Origin: Erinaceus europaeus | Taxonomy: Eukaryota; Chordata; Mammalia; Eulipotyphla; Erinaceidae | Assembly (NCBI RefSeq): GCF_950295315.1 | Contig: NC_080170.1 | Span: 98,021,971 to 98,085,970, forward strand | DNA length: 64,000 nucleotides | Reading direction: 5' to 3' | Shown here: positions 1-64,000 of the stretch, piece by piece | Position numbering within the stretch: the first letter of the stretch is position 1 | Layout of the letters: every line of letters begins with the position of its first letter | Made by a program: the position numbers and the translations under genes | Notes under the pieces: generated by a model | What the model saw: the letters and a program-made list of their open reading frames with translations, nothing else | Told to the model about the DNA's origin: nothing | Databases searched by the model: none

Positions 1-229
1 TTGTAGTTATTGTTGTTGATGTCGTCATTGTTGGATAGGACAGAGAGAAATGGAGAGAGGAGAGGAAGACAGAGAGTGGGAGAGAAAGATAGACACCTGC
101 AGAACTGCTTCACCGCCTGTGAAGTGATTCCCCTGTAGGTGGGGAACCGGGGCTCAAACTGGGATCCTTATGCCAGTCCTTGCGCTAAGTGCCATGTGCG
201 CTTAACCCACAACACAACTGCTTACTCCC
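1..229 (-). mobile_element. SINE type A (tRNA-derived), cut by window edge
   Basis: On the minus strand the copy would start with the tRNA-like head (GGGAGTAAG at the right end) carrying A- and B-box-like promoter motifs, followed by a CT-rich body. The far 3' tail is lost beyond the left edge. The same consensus recurs many times in this window, in both orientations. I call it type A; the assignment to a hedgehog family comes from memory of hedgehog repeats, not a search. Confidence 0.9.
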
Positions 230-319
230 GGCACTGGAGTTTTTATATACCATAACTCCACTTCTGAGCCTACATTTTTTCATTCTTTTAATTTTATTTT
301 GTATATAAAGAGTGATAGA

Positions 320-468
320 AATGAAGAGACACCAGCATACTTCCCCACTATCCATGTAAGTTCCCTGTGTGCTGTGGTGCTCCCAGGTTGTAGTGTGGGC
401 TAGAACAAAGGGCCTGGCAGGTATAAGATCTCACTTGGTGAACTATTTCTCTCCTTTTGGGTGCTTTT
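320..468 (-). repeat. Old SINE type C-like fragment
   Basis: It contains a weak match to the type C SINE seen better at 9845-9993, with the GAGACACCAGCA-like segment. It is heavily diverged and is the sequence into which the short Jockey-like copy at 476-571 inserted. Identification is tentative. Confidence 0.35.
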
Positions 469-475
469 AATGTGT

Positions 476-571
476 CACCTCTCCAGATTCATAGGAGGTC
501 TCGAAACTTTACATCAGGCTCAACCTGATGCTGTTGACTGGCTACGGAAGAAGGGCAAACGCTAGAAGAAG
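476..571 (+). mobile_element. 3' end of a Jockey-like non-LTR retrotransposon (short copy)
   Basis: These 96 bases match the 3' end of the larger element at 34982-36352 (which lies on the minus strand) with about two mismatches in 95 positions. The frame is open to a TAG at 563-565 and corresponds to the C-terminal residues of the reverse-transcriptase polyprotein, ending in a basic LRKKGKR. The stop codon is followed at once by GAAGAA, as in the large copy. AATGTGT occurs just before (469-475) and just after (572-578), a 7-bp target-site duplication. This is therefore a separate, extremely 5'-truncated insertion, not a duplication of the larger locus. Confidence 0.85.
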
Positions 572-678
572 AATGTGTTTTACATAATTAGTTAATTTTT
601 ATTATTATTTATGCTAAACATTTTCAATTTAGAAACAAATAAAGACAATAGAGAAGGAAGTCTGGAAAAAAAATTAAC

Positions 679-1026
679 TTTTTTTTTTTTGCTTCCGGGG
701 TTATCTCTGGAGCTCTATGACTGCACTACGAATTCACTGCTCCTGGAGGCTATTTTTTTTTCCTTTTTGTTGTTCTTGTTGTTTATCATTGTTGTTGTTA
801 TTATTGTTGTAGCTGTTGCTGTCATCATTGTTGGATAGGACAAAGAGAATTCGAGAGAGAAGGGAAAGATAGAGAGGGGGAAAAAAAGATAAGGCATCTA
901 CAGACCTGCTTCACCTCTTGTAAAACGACACCCTGGTGGGGAGCCAGGGCCCAAACCGGGATCCTCACACAGGTGCTTGCGCTTCGTGTCATGTGCACTA
1001 ACCCACTGTGTTACCTACTGCCAGCC
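679..1026 (-). mobile_element. Composite SINE: type A plus an extra 3' unit
   Basis: Bases 753-1026 are an ordinary type A SINE in antisense. Bases 691-752 hold an additional unit of about 60 bp (CCTCCAGG...CTCCTGGAGGCC-like) ahead of a T-run at 679-690, which is the A-tail on the other strand. The same extra unit follows the SINEs at 11321-11597 and 21062-21322, so this is a recurring longer SINE form and not a chance neighbour. Confidence 0.75.
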
Positions 1027-1241
1027 CTCCCCCCGTTTATTAACATTTTAATGCATGGATTGCTGGATATGATTCTGTATCACCCTGTAGTACTTTGAGA
1101 AGAAATTTGTATATTCTGATCAGGGACCCAGGTTGGCAGTAGCTGAAAGAAAGTACTAGGCACAGAGGCAGAGACATGCCAACATGCCTTTATTTGGGCA
1201 GGCAAGTTCAGACCCTCTGAACTTAAGAATTCAACCCTGGG

Positions 1242-1980
1242 TGGGGCTTACTTCCCTGCATGCTTTTCTCAAGTCAGGCCAAATGATACTGCATCCGCCG
1301 ATTCCAACCTAATCAATGCAACGAGTACCATTTTAGCATGCTTCACCTCAGGCTGTGTACAGAGACGTCAGGCATGGATTGCCAGCCCTTTACCCTCATC
1401 ACTTGGGTGAGACCTTTCCTTTCATGGTATTCTCTAATTTCATTCCAGGAGCTTCACGTCCTAACAAGTCCCAAAACCTAGATATAGGCCAGGTCCTGTA
1501 AGATAGAGCATATGTTCACATATATCCATGAATTAGGGCAAAATATATACATGAAAGCAAAATGTACACAACAGTCTGTAGTGAGTCAGTATCAACTTCA
1601 TAATGAAATAGTGTCTGCTTTGACTTAGACACCCTCCTCACCTACTTCCTATTAGGTTCTCTCGCTCACTCCAAAGCTAACCTTAACAAAGCTAGGACTG
1701 CAAAAGTTGATACTAGGGCAGCATGGAATGTTCCTACTCATGGCCACAGAATATGAGCTCAGATCTAGAGGTATGTAGAGGTAACACAGGCTCCTAAGCT
1801 AACTATGGGTCCCAGATCACATCAAATCGTTGGGGTTTACAGTTATATTTATACCCCTTTCCCATATTAGGAAGCTTCTCTCTTCCCTGATTCAGCTTTC
1901 TGGTCCTTTTCCCAGCCATGACATCATCTCCCCAGACAAAAATTAGGATCCACCTGTATATCACATTTCAGGCTCAGGTA

Positions 1981-2013
<33 letters not shown>

Positions 2014-2552
2014 ACACTAGTATAGTTACAGGCCTGTGGAAATATAACTAAAATATGCCCACTAGCTATCTACAAAATGGTGGACCACTCTCCAACACTT
2101 CATCTGCACTATTCCAGCCTTTAGGCCCATGATTGGTCAACAATTTGTTTTGGCTTTGTATGTTAAGTCTCTTTTCAGCCACCAGGTTCCAGATGCTAGC
2201 AGGATACAACCAGACTTCCCTGGAAAAACAATCCCACCAATGTGCCTTGGAGTTCTGGTTCCCCAGAGGCCTTCCCCATTAGGGAAAGAGAAAGACAGGT
2301 TGGGAGTATGGATCGACCTGTCAATGCCCATGTTTAGCGGGGAAGCAATTACAGAAGCCAGACCTTCAACCTTCTGCATCCCACAATGATCTTGGGTACA
2401 TATTCCCAGAGGGTTAAAGAATAGGAAAGCTATCAGTGGAGGGGGTGGTATATGGAGGTCTGGTGCTGGGAACTGTGTGAAGTTGTACCCTTCTTATCCT
2501 ATGGTTTTGTAAATGTTTCCTTTTTATAAATAAAAAATTAAAAAGAAAAAAA
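1242..2552 (+). mobile_element. R3 repeat copy 1 (L1-type insertion)
   Basis: This is a non-coding 1.3-kb member of the R3 family found ten or more times in the window. It ends in an A-rich tail, and a 17-bp duplication, AAGAATTCAACCCTGGG, lies at 1225-1241 and 2553-2569. That length, the A-tail and a 5' truncation are hallmarks of L1-driven retroposition. This copy carries a 0.6-kb middle block absent from the younger copies at 52613-53751 and 60615-61861, and an (AAC)n run at 1983-2013. No protein is encoded. Confidence 0.8.
1983..2013. repeat. (AAC)n microsatellite
   Basis: About ten uninterrupted AAC units lie inside R3 copy 1. Confidence 0.95.
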
Positions 2553-2717
2553 AAGAATTCAACCCTGGGGGTGCCAAGGGTGCTACATAGCCTCTTTTCA
2601 CTACTTCTTTTATACATGGTGAGAACACACCTGGCTATAAAGCGTAATTACATAATGCTATCATGATTAGCATTTAACAAGATAATCTGGTCCTAGGTAG
2701 GAAGTCCTGACCAACAT

Positions 2718-4027
2718 CATTATTGGGAAATTTTGTAACTATAGAATGTTGTCCCACTTACTATTTACCACAATATGTCTATATTATTTTTGAAGCCTTT
2801 CAAAGAAGATAAGATTATTAGCAATAAAGACCACTGGCTCCATATTAAAAATTCATAATCTACATAACCTTTAGTGAAAAGTAGCCAACAAAATTATAGT
2901 TGTAATCTATAATTGCATATTTCAAAAGTGTCAGAGTTGACAAAATCATTTATAGTAATTCAGCTAAATATTCAGTATAGAAAAATTTGGCCCCTTTTTC
3001 TAAGCTTTAAGATAGCATCAAATACCTTCTGTAGCTACAAGTTTGGAATTATAATTAACTTTGTATATAGGCAAAAGCATATGACTATGATTATAAGTAA
3101 TAAAGAAGTAGCAGAAAATTTCATGAACAACAAATATGTCCCATAATTTAACACTTAGATGAATTAGCATTAGACAAATTATAATAACAGATGGGATTTT
3201 CCTCTTCTTTAAAAAATATAACTTAGTTGAAACCTTAAGAGAAGCAATATTTGGTAATAGTGGGTTGTTAATTTATCAGTCCAAAATACGCAGTTTGGCA
3301 ATGTTTGAAAAAGTCATAATCAAATCATCTCTCATAAGAGAATTTTAAAAAGTAGAGATTTTAAGGTTGAAAAGACAGCTTATTTGCATCTCTTCTGACT
3401 TTGCTGTGAATTCATTATAGTGGATTATTATGAAATGACTGGGATGAAAGCAACAATCTAGCTGGGATGAAAGCAGCAATCTGGCTGGCTAACAAACTCC
3501 CTCCTCCTATAATCATCCTATGGAATTTAAACCACAGGGGAGAGGTAATGTCACATTCCAGTATCAAGTTAATGCTCCTGAGTGATAGCTTTTGATGATT
3601 TCTAATATTCGCTGAATATTTATATTTCTAATTTCTATTTATATATACCTATACTTATATTTATTTGGGGTGAGGGTGATCTGCAGCACTTACTGTTTAG
3701 TTATGCAGTGTCTCTTTATCATCATCAAGATGATGAAGGTTTTGAAAGAATAAAAAGAGTCTAATCTCATAAAATGACAAGAGCTGAGAATAGAATTTCA
3801 GATGGTACTTGAAATTAAACTAAGTATATTTCAGAACAAAACATGGCTACTTTTAATCATGTGATGTTATTTCAACTATTATTTGAACTTCACTATTCCT
3901 TTAAAACTATACTTTAGTTACTTTTAAGAGACAAGTGTATTGCATACTTTTGACAAAGCACACTCACAAATATTATATTACTAGAAATCTTTTTAATTAA
4001 AATTATTTTATTTTATTTATTCTTTAA
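2718..4027. other. No gene seen; AT-rich sequence
   Basis: This stretch is AT-rich with only short, unsupported open frames. The one local feature is a 23-24-bp direct duplication at about 3439-3485 (CTGGGATGAAAGCA units) that looks like simple slippage. Confidence 0.6.
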
Positions 4028-4214
4028 AAATATTTATTTATTTACTAATTCCCTTTTGTTGCCCTTGTTGTTTTACTGTTGTAGTCATTGTTGGATAGAA
4101 CACAGAAATGGAAAGAGGAGGGGAAGACAGAGAGGGGGAGAGAAAGACAGACACCTGCAGACCCGCTTCACCGCTCCACTGGCGCTTAACCCACTGAGCT
4201 ACCGCCCAACTCCT
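4028..4214 (-). mobile_element. SINE type A with internal deletion
   Basis: The 3' tail and body are typical of type A in antisense, but about 80 bases between the central box and the tRNA-like head are missing at around 4173. Confidence 0.85.
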
Positions 4215-4654
4215 GATTAAAATTATTTTAAAGAGAGTTAAAAGCCATGTAATTTTGCAGAAAACAAAGTTCCTGTGCTTTTCTAGTTAAACTGAAATTT
4301 CTTTATTGAAATGCAAGTTCTCTGTATAGTAGAGGAACTTCAGATGAGGAACTTGCATTTCCTAATAACTTAGAAACATTTCTTTGTACAAGTGAAGTAA
4401 TGAAGAGCTTATGAAGCTTCCCTCCTACACTTGAACCTGAGTCCTTGTGTATGGTTATGTGTGTGCTCTACCAAGTGCGCCACTCACTAGACATGATATT
4501 TTAATATGATACATTTTCTTTTGATTATTTCTCTTTGTTATTAATGTTCATAATTGTTCAAAGTGGATTCCAATTCAAACTGTAAGCTTCCTAGTTAATC
4601 AGAGTGCTGCCAGGAATACTTCTTAACTGGTACTTCCCCTTGACAAGATGGACA

Positions 4655-4790
4655 TACAAAAGGCATCTGTTGTGGTATAAATACACAATGGAATACTTCT
4701 CAGCTATTAAAAATGGTGAATTTACCTTCTTTACTTCATCTTGGATGGAACTCTTCTACTGAACAAACTCCTTTATGAAGAAGAAAGCAT
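4655..4790 (+). mobile_element. Old L1 ORF2 3'-end fragment
   Basis: The sequence includes the L1-typical stretch ACACAATGGAATACT...CTCAGCTATTAAAAATGG followed by CATCTTGGATGGA. This encodes the extreme C-terminus of L1 ORF2p and its junction with the 3' UTR in many mammals. It is diverged and short. Confidence 0.75.
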
Positions 4791-4799
4791 GATTTTAAT

Positions 4800-6090
4800 A
4801 AGTCAATTAACTCAGCAAGTATTTTATTCATTGTTTTGATGGTACAGGCAATAAATGATGTATAGAATACAAAGAGTTACAAGAGTACAAGAAACAGAAA
4901 TTTGGGGACTTATATTACTTTATATAATGATATCAGAATAATAACTTTCTAGGTAGTAGTAAATGCTAAAAGCAAGAAAATAAAGAAGTGAGATGCTAAT
5001 TTATCCTAAAAAAGAGAGGATTTACAATTTAATAGGATTAATCAGAAACTGCTTGCATATGAAAGGCACATTGACATAAATATGTAAAGAGGAAGAGGAT
5101 GTGAATATAAACTATCTGTGAGGAGAAAACTCTCAAGCATACAAACATTGTATAATCCTTGAGGACAGAATCCCTGACGATAAGGGAAGGAGCAGATGTA
5201 GTAAGGCTGAGGTCTCAAATCCGCTGACAATTTTATTTTCTTATTCCAGGCCAGTTAAAAACATTTATAATGAAAGGAAAAGCAATAGTTGATATCATCA
5301 GTCTGCTGAAATTAACATGGGGAGCAATTGAGAAGACCAGGAAGAGTCCGGTTAAAGAAGGAAAATACGCTGATGTAGCAAAGTAAAATATGGTTTTTTG
5401 TCATAGTTATCTAATGCTATGATTCCTTGGAAGTGATTAGAAGATGGTGAAGGACTAACAAGTATTTAGTTTTGAGAATAATGGCATATGTTCTCTGCTT
5501 AATAAACAGTGCATATAGCAAATAGAGTATCAGTATTAGATGAATTAAATGATTCTCTGATGACTTACCCTTTTATTCAAAAATTGTATCACAGAGAGGA
5601 ATTTTTAGTAATGGAAATCCTACTGTAATTGTACTCAAATTTTGTTGCTTTAATAAACAGTGTGAATAAAATAGGTCCTGGCAGTATTCTCAGACACTGT
5701 TTTAAAAATTTGTCATATTTAATATTTTCAACATAGCAAACTTCTTACACAAATATTTCATGAGTAGCTGCTAGGAGCAAGGTTATATTTTCAGTACTAG
5801 GCATATATAGTCAACCATAATTTGTAATAAAAATGTCAAAAGTATAGTAGCCCAAACACATTCAATAACTAGGGAACTACAATTTTCAAGTATATGCCAG
5901 CAGAAATGCTAATAGGAATGGGAGGTGCTAGATGATAGAGTGAAAAATCTGGGAAAATTGAGACTTTCCAATGGATAAGATTTTTGGGGGTGTCATATCG
6001 CTTAGAATGTGCTGCAGAAAATCTTTTCAATGTGAGTTCTACAAACATCTTCGCTGACTCAAATTCACCTGCACAGAAAACAAAATAAAT
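4800..6090. other. No gene seen
   Basis: There are no recognisable repeats beyond AT-rich tracts. A pyrimidine-rich run followed by CCAG at about 5232-5250 resembles a splice acceptor, but no open exon with recognisable protein follows. Confidence 0.5.
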
Positions 6091-6094
6091 AAAC

Positions 6095-6400
6095 AAATAA
6101 ATAAGTGGGACTATAGGAAACTGAAAAGCTTCTGCACAGTAAAAAGAATCACCACCATAACAGAATGACTCCCCACAGAGTGAGAAAAAAAAAATCTTTA
6201 TGTGCCATACATGGGACACAGGGCTAATAATCAAAGTACACAAAGAACTCAACAAACTCAACAAGAAAAGGACAAATAAGCCTATTGAAAAAATGAGGGT
6301 GGAGGAAACACAGGCAAAATATTCTCTAAAGAGGAGATCCAAAAGGACAACAGATAAGTGTAAGAGTGCAATTCCTCCCAGAAGTGAATGAGAAAGTACA
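6095..6400 (+). mobile_element. Old L1 ORF2 fragment (C-terminal half)
   Basis: The region aligns by eye to the L1 ORF2 section running from AAAAGCTTCTGCACAG to the AAGAACTCAACAAACTCAA-like segment. The reading frame is broken by many changes, as expected for an old L1. The 157-codon open frame on the other strand (5869-6342) is its antisense shadow. Confidence 0.75.
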
Positions 6401-6681
6401 TTTCACCAGTGGCACAACATTTATTATTGTCAGCCATTTTTCATAAAGTCATTCTAGTGAGTGTGTATGGTATTTCATAATTTAATTTGAATTTTCCTGT
6501 GTTTAGACTTTTTATATGTCTGATTAGAATTTCTTGATTGACTTTTTTAAGAATCTAAAACTCTTTTTCCTTCTTTGAATAAAAAAAGGTTGTCTTTGTA
6601 TTATTAACTTGTAAGTGTTCTGTTTTTCTCCCCATATGTGAAATTTTTTCTTATATTTTATCTCTCGTATTTCTTAAATTT

Positions 6682-6750
6682 TTTAAATATTTATTTATTT
6701 TCCCTTTTGTTGCCCTTTTTATTGCTGTTGTAGTTATTGTTGTTGTTGTG
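6682..6750 (-). mobile_element. SINE type A 3' fragment
   Basis: Only the tail (TTATTTATTTTCCCTTTTGT and the TTG-rich section) is present; it is 5'-truncated. Confidence 0.75.
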
Positions 6751-7384
6751 ATTAAGGTGTTCCAAGGTCAGGGTATGTTTATAGTTGCACAAATTTACTG
6801 AAACTAATGAAAGTGCACAGTTAAACTGGATAGATTTTGTGATGCTGCAGTAAGTGCAGTAGGCATGATGAAAAGTAGTCTGTTTTGGAATATCTTTGGA
6901 AATTGCAGCATCCCATCTTGTATATGTGTTTGGGCCACTATACTTTAGACATTTTTATTATAAGGTAATATGAATAAATACTATCTTTATTCCATTTCAA
7001 TGCTCAACACATCTCCATCAATATTTTAATCTCAACATTAAGTTTTAGAATTAGAAGGGAGTAGCTATTAGTAGGATATAGAATGAGGAACTTAGATATA
7101 TATACATTTTAATTCTGAAAAAGCATTAACCTCTTTTTGTTCCTGTAGTTATATTTTAAAGCATCACTAGAGATGTATGGAAATGTCCAGATCATGTTTT
7201 TTTAATCCACCCTTAAAATTATGTGTTCTTACTTGTGACTGTAAACCATCATCCCATAGATGGCAACAGGAGAAGCTTTGGTGCTATGATGTTTTACCCT
7301 ATTTCTCCCTCTGCTTCTCCATCTGAAAAAGTCAGTTCACAGTGATGAAGCCCCAGAAATGATAAAGAAGAAAAATACAAGTTA

Positions 7385-8420
7385 TTAAGGTGTATATGTT
7401 AATATTTCAGCTTTCAGCTCTCTAATAACCTTGAGGTAATTAGTGTTTTCTTCCAGAGTCTTATTGGTTGTTTCTGCATTTCTGATGACAATTCTTTCAA
7501 ACTCTTTACTCACTCCTATGATTATTTCCTTAACTAGTGTTTGGATGTTGACCTCATTATTTTGTGCTTCAGTCTTTGGGGGGCTTTTAGCTGGACTCTT
7601 GTCCTGGTTCATTTCTCCAATATTTCTTCTTGTTGGCCTAACCATTTTATGAGGTCACTCTCTCAGTACTTTTCAAATTACTGATCACTCTTGCCTGGAT
7701 TGACTTGTGTCTAAGTCAGTTGTGGAAATTGACAGTTATTTCAATAGTATTTTGATCCCTGATTTGGAACTCAGTGGCTTAAAATCCTCTTTTGTGTTTT
7801 TTTCTTCCCTGTAGGCTATGGGAGCCTGAGGGCTTTTAAACTATAAGTAGATTTCTTAGCTTAATCATTGACTCTTGACCAAGAGATAAAGCAGGGTGGG
7901 GCAGAGATAATCCGGTGGTTATGCAAAGAGACTCTTACAGCTCTGCCTCTAGGCCACCTAGGTAGAGATCTTCTTCTGAGTTTCCTCATTAGTTCTCTGT
8001 CCCCTGGTGTCAACACAGAGTTTCCCCTCTGCTGCTCCAGCTTCTGAGGGCAGTGGCAATGGAGACTCACAGTTGCATTTGGTGAGTCTTAGGGGAGTCC
8101 TTTCCTCCCTTCAGCTGTCATTTTGTTTGTTAAAGAGACTAGAGGTGGTGTCTCAAATGGTAAAGGGCTGGGCTGTTAGCAGCCACTTAATCTCTCCCTA
8201 GACCCCTCTTTGTCTACAAGCCACACGTGTTTGCACTCACCAGTGATCTGGTGGGTTCCTGAAGTCATTCTAGTCCTGTCTTGTTGCTGCCCCAGGTGGT
8301 CTCCTTTGATATTCCTAGTTGACCCAGAAGAGGAGAGGAGAGAAATACAGTTGCTTCTGTTCCCTAGCCCCGCCTCTGGAAGTCTTTTCTTCCCTATTAA
8401 TTTTATACTTGAAGTAAAGT
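7385..8420 (-). mobile_element. Old L1/HAL1-type 5' half (5' UTR and ORF1 start)
   Basis: On the minus strand an open frame of 86 codons (7645 down to 7385) begins MVRPTRRN and continues with a polar, coiled-coil-like segment. This resembles the N-terminal part of L1/HAL1 ORF1p, the RNA-binding trimer protein of LINE-1. The upstream sequence (7646-8420, moderately GC-rich) fits an old 5' UTR. No ORF2 follows. It resembles in kind the outer, older element at 50640-58280. The call rests on protein character and context, so the exact family is open. Confidence 0.5.
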
Positions 8421-8573
8421 TAGTCTTCATGATATATATATAATGGTGGTATAATTGGGGCTAGATGACCCTCCCTGAAAAACTGCTATTTTTTCAGCTG
8501 GAGAACAGATGAGGTTTGACTCTGTGTGATGCCCTGTCTAAATTAAATCTTATAGGTGACTCTGATAGCAAAG

Positions 8574-8763
8574 TTTTTAAATATGATATACATATATACA
8601 TATATATATATACTTTATATATATATATACACACAGTATATATATATATATACTTTATATATATATATGTATATAAAAGTATATATATATACTTTTTTTA
8701 TATACATATATATGTATATATATACATATATATATATATATATGTATATATATGTATATAAAA

Positions 8764-8795
<32 letters not shown>

Positions 8796-8802
8796 TTTTT
8801 TT
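8574..8802. repeat. Long AT-rich microsatellite
   Basis: About 230 bases are almost entirely TA, TATACA and TATG units with short ACTTT interruptions repeated at 8610, 8650, 8690 and 8760-8800. It yields spurious Ile/Tyr-rich open frames on both strands. Confidence 0.95.
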
Positions 8803-8956
8803 TTTCTTTTCTAAACTGGGTCAGATTTGCAAAGCTTTCTAGATTCCATTCTTGTGGACCTGAAGCCTTTTCTAGCAAGGACTGCTGGGGACCATTCTTC
8901 AGAAGAGAAAACTTCTCTTTCTCTTCTCTCTCTCTCTCTCCCTCTCTCTTACACTT

Positions 8957-9060
8957 TTACAGAGCACTGCTCAGCTCAGTCTTATAGAGTTGTGGAGGAC
9001 TGAACCTGGGACTTTGGAGCCTTAGGCTGGAAACTGCATATTCATTACTATGTCCCCCAC
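8957..9060 (-). mobile_element. SINE type C fragment
   Basis: The segment matches AGAGCACTGCTCAGCTC through ACCTGGGACTTTGGAGCC and the CATAACCATTATG-like head of type C, in antisense. A CT-rich run lies directly to its left. Confidence 0.75.
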
Positions 9061-9097
9061 CTGTCACACAAACCTCTACTTAATAAAAAGTGTGTTT

Positions 9098-9099
9098 CT

Positions 9100-9147
<48 letters not shown>
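9098..9147. repeat. (TG)n microsatellite
   Basis: About 24 TG units are followed by a short GA run. Confidence 0.95.
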
Positions 9148-9152
<5 letters not shown>

Positions 9153-9159
9153 GAGAGAG

Positions 9160-9826
9160 AGCATTCATTAATTTCTGGCATAAGTGGATCTGAATTACCC
9201 TCTTAAAAGCTTCACACTTTCCACCCTTTAGTGCTAGTTGAATTACATGCTTATATAGTTAACATTTTGACTATTCATAATCAAATTGTTTTGTAAGTAT
9301 TAAAAAAGAAAAACTATGATAACAAGATCCAGGCTTATGGCATACTACTATTTCAGTTGAAATTCAAAGCTAACTACATATCAATTTATCTTAAAGCAAT
9401 AAATAAAAACACTCAATAAAGTAAGTTTTTAAATTTATACTTATTTAATTTAATATTATACCTTGGGTAAATGTCAAAATAATTTGACATAGGAATAACC
9501 TGAAGAATTACACATAATTTGAAGACAAATCAATTCATTGTGATCATGAGATAATCCAAATGTTTGAATGAGGAGGTATCAGTTTTAGAAGTATTATTGC
9601 AATCAACAGTAAAAATAATGCATAACGTATTTCTAACATATTAATATAAAGGTAGAAAATAACAATAATAAAAATTAACCCTAAGGAAAATTTAAAGCTA
9701 AAAGCAAGTTAGCATACACAATACACAATTAAATATATGGCCATAATATCCAACTAAGTGTGTTGTAGAAAAACAAAAAAGGTTAATGAACCTGAATATA
9801 GAGTCACTAAATTTTTTTGAAGATTG
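9160..9826. other. No gene seen; AT-rich
   Basis: No recognisable repeat or open frame stands out. Confidence 0.5.
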
Positions 9827-9844
9827 AGAGCAAATAGAATTATT

Positions 9845-9993
9845 TTTTAAAATATTTTATTTATTTTATTTTTAAGAGAGAGACAGAGAGAAACACCAGA
9901 GCACTGCTCAGCTCTGACTTATGGTGGTGCAAGGGATTGAACCTGGGACTTAGGAGAGTCTTTTTGCATAACCATTATGTTATCTCCCCCGCC
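9845..9993 (-). mobile_element. SINE type C with 18-bp target-site duplication
   Basis: This is the clean reference copy for type C. On the minus strand it begins with a tRNA-like head (AACATAATGGTTATGCAAAG, then GGTTCAATCCC as a B-box) and ends in an A/T-rich tail. The perfect 18-bp repeat AGAGCAAATAGAATTATT flanks it at 9827-9844 and 9994-10011, which fixes both ends. Confidence 0.92.
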
Positions 9994-10011
9994 AGAGCAA
10001 ATAGAATTATT

Positions 10012-11310
10012 ATACAGAAAAGACCAGGGCTAAGTAATGCCCTGGGGAAAATTATAAAGTATGACTTACTCCTACAAAAAAAAAAAAAATGGACCCCTTA
10101 TCATTTAGGTTCTGAATTAAATAAATCTCAGCCTAGAATTCTGTATCTGAAATATGTTTTTTTCAAGTATGAGGGTAAATTAAGTTTTTTTTTTTTTACA
10201 TACAAATAATGCAGTGATTTATTTGCTGATATCACAGTCTTATTCTAATAACCGATAATTGAAGTCCTCTCAAGATGAGGAAAACACCAGATTTTCCATA
10301 AATCAACTCTCTCATAGATCTATGCATTTGATAATCTAAGCTTTAATATTTTTTTGCTGTATTTGTCAAAATAAAAGTGTTTGCTCTTTGTAGGTAACAC
10401 TGGCGAAGCCCACCCATCAGGTTTAACTTGCTTCATCTGAGGTGAGACAATGCTGAGCTAATTTTAGCCAGAGGCAGGCCTGAAGCAATGGTAGAAAATG
10501 ACTAAGTCTGGAATGACATAGTAATTGAATGAAAGAGAACTAGACATCAGAAAAGGATGACAGAGTAAGTTACTGGTGGGTCATGTAGTTTATGGCCAAA
10601 AGAAAGAGAGAATGACACAAATAGATGAATTCATATGTGTGTATGGTGTGGGAGGAGGTATTAAAACTTTCAATATGAAATACTTTTAAAATGATATGAG
10701 AAAAACAAATGTTAATGAACTACATGCTGAAACCCTTATGAAGAATTTTAATTTCTTTTTTTGCTGGGCACCTTAATATTTATTTTTGTAACATTTATGC
10801 CACTATCTTGTGTTCCTTCTATGTGATGACATATGCCAGTATGACTACTAAGAAAACTATTATGGCTTGGAAATCTTAACTCTGCCCCCTCCTTTTCTAA
10901 TTTAAAGTCATAATTTGATGTCTTTGTTTTTTATAATCCATCTGTCAAAGTTTATGTCGTAGAGACCAGATTTATATAAATTGTGAGACTCATAACAGAA
11001 ATTAGAGAGTCTCGTTTTACATTATTATTAGGAAACTGCATCCCATGTAGTATCATTAAATTCCTGTGGACTGGATTGCAATTTATTCATAGGTGTAAAG
11101 GGAAATTTGCCTTTGATAAAATAAACCAAGCAAATGAAATTCTTTTTAATTGCTGTTGTAGTCCTTTGTATCACTGAATTCACTGGACACAAAACAAGTT
11201 ATGTTGGAAATTTTGGAAATTAGCAATGTGGTAGAGAGAGATAGCCAGAACCTTATAGTAAGCTTTTAGATTTTCTTGAAATTTATTAAAACATTTGTCT
11301 AGTTTATAAA
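10012..11310. other. No gene seen
   Basis: AT-rich, apparently single-copy sequence with short A- and T-runs. Open frames are under 100 codons and have no recognisable protein character. Confidence 0.5.
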
Positions 11311-11320
11311 GAAGCAATAG

Positions 11321-11597
11321 GGGGGCCTGACTGTGATGCACTCGGTTAAGGGCACATATCACCAAGCTCAAGCATTCCAGTTGGAGCATCCACTCCCCAC
11401 ACTCATGGAGGACGCCTCCTAAGCCACAAAGTAGGTCTACAGGTCTTTCTCTCTCTGTCTCTCTCTCTCTCTCCCTATCTTCCCCTTCTCAATTTCTCTT
11501 TGTCTTGTCAAATAAAAATAAATAATGGCCACCAGTGCAGACACTGAGCCCCGGGGTATAACACTGGAGGCAAAAAAATAAAAAATAAAAAAAGCTG
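11321..11597 (+). mobile_element. Composite SINE with the extra 3' unit
   Basis: A tRNA-like head and CT-rich body are followed at 11528-11573 by the extra unit (GGCCACCAG...CTGGAGGC) and an A-rich tail. GAAGCAATAG before (11311-11320) and GAAACAATAG after (about 11598-11607) look like a 10-bp duplication with one mismatch. Confidence 0.75.
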
Positions 11598-11607
11598 AAA
11601 CAATAGA

Positions 11608-12389
11608 TTCATGAATTTTTTTTTCCTCTCTCACATCATTCTTCCTTCAATCTTGCAGCTAAGAATGTCATTTCAGATAGTAAGAATTTTCTGAGATTTC
11701 CTGTATCTGTGTCTTTTCATGACTAACAAGGGAGCTGCCAAGACATAAATTCCACCCTGTTTTCAACCCTGAAAGGGCAAAAAGGTGGAAACATGTTTTA
11801 AAACATTCTCAGTCCTTTTTAACTTGGAGTCGTGCTGACGTGTTGGCTTTGAGCCCATGGAAAGAGACAAATGAGATGAAACCCTTCTAGTGCTCCCCCA
11901 ACTAAGAGTGACAAGAAAGTAAACTCCTCTTGGAAAGAGGCCCTCCTTGCTTCACCAGGTCAGAAGTTTAAAGGAAAATAATTGGGCACTCTGCTTAAAC
12001 GGAGCATTTTCTTAAGAACAGCTTGACTGCTATTTTTGGTAGTAAAACAAGAAATGAAAGCATTTGTGGAGGAGTTTTTAAAAAATGGAAGTAAAGAATG
12101 CAGTTTTTGAAGGGTAGGACCTAGACTTTGCTTTCCTGTGTCATCGGGGCACTACAGTACACAGAATAAAATATTTTCACCTGTATTTATTTGGAATATT
12201 TATTATGGATCTCCCTGACTTCTACTAGCCTCCAAAAATAACTGTCCCTTTCAAAATTATAGGAAAATAGTTACAAAAGAATGGTGTGGAGTGTGGAATA
12301 TAGAATAGTATCTTCTCTTTTATTGTTATTTTTTCTTTTTATTTTGTAGGGGAGAGGATTACTGATGATTAGAGTACAGTTGTTGACAT
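11608..12389. other. No gene seen
   Basis: Less AT-rich than its neighbours (11640-11960), but no convincing exon or repeat family was recognised. Confidence 0.45.
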
Positions 12390-12400
12390 ATGGACACCAT

Positions 12401-12529
12401 TTCTTTTTTTTTTAATTTTTATCTTTATTTATTGCATGGAGACAGCCAGAAATCGAGAGGGAAGGGGAATATAGAGAGGGAGAGAGATAGGGAGACACCT
12501 GCAGCCCTGCTTCACGACTTGCAAAGCTG
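12401..12529 (-). mobile_element. SINE type B, 5'-truncated, with TSD
   Basis: Type B is a shorter relative of type A with GGATAGAGACAGCCAGAAAT at its tail. Here the tRNA-like head is missing. ATGGACACCAT at 12390-12400 and 12530-12540 is the 11-bp target-site duplication, so the truncation happened at insertion. Confidence 0.88.
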
Positions 12530-13244
12530 ATGGACACCATGTCTCATTTCCTTGTGATAAGTGTCTATAAAACACCCTCATCCTTAATTTAGCATCTTTT
12601 CTGCCATCATATACCAGCACCCTAAGCCTTTCTCACCCCCAAGCTAGTGTATATGTTAATGTCTGTGAAAAGCATTCTCATTCAAATGTTGCAAGAGAAA
12701 TGTTTCAAAACTGTCATGACAGGAAAACAGTTAAAGTTAGGTAGAAGAACAACTTTACTGACTTCTTTTTAGTAAAATCTACTTACCTCTGATCATTATT
12801 TCAGAATTAATTGTATTTTGCATATGGGATCTAAGTTAGAAAGGGCACAAAGTTGGATACAAACCCTTTTTTTTTCATTAGTTCTCTCTGAAATATTTCT
12901 TAGTAGATTGGTTCAATTTTAACCATTAGCATTATTAAGACTTTATTTTATTGAAGCAATTTAGGATTCTCAGTAAAATGGATGGAAAGGCACATTTTGG
13001 TATGTCTATTAATTATTAACCCTGATTACCAACATCTCCCACTCGGGGAGGCATATTTCCTTACAATTTTTGAATCTACATCAGCATTTGTTTCATAGAC
13101 ATCCAAAGTATGTGTCCATAGTTTACATTACTGATTATGTTCAACAATGCACATTCTTTGATTTTGGGCAAATGTAGACTCCCTTACATCTGACATCATG
13201 ATATCACACAAAGACTGTCTTCTCTTTTATTTTTTCTTTAAGTT

Positions 13245-13420
13245 TAAAATTTTAAAATTTTTATTTATTTGATAGAGATGGACAGAAATTGAGAGGGAAG
13301 GGGATGATAGGAAGAGAGACAGAAAGAGACACCTGCAGTCCTGTTTTACCACTCAAAAAGCTTTCCCCTTACAGGTGGGGACTGGGGGCTGAACCAAGTG
13401 TGCCACCATCTGGCCCCTAT
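13245..13420 (-). mobile_element. SINE type B
   Basis: Antisense type B body and part of the head are visible (CACCTGCAG, then GTGCCACCATCTGGCCCC at the right end), with a small internal deletion in the head. Confidence 0.85.
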
Positions 13421-13785
13421 TTTCACTTTTCTAACAATCCTCTGTGTTCCACATTTTCATTGCATCTTACCTAGATTCCAAAGCCCAAACTAAGCTGGTT
13501 GTTTCTTAGAAGTTAAGTTTGGATTTTGTTTTAAAAGATTAAAAATCAATTTGGGAACATGACTCTGTATGTCAAGATATATAGTAGTAAGGATGCCCCA
13601 AATCATAAAATACACTCAGCCTAATTTGAAACAGATTATAGAGTGTGCGCATATGAAAACAGAAACCTTACATTAATTCAGTTATAATTTTTCTTGTTAC
13701 AATTATCTGTCTTTTTGTCCTCTGGATTATTTAATCTGAACAGTATAAAAAGATTATGGCCTTGTTGCCTCAAATTCCAAAATAA
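13421..13785. other. No gene seen
   Basis: AT-rich sequence with nothing recognised. Confidence 0.5.
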
Positions 13786-13800
13786 TTATCCTTTGTATTT

Positions 13801-14680
13801 TTTTTAATTTCTTTATTGGGCAGTTAATGTTTTACATTCAACAGTAAATACAATAGTTTGTACATGCACAACATTTCCCAGTTTCCCATATAACAATACA
13901 ACCCCCACTAGGTCCTCTGTCATCCTTCTTGGACCTGTATTCTCCCCACCCACCCCAGAGTCTTTTACTTTGGTGCAATACGCCAATTCCAGTTTAGGTT
14001 CTACTTGTGTTTTTTTTTTTTTTTTTCTGATCTTGTTTTTCAACTTCTGCCTGAGAGTGAGATCATCCCATATTCATTCTTCTGTTTCTGACTTATTTCA
14101 CTTAACATGAATTTTTCAAGGTCCATCCAAGATCGGCTGAAAATGGTGGTCACCTTTTTTAACAGGTGAGAAGTATTCCATTGTGTATATATACCACAAC
14201 TTCCTCAGCCACTCATCTGTTGTTGGACAACTGGGTTGCTTCCAGGTTTTGGATATTATAAATTGTACTGCAAGAACATATGTGTACACAGATCTTTTTG
14301 GATGGATGTGTTGGGTTCTTTAGTATATATCCCCTGGAGAGGAATTACAGGATCACAGGGTAGGTCCATTTCCATTTCTTCTGAGAGTTCTCCAGACTGT
14401 TCTCCACAGAGGTTGGACTAATTGACATTCCCACCAGCAGTGTAGGAGGGTTCCTTTGACCCCACACCCTCTCCAGCATTTGCTGCTGTTACCTTTTCTA
14501 ATGTATGACATTCTCACAGGAGTGAAGTGGTATCTCATTGTTGTCTTTATTTGCATTTCTCTGACAATCAGAGACTTGGAGCATTTATCATGTGTTTCTC
14601 GGCCTTTTGGATCTCTTCTGTGGTGAATATTCTGTCCATGTCCTCCCCCCATTTTTGAATGGGGTTATTTGTTGTCTTGT
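13801..14680 (-). mobile_element. 5'-truncated L1, subfamily with short 3' UTR (L1A)
   Basis: The minus strand carries the last part of L1 ORF2 (about 14680 to 14166, with the [20 protein letters not shown] signature of the ORF2p C-terminal region), then a 3' UTR ending in an AATAAAG signal near 13810-13816 and a poly(A) run. TTATCCTTTGTATTT (13786-13800) and TTATCCTTTGCATTT (14681-14695) form a target-site duplication with one mismatch, giving the full insertion as about 880 bases. ORF2 has frame disruptions. The 3' UTR matches that of the long L1 at 51473-57451. Confidence 0.9.
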
Positions 14681-14697
14681 TTATCCTTTGCATTTTT

Positions 14698-15150
14698 TAC
14701 AAATTGCAAAGATAAAATAGAAATCATAGGGATAGAGTCCAAGTTCAGTTTTCATATTACTAAATACTTAATGCAGAACCTGTCAGGGAAGGTGGTAATG
14801 ATCTAAAATATTAAATAAATTATGAAATCACAGAGTAACATTCACTTATGTAAATAGTCATTTGTTAAAGGAGCAGATTTAGAAAGATTAGTACAGTTAA
14901 TATTTATTTAAATCTACATCTGTGAAGCATAAAGAAGTGAGACAAATAGTTAAAGCTAGCTATACATATTCTCTGTGTTTTTCTTCTTTTCCTTTCTTCT
15001 TATTCTTCCTTCCTTCCTTTCTGCCTTTCACTTTTGTCTTTCTTTTTTCTTTTTTTTTTAAATCATGGTTATCTATGAGGTTCAGTTGCACAATGAACCA
15101 TCTGTCCCTATAATCCATTTTTTCCCCTTTTACAATCTTTTTTTCATTTT
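14698..15150. other. No gene seen
   Basis: AT-rich with a CT-rich simple run at about 14965-15060. Confidence 0.5.
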
Positions 15151-15152
15151 TT

Positions 15153-15285
15153 CTTTCTTCAACAGGACAGAGAGGGGGAAAAAAAGGTGAGGGAGTAAGA
15201 GAAAAAGAAAAACAGACACCTGAAGCACTGGTTCACTGCTCACATAGCTTCTCTTTGTGCTTCTCCATGACTGGAAAAAAAAAAA
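15153..15285 (-). mobile_element. Diverged SINE fragment
   Basis: CAGGACAGAGAGGGGGA...GACACCTGAAGCACTGGTTC is a decayed match to the SINE A/B body in antisense, without a clear head. Confidence 0.5.
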
Positions 15286-16830
15286 AACAAAACCCTGCAT
15301 TAATCCATAAATTCATTCATGAGCCACCATAATCTTGCAGCACTTGACAACTCATTTGTCTCTGCTTAGTTATTTTTGGAACAACTAGACCTGGTTATAA
15401 TGTCTATGTTTTTCACTATAGATTTAGATCTGTGAAAACAGTGACTTTTTTTTTTTAAATAGAGAAGACAGTTTTAGCCATCAAAAAGAACAAGTCACCA
15501 GATAAAGGATTCACTGGTATTTCTTATCGCAACACACTCAAGTTCCCTCAGTTTATTCAGATTCTGTCTGAGTTTGGCCTTTCCCAGGAGGAGTGGCTAC
15601 CTCCTTACTGAGTTTGGAGCTCCATAAGCTTGGCCTGAGGTGAAGAGTTGTTAGAAGAGTTTTTCAGAAACTTTGTTTGTTTTGTTAGTTTTTAAAATAA
15701 GTGAATAGCAAAACAGAAAACATCAAGTATAAGCTTTACAATAAAAAAACCACATTTATCATAAGTAGAAAGAGAGAGATGAATAGTAGAGTAACTACAA
15801 TGAAGCCAATGTGGTTTTGATAAGGATTATTGTATTAAAAGTTCATTTATATCCAGGAAATTTGCTTTGGTAAGACTATTGCTCTATTTTTATAGAGATA
15901 ATTTTTTTTTTTTATCTTTGAGTTATGAGTAGTAAATAGAACTTCTGAAACTGCTGTACTCTACATTTTGGACAATTTAAGTTCCACAAGTTAAGTTTTT
16001 TTTTTTTCAAGAAAAAAATTAAAAATTCCTAAAAATCTAACCCTCTGAAATGTGTGGGTAGTAACTGATAACATAAATAATCTAACTTCAAACAGCAAAT
16101 TCCTTCTTACTCAGGACATTATTACTAATAATTGAAACTATGCAGCTCCCCTATGGATATTATTATAACTTCTTACAAAGTACATGTACTTGGGAAGTAG
16201 TTATCTGCACTTTATAGTGAGAAGCAAAGGCTGAGACTACAGTTTAAACTTAGGTCTGGTAGGGCAAATGTGTAATGTGCCTGCTTCTACAAGTCAGTGA
16301 GCAATTGAACAAAAAATATTCCTGGCCACAAAATGGTTACGAAGGATATTCTAGAAAGGCAGATGGTTTAACTTTAACAACTTGCACATATAAAAAGTGT
16401 TTAAAGATCCACTGACTTGGGTAATACTGCAGGGACAATATTATTTCAAGAACAAATCACAGTTGAACAAAGTAGCTGGTAAGCGGACTCTTGAGGGGTA
16501 AAGCTTTGTTCTTGGACAGAAATGCTTGTATATTAGTTTATGGAAACATACTCTATTAACATTTAAGTTCTGTCTAGTTGTTGAGAAATGTCCAAGGATA
16601 CACACTGAGTACAAGATCTAGTTTCTTTCCTGCTGGGCTTGTTTGGCACATGGAGAAATACATCCAACACTCCAGTGTGGGTGGCAGTTAACAGTGTATC
16701 TCCTTAATAGCTTTGTTTCAGAATTAAAAAGGAAAGTGATTTGATATCATAAAGCAACATGTTTTGTGATAATATTTTAAACAAGAGAGATCAGGATATA
16801 CAAATGCCATAAGAAGGAAATGTCACTAGG
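15286..16830. other. No gene seen
   Basis: No coding or repeat call can be supported. Bases 15460-15660 are slightly richer in GC than the surroundings but every frame has stops. Confidence 0.45.
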
Positions 16831-16834
16831 ATGA

Positions 16835-17050
16835 ATACTGGATGATTTCACTCATAGACAGAACTTAAAAAACAAGGACAGAAAGGGAAAACACAAAGTG
16901 AGTCTACTTATTTTTTTAACTGCCACCAGGGTTATTGCCTGCATGATGACTACATTGCTCTTGGCAGTTATTTCTTCAAATCCTTTGCTTGATAAAGACT
17001 GAAATTGAGAAGAAATTGGGAGATAGGGAAAGAAAAGGAAAGACACTGAT
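16835..17050 (+). mobile_element. Old L1 3' UTR-like fragment
   Basis: GAATACTGGATGATTTCACTCATAGA...AAGGACAGAAAGGGAAAAC is close in pattern to the old L1 3' UTR seen at 31081-31325. It is short and diverged. Confidence 0.5.
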
Positions 17051-17164
17051 GGTGAACCAATCAGCAGTCTTATTTATTGAGTATAATAAAACAGAATGCT
17101 GCATTTATGTCAAAGACAGTGCCCTCCCCATGTGAAATCTATCTCTGGGCACTTATTATTATAC

Positions 17165-17453
17165 TTATTTACTTATTTATTTATTTACTTATTTATTTAT
17201 TTTCTCTTTTGTTACCCTTGTTGTTTTTCATTGTTGTGGTTATTATTGTTGTTATTGATGTCTTCATTGTTGGATAGAACAGAGAGAAATGGAGAGAGAA
17301 GGGGAAGACAGAGAGGGGGAGAGAAAGACAGACACCTACAGACCTGCTTCACTGCCTGTGAAGTGACTCCTCTGCAGGTGGGGAGCCCGGGCTCGAACCG
17401 GGATCCTTACTCTGGCCCTTGCATTTTGTTCCACGTGCTACTGCCTGACTCCC
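17165..17453 (-). mobile_element. SINE type A
   Basis: A nearly full-length antisense copy: ATTT-rich tail at the left, GGATAGAACAGAGAGAAATG, CACCTACAGACCTGCTTCAC, and the tRNA-like head ending in ACTGCCTGACTCCC. Confidence 0.93.
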
Positions 17454-17624
17454 TATTTTACATAATTTTATGAGATAGAGATACACAGAGAAAAAGAGGG
17501 AGAGCAGATAATTATTCAACTTTGTTATTAGCTGGTGTACTGGACCTAGGATTTCTGGGTCCTCAGGAATGGAAGTCCTAGAGTCACCACTGTACTATGT
17601 TCCCAGTATTTTAATCAACAATTA

Positions 17625-17985
17625 ATACATATATTTATTTTATTTATTTACTTTAATGACAGAAATATACAGAGAGATAGAGGTGGGGGGTGGTGGTGCA
17701 CCTGGTTGAGTGCACATGTTATAAAACACAAAGACCCAGTTTAAGAGCCCCATCTCCACCTGCTGGGGGAAAGCTTTGCAAGTGGTGAAGCAGTGTTGCA
17801 GGTGTCTCTCTGTCTTCTTTGTCTCTCTGTATCACCCTTTTATCTCTCAATTTCTGGCTGTTTCTATACAATAAACAAATAAAGATAACAGAGAGAGAGA
17901 GAGAGGAGCACTGTTTAGCTCTTGCTTATATTGGTGTTGGGGATTGAACTTGGGACTTCACCCCAGCCTGTCTCTCAGCCCTATA
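17625..17985 (-). mobile_element. SINE type C split by a type B SINE
   Basis: A type C tail and body occupy 17625-17686 and resume at 17893-17985. A plus-strand type B copy lies between them. The type C part is diverged, consistent with being older. Confidence 0.65.
17687..17892 (+). mobile_element. SINE type B inserted into type C
   Basis: The head GGTGGTGGTGCACCTGGTTG and the tail CAATAAACAAATAAAGATAA delimit a full copy, nested in the type C SINE around it. Confidence 0.85.
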
Positions 17986-18204
17986 ATATATGATTTCTTA
18001 ACATTAAAAAGTAGACAAAAATAGTTTCCATATCTATTCACTTGAAACAGATAAAGGTTTATCAATTCTCTATTTTATTTTCTCTTTAATGCAAATAACT
18101 GAATATTAATGGACCTGGGAGATGGTCAGTGGGTAAGCACATGCATGAGACTCTGAGCACTAGCATAGCATGAGATCACAGAAGATGAAAACAGGCAGAC
18201 TTCT

Positions 18205-18465
18205 TTTTAAAAAAAAATTAATTATTTATTTTCTTTCCTTGTCCTTGTTTTATTGTTGTAGTTATTATTGTTGTCATCATTGTTGGATAGGGCAGAGAGA
18301 AATGGAGAGAGGAGGGAAAAACAGAGAGCAGGAGAGAAAGATAGACACCTGCAGACCTGCTTCACTGCTTGTGAAGCCACTTCCCTGCAGTTGGGGAGCG
18401 GGTAATGCTGATCCTTGTGCTTTGCACCACGTGTGTTTAACCTGCTGCACTACTGCCCAACTCCC
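18205..18465 (-). mobile_element. SINE type A
   Basis: Antisense copy with all main blocks; a short deletion near 18405 removes part of the B-box region. Confidence 0.9.
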
Positions 18466-18710
18466 AGCAGAATTCTACAGATGATGGAACAGTACTTGGG
18501 TATTCCAACCTATTTTCTTCATTTCTTTCTCAAAATGTATTAAAAATAAATGTAAATGAACCGGGGATGGGTCTCATATATTCAAGACCCCGGGCTTACT
18601 TTCTACAGCAGCATGAAAATTGACTCTAACAACTAAAAATATTAAGATATTATGACATGCCATCAAGAAGTAGATATCTAATCGATTCTTTGCAACAGAG
18701 AAAACAGTAT

Positions 18711-18897
18711 CAGGGAAGTGGGTCATGACACACATTACAGTGCACAAGGACTATTCAAGCCCCTGCTTCTCACCTGCAGGAGGGAAACTTTACAAGCAGC
18801 AAACAGTGCTACACATGTCTCTATTTCTAACCCCCTCTCTAGCTCTCTTTCCCCTCTGAATTTCACTACCCATTCAAATAAATAAATAACATTTTAA
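18711..18897 (+). mobile_element. SINE type B
   Basis: Head at 18711, CACCTGCAGGAGGGAAACTT in the middle, and a CAAATAAATAAATAAC tail. It is moderately diverged. Confidence 0.8.
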
Positions 18898-19197
18898 AAA
18901 ATGTTTAAGAAAAAAAAGTATTAAATAAGTGGCATGTAGTACATATTCTGTTTTAATGATTTCAAGGGATGATCAGAAAGAAGAAGATATATTTTAGTTT
19001 TAACTACAAAAATTAGTAAAGAGGTCATGTGGTAGGAAAGGAAAATTAGAAGGAGCAGTTCTAGCCAATATCATATGATATGCAAAGTCACAGAGGCAGA
19101 GAAAAGGCCATTCTATTTTAGGAAACTCAAATGACTCAAGGTGGTTGTTACAGAAAGAATGATAAGACAGTAATGAGGATTTGGACACTGCCTCTGC

Positions 19198-20895
19198 TGA
19201 CCTCAACAAAATCAATGCAACCAGTATCGGCATACCACATTTTACTTCAGACTGTATCCAAAGATGCCAAGCCTAATATGTCAACTCTCCAACTTTAGTC
19301 ATCTGGTGAGACCTTTTCTAACATGCCAGATGGTTAATCTCCTACCAGAGATGCAGACCCTAGATATAGATCAGGGCCTAAGGGACAGGGCACTTGTGCA
19401 CATACATCCATAAATTAGGGGGAAATATATACCTCAAAGTAAAAGTGCACAGAACTCTGCTTTGAGTAGACTTAAACTCAGTAAGCTCAGCAAACAAGTA
19501 GAAAGACCTAAAGAAGATCCATAAAGCACCTAGTCAAATACTATTTAGGCCTAGAAATTCTCTTCTCCTATTCCCTGTTTCACTCCTCTCAATCACTTCA
19601 AGTCTTACCTCATAAGATGAAGTTAGGACTACAAAGTTGGATAAGAGCAAGAGATTGGCATATTTTAATTATGGCCTTTTTGGTTAATACCAGGATACCT
19701 CATCAGCTGGGGCTCTAGTCAGAGAATCCTTGGATTCCCACAGAATATGATGGGCCTAGACACCAAATAGACTCATCTCTCCACCATCACTGGGCACTTC
19801 TTTTTTATTTTATTTATTTTTGAGACTCTATTTATTTAGTTACTGTGTAGAGGCAGAGGAAAATTGAGAGGAGTGGAGAGGAAGAGATGAAGAGGGAGAG
19901 AGACAGACAACTGCGGTACTGCTTCACCACCCCTGAAGCTTCCCCCTGAAGGTGGGGACCAGGATCTTGAACCTGGCTCATGCACCAGGGCTTCATGATG
20001 CTCAGATTCACTACTCTTGGACTGACGTTTTTCCAAAGGGAGTCTGGGTCAGCCCACTTTGCCATTGAGGAAGACCACCTGAAATGAGTGTAGCCTATAG
20101 TGTTTCTAGCTGTGACCATGGACTGAGAACTAAGACTGATAGGCACTTAAAGGTTACACAGGCTCCTATGTTAAATAAGAATAGATATGGACCCTACATC
20201 AGATCAATGGGGTTAACAGTTTATGGCATTTATATAAATTCCTCATGTTTTGGAGCTACTTTCTGCCTTAATTCAGCTTTCTAGTCCTATTCTCAACTCT
20301 GAAATCATCTTCCCAGACAGTGATTTTAGTCTACCTGCATGTTAGCTATTGGGCTCAGGCAAAAATTACTAAAGTCATGGGCCACATGGAACATACCTAA
20401 AATAGACTTCACAGCTTCTTTCCACATGAAGACCCCTAGTTTAATTTTTTCTATTCCTGCCTTTGGGTTCTTTTCTATTGAACAGTTAGCTTTATATCTT
20501 ACTGCCTTTCAGTCACCAAGTTACAGATGCTACTAGGATGCCATCCTAACTTTTCCTGGCAGATGAATTCACTAATGTGTCCTGGAACCTCACCTCTCCA
20601 GAGTCTTGCTCCACTAGGGAAAGACAGAAACAGGATGGGGGTATGACCTGACTTGCCAATGTTCATGTCCAGAGGAGAAGCTATTACAGAAGCCAGACCT
20701 TCCACCTTCTTCACCCAATAAAGAATTTTGGTTCATACTCTCAGAGAGGCATAAAGAATAGGAAGCTTTCAGTGGAGGAAAGGGGACATGGGAATCTTGT
20801 GGTGGGAACTGTGTGGAATTGTAATCCTGTTATCTTATGATCTTGTTAATAATTATTAAATAACTAATTTAAAAAGTAATAAAAAATTGAAAATG
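19198..20895 (+). mobile_element. R3 repeat copy 2 (older, long form)
   Basis: This is a 1.5-kb R3 copy plus a nested SINE. It contains the long middle block shared with copy 1 (for example the segments around 19690-19780 and 20090-20400), and the common 3' end near 20700-20890 (GGTGGGAACTGTGTGGAATT, then an A-rich tail). Divergence from the younger copies is substantial. Non-coding. Confidence 0.75.
19796..19992 (-). mobile_element. SINE type B inside R3 copy 2
   Basis: The antisense type B body interrupts the R3 sequence; the head is incomplete. Open frames of 66 and 104 codons across it are spurious. Confidence 0.8.
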
Positions 20896-21061
20896 TGGAT
20901 TTATTGAGGTACAAAAAGTCTCCACCAATGTAGAGATTCTTATATTCTCTACAATCATGTCATAAAATTTAGTTTTGCAAAAACACTCTGGGGATAGTAG
21001 GAAAGAAATGGGGGAATTAACAAGTAGGAATACAATAACAAGTTAAAAAATTCTGGGAGTT

Positions 21062-21322
21062 GATTTGGGCAGTGATGCACTGGGTTAAGCACACAGACCT
21101 ACTGAGGAATCCTGGTTTGAGTCCCGACTCCCCACCTGTGGTGGTGGTGGTGACAGGGAGGAGGGTGTTGCTTCACAAATGATGAAGCAGGTCTACAAGT
21201 ATTTATCTTTCTCTCTATCTTTCTGTCTCTTCTCAATTTCTCTCTGTCCTATCCAGTAAAATGAAAAAAAAAAAAAAAAAAAGGACACCAGGAGCAGGGA
21301 TTCATAGTGTCAGCACTAGCAA
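21062..21322 (+). mobile_element. Composite SINE with the extra 3' unit
   Basis: A tRNA-like head, CT-rich body, an A-run of about 19 bases at 21264-21282, then the extra unit GGACACCAGGAGCAGGGATT. It is the third copy of the composite form. Confidence 0.75.
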
Positions 21323-22310
21323 TATAATTGTAAGATGATGAGAGAAGGCACATTGTGATATTGTGATAGAGAAGAATATACAAAATAAGAGGAAGAACAA
21401 GTAACAAATTCTCCTTAATGTAAGTCTATTCTTTGTTGCTATGCATATCTTCCGGCAGCTAGTAGTAGATGCAGCCAAGTCTTGCCTCTCAGTATATCCA
21501 AGTGAAGGACCAATAGTAAAATCTGTGTGTTCTATAGTATGTCTTTCAAAATTTATAGTTACACCAGTAAATTTTATATTGGTAATTATAATAAATTAGC
21601 ATTCAATATTACCCATAGGTTCCTTTACAGTCTTCTTAAGTATGTAATGACCTAACAAGAGAATGCATCAATAATGATAAAATATTAATAGTAGTCCAAA
21701 ACTTTATTCTCATAGATTTCAGTCTTTTTCTTCCATACATAAAGAAAACTCTTTTACATAAAGAAAACTGAAATTAGTATATGAAAAACTCAATCACTAG
21801 CAGATGAACTTTTCCAGTATGAGTTGGGGCATTCATTCTTTTGTTGATAAAATTGTTCATATTTTGCCAGAACCTAATTTAGAAGTCATGTTAAAAAATC
21901 AAGCATCAATATGTTATAAAGGAATGTATATAAAGAAAACAGCTTAAAATTGAAGAAAAAAGAGGAAATTGGAATCATGTGAAATTATGTTTAAAACTTT
22001 AATGAGGAATAGTAGGATCTTTGGATTTTAACTTTTGAATTTTATGGATAAAATAGACTGGTACCATGGAAAGTAAACTGTTTTAGAATTTACGATTAAC
22101 AGTCTAACATTTGTGATAAAGTACAAGATTAAAATTCAGATCACATGTATTAATATTTAAGTTTAGTGCTATTTATTTCCCAATGCAAAATTATATAAAA
22201 TATACACCACAATTCTACAACATACTAATTTAATAATAATATTTAATGGTAACATTGAGACTACAATGACCCGTTTTGATCATATCTTTCTATTTCATTT
22301 TAAATAGGAT
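21323..22310. other. No gene seen; AT-rich
   Basis: No repeat or coding signal was recognised. Confidence 0.5.
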
Positions 22311-22314
22311 TAAA

Positions 22315-22550
22315 ATAGTTATTAGTTATTTAATAATGATGAACAAGATAGCAGGGGTATAATTCTGTACAGTTCCCACAACCAGAGTTCTGTGTCTCAT
22401 CCCTTCCACTGGAAACTTTCTTATTCTTTATTCCTCTGGGAGTATGGACCAAAATTCTTTATGGGGTGGAGAAGGTGGAAAGTCTGGCCGCTTTAATTTC
22501 TTCTTTGCTGGACATAAATGTTGGCCGATCGCTATATAGGCCCAGCCTTA
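22315..22550 (-). mobile_element. R3 repeat 3' end, old copy 3
   Basis: The antisense 3' end of R3 is recognisable from the segment around AGAGTTCTGTGTCTCATCCC to the AAGGTGGAAAGTCTGGCCG region. Heavily mutated. Confidence 0.7.
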
Positions 22551-23635
22551 AACGAGATTTTTTAAGTGCTTGTTCACTAGCTCATTCAACCCCAATTTTA
22601 TGAATCTAGAACATATACTTCATTTTCTTTTTTATGCTTCATTTTCTATGTATTTCTCTCTAAATTGTGTTTCTTGTTAAAATAATTCCTCTTGAGTAGT
22701 TTGAAAAGATTTCCCCATCTCTCATCTATCACCACAGAGATATTTCTTCATTTAGTTTTGGGAGTTGGCTTTTAAGAGAGAAGCCACTTTTAGTTCTTGG
22801 CTTCAAATAATTCTTAGTAGAAGTGCAGTAAAGTAGATTGAGTTCAATAATAAAGAGTTTTTAGGCTTCTTTTTTTTTCCTCCAACAATCCTGGTTACTT
22901 AGCAATGTCTAAAACAAATGTTCAAAACTTTACAAATTGCAAAATTTCATAGAAAAGTAGAGGAAGCAGGTAGAGGAAGACCTACAAAAAGCTCTATCCT
23001 CAGATATAATATTGAGAAAGAAGCAATAACTGAGAGGAGATGATGATATGTGCTTAACCATGCTCTTCAGAGTGAAAGTTTAAAATGGAATGCTCTGTTC
23101 TGTTCTGTTCTATTCTTCCAATGCCCTACTATGAAGTCCCTGTATTAATTCCTTAAACATAAACAGGCACCAATTCCTTCAAGAGTCTTTTTTACTCATA
23201 CAACTAAAAGAATTGGGTATTATTGGAAAGGGGCTAGTTTTCATGTATATCTGTATTTGTATGTATGTTTCTGACTCTCTGTAACACACATAAACATAGT
23301 TATTCACACATAATATACTTCTGTGATTATTAAAACTTTACAAGCCAAAGAGAAACCAGAGAACAATATATGCAACTCATGACAAAAGGTAGTCCAAGAA
23401 ACACATATCAAGATATGTGTTAGTGATACCTTTGCGAGGCAGAATAAAAGAATAAGAAATTTTAAAGTTTCTTTCAGTTTTGCAAAATATGCTAGGATTT
23501 TTTTTTTACAGAAATAAAATATACTTGTGAACAAAAGCCAGAGATAGGTAAAACCCAATTCAGGTAAAATGTCAGATGATAATAAATATTGAAGTGAAAT
23601 TATATAAAAATATAAAGCAATAAACATAAAGAAAA
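22551..23635. other. No gene seen
   Basis: AT-rich; contains a short (CTGTT)n run at about 23096-23112. A 107-codon frame at 23304-23627 (minus) is hydrophobic but has no family character and no supporting context. Confidence 0.5.
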
Positions 23636-23649
23636 GTATTTCCCAACCT

Positions 23650-24215
23650 TCTCCCTTAAAAAGACTGGCATACTTTAATGATGACTTTTTAGTTCCTATC
23701 AGGCCACCCCATCATCTGGGACCGTAGTCGGGGATTCCTGGGATTCTCACAAAAACGCGATGATCCTAGACCTCAAATAGAAACCTCTTTCCATTGTCAC
23801 TGGTCATCTCCATCAGGAAAAACATAACGGACCCCTTTGGGGGCCCCAATAGGACCTTGCCCTCAATGTGGGTCAACAATGGTAGAGAATGTTTCATCCT
23901 CTGAAGAGGGGTTGGATAACATAGTCTATCTACGACCTGAAGAAGATGGGTCCTGAAATTGGTGCAACTCAGAATGTTCCTACTAATGACCACAGAATGC
24001 AAGTTTGGACTTACAAGGATGTAGAGGTTACAAAGGAACCTATGCTGAATATGGGCTCCAGATCAAATCGATGTACAGTCAACAGTATTAATACACTTTT
24101 TTGTTCAGCAATTGTTCAGCAAACAGGAACCCAAGGGTAAGAACAGAGCAGATGAAATTAGGGTTCTCCATGTGGAAAGAAGCTATGAAATCTATTTTAG
24201 GTATGTTCCAAGGGA
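23650..24215 (+). mobile_element. R3 middle block, copy 4, partly inverted
   Basis: Bases 23650-24105 match the long-form middle block in sense. Bases 24150-24212 match a further downstream R3 segment (compare 20375-20435) in the opposite orientation. The common 3' end is missing, so the copy is rearranged or twice broken. Confidence 0.6.
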
Positions 24216-24536
24216 TATATTAATATTTTTAATAAAAGAAACTCTACTAATGAAACCTTTGAGTTTTGAGATGTTGCCTATTGGTATAAATATACTTCCA
24301 AATTGAATTGTGATCATATTACAGTTGCCAGATATGCTTTAGATCATTTGTCTGGAGTACGTAAATCAGCCATGCTTGATGAACTTTTGGTAAATTGTTT
24401 TAAACATTTAAATAATCAAAGATGTCATCTACACTTTTTCATGGTTAAAATCACATGTAAAATGTTTGTGAATAATTGCCTTATATGTCCTAGATAGTAA
24501 ATTCTGTTACACCATTTTTAAGATACTTTTATTATC

Positions 24537-24566
24537 TGTACTTATTTATTGGATAGAGATATCCTG

Positions 24567-24606
<40 letters not shown>

Positions 24607-24735
24607 TTGCTGCAGCACTGCTTCACCACTTGTGAAGTATTCTGCCTGCCTACTAGTGAGCACCAGAGGCTTAAACTCGCGTATTTGCATATTGTAATAG
24701 GTGTGCTCAACCAGCTGTGCCACCGCCTGGCCCCT
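24537..24735 (-). mobile_element. SINE type B with expanded GA run
   Basis: Antisense type B ending in GTGCCACCGCCTGGCCCC. The usual purine-rich block has grown into a perfect (GA)n run at 24575-24602. Confidence 0.9.
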
Positions 24736-24739
24736 GTCA

Positions 24740-25499
24740 TGCAATTTTTAAAAGCTGTAGTGATTATTGAAAATACATTGAGACTTTTGATAAGTTAAAA
24801 CAGGCAATTTACCTTGTTGTTTATAACTTTCATAGTGTGCCATTGTCCTTTGAACAAATTAGTTGCAATTATGTCACAGAACATATCCATTATGTTTATT
24901 ATCATTACTCTGTATACAGAGAATTAGAATTTCAGTTAAATTCTTACCTTTATAAAGGAGTTCATATGGTATGGTTATATATTTTATTTAGCTAAGTATA
25001 GAGTTTTATAACTAAATTGATAGGTCTATTTAGAACATGAAAAAGCCAATTTAGCTATAAAACCTGTATTTAAAACAATATGTACAATGCTAATTTTGTA
25101 CATAAAAAACTGAAATGTTTTTGAAGCTAAAAAACAGAAAAGAATTTCAGTTAGAATGTCAATGTATTCTTTTACAAAAGGAAAATATAATAATGGCTTG
25201 TCTCTTTATGATACAAAAGATAAATAACTATGAAGATTGCTTCACAAAGATAACAGAATTACTGCGGATTACTTTTCTCTGTTTATTATGACACTGTACT
25301 TGCAAATGCAAAGATAAAGCAAATAACTCCCAAATCAATATAATTTAACTCTTTACAAATAGTTCCAGGCTTAGAACACGCGTGTTAGTCTTAGATCAGA
25401 GGTATAACATCAGTTTAGATGATATAAAAAAAATTCGAGCAGAGTTAAGTTTTTCACTTGATTTGAAAATTTGAGATCCCAGCAGACTGAGATAGAGAG

Positions 25500-25536
<37 letters not shown>

Positions 25537-27430
25537 AACTCACACAGATAAAGATGGGGCAGAGAATAAATCTTAAAAAAATAAAATGTAAATGTTGATT
25601 TAAAATTCAAACAAATTAGAATATTCAGAAGCTTTTTAAGTCTGCTATTATACACCAGTTCAATCTATCTAATTGTATGCCATAGATAGGATTATATAGG
25701 AAAATTATATAGGTAAAATGCATATGCAGAATAATTACTGGAATATGTTACTTGAAACAATTCTTGAGAGGAATGAGATAAGTAGTATTTTTTGTAGAGA
25801 AAAAACATCACAATTGTAATAGCATCAAAGGACTTGGGTAGTCATAAGGAGATCTCTAGAGCTACTATAAACATTCAGAAATATCGGAAATTGATTCAAG
25901 GGAGGCAAGCCTCTACATAAACTTTTAAAGTGGGTATTCCGGAGAAAGGAATTTAATCCTGAGGACACAGCATCCTCACTTTCAGTACAGCTCTTTGAGG
26001 TTTCTCAATTGTGCCCTCTCAGAAACCAGTACTCTCAGCAGCTGAAGAGAGAGGACATAGACTATAGAAGGCAGTGTGGGTAGTAAGCCATGAGATCCAC
26101 TACTGAATGGTTCTTAAAGATATAATTAATGGATATTTTCTCAGTCCTTTACCTGACCTCAATCTTTGTAGAGATTAATGATTTGCTAGGTGGAACTAAG
26201 TAGTATCAAAACCTCTTTCCAATCTTCCTACAGTGCAATTCTGTCCTCTTCTTCATGTGCCCTTTGCCTCTTTGCGGCTATAGCCACTGCCTTTTATCTT
26301 ATTTTTATGAGCAATAGTTTCACACAAATAATTGGAAAAGGCAATCATTTAGAACAACACTAAAACAGATAGCTTATAAATAAGGACTATTAAGCTATTG
26401 TGTTTATTTACAGAGCTGCTCTTAAGATAATTAAAGAGATAAAGTAGTATTATGTTTAGACAGAAACAGTAGGAGGCAGAGACTGGGGTTGTAGAACAAA
26501 TTAAGCCATGAGAATAGGCTTTACTGAAAAAAAAATATGACTCTTATCACCATATGTTTTCATTTAACTGCACTGACTAAAGCAATTTTCAGTGACAGTG
26601 TCTCCTTCTGGGTCTTTATATCCATCACAATCTCGTTCTCACTGCAACATTTTTAATAAGTAGATTTGTGGAATGATGACTTTAGGAAAACATGTGAAAG
26701 CAAAGGAGAAAAACAGACTGAGGTAAAAGAAATCATCCTAAAGTGACTGAAATTATGTGTTTGAGGTTATAAATTATTGTAAATTACCAAAATCTCAAGA
26801 TTTTGTCACATGCAGGGTCAACTTGGTAGCCAGAGAGACAGAAAAGGAAAAATTTCTAAATGAATACTCCCCCTTCTTTTTTTAAAAAGAAGCAAGATTA
26901 AAAACAAGTTTTATGATTTTTTTTTAAATAGAAACTGTCTTCTTTATGATTTCGGTCTATTTATCTTGTTCTAGGCTTATTTGTTCTTTTTTTTTTTTTC
27001 TAGTGAAGGAAGACCTTTTTACTAGAATTACTATTATGTCTACATTGGGATTGGGTTGTCAGTGCTGAACATCAGTGACCATAATATATCTCAGCAGAAT
27101 TAACATCCATAGTTTCTTTAGTGTTTTTCGGTTTTCATTGGACTGGGGGAGAGAAACCAGGGTACTGAGCTACTCTGTCATATACAGTGTTCAGGATCAA
27201 CCTGGGGCTTCACAGATGCATGTCCCTCACTCTAACTTCTGAGATACCTAAAACATAGAGTCCTATAAAACATTACCTCAATAATAATATTACAAAAAAG
27301 ATGTAAAAAATAAAAAGTTGTTTTAAATGTGAGCCAGTTTTTATTTTCATAAAATCATAATTTTCTGCTATGTTTTGTTTGTGTGTATATATAATTGAAT
27401 GTAAATCACTTCTGGCCTGACATTGTAATT
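24740..27430. other. Long stretch with no gene or clear repeat
   Basis: About 2.7 kb, AT-rich, with a (GA)n microsatellite at 25501-25531. I see no open frame with protein character, no SINE and no L1. It may be single-copy DNA. A weakly SINE-like segment lies at 27130-27240. Confidence 0.5.
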
Positions 27431-27431
27431 T

Positions 27432-27557
27432 TTTTTTTTAAACCAGAGCAAAACTCAGCTCTGGTTTATGGTGGTGTGGGGAATTAAACCTGGGACTTTG
27501 GAACCTCAGGCATGAAAATCTCTTTGCATAACCAGTATGCTATGTACCTTACCCACC
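27432..27557 (-). mobile_element. SINE type C
   Basis: Antisense copy with CAGCTCTGGTTTATGGTGG, ACCTGGGACTTTGGAACC and the CATAACCAGTATGCTAT head. Confidence 0.85.
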
Positions 27558-27914
27558 CCTCTTTTTAAATTTCAAATGGAGACAAAAATAAATTGTAGGA
27601 AGAGACACCACACCATAGCATCACAGTTTCTCCCGGTACTGTGGCTACCCCATGTGGTTTTCAGACTTGAATTTGGGCTATCCGCATGGCAAATAACTGG
27701 ATGCCAGACTCCATAAAACTAATACTGGTTTGAATACAATAAACAACACTGAACAGTTTAACAACTGGGAGAAAATCTAAGCTTCTGAGGTAAAAAAAAC
27801 TGGAAAAGGGTAAGAGACTAGCTCACCCAATAATAGCATTTTAGGTCAATACCAGGCCACACCAACATCTGGAACCTTGGATTTCCACATACATATTATA
27901 AGCCTAGACTTCTT

Positions 27915-28442
27915 TTTTTTCCCTTAAACCCTTTTTTAAGAAAATATTTATTTTATTTATTTATTCCCTTTTGTTGCCCTTGTTGTTTTATTGTTGTAGT
28001 TATTATTGTTGTTGTTGTTGTTGTTGGATAGGACTGAGAGAAATGGAGAGAGGAGGGGAAGACAGAGAGGAGGAGAGAAAGATAGACACCTGCAGACCTG
28101 CTTCACCGCCTGTGAAGCGACTCCCCTGCAGGTGGGGAGCCGGGGTTCGAACCGGGATCCTTATGCCGGTCCCTGTGCTTTGCGCCACCTGTGCTTAACC
28201 CGCTGCACTACAGCCCAACTCCCTCCTTAAACCCTTTTTTGAAGTCTTTATTTATTGAATAGAGACAGCCAGAAACGAAGAGGGAAGAGGGTGATCAAAG
28301 GAGAGAGACAGAGAGACACCTATAGCCCTGCTTCACCACTCATGAAGCTTTCTCCCTGCAGGTGGGGACCAGAGGCTCAAACCCAGGTCCTTGCACACTG
28401 TAACATGTGCACTCAAACAGGTGCACCACCACCCAGCCCTGA
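27915..28442 (-). mobile_element. SINE type B, split by a type A SINE
   Basis: The type B copy occupies 27915-27938 (tail) and 28241-28442 (body and head) and sits in R3 copy 5 with a 12-bp duplication. Its poly(A) tail received a later type A insertion. Confidence 0.85.
27939..28224 (-). mobile_element. SINE type A inside type B
   Basis: A full-length antisense type A copy. The perfect 16-bp repeat CCTTAAACCCTTTTTT at 27923-27938 and 28225-28240 fixes its ends and shows it landed in the tail of the surrounding type B SINE. Confidence 0.93.
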
Positions 28443-28760
28443 GCCTAGGCTTCTAACAGATCCCTCTTTCTGCTATCACTGGTGACTCCCACAAGGAAAC
28501 TTACTATAAGCCTCCATGTGGGCCTCTCCATGATGTTGTCCTCACGATAAAGTAGCAACGGTAGGGACTCCCCCACTCTCCAGAGGGGCCTGGGTCATTC
28601 TAACCTTCCACTAGAGGAAAACTGGTCCAGAAATGAGTGAAGCCTAGAATGTTCCCAGCTGTGAGCTCAGATTGACAGGGACTCAGAAGTCACACCAGCA
28701 TCTGTGGTAAATAGAAATACACACACACACCTCAATCTAGATACTTCTATATTTACCTAA

Positions 28761-29246
28761 CATACAGTATTTTATAAATGGCTTCAGAGGAGTGTGTCAA
28801 TAAAAGAAAATACAAGTACAATATCAAAATAAAAGACTTACAAAGAAAGACATATCTTACACAAAAGAAAAAAATAGAGACATATTTTATGTGTCAGAAC
28901 ATTTTTCTGAGACATGGACAAAAGCTAAGATGTTTTATTCAAATCCCAGGAATAAAAAGATGGGATCTGAAAACATCTTATTGCTTCAATAGGCTAATAT
29001 AAGTTGAAAAGGGTAGTGTATTATTTCCAAGATTTTTACAAAGCATATATGGATGATTTAAGTAATGTGGAATAGATGATCTCAATGCTTTTCCACCTGC
29101 AAAAAGGTTCTCTGTAATTAATCCTATTGTTCTCTAGAGAACTGATTTTACTCAGTTGACTAGGCTTATATATTTAGTAATAGTCGTACCATGTATTTTA
29201 AATAGTTCTTTTAAAAATATTTCTACTTATTTGTTTGAATAAGTGC
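28761..29246. other. No gene seen
   Basis: AT-rich sequence; a 74-codon frame at 28778-29002 has no recognisable character. Confidence 0.5.
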
Positions 29247-29252
29247 TATCTT

Positions 29253-29719
29253 GTCGGGCTAGCATTACTTGAGAGAGAGATGACCCAGGGACTAAGTTTG
29301 TGGTGGCAGGACAATTCAAATCTTTATTCATCTGAGCTTCCCAGAGTCAGGTGGTAGCACGTAAAGTTAAGCCAAGTGGCACCAACTGCAATCTCTGTCT
29401 GCACACCTGTGGTTGGGACACAGAAGAGACAGACAGCAACGGAAGTGGCTTGACAATACCATACATGGTTAGGAGAGGGGCGGAGAAAAATGGAAGAGGC
29501 TGGAAAGGTAGGAACTTCCTTAGCAACTGTTGCGAGGGTTTTAACTGGTAGAATTAATAAAAATACCCTGGGGGAATTAGGAAGGAGACCTTTATTCATT
29601 TGTAAGACAAAGCAGAAGATTGATATGTAAATAATTAATGGATGGGCCATAGTAGCAGGGAATGTAGGGTGCTTTGTGAGCCCTGCCAAGCTCAACCACA
29701 TCTGCACAATTTCCCAACA
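29253..29719 (-). mobile_element. Solo LTR of an endogenous retrovirus
   Basis: On the minus strand the 467-bp segment starts TGTTGGGAAATTG (at 29719) and ends GCTAGCCCGACA (at 29253), giving the canonical TG...CA ends. A perfect 6-bp duplication, CTATCT, lies directly outside on both sides (29247-29252 and 29720-29725). An AATAAA signal sits about 75 bases before the 3' end (near 29323-29328, on the minus strand), as expected for an LTR R region; a second AATAAAGG lies upstream near 29590. No gag, pol or env sequence is present, so this is what remains after recombination between two LTRs. A 6-bp duplication is usual for class II (betaretrovirus-like) elements, which is an inference. The 127-codon open frame inside is not a known gene. 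Confidence 0.85.
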
Positions 29720-29847
29720 CTATCTTTTATTTGTGTATGACTAGTTTGTCTCTTCTTTCTGTCAAGAAGTTCATTTAATTTGCTTCTATTTTGGTGGACC
29801 ATGAACTGTTATCATCTCTTCTATATGAGGACAATGGATAACTAGGA

Positions 29848-29955
29848 AGTGGCACAGTGGCTAGAAGGATGGACCGATAGCATTAAAGCCTGAGTTCAAT
29901 CCCTAGTACATGTGCTAGAGTAATATTCTGGTTCTTTTCTATCATAAATAAATAA
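29848..29955 (+). mobile_element. SINE type D, diverged
   Basis: A tRNA-like head with GTGGCACAGTGGCTAGAAGG and a B-box-like GAGTTCAATCCC, ending in ATAAATAAATAAA. It resembles the copy at 41018-41158. Confidence 0.6.
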
Positions 29956-30139
29956 AAAAATTATATATTGGGCTATAATAAATGTTCTAAATAAATTTTA
30001 AAGCTTATAGAATGAACACTGAAATATAGTAAGCTATATAGTCTTTTTTTTTCTCTCTCTTAGTTGCCACATAGATTATTGTTGGGATTGGATATCTCCA
30101 CAATGAATACACCATTTTCCATTTTTTAAAAAGTACATT

Positions 30140-30420
30140 AGTGATTTAATATTAATTTACAAAATTATGAGATATCAAAGGTATAATTCCTTATCATTCC
30201 CACCACTAGAGCTCTGCACCCCCATTCCCTCACTTGGAAACTACAGTACTTGTCCCAAGGCCACAGATATGGGTTGACTATTATTTATATAACTATCTAT
30301 ATTTATATATTTTGCCCATATTTTTATGGTCCTGCCTTCTCTTCCTAAGTCCGAATTTCCTTCATTTTTCCTCTTCTTTTCTCTCTGATTCCTGAGCAGC
30401 ACAAATTGTAATACCCAATA
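30140..30420 (-). mobile_element. R3-related old 3' end
   Basis: Segments like ATTCCCACCACTAGAGCTCTG are shared with R3 3' ends in antisense, but downstream sequence (to 30420) differs from the younger R3 copies. It may be an older relative. Confidence 0.5.
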
Positions 30421-30508
30421 TTTGAAAGCAACCTAGGTATCCAACAACAGATGGGTGGCTGACAATACTACTCAGCTATTAAAAAAAAAAAAAAGGGCAG
30501 CTCATCTT

Positions 30509-30786
30509 TTTTTTTCTTTTTTTAAATTATTTTTTTGTTTTTTTATTTCTTTTTGTTGCCCTTGTTGTTTTATTATTATAGTTCTTATTGTTGTTGATAT
30601 TGTTGTTGGATAGGACAGAGAGAAATGGGGAGAGGGGGGAAGACTGAGAGGGGTAGCGAAAGACAGACACCTGTAGACCTACTTCACTGCTTGTGAAGCG
30701 ACTCCCCTGCTTGAACCTGGATCCTTTGCCAGTCCTTGCGCTTTGAGCCATGTGCACTTAACCCGCTGCACTACCGCCCAACTTCC
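30509..30786 (-). mobile_element. SINE type A (left of a tandem pair)
   Basis: Antisense type A with a short deletion in the central region (around 30705). It sits in the tail of the next SINE. Confidence 0.88.
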
Positions 30787-31080
30787 CCTTTTTTTAAATA
30801 AACTTTATTTATTCATTTTTCCCTTTTGTTGCCCTTGTTATTTATCATCATTGTTGTTATTATTATTATTGGACAAGACATAGAGAAATGGAGAGAGTAT
30901 GGGAAGCCAGAGTGGGGAGAGAAAGACCTGTAGACCTGTTTCACTGCCTGTGAAGGGACTCCCCTACACGTGGGGAGCCAGGGCCTGGAACCAGGATCCT
31001 GATGCAGATCCCTGAGCTTTCTGCCATGTGCGCTTAACCTGCTGCATCACCACCTGGCTCCCCCCCCCCCTTTTTTTAAC
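30787..31080 (-). mobile_element. SINE type A (right of a tandem pair)
   Basis: Antisense type A, head ending at the C-run near 31070. The pair together is bounded by the CTCATCTT duplication, so one SINE probably inserted into the other's A-tail. Confidence 0.88.
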
Positions 31081-31524
31081 CTCATCTTGGATAGAGCTTA
31101 AAGGAATTTTTCAAGTGAGCTAAGTCAGAAAGAGAACCTAATATATGACATGATCTCACTCATAGATAGAAGTAGAGAAAAAAGAACAGAAAGGGAACAG
31201 AGAGAAGAATAGAAAGAAGAACTTGGGCTTGATTTGGAGTATTGTACCAAAGTAAAAGACTCTGGGGGCACCACAGGGAGTAAGGATGGGGGACACCTTT
31301 GGTGACAGGAATGGTGTCCCAATATATTTCTATTAACTTAAAATCTGATAAATCACTATTTAGTCAACATGTCAGAGGAAGAATAGATTGAATGTTTCAA
31401 GTTCTTTAACTGCCTAGATATCAGTTCTGAGTATATATATCCCTTTAGTCTAAGCATTTACTCTTTCAAATTTGTAAACTGATTGAATTATGACACTGGA
31501 CTTATGTTGTTAAAGAATTTCCAA

Positions 31525-31724
31525 TTTTTTTAATTGGATAGAACAGAGAGAAATTGAAAGGGTATGGGGATAGTGGGGGGTGGTGGAGAGAAAGAGAGAG
31601 AGAGAGAAAGAAAGAGACCTGAAGACATGCTTTATTGCCCATGAATTTTCTCCCTGCTGGTGGGAAGCAGAGATTCTGCACTGGTAATGTGTGTACTTAA
31701 CTGGGTGCACCACAACCTGTTTCC
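31525..31724 (-). mobile_element. SINE type B
   Basis: Antisense copy with GGATAGAACAGAGAGAAATT and a diverged head ending in GGTGCACCACAACCTGTTTC. Confidence 0.85.
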
Positions 31725-33948
31725 TACTAAACAGAGTTTAATCAAAGAAATCAATCACATTGTTTTCTTTCTTTTTTTTTTTTTTTCACTGCATTGAGAA
31801 TAAGCCTTGGTGATGGTAAACTGCTTTTAACGTGAAAGAAAAAAAAAGTTTATGTAATAGATTTATTTGTAATACATGTAACACTACAAGTATGAATAGC
31901 AGGTTGAAGGGAAAGAATTCATTTATTCAAATACTACTGGTTTGTATTTCTGGTTTGAGAACTGTGCTGAATGGTAGGAATTGTGCAGCCACACACATAA
32001 ACTATTACAAAATTATTTAAGCTATGTAAAGCCAAAATCTGTTAAAATTTTGCATTTGCTTGCAGCTAGAAAAATGTGTTTTCAGCAGTATTTGTCTCCA
32101 TTCCATCCCATTTCTTCACTTCTTTGACATTTATTGTCCCTTTCATTTCTATGACATCAATACTCACTTCCTTTCATAATACTTTCCCGTAAGATAGGAT
32201 CAAGTTTTTATTGCTTTTGGCATCTGGAAGAAATATCTTGCATTTCTCATTGACAGTATTCTCCATTTTATACAGTTTGAGAGTCTCTTCTCTTTTGCCT
32301 GAAGGTCTCTTAATTTTCTTCTCCCTCTGTGGTTATTTAACTGTGTAATTGTATCACTTAACTTTATAAATCATTTTGAGAATCTGTAAGTCACAGTATG
32401 AATAAAGTTTTCTTTGAGTAGGGTTTGAAAATCTTGTGGAACATTTTGCTTAAAGAGCTATTACAGTAGTTTGAACTATTTCCTCCTCTTTGCATTTTAT
32501 AACATAAGCCAGTATGACACTGAAAAACTTACATCAATATGATCGATTTCTTTTTTTATTTTACATTTGTAATCAGATGAGCTAATAACCCCTTTACCTA
32601 TCTTAATTCTTCTAGACACTACAACACACTTTATTTGGAAACTGGATGCTATCATTTAAATAAACATACTAGATAGTGAAAACGACTTTAAAACTTACTA
32701 AACCATGTACAAGATATTCCTGTTTATTATTTTTTTTGCTTTGTAGGAATTTTTATAGATACTACTAAATGTCTACCCATTATCTTTTCACTGACTGACG
32801 GAATCTCAATTTGTCTAAAGGAATAAATCACCCAGCTTCTTCCTAAGGGCTCTGATACTTATGGGTGTCCTAGGAACTGATGTCACTAAATGACCTAGTC
32901 CAGAAATTGTATGGGAGATGTGCTTAGAAGGCATCTTCTAACATTTTTATTATTTATTTATGCTTTTTTTTTCCACAAGGGCTTTGTCTCTTTATGATGC
33001 ACCACTCTGTTGAGCCTACTACCACTACTTCCCCCTGTCACTGCCCCCCCCCAAAAAAAAACATTATCACAAGAGTATGAAAATGGGAGAAATAGAATGA
33101 AGGAAACCATAACACCAACCCACTACTTGCAAAGTTGTCCTCTTGTCTGGTACTTTCATGTGGTGGGTGTGAGTCTGAACCCAGGTTGTCATTTAAAATA
33201 AAGTGTATCCTTTACCAGATAATCAACCTTCAGCCCTAGAAGACAGTTGGAAATATTTTTTATAATTGAGAAAGATTACATTAATTATGATTTTGTTGAC
33301 ATGCCAGAGATTGAATCCATGGTCCCACACATGAAAAGTATGTGCATCATTACTAAGCCACCCCTTTGGTCCCTGAGAGGAACTTTAAAGGAGATGAAGT
33401 CATTCATTTCTTCCTGCTATATAAACCACATACTAAAGGAGACCCATATAAGGAAATTTCTGATACTGGTGACATGAAGCAGCCATATTATCCATGGTCC
33501 TGAAGAGGGGTATGCATGTGGCAGATATGCAGATACACTGTCTAAACTCCTCTCCATGCAAACAATTTCTACCCACTTACAGGGAAAGAAACAGCACTCA
33601 TAGCCTTTCAATGGCACAGCCTGACTTCTGTACTTATTCAAGCATTCTTCTGCCTCAGACCTACCAGTGTTAGTACGAAGGACAGACACCACTAAGCATC
33701 CCCCTCAATTTCATACTGTCCTCTCTGAAGATGAAAATCTGCAATCTCAATAATTTTTCAAGTTGAAAAATAATTTTGTGTCTGTTTTTCCAACTCTACA
33801 TTCAATCCTGTGCCACATTAGTAACTTTAAATTAATTATACTGAGTGTTTTTTTTGCATCGCAGTATTCACCAACCAAACTCCAATACTTTATATAACAT
33901 TTGCTTTATATAACATTTTATGGAGATAGCTTCTCTTGAATTCTGTGT
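31725..33948. other. No gene seen; weak old SINE at about 33285-33375
   Basis: About 2.2 kb of AT-rich, apparently single-copy DNA. The segment AGATTGAATCCATGGTCCCA...ACTAAGCCACCCCTTTGG suggests a decayed tRNA-derived SINE. Open frames of 63-91 codons at 33010-33692 show no recognisable protein. Confidence 0.45.
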
Positions 33949-33949
33949 A

Positions 33950-34014
33950 TCTTTTTTTAATATTTATTTATTTTCCCTTTTGTTTCCCTTGTTGTTTTTA
34001 TTGTTGTTGTAGTA
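33950..34014 (-). mobile_element. SINE type A 3' fragment
   Basis: Only the tail and the TTGTTG block are present. Confidence 0.75.
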
Positions 34015-34134
34015 ATTCTGCTTATCTTTTATTGAAGAAACTTATAAGAGAAAGATTTAGGTGAGGAGGGTTGCAACCTTTTTGCTAGTTTTGAAGGTGC
34101 AATTTTTCTTTTTCTTTTTTACTGTTCATTCTTT

Positions 34135-34480
34135 TTGTAAAAAAATTTTATTTATTAAAAGGAAACACCGACAAAAACACAGGATAAGGGGGGTACAACT
34201 CCACATAATTCCCACCACCAGAACTCTGTATCCCACCTCCTCTCCTATGCTTTCCTACTCTTTATCCCTCTGGGAGCATGGACCCAGGGTCATTATGGGG
34301 TGCAGAAGGTGAAAGGTCTGGCTTCTGTAATTGCTTCCCCACTGAACATGGGCATTAACAGGTGATCCATACTCCCAGCATGTCTCTCTCTTTCCCTAGT
34401 GGGACGGGGCTCTGGGAAAGAGGGACTCTAGGACACATTAGTGTGGTCATCTGCCCAGGGAAGTCTGGTTGGCAGCATCT
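34135..34480 (-). mobile_element. R3 repeat copy 6 (3' 340 bp)
   Basis: Antisense R3 with its A-tail at 34140 and the common 3' end, 5'-truncated at about 34480. It is close in sequence to the young copies. Confidence 0.8.
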
Positions 34481-34981
34481 TCTTACCTGCACCCTCCCTC
34501 TCTGTGATTACTGCTAGTCCAGGTAGATTTAACCAGATCAAAAGTAGACTGATGAACTGGCTCTTCACACATCTGTCCACCCACCCCTCCATCCATGTTC
34601 TAGTGTCTTGCATTTACTGATTTCTCTGCGTAAATGATTTCATCATGTAAAATTTTAATCTCTAATGTGATACTGCAGAACATACACTATAATAAGTATG
34701 TAAGGAAATGGAGACCTTCATCTTTGAGTCATCTAAATATCTGGTAACCACATCTTTATTTTACCGTGGCTGTTTTCATTTTCCACTTAGTTCTTTATGT
34801 AGAAAATTGCAGGGGCCAGCCGGTGGCACACTTGGTTAAGCTCACACATTAAAGTGCCTGAGGACTTGGGTTCAAGCTCCTGATCCTCATCTGCAGGGGG
34901 AAGAATTCACAAGTGGTGAAGCATAGCTGCAGGTACCTCTCTGTCTCTCTATCTCTCCCCTCTCAATCTCTCTCTGTCTCT

Positions 34982-36352
34982 TCTTCTTCTTCTAGCGTTT
35001 GCCCTTCTTCCGTAGCCAGTCAACAGCATCAGGTTGAGCCTGATGTAAAGTTTCGAGACCTCCTTTGAATCTGGACAGGTGGCAGTCTTGACTATGTGGG
35101 TCATAGTCTGTCTGTAGACGCAGGGGCAGTTCGGGTCATCTCTGGCTCCCCAGCGGTGGAACATAGCGGCGCACCGGCCATGGCCTGTTCGATAGCGATT
35201 GAGGAGGACCCAATCATAACGTGCTAGGTCAAAGCCGGGTTGACGCTTGCAGGGGTCTGTGATGAGGTGTTTGTTCTTTACCTCAGCTGACTGCCAGCTC
35301 TGTTTCCAAGAGACTGGAACAGAGAAGTTCAGTGTAGGCGTAGGGGACCAGATTGGGTGACGAGACGTCAAGCGTTGGACAGGGTGGGCGAAGATATCCG
35401 CGTATATTGGCAGGTCCGGTCGAGCGTAGACATGGGAAATGAACTTAGATGATGCCGCATCCTGATGAATATCTGGCGGGGCGATGTTGCTAAGAACTGG
35501 CAGCCATGGAACCGGGGTGGAACGGATGGTTCCAGAAATTATCCTCATGGAGGAATATAATTTGGAATTGACCAAGTGGACATGGGGGCTACGGAACCAT
35601 ACTGGGGCACAGTATTCTGCAGTGGAATAGCATAATGCCAGAGATGATGATCGTAGTGTGGAAGCGCTCGTGCCCCATGAGGAGCTGGCCAGTCTTGCAA
35701 TGATGTTATTCCTCGCGCCCACCTTTGCTGCAGTTTTTATGAGATGTTTGTGAAATGACAGAGTGCGATCGAGAGTAACGCCAAGATAGACTGGCTGGGC
35801 TTCATGCCGGATTCTTGTATCTCCAAGCTGCACATTAAGCTCACATGAGGCCGAGGCATGGTGTAGATGGAAAACAGATGATACCGTTTTTGCAGTGCTA
35901 GGGATTAGTCGCCATTTTTTACAGTAATCAGATATCAGAGACATGTCTTTCGTGAGTGTTTCCTCGAGGATGTCGAACTTGGATGCCTGAGTTGCACAGC
36001 AGATGTCATCGGCATAGATGAACTTCCTTGAAGAAGTTTCTGGGAGGTCATTGATGTAAATATTAAATAGCGTAGGAGCCAGAACAGAGCCCTGGGGGAG
36101 GCCACTTGAGACAAGTCTCCATCTGCTAGACTTGTCACCCAGATGCACCCGGAATCTTCTGTTTTGGAGAAGAAATGATATAGTGTTGGCCACCCATGGA
36201 GGCAGGAATCTTGAGATCTTGACTAGGAGACCACGGTGCCAGACCATGTCATAGGCTGCTGTGAGATCAACAAAGACAGCACCCATCTTTAAATTCTTCT
36301 GAAATCCATTTTCAATGTAAGTTGAGAGGGCCAGGGCTTGTTCACAGGTAGA
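34982..36352 (-). mobile_element. Jockey/CR1-like non-LTR retrotransposon, 5'-truncated
   Basis: A 1,371-bp insertion on the minus strand, bounded by an 11-bp target-site duplication within a SINE. Sequence homologous to the family begins at the very edge of the insertion (the frame reads STCEQALALS just inside 36352), so the 5' end was lost at integration. The 3' end is a stop codon (34993-34995) followed at once by about four GAA units, with no poly(A) and no 3' UTR. It is more GC-rich than the host sequence around it. L1 proteins of this window have a different RT signature. From memory, related ORFs occur in invertebrates and fishes; I know of none in mammals, but could not search. Confidence 0.9.
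34993..36352 (-). pseudogene. Reverse transcriptase (ORF2-type) of the Jockey-like element, truncated, one frameshift
   Basis: This is the C-terminal part of a non-LTR retrotransposon polyprotein that would copy element RNA into DNA at a nicked target. The frame is open from 36352 with no stop for about 420 codons. In order it shows RT motif A (GAVFVDLTAAYDMVWHRGLL, the Asp of VDLTAAYD at about 36260), motif B (SSGLPQGSVLAPTLFNIYIN), motif C with an intact YADD (near 36020), a thumb/connector with YLGVTLDRTLSF, then AEYCAPVWF and WLPVLSNIAPP, and a Cys/His cluster (CPC...TMTHIV). The N-terminal endonuclease is absent. Near 35085-35089 one base appears missing: the alternative frame beyond it restores the C-terminal ending seen in the copy at 476-571, while the open frame itself runs out past the true stop to 34949. 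With the endonuclease gone and the frame broken it cannot be active, but decay is slight. Confidence 0.9.
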
Positions 36353-36590
36353 TCTCTGTCTCTATCCAGTAATAAGTAAATTTCATAAAAAGACTATTAA
36401 AAAAACCCTAGAAATTACATACCAAAAGGTATATCCATGTACTGAAAGGTTAACAAAATATTCTTCTGTCACCCTGTGTGTAACAGCAGTGCACAACAAC
36501 CTACTTATGACCAGAGACAATGACCATCGCCGTGACTCCTTCCTTTGACTTTTAATGCCATTTTTGCTTTATTTTTTGGGATAAATATTT

Positions 36591-36718
36591 TCATTTATTT
36601 ATTTATTTGTTGATTTAATAATGATTGAAAAACAGTATAAAATAAGAGGGGCACAATTTCACACAATTTCAATCATCAGAGTTCCGTATCCCATCCCCTC
36701 CATTAGAAACTTCCTATT
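36591..36718 (-). mobile_element. R3-type 3' end, copy 7
   Basis: Short antisense R3 end (CACAATTTCAATCATCAGAG...CATCCCCTCCATTAGAAACT). GGATAAATATTTTC before and GGATAAACATTTTC after look like a target-site duplication. Confidence 0.7.
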
Positions 36719-36737
36719 CTTGGGATAAACATTTTCC

Positions 36738-36951
36738 TTTCTTTTTTTTTTTTAATATTATCTTTATTTATTTATTGGATAGAGAGGGAAGGGGGTGGTA
36801 GAGAAAGAAGGGAGAGAGACAGAGAGGCACCTGCAGCCCTGTTTCACCACCTGCAAAGCTTTCCCCCTGCAGGTGGGTACCGCGGACTCGAACCTGGGTC
36901 CTTGAGCATTGTAACATGTGTGCTCAATCAGGTGCTCCACCACCTGGCCCC
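36738..36951 (-). mobile_element. SINE type B
   Basis: Full antisense copy ending GCTCCACCACCTGGCCCC. A third GGAATAAATATTTTC-like repeat follows it (36953), so this SINE hit almost the same target as the R3 copy to its left. Confidence 0.9.
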
Positions 36952-36967
36952 CTGGAATAAATATTTT

Positions 36968-37635
36968 CTATTTGTTTCATCAGTATTGAATAATAAACAG
37001 AATTCAGACTTGGGAGTGGGAGTGGGGAGAAGCACATTTAATCCATATAATCAGTGGAACTGATAATAAGACAATAACATGAATCTACCCATTTCCAGTT
37101 TTCTCAATCTGTTTGAAACAACATTATGTAATAGAAGTAATGCAAACTTCAGACAAATTCCCAAGAAATCATGGCCTTCTCAGCATGGTATTTTATATTC
37201 AATCCAAATTATTCTCCCTGAGGCAGGACACAATTTATTTAGCTTATAACAGCTAATCATTATATATGAATCATCTCCAAAGAACTATACTATTACAACA
37301 AATGGGGCTCCTTAGAAAAGGGAAATTTTTAGAAATTGGCTTAGCTAACAGTTATGAGTCATGAACCTCACAGAATGTGGAAGTAGAAGTGTTTTATACA
37401 TGGAGAGAGTCAGGCAGTGTATTCACTGCATGGAATGGAATCTGAATTGCTCAAATCAGAGAATATGACGTTCATTTGCATGTCCTCAGAGCCTGCACAA
37501 AACCTGGCATTTAGTAAAACCAATAATCTGTTGATGGTATGTAATACTACCATTTATTACAAATTGTGCATTTGCTTGTAAATTAGACTAGAAATATATT
37601 TATCACTTTTATTTATCTTGATTTATTTTTTTAAT
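36968..37635. other. No gene seen
   Basis: AT-rich sequence without a repeat or coding call. Confidence 0.5.
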
Positions 37636-37639
37636 TAAA

Positions 37640-38003
37640 TTTTACCTTTATTTATTTATTAGATAGAAATCAAGGGAGTCGGGCTGTAGCACAGTGGGTT
37701 AAGCACACATGGAGCAAAGCGCAAGGACAGGCATGAGGATCCAGATTCGAGACCATGGCTCCCCACCTACAGGGAAGTCGCTTCACAGGCGGTGAAGCAG
37801 TTCTGCAGGTGTCTTTCTCTCCTCCTCTCTGTCTTCCCCTCCTCTCTCCATTTCTCTCTGTCCTATCCAACAATGACAACAACAACAATAACTACAACAA
37901 TAAAATAACAAGGGCAACAAAAGGGAATAAATAAATAAATAAAATATTAAAAAAGAGATAGTCAGAAATCAAGAAGGAAGGGGGAGATAGAGAAGGAGAT
38001 CTC
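37640..38003 (-). mobile_element. SINE type B split by a type A SINE
   Basis: The type B tail lies at 37640-37673 (GATAGAAATCAA) and resumes at 37953 (GATAGTCAGAAATCAAGAAG); the rest of the body is truncated near 38003. Confidence 0.75.
37675..37952 (+). mobile_element. SINE type A, near full length
   Basis: Starts GGGAGTCGGGCTGTAGCACA and ends ...GGGCAACAAAAGGGAATAAA with an A-rich tail. It is close to the family consensus and therefore probably young. Confidence 0.95.
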
Positions 38004-38980
38004 TCCATTTATTGACATTAAAATATTTTTACTTATTTACTATTTTTTATCTTAGATCATAATTGTTGTTATCTTTAGCATATCCTAGACATTGTATCCC
38101 ACACTAAAGTAAATTATTTCTCTTAGTGGTACACATATTTTAGCTTAATTATTTGTTTAAGGAAAACAACTAGCTTGCTTTTCTTTTTATCACCATGTTT
38201 GAATACACATAGAAACTGATGTTACCTTATGCCCTTTGGATATCCATTAATTTTTATAATGACAACGTCCTCTGCTCTTGAATCACTTGCATTTGCTGTG
38301 TGGGGAGAAATAAAGATAATTGCTGTAGTAGTCTCTTCTATTATCCCTTTGTGCACAGAGCTCTCATTTTATGTAGAACTGAACACAAACCAGACACAGA
38401 AAGAACAACAATAAAAAAACAGACATTCATATAAATCAAATATTTTCAATTGTAGTTTTTCAACTGTGGCATAGGCAAATACAGATATACAAGCAGTGTG
38501 CTTTTTCTGGGAAGTGTAATTCCTTTTGACAACCCTTTTTCTACAATTATAGCTATAACATTGTAACTGTAGATACTTGTTCACCTTTGTCTATTGTAGA
38601 GATCAAGAGCACATCACTGTCTTAATTGGCTAAATTATATGATGATCTTCATCAATCATGGTAGATTTTCTTTGTGGTATATCCCTTAGTACACTTCAAT
38701 TTGAGAGGTATATCATGAAACTACTCAAATATACTATTTTTTTTTAGATTTTTTCTTTCTCATTTCACAAAAAATATTGTAATTTCAGCAGGTAGCCTTC
38801 TATTTTCTAATAATAAACACTTCCTTCAGCAAATCCAGTTATATATAAACAAAGTTATGATCACTTAAACATGCCAAATTGCCCAGATTTTCTTAACATT
38901 TCAAAAAACAATTAGCAATTTCTTCTGGTCTTTGCACTGATGGCTCATTCATATGTGATTTCCCTGCTCCTGGGAGACTT
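38004..38980. other. No gene seen
   Basis: AT-rich, apparently single-copy sequence. Confidence 0.5.
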
Positions 38981-38984
38981 TTTC

Positions 38985-39115
38985 ATTCATTTAACTCCAG
39001 AGAGAAACATAGAGAGAGAGAGACACCACAGCATTGGAGCTTCCTATAGCATGGTATACCCATGTCCTGCTGGAGCTCAAACCTACACAATGTCTACAGC
39101 AAAGCACATTTCCTC
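38985..39115 (-). mobile_element. Diverged SINE type C-like
   Basis: AGAGAGACACCACAGCATTGG...TGCTGGAGCTCAAACCTACA is a decayed tRNA-SINE in antisense. Confidence 0.5.
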
Positions 39116-39189
39116 ACAAGTGAACTTCCTCTCAGCCCCAGAATCATGTATTTAACTCAGTAAAAATATCCAATAAAATTGAAAATACA

Positions 39190-39458
39190 GGAGTTGGCGG
39201 TAGCGCAAAGGGTTAAGTGCACATGGCTCAAAGCTCAGGGACCGGCTTAAGGATACTGGTTCGAGCCCTGGGCTCCCCACCTGCAGGGGAGTCGCTTCAC
39301 AGGTGATGAAGCAGGTCTGCAAGTGTCTATCTTTCTCTCCCTCTCTGTCTTCCCCTCCTTTCTCCATTTCTTTCTGTCCTATCCAACAATGAAGACATCA
39401 ATAACAACAACTACTATAACAATAAAAACAACATGCACAACAAAAGAGAAAAATTTTA
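39190..39458 (+). mobile_element. SINE type A
   Basis: Near full length, with the tRNA-like head GGAGTTGGCGGTAGCGCAAA, B-box GGTTCGAGCCC and the TATCCAACAATGAAG tail block. Confidence 0.94.
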
Positions 39459-39985
39459 AAAAATTTAAAATGCCTATGATCTTTAGATGATGGCAGTACA
39501 GTAGAAAATAAAATAGTTATTCCTCTGTCCCTGTCTTATGTTTATGTATATTCTGACAAAACCCAGTAAAGGTAGTATGTATTCCAGGAGAGAAGACTAT
39601 CTAGGTTTAGAGTAACCATAATCTGTGAAATAACGACCTGTGAATATTCTGTCCTAATGACATACTCTTAAAAGAACTTTTCTTACAGTTCAGTCTTTTG
39701 CGTTATTATTTTTTTAACCATTTCTTGTCTATAGTCTTATTTAGGCATTACCTTCATTTAACATTTAAAATTTAAGCTATTACCATGTTTCTGAAAAGAT
39801 AAAACAGTCTATTACTGAAAACTGAAAACACTTTGCTATTAACTAAGATAATGCTACTTTAGTATTATAGGGTGGAGATTTGTTTTGCATAAATGAACAA
39901 CAAAAGCACTTATAGAAATATCCAATAAACTAAAACATTTGTATCTGATGTCCATGGCTTAGAATCTCTTTTTTATTTCATTTAT
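39459..39985. other. No gene seen
   Basis: AT-rich; nothing recognised. Confidence 0.5.
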
Positions 39986-39989
39986 TTAT

Positions 39990-40172
39990 TTATTTATTTT
40001 TATATTTTATTTATTTAATTTTAAGAGAGATGAAGAGAGAGAAAGATACAGAGAGAAACACCAGAGCACTGTTCAGCTCTGTCTTATGGTGGTGCAGAGG
40101 ATTGAACCTGGGACTTTGGAGCCTTAGGCATGAGAGTCTCTTTGCATAACCATTATGCTATCTACCTCCACC
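39990..40172 (-). mobile_element. SINE type C
   Basis: A clean antisense copy with ACCAGAGCACTGTTCAGCTC, TTGAACCTGGGACTTTGGAG and the CATAACCATTATGCTATCTA head. Confidence 0.92.
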
Positions 40173-40247
40173 TCTCTCTTTTTTATTATGTTTATGATGA
40201 GTGTAGTAAACTGTATAGTGACTACTGCTATTTAAAATTAAGAAAAG

Positions 40248-40806
40248 CTAACCTGGGGGTCATGATGGGCAGCAAGATGGTGTCTGCCAGCCGGGTCGTT
40301 CAGGTAGTCAAGCCACATACTCCATTAATAAGGTTTCCTGATAGAAGAGACCATCCTAAACCCAACGTGTCAGACGTTTTTGGAGCAGCAGGACTGCCAT
40401 CTCACTCTTCAGTTTCACAGCATTCTAAGGGAAGTAAAACATCTGACTGGTTGATGCATCAGGGCCCACCAGACACTGCAGAAATACTAAAAACATTACC
40501 TCAAAAATACAGAAGGAAACTTGTGTCTCAAGAAGAAATGGAATATATCCAACGTGGAGGCCCAGAATAATCAATGACATTGTGGCTGCTGTTTGTCATC
40601 AGACAAAAGAACAGTCTATCATAAAGGACTTCCAAAATGACAAATTGTACATTAAGCAACTTTAATAAATATTCTGTAAAAAGGAAACATAGGAAATTGA
40701 GAAGGACACTTGCACCTCCTAATTTATGTATCTTGGTCAGCTTATCCACAAGCTTACCTAATTGTTTATGTACTTCATACTTATTAAAGTGTGCATTTAT
40801 AAAAAA
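40248..40806 (+). mobile_element. Processed (L1-mediated) copy of the MRPS36/KGD4 mRNA
   Basis: An intronless copy of an mRNA: a short 5' UTR, a 102-codon open frame (40262-40570), a 3' UTR with ATTAAA at 40783-40788, and an A-run from 40801. AAAATTAAGAAAAG at 40234-40247 and AAAATTAAGAATAG at 40807-40820 are a 14-bp target-site duplication with one mismatch. Poly(A), the duplication and the lack of introns show LINE-1 machinery made it. It lies next to a SINE and has no visible promoter of its own. Confidence 0.92.
40262..40570 (+). pseudogene. MRPS36: MRPS36 (KGD4) retrocopy, open frame intact
   Basis: The 102-residue frame starts MMGSKMVSASRVVQVVKPH and ends QEEMEYIQRGGPE. This is recognisably the small mitochondrial protein named MRPS36, now understood as the KGD4 subunit that anchors the E3 component to the 2-oxoglutarate dehydrogenase complex in the mitochondrial matrix. 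From memory the parent is about 103 residues; this copy seems one residue shorter around the SSVSQHSKGSK segment and has several substitutions in the middle (VSDVFGAAG and SDWLMHQG), while the N-terminal core and C-terminus are well kept. There is no stop or frameshift. An intact frame may only mean the copy is young; the functional gene should be multi-exonic and elsewhere. A longer open frame beginning at 40130 is just upstream SINE read-through. Confidence 0.88.
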
Positions 40807-41017
40807 AAAATTAAGAATAGATGAGAATCTTTAAAAGAGGTTTTCCATTGAGCTGCATGTAAACTGTTGATGATGAGTAATGTGAAGATTTACAAAAGCA
40901 AGTTCTGATTCACATGACCTGAGAATCCACATTTCTGTAAAGTTTTCAATAAATGATATCATTGCTATAGGTGGTAATTTGGTAACAAAGATTTAGTTCA
41001 CACTTTCTTTTTTTAAG

Positions 41018-41158
41018 ACTTTATTTATTTATTAATGAGAAAGACAGGAGGAGAGAAGGAACCAGGCATCACTCTGGTACATGTGCTGCCAGGGATTAAA
41101 CTCAGGACCTCATGCTTGAGAATACAATGCTTTATCCACTGTACCACCTCCTGGGCCA
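41018..41158 (-). mobile_element. SINE type D
   Basis: On the minus strand: GGCCCAGGAGGTGGTACAGT head, CCTGAGTTTAATCCCTGGC B-box region and a TAATAAATAAATAAAG tail. This tRNA-derived family is distinct from A-C. Confidence 0.75.
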
Positions 41159-41205
41159 CTAGTTTGCACTTTCTTCCACTAACAAATTATAGTTATAGAA
41201 ACATG

Positions 41206-41412
41206 AAAGGGATAGGTGGTGGCATACCTGGTTAAGCACACACACTATAGAGAGCAAGGACCTGGGTTCAAGCCCTTGGTCTCTATCTGCAGGGGGAAAG
41301 GTTCACAAGTGGTAAAGCAAGACTGCAGGTGTCTTTATGTCTCTCTTCTTCTCTATCTCATCCTCCCCTCTCAATTTCTGTCTTTATCCAGTAAGTAGTA
41401 AATTAAATTTAA
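41206..41412 (+). mobile_element. SINE type B
   Basis: Head GGGATAGGTGGTGGCATACC, middle CTGCAGGGGGAAAGGTTCAC, and a TTTATCCAGTAAGTAG tail. Confidence 0.9.
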
Positions 41413-42525
41413 AAGTATTAAAAAAGAAATATGAACAACTAGTATGAGAGAAAATAAATCATTTATATGACATCATTCACATTCAGCAAGGGATAAAGTA
41501 ACTAGGAAAATCCTTTAAAAGATTTCATGCCAAATATATTTTAGTAATTGTATACATTGAAAGGAAAATAATTCAAAAGAAAACAAAAGTTCAGTATTAG
41601 CAAATATCCTAGTCAAAGTCTTCATGTGACTTCTATCTTGAAATTGATTACAATTCTTGGAAGTAGTGAAGAAGGGTATCATTATTAATATAATTTTGAG
41701 GTCTTTTCTGAGATACTTGATACTAGCTAGACATATATCATAGAAAACTAGTGTCTTAATTAGAAGGATTTGGAGAAAAAAACTTCTCTCTTGAATTCAA
41801 GAAATAACATATCCATAAAACTAGATACAATCTCAGATATGCAGATTTGCATAGTTTTAAACAGGGAAATGTTGCATTAGATATTCACAAAAAAAAATCC
41901 GTTCTGACTTTAATTCTGTATGATGTTATGATTTTGAAACCTATATATACATATGTATATACATGTTTCATATATATATATACATATAATAGCTTATTTT
42001 TATTTAATAGACTTTTCCTTCTTAGTTGTGAGTAATGTCTGACAACAAAAACACATTGTACATCATCAGTCTTTACTTTCTAATATATCTTCCAAATTTT
42101 AAAGCTACATTTTCATTTTCTGATAATGAGTTTTCTTTATTCATCTTCTTTCTTTCAACACCACTCACCTAATGAACCCCAATTTGCTTGTTCTGACACA
42201 TTTAACTAGATGTTAATATGTAAGGTCAACCTTAATTCAAATTTCTCAGGCTCACTTCTGAAGTAATCATATAATACAGAACCTTTATTACATTTTCTTA
42301 GAATTAAACAACCATCTTAATGAATATTTTAGCTCTGAGCAAATGCAACAAAATGATAAAATAATTACTTACCAAATTCAGAATTTCATGCAATTAAAAA
42401 TTCCTGATTTCCATTATAAACCAATAAACTAAGAAACTTACAAAATATTAATTAAATTAAAATGTTAATTAAAATTCATGCATGAAGATACTTTCTATTT
42501 AATGTTTTAAAATATAAAATGTATG
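41413..42525. other. No gene seen; AT microsatellite at about 41940-41990
   Basis: AT-rich sequence, with TATACATATGTATA units at 41942-41990. No coding or mobile sequence recognised. Confidence 0.5.
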
Positions 42526-42526
42526 C

Positions 42527-42665
42527 AATTTATTTATTTATTTATTTATTTATTTTCACCAAAGCACTGAGCAGCTCTGCCTTATGGCAGTGCAGGGGAT
42601 TGAATCTGACTTTGGAGCCTCAGGCAAGACAGTCTATCTGCATAACCATTATGCTATCTAACCCC
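42527..42665 (-). mobile_element. SINE type C
   Basis: Antisense copy with an (ATTT)n tail at the left and the CATAACCATTATGCTATCTA head at the right. Confidence 0.9.
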
Positions 42666-42694
42666 ACCCTAATGTATGTGTTTTTTAAATGATT

Positions 42695-42890
42695 GAATCT
42701 GGACCAGTAAAATAGCTACACTGGATAGTGTGCTTATTTGCTATGTGTGTTACCCAGGCTCTAGTTCAGTCCCCACCACAGTAGAGGATGCTTCTTTGCA
42801 GTGATCTCTTTCACTTTCTCTTTCAGCCTCTTTGTTTCCGTTTCTCTTTCTCTCCTTGTATTGGTGGTGCCAAGAAAAACAAAACCAAAT
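42695..42890 (+). mobile_element. Diverged SINE (type D-like)
   Basis: GGACCAGTAAAATAGCTACA...GGCTCTAGTTCAGTCCCCAC preserves tRNA-like spacing and is followed by a CT-rich body. Old. Confidence 0.5.
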
Positions 42891-43134
42891 CTTAAAAAGA
42901 CTAGTTTATACTCATAGATTCTGAATTATATAAAGTGTAATTTACATAATAAAATAAGGACTGTCTTCCTGATAGGTTTAGGTTTAGAAAAGAAATGATT
43001 GAACTACTGGGATGAAGAAAGACAAAACATTTAAACTTGAAAAATAGGGATTAAACAAGAAAGCATGGTATTGTTGCTAGTACTCAATACCTACAAGCAG
43101 ATATAAAAGACTTACCAATGAGTTAATTAAAAAA

Positions 43135-43341
43135 ATAATAAAATCTTTATTTATTTATTGGATAGAGATGGCAAGAAATTGAGAGGGAAGGGGAAGATAG
43201 AGGAGAGAGACAGAGAGATACCTGCAACACTGCTTCACCACTCATGAAGTTTTTCCCCTGCAGGTGGGGACCAGTGGCTGGAACATGGCTCCTTACTCAT
43301 TGTAACATGTGCGCTCAACCAAGTGCGCCACCACCTGGCCG
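43135..43341 (-). mobile_element. SINE type B
   Basis: Full antisense copy ending AGTGCGCCACCACCTGGCC. Confidence 0.92.
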
Positions 43342-43576
43342 TAAATTTTTGCTATAATTTTAACTTTGAGAATGATTTAGAATAAAAATACTGAATACAC
43401 TGACATGGGATGATAGGTTACAAATCTCATGTAAAATATAATTTAAGATTATGTTTGATAAAAATCAATTCTGATAATCTGAAGGTTTCAGTCATAATTT
43501 TTCTTATTTATAATTTATGGAACTTAACATTTCAGAAAATATTTTTGTTTTTCTTCTTCTTCAAAAAAAAATTGTT

Positions 43577-44042
43577 GCCGGGGCCAGGTGGTGGGGTACT
43601 TGGTTAAGCACACACATCACAACGTAGGAAGACCCAGATTAGAGTCAGCGGGTTAAACTCACGTCTTGCAAAGCGCAAGGACCTGCTTAAGGATACCTGT
43701 TGGAGCCCGGCTCCCCACCTGCAAGGGAGTGAAGCAGGTCTGCAGGTGTCTTTCTCTCCCCCCTCTGTCTTCCCTTCCTCTCTCCATTTCTCTCTGTCCT
43801 GTTCAACAATGACGACATTGATAACTACAACAATAAGACAAAAAATGGGAATAAATAAATGTTTAAAAAGAAAAAAATATTTTTTTAAAAAAGAAAGACC
43901 CAGATTCAAGCTCCTGGTCCCCACCTGCAGGGGGAAAACTTCACCAGTAGTGATACAGGGCTGTAGGTGTCTCTCTCACTCTCTACCTGCTCTCCTACTT
44001 TCAATTTCTCTGTCTCTACCCAATAAAAATTAAATAAAAAGA
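43577..44042 (+). mobile_element. SINE type B split by a type A SINE
   Basis: The head lies at 43577-43640 (GGGGCCAGGTGGTGGGGTAC) and the rest at 43907-44042. The break coincides with a 13-14-bp duplication at the inner SINE's ends. Confidence 0.9.
43641..43892 (+). mobile_element. SINE type A inside type B
   Basis: Bounded by GAAGACCCAGATT (43628-43640) and GAAAGACCCAGATT (43893-43906). The first bases of the head and part of the central block (around 43727) are missing. Confidence 0.9.
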
Positions 44043-44060
44043 TTTTGAAAAAAATATTGT

Positions 44061-44150
44061 TTTTAGATTTTGAAAAGTAAAGGTAAACATTTTTAGATTT
44101 TGAAAAGTAAAGGTAAACATTTTTAGATTTTGAAAAGTAAAGGTAAATCT
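44061..44150. repeat. 30-bp tandem repeat, three units
   Basis: Units begin at 44061, 44091 and 44121 (TTTTAGATTTTGAAAAGTAA, then AGGTAAACAT); the first two are identical and the third differs only at its end. Located just after the tail of a SINE, partly derived from it. Confidence 0.95.
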
Positions 44151-44171
44151 TAGGTGTGTAATTCATGAATT

Positions 44172-44361
44172 ATCTTTTTATTTATTTATTTGGATAGAGA
44201 CCGCCAGAAATCAAGAGGGAAGAGTGTAATAGGGAGACACCTGAAACCCTGCTTCACCACTTATGAAGCTTTCCTCCTGAAGGTGGGTGCCGTAGGCTCC
44301 AACCCAGGTCCTTCTACACTGTCACATGTGAGCTCAACAAGGTATCCCACCACCTGGACCC
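44172..44361 (-). mobile_element. SINE type B
   Basis: Antisense copy with a deletion in the purine-rich block and the head ending CCCACCACCTGGACCC. Confidence 0.88.
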
Positions 44362-44604
44362 TTAAGTATGTAATTCATATAAAGAGGTTATATGTTAAAA
44401 AATGCCTAAATGTCCATCAATGAATGAATAGATAAGAAAAATTGCATATATTCACATATTTATAATATTTAAGGATATATATAATAATTCTTTCATTGAA
44501 AGTGATGTGATTGAATTTGCAGAATATTATGCAAAGTGAAATAAACTTAAGAAAGACAAATATTGCATGGTGTAGTGCATAGATAGAATATATTTTTAAA
44601 TTTT

Positions 44605-44837
44605 AAAAAATATTTATTTATTCCTTTTTTGTTTTATTGCTGTAGTTATTATTGTTGTTGTTACTGATGTCATCGTTGTTGGATAGAAGGGAGAGAAATG
44701 GAGACAGTAGGGGAAGACAGAGAAGGGGTGAGAAAGACACCTGTGAAGCGACTCCCCTGCAGGTGGGGAGCCAGGGCCTTGAACCGGGATCGTTATGCTG
44801 GTCCTTGCGCTTAGCGCCACATGCACACCCAACTTCC
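44605..44837 (-). mobile_element. SINE type A
   Basis: Antisense copy; about 30 bases of the centre (near 44740) and part of the head are missing. Confidence 0.88.
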
Positions 44838-44869
44838 TAGTCTCCTTTCTTATGCTCACAAAACTAATT

Positions 44870-45120
44870 CAAAATTTATTAGTCTTATGTATGAGAGATA
44901 AAGTCATAAAATCCTGCAAAGAAAAGACAGGAAAAATATTCCTTGAAGTTAATCATAACAAATGCTTTTATATGACCCCTAATAAACAATCAACAAAAAA
45001 ATAAATAAATTAGAGTAGATTAAAGTAAAAGTTTCTGCCTAAAAAAATGAACTATCAACAAAATGAAATACAGCCTATGAAGTGGGAGGCAGAATGATTT
45101 CAAAGAGGTGGAGGTTAATA
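44870..45120 (+). mobile_element. Old L1 ORF2 fragment
   Basis: ATCCTGCAAAGAAAAGACAGG...AAAAGTTTCTGCCTAAAAAAATG...ATCAACAAAATGAAATACAG follows L1 ORF2 order (C-terminal half), with many changes. Confidence 0.65.
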
Positions 45121-45195
45121 TTCAAAATCACAATAAGATATTATGTCAGACTTGTTACAATGGTTATTATCAGTGAATTATGAGGGTGATAAAAA

Positions 45196-45345
45196 GGGGA
45201 GGCTCAGGGTTAGAGCATAGGTCTTGCATGCCTGAAGTCCTGGACGTCCCTCATGCTGCCCTCAACACTGACACAGGATAGAGTTGAGAAATGTTGTAAT
45301 CTTTCTTTTTTTTCTCTCTCTCATATTCTTTCTTTCATAACAATA
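45196..45345 (+). mobile_element. Diverged SINE (type D-like)
   Basis: GGGGAGGCTCAGGGTTAGAGCA resembles a tRNA-like head and is followed by CTTGCATGCCTGAAGTCC and a CT-rich end. Confidence 0.45.
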
Positions 45346-45447
45346 AATCTATGATTTCCAAATTCAGAATCACTTTATTGAGGAAATAATGATTTATTTA
45401 TAGGACTGTTATTATCACAAGGGTATATTCCCACATTACCCTTGTAG

Positions 45448-45448
45448 T

Positions 45449-45485
<37 letters not shown>

Positions 45486-45486
45486 T
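45448..45486. repeat. (TA)n(GA)n microsatellite
   Basis: A TA run is followed directly by a GA run. Confidence 0.9.
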
Positions 45487-45699
45487 AATATATTATGAGT
45501 ATATTTCCCCATCTATCAAAACACCAGCCTGTTTTACATAGGGTCTTGGGTTCTCAAACTTCCCCTAGTGTTCCTCCCTTTCCTTTTTGAGTTTATTTTA
45601 AAAATAAATCAAGGAAGGCTTGTGAAATAGCTCACTTTATAGTGAGCCCACTCTCCACTGCATGGTTGCTGTTATTTTCTCTCTTCCTCTGTCTAAAAA

Positions 45700-45741
45700 G
45701 AAGAAGAAGAAGGAGGAGGAGGAGGAGGAGGAGGAGGAGGA
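45700..45741. repeat. (GAA)n(GGA)n microsatellite
   Basis: AAGAAGAAGAAG is followed by about eight GGA units at the A-rich end of a decayed SINE-like segment (45615-45700). Confidence 0.9.
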
Positions 45742-45924
45742 AGGCAATTAAATGTATAATGGAGAAATCAACCAAAATTATTTGTGAAACTCAAAAGATT
45801 TTATAAACTTCTATTTAAATAGACTAAAAAATAAAAGAAAAATTTCAAATTGTTATATTTGGACATTAAAGTGGGATAAATTGCTATTGACTGTAAAGAA
45901 ATAAAATGGATATTAAGATCATAT

Positions 45925-46530
45925 TGAGCAATTGTTCAAAGCAAAATTGGATAGCTTAGATGAAATGGCCAAATTCCTAAAAAACAAAACCAACCAAGAG
46001 ATAGAATTTAAGAGAGAGAAATTTTGAATAGACAGTAGACCTCTAATTTGTAAAGAATTAGAAACAGTAATTAAAATTTTTTCATCAAAGAAAAAAGCCT
46101 GTGTCTAGTGACTTTGCAACTGAATTATATAAAACAGTGAAAGAAAACACAATAATCTCTTTTTTAAAAGTTAAAAAAACATTAAAGGAGAGGAAATACT
46201 ATCTCATTTTATTAGATCATAATAAAGAAGAAGAAATTCTCTGTGAAGCCAAAAATACCTTTTTACAAAATTCATGGGGGGGGGGGAAACTAGACAAATA
46301 AACATAAAAATTATTGTAGGAAATATTCAATAAAATATCAATTAACCAAACTCAGAAACATTAAAAGGGTTATTTACCATGGTTGCATGCATTTTCATCA
46401 ATTTATCATCATGTTAGGACGGCTCAACATGCCAAAATTAGTCAATATATATCTTAGCAATAGAATGGAAGGGAGAAAAAAAATCACATAATTTTAATTG
46501 ATGCAGAAAAATTGCTAATTATTAGTAATT
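45925..46530 (+). mobile_element. Old L1 ORF2 reverse-transcriptase fragment
   Basis: Order and wording match L1 ORF2 RT: AAATGGCCAAATTCCTAAAA, TCATCAAAGAAAAAAGCCTG, the GGATGG/TTCAACAT-like part at 46420 and TTTTAATTGATGCAGAAAAA (motif A) at 46490. Many indels; no usable frame. Confidence 0.8.
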
Positions 46531-46534
46531 ATTA

Positions 46535-47018
46535 GGAAAATTCAAATAGAAAATCATTGCCAGAGTGGAAACATATCTAAACAAGAGAGAAAAAGAAAAT
46601 GCTGGACAAGAGATTAAATTTTAATTTTGACTGAGGTGAGTTGATAAAACTTTCTGTGAGTGACTAGATTAAATTTTCTGTATCAGACAGAAGTTCAAAA
46701 TGGATATTTTAGGTTAGTTGTATAAAAAGTGTATACAAGTTTGTTGTCTATTAAATGTCCATCACAGGGCTATAAACCGAAATGAAAAACTGCAAAGGTA
46801 GCAGTAGTTTGTTGTTGTTGCTTAATGGATTTGCTAAAATTTTTGTCATTCCTTTAGAAAGCATAACTAGTAGAAATGTGTTCTGTCATTAGAAGATTTT
46901 AACATCAAAAACATAATACTCTGTCCTTGACCAGTGCAATTTCCTGTTAATGTCAGGAGACAGATAAATACAATTGTGTCTATGATAATTTTTCTCTCTT
47001 TCTCATAGAAGTCAATCC
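46535..47018. other. No gene seen
   Basis: AT-rich; nothing recognised. Confidence 0.5.
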
Positions 47019-47019
47019 A

Positions 47020-47285
47020 GGGAGTTGGGTGATAGCGCAGGAGGTTAAGCACATGTGGTGCAAAGGGCAAGGACCAGTGTAAGGATCTGGGTTTGAGCCC
47101 CCTGCTCCTCACATGCATGAGAGACTTCCAGGCAGTGAAGCAAGTCTGCAGGTGTCTTTCTTTCTCTCCCCTTCTCTATCTTCCTCTCCTCTCTCCATTT
47201 CTCTGTGTCCTATCCAACATTGATGACGTCAATAACAACAACAATAAAACAGCAAGGGCAACAAAAGGGAAACTAACTAAAGAAA
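47020..47285 (+). mobile_element. SINE type A
   Basis: Starts GGGAGTTGGGTGATAGCGCA and ends ...GGGCAACAAAAGGGAAAC; complete apart from small changes. Confidence 0.93.
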
Positions 47286-47364
47286 TATTTAAAAAGTAGT
47301 CAGTCCAATCAGGATTTGATGTAGTTGGAGACACTGATGCACAACACTCATAAGAACTCTTTCT

Positions 47365-47645
47365 GGGAGTCCGGAGGTAGCACAGCAGGTTAAAAGCATG
47401 TGGCTCAAAGCAAAAGACATGCATAAAGATCCTAGTTCCAACCAGGACTCGCCACCTACAGGGGAGTTGCTTCACAAGTCGTGAAGCAGGTCTGAAGGTG
47501 ACTATCTTTCTCCCCCTCTCTGTGTTCCCTTCCTCTCTCCATTTCTCTCTGTCCTATCCAACAACAATGACATCAGTAACAACAACAATCACTACAATAA
47601 TAAAACAACAAGGGCAACAAAAGTAAATAAATTAAAAAAAAAAAA
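47365..47645 (+). mobile_element. SINE type A with shared target site
   Basis: Complete copy with poly(A). AAGAACTCTTTC is found before it (47352) and after it (47647), marking the target duplication; a third copy occurs beyond the next insertion at 48337. Confidence 0.92.
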
Positions 47646-47660
47646 AAGAACTCTTTCCTA

Positions 47661-47970
47661 TAATGTGTCCTGGAGCTCCGCTTCCCCAGAGCCCTTCCCC
47701 ACTAGGGAAAAAGAGAGACAGGCTGGGAGTATGGATCCACCTGTCAACACCCATGTTCAGCAGGGAAGCAATTACAGAAGTCAGACCTTCCACCTTCTGC
47801 ATCCCACAATGACCTTGGGTCCATACTCCCAGAGGGTTAATTAAAGAATAGGAAAGTTATCAGGGGAGGGGATGGGATACAAAGTTCTGGTGGTGGGAAT
47901 TGAGTGGAGTTGTACCCTCTTATCCTATGGCTTAGTCATTGTTTCCTTTTTATAAATAAAACAAAAAAAA
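47661..47970 (+). mobile_element. R3 repeat copy 8 (3' 300 bp)
   Basis: The common R3 3' end (CCTGGAGCTCCGCTTCCCCA to TTTATAAATAAAAC), 5'-truncated at 47661. Its A-tail runs into the GAA microsatellite, and the duplicated AAGAACTCTTTCCT at 48337-48350 closes the insertion. Confidence 0.88.
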
Positions 47971-48234
47971 GCGAAGAAGAAGAAGAAGGAGAAGAAGGAG
48001 AAGAAGAAGAAGAAGAAGAAGAAGAAGAAGAAGAAGAAGAAGAAGAAGAAGAAGAAGAAGAAGAAGAAGAAGAAGAAGAAGAAGAAGGAGAAGAAGAAGA
48101 GGGAGAAGAAGGAGAAGAAGAAGAAGAAGAAGAGGGAGAAGAAGAAGAAGAACAAGAAGAAGAAGAAGAAGAAGAAGAAGAGGGAGAAGAAGGAGAAGAA
48201 GAAGAAGAAGAAGAAGAAGAAGAAGAAGAAGAAG

Positions 48235-48266
<32 letters not shown>

Positions 48267-48340
48267 GAAGAAGAAGAAGAAGTAGAAGAAGAAGAAGACG
48301 AAGAGGGAAAAGGAGAAGGAGAAGGAGGAGAAGAAGAAGA
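47971..48340. repeat. Long (GAA)n microsatellite
   Basis: About 370 bases of GAA with scattered GGA, CAA and TAG variants. Arose in the tail of R3 copy 8. The Glu-rich 161-codon frame over it is not a gene. Confidence 0.97.
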
Positions 48341-48404
48341 ACTCTTTCCTGAAACTGAGTTATGTAATTCTAGGAACCATATTGACTAATTTGATCACTC
48401 AAAA

Positions 48405-48482
48405 AAAAATGAAGGAAAGAAAGGAGAAGAGAAGAAAGAAAATAAAAGAAAAGAGAAAAAAGAAAAGAAAAGAAAAAAATAA
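48405..48482. repeat. Polypurine (A/G) tract
   Basis: Imperfect GAAAA and AAGG units, almost without pyrimidines. Confidence 0.9.
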
Positions 48483-48879
48483 ATAGCTTTTCTCATGGTC
48501 TAGCTGGCTAATAGTTAATAATACCAACTTCTTTTAAGTGTTGTTTGACGATTTATAAAAGCAAACCAACCAAAACCTAAACTCTTAGTATTGTTTTCAA
48601 AGCATAGTACCAATGTTAGGTAAGAAATGGAACAAAAAGCCAAAAATTTAGTTTGGTAACTTTCCACCTCTACCTCTCTCAGTAATAAAAGAAATAATAA
48701 TCTTCATTTAGAATGACTTTAAAATCGTTGGGATAAGTTATTGGTCTGGTCTTACCAGGCTAAGAAAAAATTGTCAGTTTAGTTCTCAGCTACATAACAC
48801 TCTTTAATATATCAAAATATTGTTATAAGAAGACTTTCTCACTTAAAAGCACTTTGTTGAGACTATTTTATTCATAGTA

Positions 48880-49200
48880 GAAACAAATATATTAGTAAGT
48901 CATACGATTGTAACACACTGACTAATAAGTTTGCTTAATTTGCTCAAGACACTCAGTACTTTGGCAACGTATTTCCACTTTAACTTTTACTTGGACTTTA
49001 ATTTTTATTTGGACTTTTACTAGGAAAATAGTGTTTCAAATTGACTCTCAAGGCAATAGGCTACAGAACATCCTTGAAAGTTAAAACACTATATATATTG
49101 CAATGAATTTGGCTTAGAATATACAGAGATTGGTTGTAAATTTGCCTTTCAAAGTTTACTATATAATTTATACATGTATTTACAACAGTTTTCTCATCTT
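48880..49200 (+). repeat. Unclassified repeat X, copy 1
   Basis: It shares ordered segments (ACTAGGAAAATAGTGTTTCAAATTGAC-type block, AAGTTAAAACA, and a TTTGGCTTAGAATATAC-type block) with 49430-49660 and 58805-58990. I do not recognise the family; strand is nominal. Confidence 0.6.
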
Positions 49201-49204
49201 CTGA

Positions 49205-49430
49205 GGGATTTGAAGCTGGTCATTCAGCTTGCAAAGCAGAAACTTTACCACTGGGCTATCAGCCAGGATCTATGAGCAAGTATTTCTCTTCCCTTAGTGT
49301 TCTCTGATGAGTGAAAACTGTGAAACTAGTGTTTCTGATTACTACTGCTAATCATTCTTTGAGAGACAGCTGGGTCCATGTCCCTGCAAGTCAATGTGTC
49401 AGTAACTTAGATACTCAAACATTCATAACG
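49205..49430. other. Spacer between the X copies, with old SINE fragment
   Basis: GATTTGAAGCTGGTCATTCA...TTACCACTGGGCTATCAGCC (49205-49275) looks like a decayed tRNA-derived SINE in antisense. The rest is unassigned. Confidence 0.4.
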
Positions 49431-49660
49431 CATTGAGTAATAAGCTTGTATTCCTTTCTTCAACATACTCAAGTACTATTGCAACATTATTTCCACATTT
49501 CCTCAGTTGTATTTGGTCTTTTACTGGGAAAATAGTGCTTCAAGTTGACTTTCAAGAAAAAAGACCATAGAAAGTGCTTTAGAGTTAAAAACAATTTATG
49601 TGGGGACACTTGTAGTAGACTTGACTTAAAAATATGCACTTGAATATTAAAGAACTATAT
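49430..49660 (+). repeat. Unclassified repeat X, copy 2
   Basis: Matches copy 1 in the same orientation (TTTTACTGGGAAAATAGTGC, then CATAGAAAGTGCTTTAGAGT), about 530 bp downstream. It could be an old tandem duplication or two hits by the same element. Confidence 0.6.
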
Positions 49661-49744
49661 ATGTGCTATCACTCCACATTCATACAGGGTATCACTCTGG
49701 CTACACAGGCTCTAACCTCTACCCAAGCTGGGACTCCTGGACCC

Positions 49745-49850
49745 AGGATCTAAACACATTATACTGGGGAGGACAGGGCACTATTCTTGCACCTCAGGAT
49801 TCCCCAGCCCAGTGTTCTACCACTGAGTTGTTGCCCTGGCTCCACTGGTG
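49745..49850 (-). mobile_element. Old tRNA-SINE fragment
   Basis: GGACAGGGCACTATTCTTGC...TTCTACCACTGAGTTGTTGCC suggests a decayed SINE in antisense. Confidence 0.45.
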
Positions 49851-50282
49851 AAATCTTGTTCACTCCCTAATGATCTAAACTAGATGAGAGAAAGTTCTGT
49901 AGGTGATGGTTCATTTTCCTGACCTTGAAATAGGTTGAAAGTTTCAATACTAATGTTAAGAGTCTTGCAGTTGATTTGTTCAAAATATGTATACCATGTT
50001 TATGATTTTGCTTTAAATATACATATATATAGTTATTATTTTTCCCATTTTACTGATGGGTTAAAGGGTTTACAGCACAGTTGTCAACACATCAGCACAA
50101 TTTGCCAGCTCTGTGTAAGAGGCATCTGTAAAATACTGTTAACTACAACCTAAGACCCCAAAACTCCTTAAGCCCCTTCTTCAAATCCTTCCCCAGAGTC
50201 CCTTGCTCTGTTGCAATACTCAGTCCAAGATTCACCCTGTGCTTTCCTTTCTATTTTATTTTATTTTTACTCATTTCCAATT

Positions 50283-50489
50283 TTTATTATGTTTATCTAT
50301 TTATTGGATAGAGACAGGCAGAAATCAAGAGGGGTGGGGGCGATAGAGATGGAGAGATACAGAGAGATACCTGCAGAACTACTTCACCACTTGTGAAGCC
50401 TTCCCTCTGAAGGTGGGGCCAGGAGCTGCAACCTGGATGCTTATGTATTGTAACAGGTGTGCTCAACCAGTTGTGTCACTACCTGGTTC
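50283..50489 (-). mobile_element. SINE type B
   Basis: Full antisense copy, head ending TGTGTCACTACCTGGTTCC. Confidence 0.9.
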
Positions 50490-50499
50490 CAAAATATAT

Positions 50500-50646
50500 T
50501 TTGTTTTATTTTATCTTTGTTTATTTCTCCTTTTACCAGAGTGCTACTCAGCTCTGATTTATAGTGCTTCTAGGGACTGAATTTGGGACTTTGAAGCCTC
50601 AGGCATTGATGTCTTTTGCATAGCTATTATACATGCTCCCTAGCCC
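50500..50646 (-). mobile_element. SINE type C
   Basis: Antisense copy (ACCAGAGTGCTACTCAGCTC, then TGGGACTTTGAAGCCTCAGG), moderately diverged. Confidence 0.82.
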
Positions 50647-51867
50647 TTAACATTGTACTCTCCTTTTCTGAGCCTTTTTCCCAAGTTCCAGCTACATATT
50701 AGGTCACCCAGCGTTCATCTTTCTCTTCCTGACTCATCCCACCAAACACATTTTTTTTTCAGGGTCCATCCAAGGTGAGGCAGAGATAGAGATTTTAGAG
50801 TTTCTGGTCTAGTATCTAGGTTTTTGATGGTTGGCCTTGGTTCACCAACATTGTCATATTACTATGTCTCATTTGCTCTTCCTTTCCCTGTGTATTTGGT
50901 TTCTTCATTTTTAGTTGTTTGTGTTACTGCTTCTAATCTATTTATACTATAGATCACCTCATTTAAAGTTGGAGTTCTTTTGGTTCTTTTCATGTCAAAC
51001 TCCTTTTAGTAATTCTTGCAAGGTAGGATTTTTGTAGTGGATTCCTTTAGGTTCTGTATGTTTGGGAAGATTTTTGTTTCTTCTTGCTTGAAGTATAATT
51101 TGGCAAGATAGACACTCATACTGGTAATTTTTATCTTTTAACACTGTATATGTCTTTCTACTCCCTTTTTGCCTCTAGGGTTTTTGATAAGAGACTGAAA
51201 GCCTGATGGTTCTACTTTTTATGCCAAGTTCTTCCTTCGCTAGCAGCCTGTAGAATTTTTTTGTTGTCTTTGCTTTTGAATACTTTTACTACCATGTGTC
51301 TGGCATTCATGGAATTTGGATCCTGGAACTTGGGTGTTTGATTAGCTAACTGAATGTCTATGTTCTGAATGCTGCCCAAGTGGGGAAACATTTCTGCTAG
51401 GATTTCTTTGAATATCTGTTTTTGATCCTTTTTCATTCCCTTTGTTTTAAAGTATCCCAAGAGCTCACTTCTTTTTGTTTTTAATTCTTTTTTATTTTTA
51501 TTTTTTTAAATTTCTTTATTGAGGAATTAAAGTTTTACATTCAACAGTAAATACAATAGTTTGTACATGCATAACATTCCCCAGTTTCCCATTTAACAAT
51601 ACAACCCCCACTATGTCATTTATCATCCTTCATGGATCTGTATTCTCCCCACCCACCCAACCCAGAGTCTTTTACTTTGGTGCAATACGCCAATTCCATT
51701 TCAGGTTCTACTTGTGTTTTCTTTTCTGATCTTGTTTTTCGCCTTCGGCCTGAGAGTGAGATCATCACATATTCATCCTTCTGTTTCTGACTTATTTCAC
51801 TCAACATGAATTTTTCAAGGTCCATCCAAGATCGGCTGAAAACAGTGAAGTCATCATTTTTTACAGC

Positions 51868-54800
51868 TCAGTAGTATTCCATTGTGTCTATATACCACAA
51901 CTTGCTCAGCCACTCATCTGTTGTTGGACACCTGGGTTGCTTCCAGGTTTTGGCTATTACAAATTGTGCTGCCAAGAACATATGTGTACACAGATCTTTT
52001 TGGATGGATGTGTTGGGTTCTTTAGGATATATCCCCAGGAGAGGAAATGCAGGATCATAGGGAAGGTCCATTTCTAGCCTTCTGAGAGTTCTCCAGACTG
52101 TTCTCCACAGAGGTTGGACCAATTGACATTCCCACCAGCAGTGCAGGAGGGTTCCTTTGCCCCCACACCCTCTCCAGCATTTGCTGCTGTTACCTTTTCT
52201 GATGTATGGCATTCTCACAGGAATGAAGTGGTATCTCATTGTTGTCTTGATTTGCATTTCTCTGACAATCAAAGACATGGAGCATTTTTTCATGTGTTTC
52301 TCGGCCTTTTGGATCTCTTCTGTGGTGAATATTCTGTTCAAGTCCTCCCCCCATTTTTGGATGGGGTTATTTGTTGTCTTGTTGTTGAGTCTGGCAAGCT
52401 CTTTATATATGTTGGTTATTAAACTCTTGTCTGATGTATGGCATGTAATGATCTTCTCCCATTCTGAGAGGGGTCTCTTGGTTTGGGTAGTGGTTTCTTT
52501 TGCTGTGAAGAAGCTTTTTAATTTGATGTAGTCCCATAGGTTTATACTTGCTTTAGTCTTCTTTGTAATTGGATTTGTTTCATTGAAAATGTCTTTAAAA
52601 TTTATGCAGAAAGTGGGCCCTATCCAATGGTTCCAGGACTGAGGGAAGTAGAGGCTCTATAGTGGAGATGTAAGGTTCCTGCTGTGTTAGGGTTCAAAAA
52701 GACAATCGATAGTTAATGTTATCATCACATTATTTGGTAATAGGGTTAACTTTGAAAAGTCCTTTTGTTAGGGTTTGCTGTACAGTACCCAGTATCTTGT
52801 ATATAGCTGTGCTATTGGTTGCTTCTGATCTACTTGGTCTAGGCTTTTGAGAGAGTCTGCATATCAATCACACTGCATATATTGAGAAAAGATTCAGTTT
52901 GTGTTTTGAAAAACTTTGAGACATACAATTAATTTTCCCCCTCTCGTATTGGATAGGGCCCACTTTCCCTTATGCCTCTCCCAATCCATATCAAATAATA
53001 TTGCATCTGCCGATCACAACCTAACCAACACAATGATTGCCACCTCAACATGCTTCACTTCAGACTGTGTCTAGAGACTACACGTGTGGAATGACAACCC
53101 TTCAGCTTCATTACTCGGGTGAGACCTTTCCTTTCATAGTATACTCTAATTCTATCTCAGGTGGTTCACTTTCTAACAAAGTCCCAAAACCTAGATATAC
53201 ATCAGTTTCTGTGAGAGAGAGCATATGTTCACACGTATCCGTAAACTACTGCAAAATATATACCTGAAAGCAGAAGTACACTAGAGTTTGCAGTGAGTAT
53301 CCCCCTAATACTTTTTCTCCACTATTCCAAGCTTTGGGTCCATGATTGCTCAACAACTTGTTTGGCTTCGTATGTTAACTCTCTTTTCAGTCACCAGGTT
53401 CCAGATGTCATCAGGATGCCGGCCAGGCTTCCCTGGACTGAAGACCCCACCGATGTGTCCTGGAGCTTCGCTTCCCCAGACACCCACCCTACTAGGGAAA
53501 GAGAGAGGCAGACTGGGAGTATGGACCAACCAGCCAATGCCCATGTTCAGTGGGGAAGCAATTACAGAAGCCATACCTACTACCTTCTGCAACCCACAAT
53601 GACCCTGGGTCCATGCTCCCAGAGGGATAGAGAATGGGAAAGCTATAGGGGAGAGGGTGGGATATGGAGAATGGGTGGTGGGAATTGTGTGGAATTGTAC
53701 CCCTCCTACCCTATGGCTTTGTTAATTAATCCTTTCTTCAATAAAAAAGAAAAAAATTATGCGGAAAAGAGTTCTGCCAATAATTTCCTCTAAGTATTTG
53801 ATAGTTTGTGGTCTAACATCCAAGTCCTTGATCCACTTGGAATTTACTTTTGTATTTGGTGAAATACAGTGATTCAGTTTCATTCTTCTGCATGTTTCAA
53901 CCCATTGTTTCCAACACCATTTGTTGAAGAGACTCTGCTTTCCCCAGGTAATAGTCTGGGCCCCTTTGTCAAAGATTAGATGTCCATAGTTATGTGGCCT
54001 CATTTCTGGGCTCTCAATTCTATTCCACTGGTCAGTGTGTCTGTTCATGTTCCAGTACCAAGCAGTTTTGATGACAATGGCCCTATAATACAGTTTGAGA
54101 TCTGGGAGTGTGATGCCTCTGGTTCTGTTCTTTTTTCTCAAGACTGTTTTGGCAATTCTAGGTCTTTTCTGGTTCCAGATAAACATTTGTAGCATTTTTT
54201 CTATTCTCCTAAAAAATGTGTGTGGGATCTTGATGGGGATAGCATTAAATTTGTAGATGGCTCTGGGTAATATATTCATTTTGATGATGTTAATTCTTCC
54301 AACCCATGAACATGGAATATCTTTCCACTTCTTTGTGTCTTTTTCAGTTTCCTTGAGTAGTGACTCATAATTTTCAGTATACAAGTCTTTCACTTCTTTG
54401 GTTAGGTTTACTCCTAGATATTTTATTGTTTTTGTTGCTATAGTAAAAGGAATTGGTTTCTGGATTTCAATTTCTTCTAACTTAGTGTTTGCATAGAGGA
54501 ATGCCACTGACTTTTGAATGTTAATTTTGTAGCTTGACACCTTACTGTATTCCCTGATGATTTCTAAAAGCTTCTTGCTGGAGTCCTCAGGTTTTTCCAT
54601 GTATACTATCATGTTATCTGCAAATAAGGAGAGTTTGACTTCTTCTCTTCCAATTTGTAGCCCTTTAATTCCTTGCTCCTGCCTCATTGCTATGGCAAGA
54701 ACTTCCAGCACTATGTTGAATAGTAATGGTGATAGTGGGCAGCCCTATCTAGTCCCTGATCTGAGGGGAAATGTTTCCAGTTTTTCACCATTGAGTATAA

Positions 54801-56706
54801 TGTTGGCTGTAGGTTTGCTATATATAGACTCCACTATCTTCAGGAATTTTCCATCTATTCCCATTTTTTGTAGTGTTTTGATCATAAATGGATGTTGTTT
54901 TTTGTCAAAGGCTTTCTCTGTATCTATTGATATGACCATGTGGTTTTTGGTCTTGCTTTTGTTGATGTGGTGGATCACATTGATTGATTTACGTATATTA
55001 AACCAACCTTGCATGCCTGGGATAAACCCCACTTGGTCATGATGAACAATCTTTTTGATATACTGCTGTATCCGCTTGGCTAGAATTTTGTTTAATATTT
55101 TCACATCTATGTTCATCAGAGATATTGGTCTGTAGTTTTCTTTTTTGGTTGTGTCCCTGTCTGCTTTTGGTATCAGGGTGGTGTTGGCTTCATAGAAGCT
55201 GGCAGGGAGTATTCCAGTGTCTTCAATCTTCTGGAAGACTTTTAAAAGTAGAGATATTAGTTCTTCTTTGAAGGTTTTGTAAGAATTCATTTGGTCCAGG
55301 ACTTTTATTTTTGAGGAGATTTTTGATAACTCTTTCAATTTCATTAGCTGTGATGGGCCTGTTCATGTTATCCACTTCCTCTTTACTTAGTTTTGGAAGT
55401 TGGCAGGTATCTAGGAAATCATCCATTTCTTCCAGGTTCTCTAGCTTGGTGGCATATAGTTGTTCATAGAAACCTCGCATGATATGTTGAATTTCTGTGG
55501 TGTCTGTTGTGATATCTCCTCTTTCATTTACTATCTGACTTATTTGGGTCTTCTCCCTTTTGTGTTTTGTGAGTCTGGCTAAAGGTTTGTCGATTTTGTT
55601 ACTCTTTCAAAGAACCAACATTTACTTTCATTGATCTTTTGTATGGTTTGCCTATTCTCAATGTTATTTATTTCTGCCCTAACTTTAGTGATTTCTGACC
55701 TTCTCGTTGCTTTAGGGTTACTTTGTTGTTCTTATTCTAGGTCGTTAAGGTGTGCAATCAGGCTGTTTATTTGTGCTTTTTCTTGTTTCCTAATGTGTGC
55801 TTGTATAGCTATGAACTTCCCTCTTAGGACTGCTTTAGCTGTGTCCCAAATATTTTGATAGCTTGTGTCTTCATTTTCATTGAACTCTCAAAACATTTTG
55901 ATTTCTTCCTTGATTTCCTCTTTGACCCAGAAGTTGTTAAGAAGTGTACTGTTGAGCTTCCACATTTTGGGACTGTTACTAATCTTTTGTTGATTGTTAA
56001 GTGTTAGTTTAATTCCGCTGTGGTCTGAGAAGATGCTTGGGATGATTTCAATGCTCTTGAATTGGCTGATGCTGTCTTTGTGGCCTAACATATGGTCTGT
56101 CCTTGAGAATGACCCATGTGGATTTGAGTAAAATGTGTATTCCAGTTTCTTGGGATGAATGACTCTGAAAATGTCCAATAGTTCTAGTTTAGCTATATCT
56201 TCATTTAGCTCCCTTATGTCTTTATTGATTTTCTGCCTGGATGATCAGTCAAGCTGAGATAGTGGGGTGTTGAAGTCCCCTACTATGATTGTGTTACTGT
56301 TAATATATTGCTGTAGCTCTTTCAGTAGAAGTTTGATGTATTTAGATGGCTTCTCATTGGGTGTATAGATGTTAATAATTGTTAGGTCCTCTTGATTGAC
56401 TGATCCTCTGAGCATTAAGTAGTGTCCATTCCTATCTTTTTTAATCTTATCTATTTTAAAGTCTATCATGTCACATATGAGAATAGCTGTTCCTGCCATT
56501 TTTTGTGGTCTATTGGCTTATATGATAGTTTTCCATCCTTTCACTTTAAGTCTGTGTTTGTCTTGTTGAGTTAGGTGGGTTTCCTGTAGACAGCATATTG
56601 TTGGGTTGTTTTTTCTGATCCATCTTCCTACTCTGTGTCTTTTAATAGGTGAATTCAAGCCATTGACATTTATTGATATCAAAGATTGAAGATATTTTAA
56701 TGCCAT
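51868..56706 (-). pseudogene. L1 ORF2 (endonuclease/reverse transcriptase), inactivated
   Basis: ORF2p nicks target DNA and reverse-transcribes L1 RNA. Starting from MALKYLQSLISINVNGLNSP at 56706, the endonuclease shows QETHL, GDFNTPLS and SDHSG. The RT region shows the [10 protein letters not shown] block, motif A ([10 protein letters not shown]) and, after a TAG stop at 54745-54747 in place of the Gln of the expected RQGCPLSP motif, motif C as LFADNM instead of FADD: the second catalytic Asp is Asn (codon at 54613-54615). The C-terminal part follows at 52341-51868 ([29 protein letters not shown] stop). Several further frameshifts occur (for example around 55300 and 56200), and the R3 insertion at 52613-53751 splits the gene. 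It is not functional. Confidence 0.92.
52613..53751 (+). mobile_element. R3 repeat copy 9, with inverted 5' part
   Basis: The 3' part (52951-53751) is sense on the plus strand and ends in the common A-rich tail. The 5' part (52613-52950) is in opposite orientation relative to the intact order seen at 60615-61861. The 13-bp GTGGGCCCTATCC at 52613 appears again as its reverse complement at 52951-52963. The whole is flanked by AAATTTATGCAGAAA (52598-52612) and AAAAATTATGCGGAAA (53752-53767). This matches L1 twin priming. The insertion interrupts L1A ORF2. Confidence 0.87.
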
Positions 56707-56843
56707 TCTTGTAGAATTTTAGAGTGTTTTGATATATGGCCTATTTGTGGTGGTCTGATTGTTTATAGGAGACATTTCAGAACTTCTTTCAGGGGAGGCT
56801 TGGTGATGGTTGATTCCTTCAACTGTTGCTTGTCTGAGAAGGT

Positions 56844-57506
56844 TTAGATGCCTCCATCTAGTCTGAATGACAGTCTAGCAGGATATAGTATTCTTGGCTG
56901 AAAGCCTTTCTCATTGAGTACTCGACAGATATCTTGCCATTCTCTTCTGGCCTGTAGTGTTTGTATGGAGAAGTCTGCTGCTAATCTCATGGGTTTTCCT
57001 TTGTAGGTGACTCTTTGTTTTTCTCTTGCAGTCTTCAGGATCCTTTCTTTATCCTTATTCCTTTCCATTCTAAGTATGACATGTCTTGGTGTCTTTAGGT
57101 CTGGGTTAATTCTGTTTGGGACCCTCTGGGCTTCTTGAATCTTTATGTCTTTGATGTTGTCTAGACTAGGGAAGTTTTCAGCTATTATAGCCTGGAAAAT
57201 GCTTTCTTCCTCTCCTTCTCTTTCTTCCTCTGGTATGCCAATAATGCATATATTGTTTCTTTTGAAGTCATCCCATAGGACTCTGTTGTTGCTTTCAGCA
57301 TCTCTTAATCTCTTTTTGAGATCTCTTACTTCTTTTTTAGTTGTCTCTAATTCATCCTCAGTCTTGCTAATTCTGTCTTCAGCCTCATTTATTCTATTCT
57401 CTCTGCCCTCTACTGTTTTCTGGAGTTCAACTATTTTGTTGCCCTGCTCTGAAGAGCTCACTTCTGTTTTACATGTGGGGTCTTCTATTTCAGAGAGTCG
57501 CTTCAT
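56844..57506 (-). pseudogene. L1 ORF1 (RNA-binding protein), 5'-truncated
   Basis: A 220-codon open frame with a coiled-coil region (heptad-like ENRINEAEDRISKTEDELET), an RRM-type middle (NICIIGIPEEEREGEEE, then HVILRMERNKDKERILKTAR) and the C-terminal domain (PARLSFRLDGGI). This is the L1 nucleic-acid chaperone that coats L1 RNA as a trimer. The N-terminal part is missing: the target duplication at 57452-57465 places the L1 boundary inside this open frame, so the first ~20 codons (57452-57506) belong to the older outer element by chance continuity. Confidence 0.82.
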
Positions 57507-57639
57507 TTTTCATGAATCTTTCCTTTCCAACATCTTTGCAGATACTCTTTCCTCTCACTGACTTATTCTACTTACTAGGCCTCCATTCCATCCAAAGTGT
57601 CCTTCATATCCTGTAGCTCTTTTCTGAGTTAACTATTTT

Positions 57640-58285
57640 TTTTTTTTGTAACTCTTTGGTGAAATTATCTTTGAGATTCTGAATTTGTGTCTATATGCTA
57701 TGGTTAGAGTCTTGATTCACCTTTATAATAAGCTTTTTCAATTAAAATTCAGACATTAAAAAATCTTTATGAGTTTGAACAGTTGTATTTTTTCACATGC
57801 TTTGACTAAATGTGATTTCTGCTATTCAGATAATAGTTTATTCTGTCATAGTATTGTTTATATGCTGTGGTTTGGGGGAAGGGAAGCATCCTCTGTATAA
57901 CCTTGAGTAGCTCTAGACAAAATAAGTCTTACTGTTTTATTTCAGATTGTACTCTGACTTCTGGAAGCTCTCTGCCACAGTCTATGGCAAGCTGCACAGT
58001 TTTAGTTTCCATCTAGGTTATGCCTACCTTCTCCAGTCAAGTCTTTATTCTGTTCTGTGCATCAGAATGGTGACAGCTACTTACTACTGGCTGCTAGCAA
58101 CAAAATGAAGCTATTTTTGTATTGAACAAATTTGTCCTGTGCCCTTTCCATATACACTTACACTCACCTGTGGCTCAGTGACATTCTTTAAACATGAGAT
58201 TGAGGTTGGTTTTTTTTTTGTTTGTTTGTTTTATTGCTTTATCTAGTTGCTTGCAGGCATGACCTTTTGTTTTTGCTACTCCATG
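57640..58285. other. Unassigned sequence, possibly 5' part of the older L1/HAL1
   Basis: After the T-run at 57638-57650 the sequence lacks firm landmarks. Its CT-rich composition and position fit an old 5' UTR, but this is inference. Confidence 0.35.
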
Positions 58286-58289
58286 GCCA

Positions 58290-58525
58290 TGCTAGTAGTA
58301 TGGATCAATCTGTCAATACCCATGTTTAGCAGAGAAGAAATTACAGTAGACAGACCTTCCACCTTCTGCACACTATAATAATCCTGGGTCCATACTCCCT
58401 GAGGGATAAAGAATAGGAAATCTTTCAAAGGAGGGGATGGGATACAGAATTCTGGGGGTGGGAATTTATCCCTCTTATCCCACAAACTTGTTGATTGTTC
58501 TTAAATCACTAATAAACCAAACTTT
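58290..58525 (+). mobile_element. R3 repeat copy 10 (3' 235 bp)
   Basis: The common R3 3' end in sense (ATGGATCAATCTGTCAATAC to AAATCACTAATAAACC), 5'-truncated. Confidence 0.8.
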
Positions 58526-58654
58526 TAGAAAAAGTTGTCTATAAGTTCCTCACAAGACTATGTATCTGTAATTCACTCATGGTACAGTGACTAAAAGTGT
58601 CTTGCATCTTGGGTAACATACTAAAGAGCTTTTGGAAAATATTTTCACTTTTAA

Positions 58655-58797
58655 AAAAAATATTTATTTATTTGTTCCCTTTTGTTGCCCTTGTTGTATT
58701 GTTTATTGTATTTACTTATTGTATTGTATTGTTGTTTTATTGTTGCCCTTGTTTTATTGTTGTTGCCCTTGTTTTATCTTTATTGTACCTGAAGTCT
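58655..58797 (-). mobile_element. SINE type A tail with internal duplications
   Basis: The TTGTTGCCCTTGTT block of the type A tail recurs about three times here (58684, 58742, 58763) with TTTATTGTATT filler, as if it expanded by slippage. The body and head are missing. Confidence 0.65.
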
Positions 58798-58804
58798 TAA
58801 TAAT

Positions 58805-58990
58805 AAAATAATATTTCATATTCACTTTCAATGTAATAGACATAGAAAGTGTTTAAAAATTCCAACAATAAATTGGGAAGACTTATAGTGGATTGGTTTA
58901 AAATACTGATAGCACGGTTATAAATTTGCTTTTAAAAATCACTATATGATTTATAGATGTTTTAAAAATATTTACAGTATTAAATGTGAT
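58805..58990 (+). repeat. Unclassified repeat X, copy 3
   Basis: ATTTCATATTCACTTTCAATGT, ACATAGAAAGTGTTTAAAAA and TATAAATTTGCTTTTAAAAATCAC match copies 1 and 2 in the same order. Confidence 0.55.
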
Positions 58991-60500
58991 GGCTTATTGC
59001 TTGGATCTCAATTCAATACCATTGACTTGAGTGTTTATTTCTTCAAAAATCTAATCTAGCATATTAGAGCAAAGAATTGGGAAAAGAGACCACTTTTTTC
59101 TCCTAATCATTTTTCTGCTTTTACCTTTAAATTGTGGGTCAAATCTCTTCCCAAGAGAAAGAGAGTTCACTCTTTGGAATTATCAAGCACTCGAAACTGA
59201 ACATAATGTTAATGTCCTGAGTGTTTCTGAAATAAATATGCCCAGGGAGATGGCTGAGCTATGAATAGTAGAACATGGAAGCAGAATTGATATGTATTTT
59301 TCCTCCATTGCAGATGTTAGAATGACTGCTTTATTGTTTAATATTTCTTGTTCAAATCAAAGAGATACCTCATTCTTTGTTTCAGTGGTACATGGCCTGT
59401 CTTGTTTATCTCTGGTGAGTGTATGAAACACAAAATGATCTTATGACTCCTGACTTAACATCTTTTTCGTTAGCTTGAAAAACTGGTCAAAAGGAGTGCA
59501 TCAGAGGAAATTCAACAGCAATAGAGAATGTATAGGTCAGAAGAGGCACCTTCTCACTGGATTTGTCTGTTTCCTTATGGTGACCCCTCTGCCAAAAAGT
59601 TGCCAGTTGGTTAAGGTCTCCTCATCTTGTGTTCTCCCTCCTAGTAGGCTGTGGATTCCACTCTTCCTTCTGCTCAGTCAGACATATCAGCAGAGACAAT
59701 AGCCTAACAGATGCTGGTATTCAGCCTGGATCAGCCTGTGTTGATTTTATGCTTATTAGCCTAAGCTAGTCACAGACAGCTGGTTGCTGTTTGCCTTGAC
59801 TGAGCAGTAGATATATACACAACTGCATTGGCTGCATGTGTACATATACACCCAGGTGTTGGCTGCCATAACAATTCCTCCCACAGCAGGACAATTATTC
59901 GTAGATTATTTCTTATACTTTGTTTTTTCACTTTGAGGTGGTTTTTTGTTTGTTTGTTTACCTTGGGTCAGACATGGGGAAAAAAAGGTAATAATAAAGA
60001 CTGAATTTACAAAGCATTTATTTCAAAGAGTCTGAACATTTGACTGAATAGTGGCTGGAAATGAAGTTAAAGTTCAACTTCGTTTGTTTTATTAATTCCC
60101 TCCTAATAGCAGTGAGAAGCAGGTTTTTGAAGACTTCTCAGCAAACTTCCTTTTAGGCAGAGCTGAAGAAATGTTTACTGGGCATTCAGGTATTATGCTG
60201 CCTATACTTCAAAATTCACAACCTATTCCTTATTGGTCCCAAGAGTGAGATGTTTTGAACTGGCCAGTAAGCACTGGGGCTTGCTGATATATGCTCCACT
60301 TCAGAACTAAAAACTGACTGAATGCTTTAGGCACTGTTCTATCTTCTAGTGAAAACAAATTAGAAGTCTCTTCAGAGCTGTAATTTTCTGGTTTAACTGA
60401 AACTCTTGTCTTGATCTGTAAAGTACTTTAAAGAAATCTTAATTCAAGTTTTTAATAGTCTACCTAAACTTTAATCTACTTCTCACCCATTTTTCAATGA
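58991..60500. other. No gene seen
   Basis: About 1.5 kb without recognised repeats. A 75-codon frame at 59475-59702 lies in a somewhat GC-richer part (59440-59900), but I see no protein family, splice sites or promoter to support it. Confidence 0.45.
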
Positions 60501-60614
60501 TGATTTTTCTTTTTTTTTTTTTGTGGTAATTGATGTTTTTATTACAAACATATGAAGTATAAATATCATATAAAGAAGGAGATATGTTGTTAATTCATAG
60601 GTTTTGCTAGTCCC

Positions 60615-61861
60615 TTTATTTATTTATTTTTTATTTAAGAAAGGATAAATTAACAAAACCATAGGGTAGGAGGGGTAAAACTCCACACAATTCCCACCAC
60701 TCAATCTCCATATCCCATCCCCTCCCCTGATAGCTTTCCCATTCTCTATCCCTCTGGGAGCATGGACCCAGGGTCATTGTGGGTTGCACAAGGTGGAAGG
60801 TCTGGCTTCTGTAATTGCTTCCCTGCTGAACATAGACGTTGAGTGGTCAATCTATACTCCCAGTCTGCCTCTCTCTTTCCCTAGTAGGGTGGGTCTCCAG
60901 GATGCGGAGCTCCAGGGCACATTGGTGGGGTCTTCAGTCCAGGGAAGCCTCGCCGGCATCCTGATGGCATCTGGAACCTTGTGGCTGAAAAGAGAGTTAA
61001 CATACAAAGCCAAACAAATTGTTGAGCAATCATGGACCCGAAGGTTAGAATAGTGGAGAGGAACTGTTAGGAGGGTACACACTGCAAACTCTAGTGTACT
61101 TCGGCTTTCAGGTATATATTTTGCACTAGTTTATGGATAAGTGTGAACATACACTCTCTCTCACAGAACCTGGTGTATATCTAGGTTTTGGTACTTTGTT
61201 AGAAAGTGAACAACCTTGGGATGGAATTAGAGAATACTATGAAAGGAAAGGTCTCACCCGAGTAATGAAGCTGAAGGGTTGTCATTCCAAGAATTGTAAT
61301 CAATTTCAAGACAGAAGTCACATGAAGACTTTGACTAGGATATTTGCTAATACTGAATTTTTGTTTTCTTTTTGAATTATTTTCCTTTCAATATATACAA
61401 TTACTGGACACAGTCTGAGCTGAAGCATGTTGAGGTGGCAATCGTTGCATTGATTAGGTTGCGATCCGCAGATGCAATATTATTTGATATAGATTGGGAG
61501 AGGCATGCGGCAAAGTGGGCCCTATCCTAAGGTTCCAGGACTGGGGGAAATATAGGCTCTCTAGTGGAGATGAGAGGCTCCTGCTCTATTAGGGTTCAAA
61601 AAGACAATGGATAGTTAATGTTATCATCACATTATTTGGTAATTGGGTTAACTTTGAAAAGTCCTTTTGTTAGAGTTTGCTGTATAGTACCCAGTATTTT
61701 GTATATAGCTGTGCCATTGGTTGCTTCTGATCTACTTGGTCTAGGCTTTTGAGAGAGTCCACATATCAAATACACAGCCTATATATTAAAAAGACTCAGT
61801 CTGTGTTTTAAAAACTTCGAGACATACAATTAATTTTCCCCTCTTATATTAATTATCTAGT
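60615..61861 (-). mobile_element. R3 repeat copy 11, longest intact order; likely 3' UTR of the adjacent L1
   Basis: On the minus strand R3 runs from about 61861 (GAGGGGAAAATTAATTGTAT) to its common 3' end and A-tail at 60640-60615. The L1B 3' UTR ends exactly where R3 starts, in the same orientation, with no A-run and no duplicated target between them. The copy is close in sequence to the one at 52613-53751 and lacks the 0.6-kb middle block of older copies. Confidence 0.8.
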
Positions 61862-64000
61862 GATTTATATGACTACACTTTACTAGGAGTGTACATAAAC
61901 ACCATTCCCACCAAAAAAGACTCTGTCCCATCCCACCAAACCACCCCCACATCCCACTGGCCCAGGAAGCTTCATGTCCACTCCCCCTCAGCACAGGGTT
62001 TTTACTTTGGTGCCCTACTTTCAATTTAGTCAGATCCTGCTTTTAGTTTCCCTTTCAGATCTTCTTTATCAATTTCTATTGATGAGTGGGATCATCCCAT
62101 ACTCATCTTTATCTTTCTGACTTAGCTCACTTAACATAATTCCTTCTAGCTCTGTCCAAGATGGGTCAGGGAAGGTGGATTCATTGTTCTTGATAGCTGC
62201 ATAGTATTCCATTGTGTATATATACCACAGATTTCTCAGCCACTCATCTGTTATTGCGCACCTGCGTTGCTTCCAGGTTTTAGCTATTATGAATTGTGCT
62301 GCTACGAACATAGGAGTACACACTTCTTTTTGGTTGGGTGTTATGGAGTCCTTGGGGTATAACCCCAGGAGAGGAATTACTGGATCATATGGAAGGTCCA
62401 TGTCTAGCCTTCTGAGAGTTTTCCAGACTGCTCTCCACAGAGGCTGGACCAATTTACATTCCCACCAGCAATGTAAAAGGGTTCCTCTGTCCCCACAACG
62501 TCTCCAGCATTTGTTGCTGCTGTCCTTTTTGATGTATGCCATTCTTACAGGAGTGAGGTGGTATCTAAGTGTTGTCTTAATTTGCATTTCTCTGACAATC
62601 AGTGACCTAGAGCAGTTTTTCATATGTTTGTTAGCCTTTTGGATCTCCTCTGAGGTGAATGTTTTGTTTATATCCTCTGCCCATTTTTGGATGGGGTCAT
62701 TTGCTTTTTTGTTGCTAAGTTTGCTCAGCTCTTTATATATTTTGGTGATTAGTTTCTTGTCCGATGTATGGCATGTGGAGATCTTCTCCCATTCTGTGAG
62801 GGGTCTCTTTGTTTAATAGTTCCTTTTGATGTGCAGAAGCTTTTCCATTTGATGTGGTCCAATTGTTTTGTTTCTGCTTTAGTCTTCCTTGCAACTGGGT
62901 TTGATTCATCAAATATGTCCTTGAGGTGTAGGTAGGAAACTGTTTTACCAATGTTTTCTTCTAAGTATTTGATTGTTTGTGGTCTAACATCCAGGTCTTT
63001 GATCCATTTGGAGTTGATTTTTGTTTCTGGTGAGATAAAGTGGTTCAATTTCATTCTTCTGCATGTTACAACCCAGTTTTCCCAGTACCATTTATTGAAG
63101 AGAGCCTCCTTCTTCCATTTAATACTTTGGGCCCCCTTATCAAAGATTAGATGTTCATAGGTGTGGGGATTTATTTCTGGGCTTTTAATTCTGTTGCACT
63201 GGTCTGTGTGCCTATTTTTGTTCCAATACCAGGTTGTTTTGATGATGATGGCTTTATAATATAGTTTGATATCTGGGAGTGTGATGCCTCCATTTCTGTT
63301 TCTTTTCCTCAAGATGGTTTTGGCAATTCTAGGTGTTTTCAGGTTCCAGATAAATGATTGTTGTGTTTGTTCTATTCTCTTAAAGAAGCTTGGTGGAAGT
63401 TTGATGGGTATTTCATTAAATTTGTATATGGCTCTGGGGAGAATATTTATTTTGATGATATTTATTCTTCCAATCCATGAGCATGGGATATCTTTACATT
63501 TCTTGTTATCAGTTTCTATTTCCTTGAGTAGTGACTCATAGTTTTCAGTATACAAGTCTTTTACTTCCTTGGTCAGCTTTATTCCTATATATGTGATTGA
63601 TTTTGCTGAAACAGTAAATGGGAATGATTTCTGGGTGTCTTCTTATTCAGATTTAGTGTTTCCATAAAGAAATGCCACTGGTTTTTGTACATTGATTTTG
63701 TAGCCTGACACCTTGCTATATTGCCTAATAAGTTCCAGTAATTTTCTGCTGGATTCTTTAGGTTTTTCTATGTATACTATTATATCATCTGCAAATAGTG
63801 AGAGCTTGACTTCTTCCCTTCCATTTGATTTCTTTCCTTTGATTTCTTTCTCTTGCCTGATTGCTATGGCAAGAACTTCCAATACTATATTGAAGAGTAA
63901 CGGTGACAGTGGACAGCCCTGTCTAGTCCCCGATCTGAGAGGGAATGCTTTCAGCTTCTGTCCATTGAGTATTATGTTGGCTATAGGTTTGCTATATACA
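61862..64000 (-). mobile_element. L1 (second subfamily, L1B), running off the right edge
   Basis: Antisense L1 ORF2 C-terminal half (62069 to the window edge) with a proximal 3' UTR (61862-62068) unrelated to that of L1A. The rest of the element lies beyond 64000. Confidence 0.92.
62069..64000 (-). pseudogene. L1B ORF2, C-terminal half, frameshifted
   Basis: Three open pieces in L1 ORF2 order: 63882-63643 with an intact [13 protein letters not shown] (RT motif C), 63555-62749 (thumb and connector, [20 protein letters not shown]), and 62623-62069 (C-terminal Cys-rich part, [20 protein letters not shown], ending with a short extension beyond WYIYTMEYY). Frameshifts around 63600 and 62800 separate them. 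At amino-acid level it is clearly distinct from L1A (different C-terminus and several substitutions), so two L1 lineages coexist. Upstream RT and endonuclease lie outside the window. Confidence 0.9.

Follow-up and report, generated by a model that had tools for sequence, protein, structure and literature searches.

A young, 5′-truncated non-LTR retrotransposon in a hedgehog SINE, most likely a member of the Vingi-1 family

Introduction

A stretch of 64,000 nucleotides from the genome of Erinaceus europaeus (hereafter, the window) contains an insertion that encodes part of a reverse transcriptase (RT). An initial annotation described this insertion as a recent Jockey/CR1-like retrotransposon and a candidate for horizontal transfer, perhaps by way of a parasite. 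The locus thus raises the questions of which non-LTR (LINE) family the insert belongs to, how young it is, and whether the family came to the hedgehog lineage from another animal. As detailed below, the insert is most likely a copy of a hedgehog family that has been in print since 2011, and not a new one.

Results and Discussion

Anatomy of the insertion and its target site

The insert is 1371 bp long, lies on the minus strand and interrupts a tRNA-type SINE, which we take to be the hedgehog-type SINE (Table 1). An 11-bp target site duplication (TSD), TCTCTGTCTCT, flanks the insert on both sides; because the insertion site is rich in CTCTCTGTCTCT-like repeats (five copies), this match is weak taken alone. 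The flanks give a stronger sign of insertion. Once joined without the insert, they can be aligned across the joint with 13 SINE stretches elsewhere in the window, and no gap exceeds 5 nt in the 30 columns shown. These results uphold the initial description of a 1.37-kb insertion with an 11-bp duplication inside a SINE. SINE-like sequence in the window was found in 34 merged intervals, covering 5409 bases.

Table 1. Positions of the insertion, its parts, its target and a second copy in the window.
Feature	Position	Strand	Basis or remark
5′-truncated non-LTR retrotransposon insertion, most likely Vingi-1 family	34982..36352	(-)	ORF, TSD, interrupted SINE, CpG contrast
TSD copy 1, TCTCTGTCTCT	34971..34981
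TSD copy 2, TCTCTGTCTCT	36353..36363
Interrupted tRNA-type SINE, left part	34810..34981	(+)	Joined flanks align with other SINE copies
Interrupted SINE, right end	36364..36405	(+)	End approximate, taken from longest alignments
RT and C-terminal region, 421 intact codons without stop	35090..36352	(-)	407/421 identical to P0002
RT active-site motif YADD	36005..36016	(-)	Residues 113-116 of ORF
C-terminal end past frameshift, other frame, to TAG	34992..35089	(-)	Comparison with P0002, tblastn
(AAG)n tail adjoining stop codon	34982..34991	(-)	Sequence; same end in second copy
Second copy, same family, 3′-terminal 101 bp	473..573	(+)	98/101 identical, same 3′ end; possible 5-7 bp duplication (AA)TGTGT

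The stop-to-stop frame comprises 470 codons, and the 421 of them that run from position 36352 down to 35090 match P0002, the nearest protein among the matches listed, an ENA protein encoded on a contig of 2072 bp. An RVT_1 domain was identified in the insert ORF (P0001) by Pfam (E = 2.8e-18), and the sole match of this ORF in the PDB was an R2 retrotransposon protein (E = 1.3e-4). Along with the YADD motif, these findings bear out the initial description of a nearly undamaged RT of about 420 codons. A single frameshift occurs after residue 421, beyond which the C-terminus continues in another frame. The 14 replacements that separate the insert from P0002 imply about 21 substitutions in 1263 bases and, with weights of our own choice, 0.8 expected stops; with so few stops expected, an open frame is unsurprising in a copy of this youth and does not prove selection.

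The insert is truncated at its 5′ end, and approximately the last 45% of an endonuclease-RT protein of about 1000 aa remains. In a comparison with 50 of the 53 listed relatives whose length is 940-1020 aa, the missing upstream part amounts to a median of 55% of the protein; the other three relatives were left out, their alignments beginning past query residue 3. Endonuclease domains (PF03372/PF14529) are present together with RVT_1 (PF00078) in the listed relatives of about 1000 aa, and the insert lacks the endonuclease as a result of its 5′ truncation. No RNase H domain was matched by Pfam in P0001 or in the seven relatives scanned, one of which (P0054) ends before the C-terminus. The truncation is the ordinary 5′ truncation of LINEs, and it leaves this copy unable to transpose on its own.

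The insert is thus a dead-on-arrival, 5′-truncated copy of a young interspersed non-LTR family, and the general behaviour of LINEs suggests how it arose. An intact element located elsewhere would encode a protein with an endonuclease, an RT and a cysteine-rich C-terminus. This protein would nick the target and copy the element RNA by target-primed reverse transcription, starting at the (AAG)n 3′ end, and copying would often stop early, leaving a truncated copy between short duplications.

Age of the insertion

CpG dinucleotides, of which the insert has 49, occur there at an observed/expected ratio of 0.595, compared with 0.129 for the remainder of the window. None of 600 segments of the same length, which overlap, start every 100 bases and lie outside the insert, reached the ratio of the insert, the highest being 0.326. 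Among the 14 amino-acid differences between the insert and P0002, eight can be explained by CpG transitions in the window sequence and one by a CpG transition in P0002. In the phylogenetic tree, the two sequences share a stem of 0.48, from which the end branch of the window extends by 0.029 and that of P0002 by 0.007. The CpG contrast and the CpG decay on the window side together indicate that the main copy landed recently; it is a young insertion in a CpG-poor genome. A second, strongly 5′-truncated copy of the family lies near the start of the window, and its possible duplication is too short to carry much weight.

The GC content of the insert, like its CpG content, is well above that of the surroundings, as would also be the case if the insert were a contaminant or the product of an assembly chimera with foreign DNA. 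However, the TSD lies inside a resident SINE, the second copy shares the 3′ end of the insert and is located 34 kb away, and CpG sites have decayed on the window side. We therefore rejected contamination, which these observations make extremely improbable. In addition, the window contains a KGD4/MRPS36-like retrocopy (40262-40570, plus strand), open, apparently intronless and 102 codons long, whose best named matches are placental mammals (American black bear, 87%; best 120 of 314 matches), and this supports a mammalian origin of the window. Elsewhere in the window, long broken ORFs at 51868-57509 and 62069-63642 on the minus strand resemble L1 ORF1/ORF2 in their motifs; parts of 51868-57509 gave weak tblastn matches only, to relatives of the element. 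A GA-rich simple repeat at 47904-48389 (plus strand) reads as a poly-glutamate ORF.

Relatives of the encoded protein

The window ORF was searched against 5.8 billion proteins, which gave 1494 matches, and among the best 120 every row other than P0002 was at most 62% identical. With P0002 as query, 2384 matches were obtained, and the best other row among the best 120 was 63% identical. Organism names were attached to 8 of the 120 rows listed for the window ORF, namely two fishes (Synaphobranchus and Cirrhinus) and six arthropods (Cordylochernes, Nilaparvata, Choristoneura, Diaphorina, Uroleucon and Cyamophila). The search with P0002 added one named animal among the matches listed, the sand fly Phlebotomus papatasi (49%), which is not among the rows of the tree and is the sole named blood-feeder among these matches; its sequence is much too remote for it to have been a donor. 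With either query, the 120 matches listed include no named mammal, and none of them is labelled as Vingi, Ingi, Jockey or CR1. These searches, along with the CpG contrast and the CpG decay, agree with the initial view that a young LINE other than L1 is present in a mammal; none of the named matches listed is a close one.

In a quick tree of 121 rows (SH-aLRT only, midpoint root for drawing), the window, P0002 and both fishes fall within a clade of 72 rows (SH-aLRT 98), and all six named arthropods fall outside it. The sister group of the pair formed by the window and P0002 has a support of 83. With this support, and with relatives apart from P0002 at most 63% identical among the matches listed, we claim no nearest donor.

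It is worth adding that P0002 has an unusual N-terminus. Its residues 1-20 match the opposite strand of the element (window positions 35353-35412, plus strand; 85% over 20 residues, tblastn), so that the protein begins with the antisense of a more downstream stretch of the element itself. P0002 is thus read through a rearranged copy, perhaps 5′-inverted by twin priming, perhaps chimeric. Its host may be a hedgehog and the protein spans a rearranged copy; we therefore rejected P0002 as a sign of horizontal transfer.

Family identity

Vingi elements have an apurinic-type endonuclease upstream of the RT and lack an RNase H domain after it. Kojima and colleagues reportedly described two such hedgehog elements, Vingi-1_EE and Vingi-1_AAl, both without RNase H. 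They are said to have found no relatives in 33 other mammals, a distribution that implied horizontal transfer, and reportedly left room for vertical descent. The insert resembles Vingi-1 in several respects: it is a young LINE other than L1, its mammalian host carries hedgehog-type SINEs, its RT was found without an RNase H domain and has relatives with an endonuclease, and a probable horizontal origin has already been claimed for the family. Apart from its own 5′ truncation and frameshift, the insert is not known to differ from Vingi-1 as described. We infer from host, age and architecture, on which the name rests, that the insert belongs to the Vingi-1 family of hedgehogs, and we hold this assignment with high confidence. 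Ingi elements, which are trypanosome non-LTR elements, carry RNase H, whereas none was found in the insert ORF or the seven relatives scanned. The two clades are related according to the title of the 2011 paper on hedgehog Vingi non-LTR retrotransposons (Kojima, Kapitonov and Jurka, 2011). For Erinaceus, PMC3183009 gives Vingi-1N3_EE 311 copies with less than 1% divergence.

The insert shares with Jockey and CR1 elements a LINE organization with RVT_1 and YADD, and the initial annotation had placed it in a Jockey/CR1-like clade. Jockey elements end in a poly(A) tail and CR1 elements in octamer repeats, whereas the insert has (AAG)n directly after the stop codon, with neither poly(A) nor a CR1 octamer. 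Given this tail, and given that hedgehogs have a described young non-L1 LINE, the insert is probably neither Jockey nor CR1, and the earlier placement gives way to Vingi, an Ingi-related clade, as the most likely one. It could be argued that the insert represents a Jockey- or CR1-type LINE family that is as yet undescribed and whose recent invasion was independent of Vingi, as P0002 is its sole near-identical relative and all others are at most 63% identical among the matches listed. However, the (AAG)n tail is unlike that of either group, and a LINE of the right age is already described for hedgehogs in excerpts of PMC3183009; we consider a separate family of this kind quite improbable. Slightly less probable still is that the insert stems from another invader than Vingi-1, one that came later, is still moving and has its nearest living relatives in aquatic animals or in an unsampled hedgehog associate.

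The label “I-Jockey” is used in a 2025 survey of the African hedgehog Atelerix, Table 1 of which lists this class with 4476 copies and 2.232 Mb (PMC12026660). This class is perhaps Vingi. The same table also contains 51 unknown LINE consensus sequences, which might hold Vingi instead, and its copy number for LINE1 disagrees with the LINE total given in the text. Beyond hedgehogs, Vingi is mentioned for the migratory locust in a passage of PMC3391268.

Origin of the family

If the insert is a Vingi-1 copy, its family was probably transferred horizontally into the hedgehog lineage from another animal, as others have already claimed. One passage of PMC3183009 refers to “older likely horizontal transfers in mammals such as Vingi TEs in hedgehogs,” and to families common to several species. 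The word “older” indicates that the family may have entered well before its young copies arose. Thus, the transfer proposed in the initial annotation is plausible, but it is already in print, and the recent entry that accompanied it need not follow.

Alternatively, Vingi may have been inherited vertically from an old amniote Vingi, lost in other mammals and re-expanded late in hedgehogs. This would fit the presence of Vingi in reptiles, including Vingi-2_Acar, which is listed for Anolis in part of PMC3747384, and the listing of X12_LINE of the human genome as Vingi, given along with Vingi in reptiles in part of PMC5753468. Against it stand the absence of named mammals from both lists of 120 matches, the long stem (0.48) to the other rows of the tree, and the term “likely” transfer applied to hedgehog Vingi in the passage of PMC3183009. 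We regard vertical descent as unlikely, though clearly less so than a separate family; it concerns origin only and overlaps with the assignment to Vingi-1, so that the odds of these readings do not sum to one.

With regard to the route of a horizontal transfer, the suggested entry via a parasite drew no support from the matches listed, in which no tick, flea, nematode or flatworm is named, and in the tree it is the two named fishes, not the six named arthropods, that share the clade of the insert. Most of the matches listed carry no host name, and a parasite may still have been involved. Two scans of viral contigs for viral carriers, one with P0002 as query and one with an alignment, yielded no relative of the element.

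Horizontal transfers into Eulipotyphla have been published for other families, including that of Mariner_Tbel into the European hedgehog (PMC3517439, in part) and that of RTE1_Sar into the common shrew, the latter not having been found in the hedgehog by its authors (PMC6542046, in part). These families differ from that of the insert, as Mariner_Tbel is a DNA transposon and RTE1_Sar is an RTE LINE shared with nematodes. The main text of the Atelerix survey (PMC12026660) contains the word “horizontal” 0 times, and the main text of a vertebrate-wide survey of transfers (PMC7070016) contains neither “hedgehog” nor “Erinaceus.”

Implications

The insert matters little in itself, since it most likely adds a further copy to a family already published. 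For the question of the donor, the relatives apart from P0002, at most 63% identical among the matches listed, offer no close candidate. Overall, the insert shows that a foreign-looking LINE can be both young and real in a mammal.
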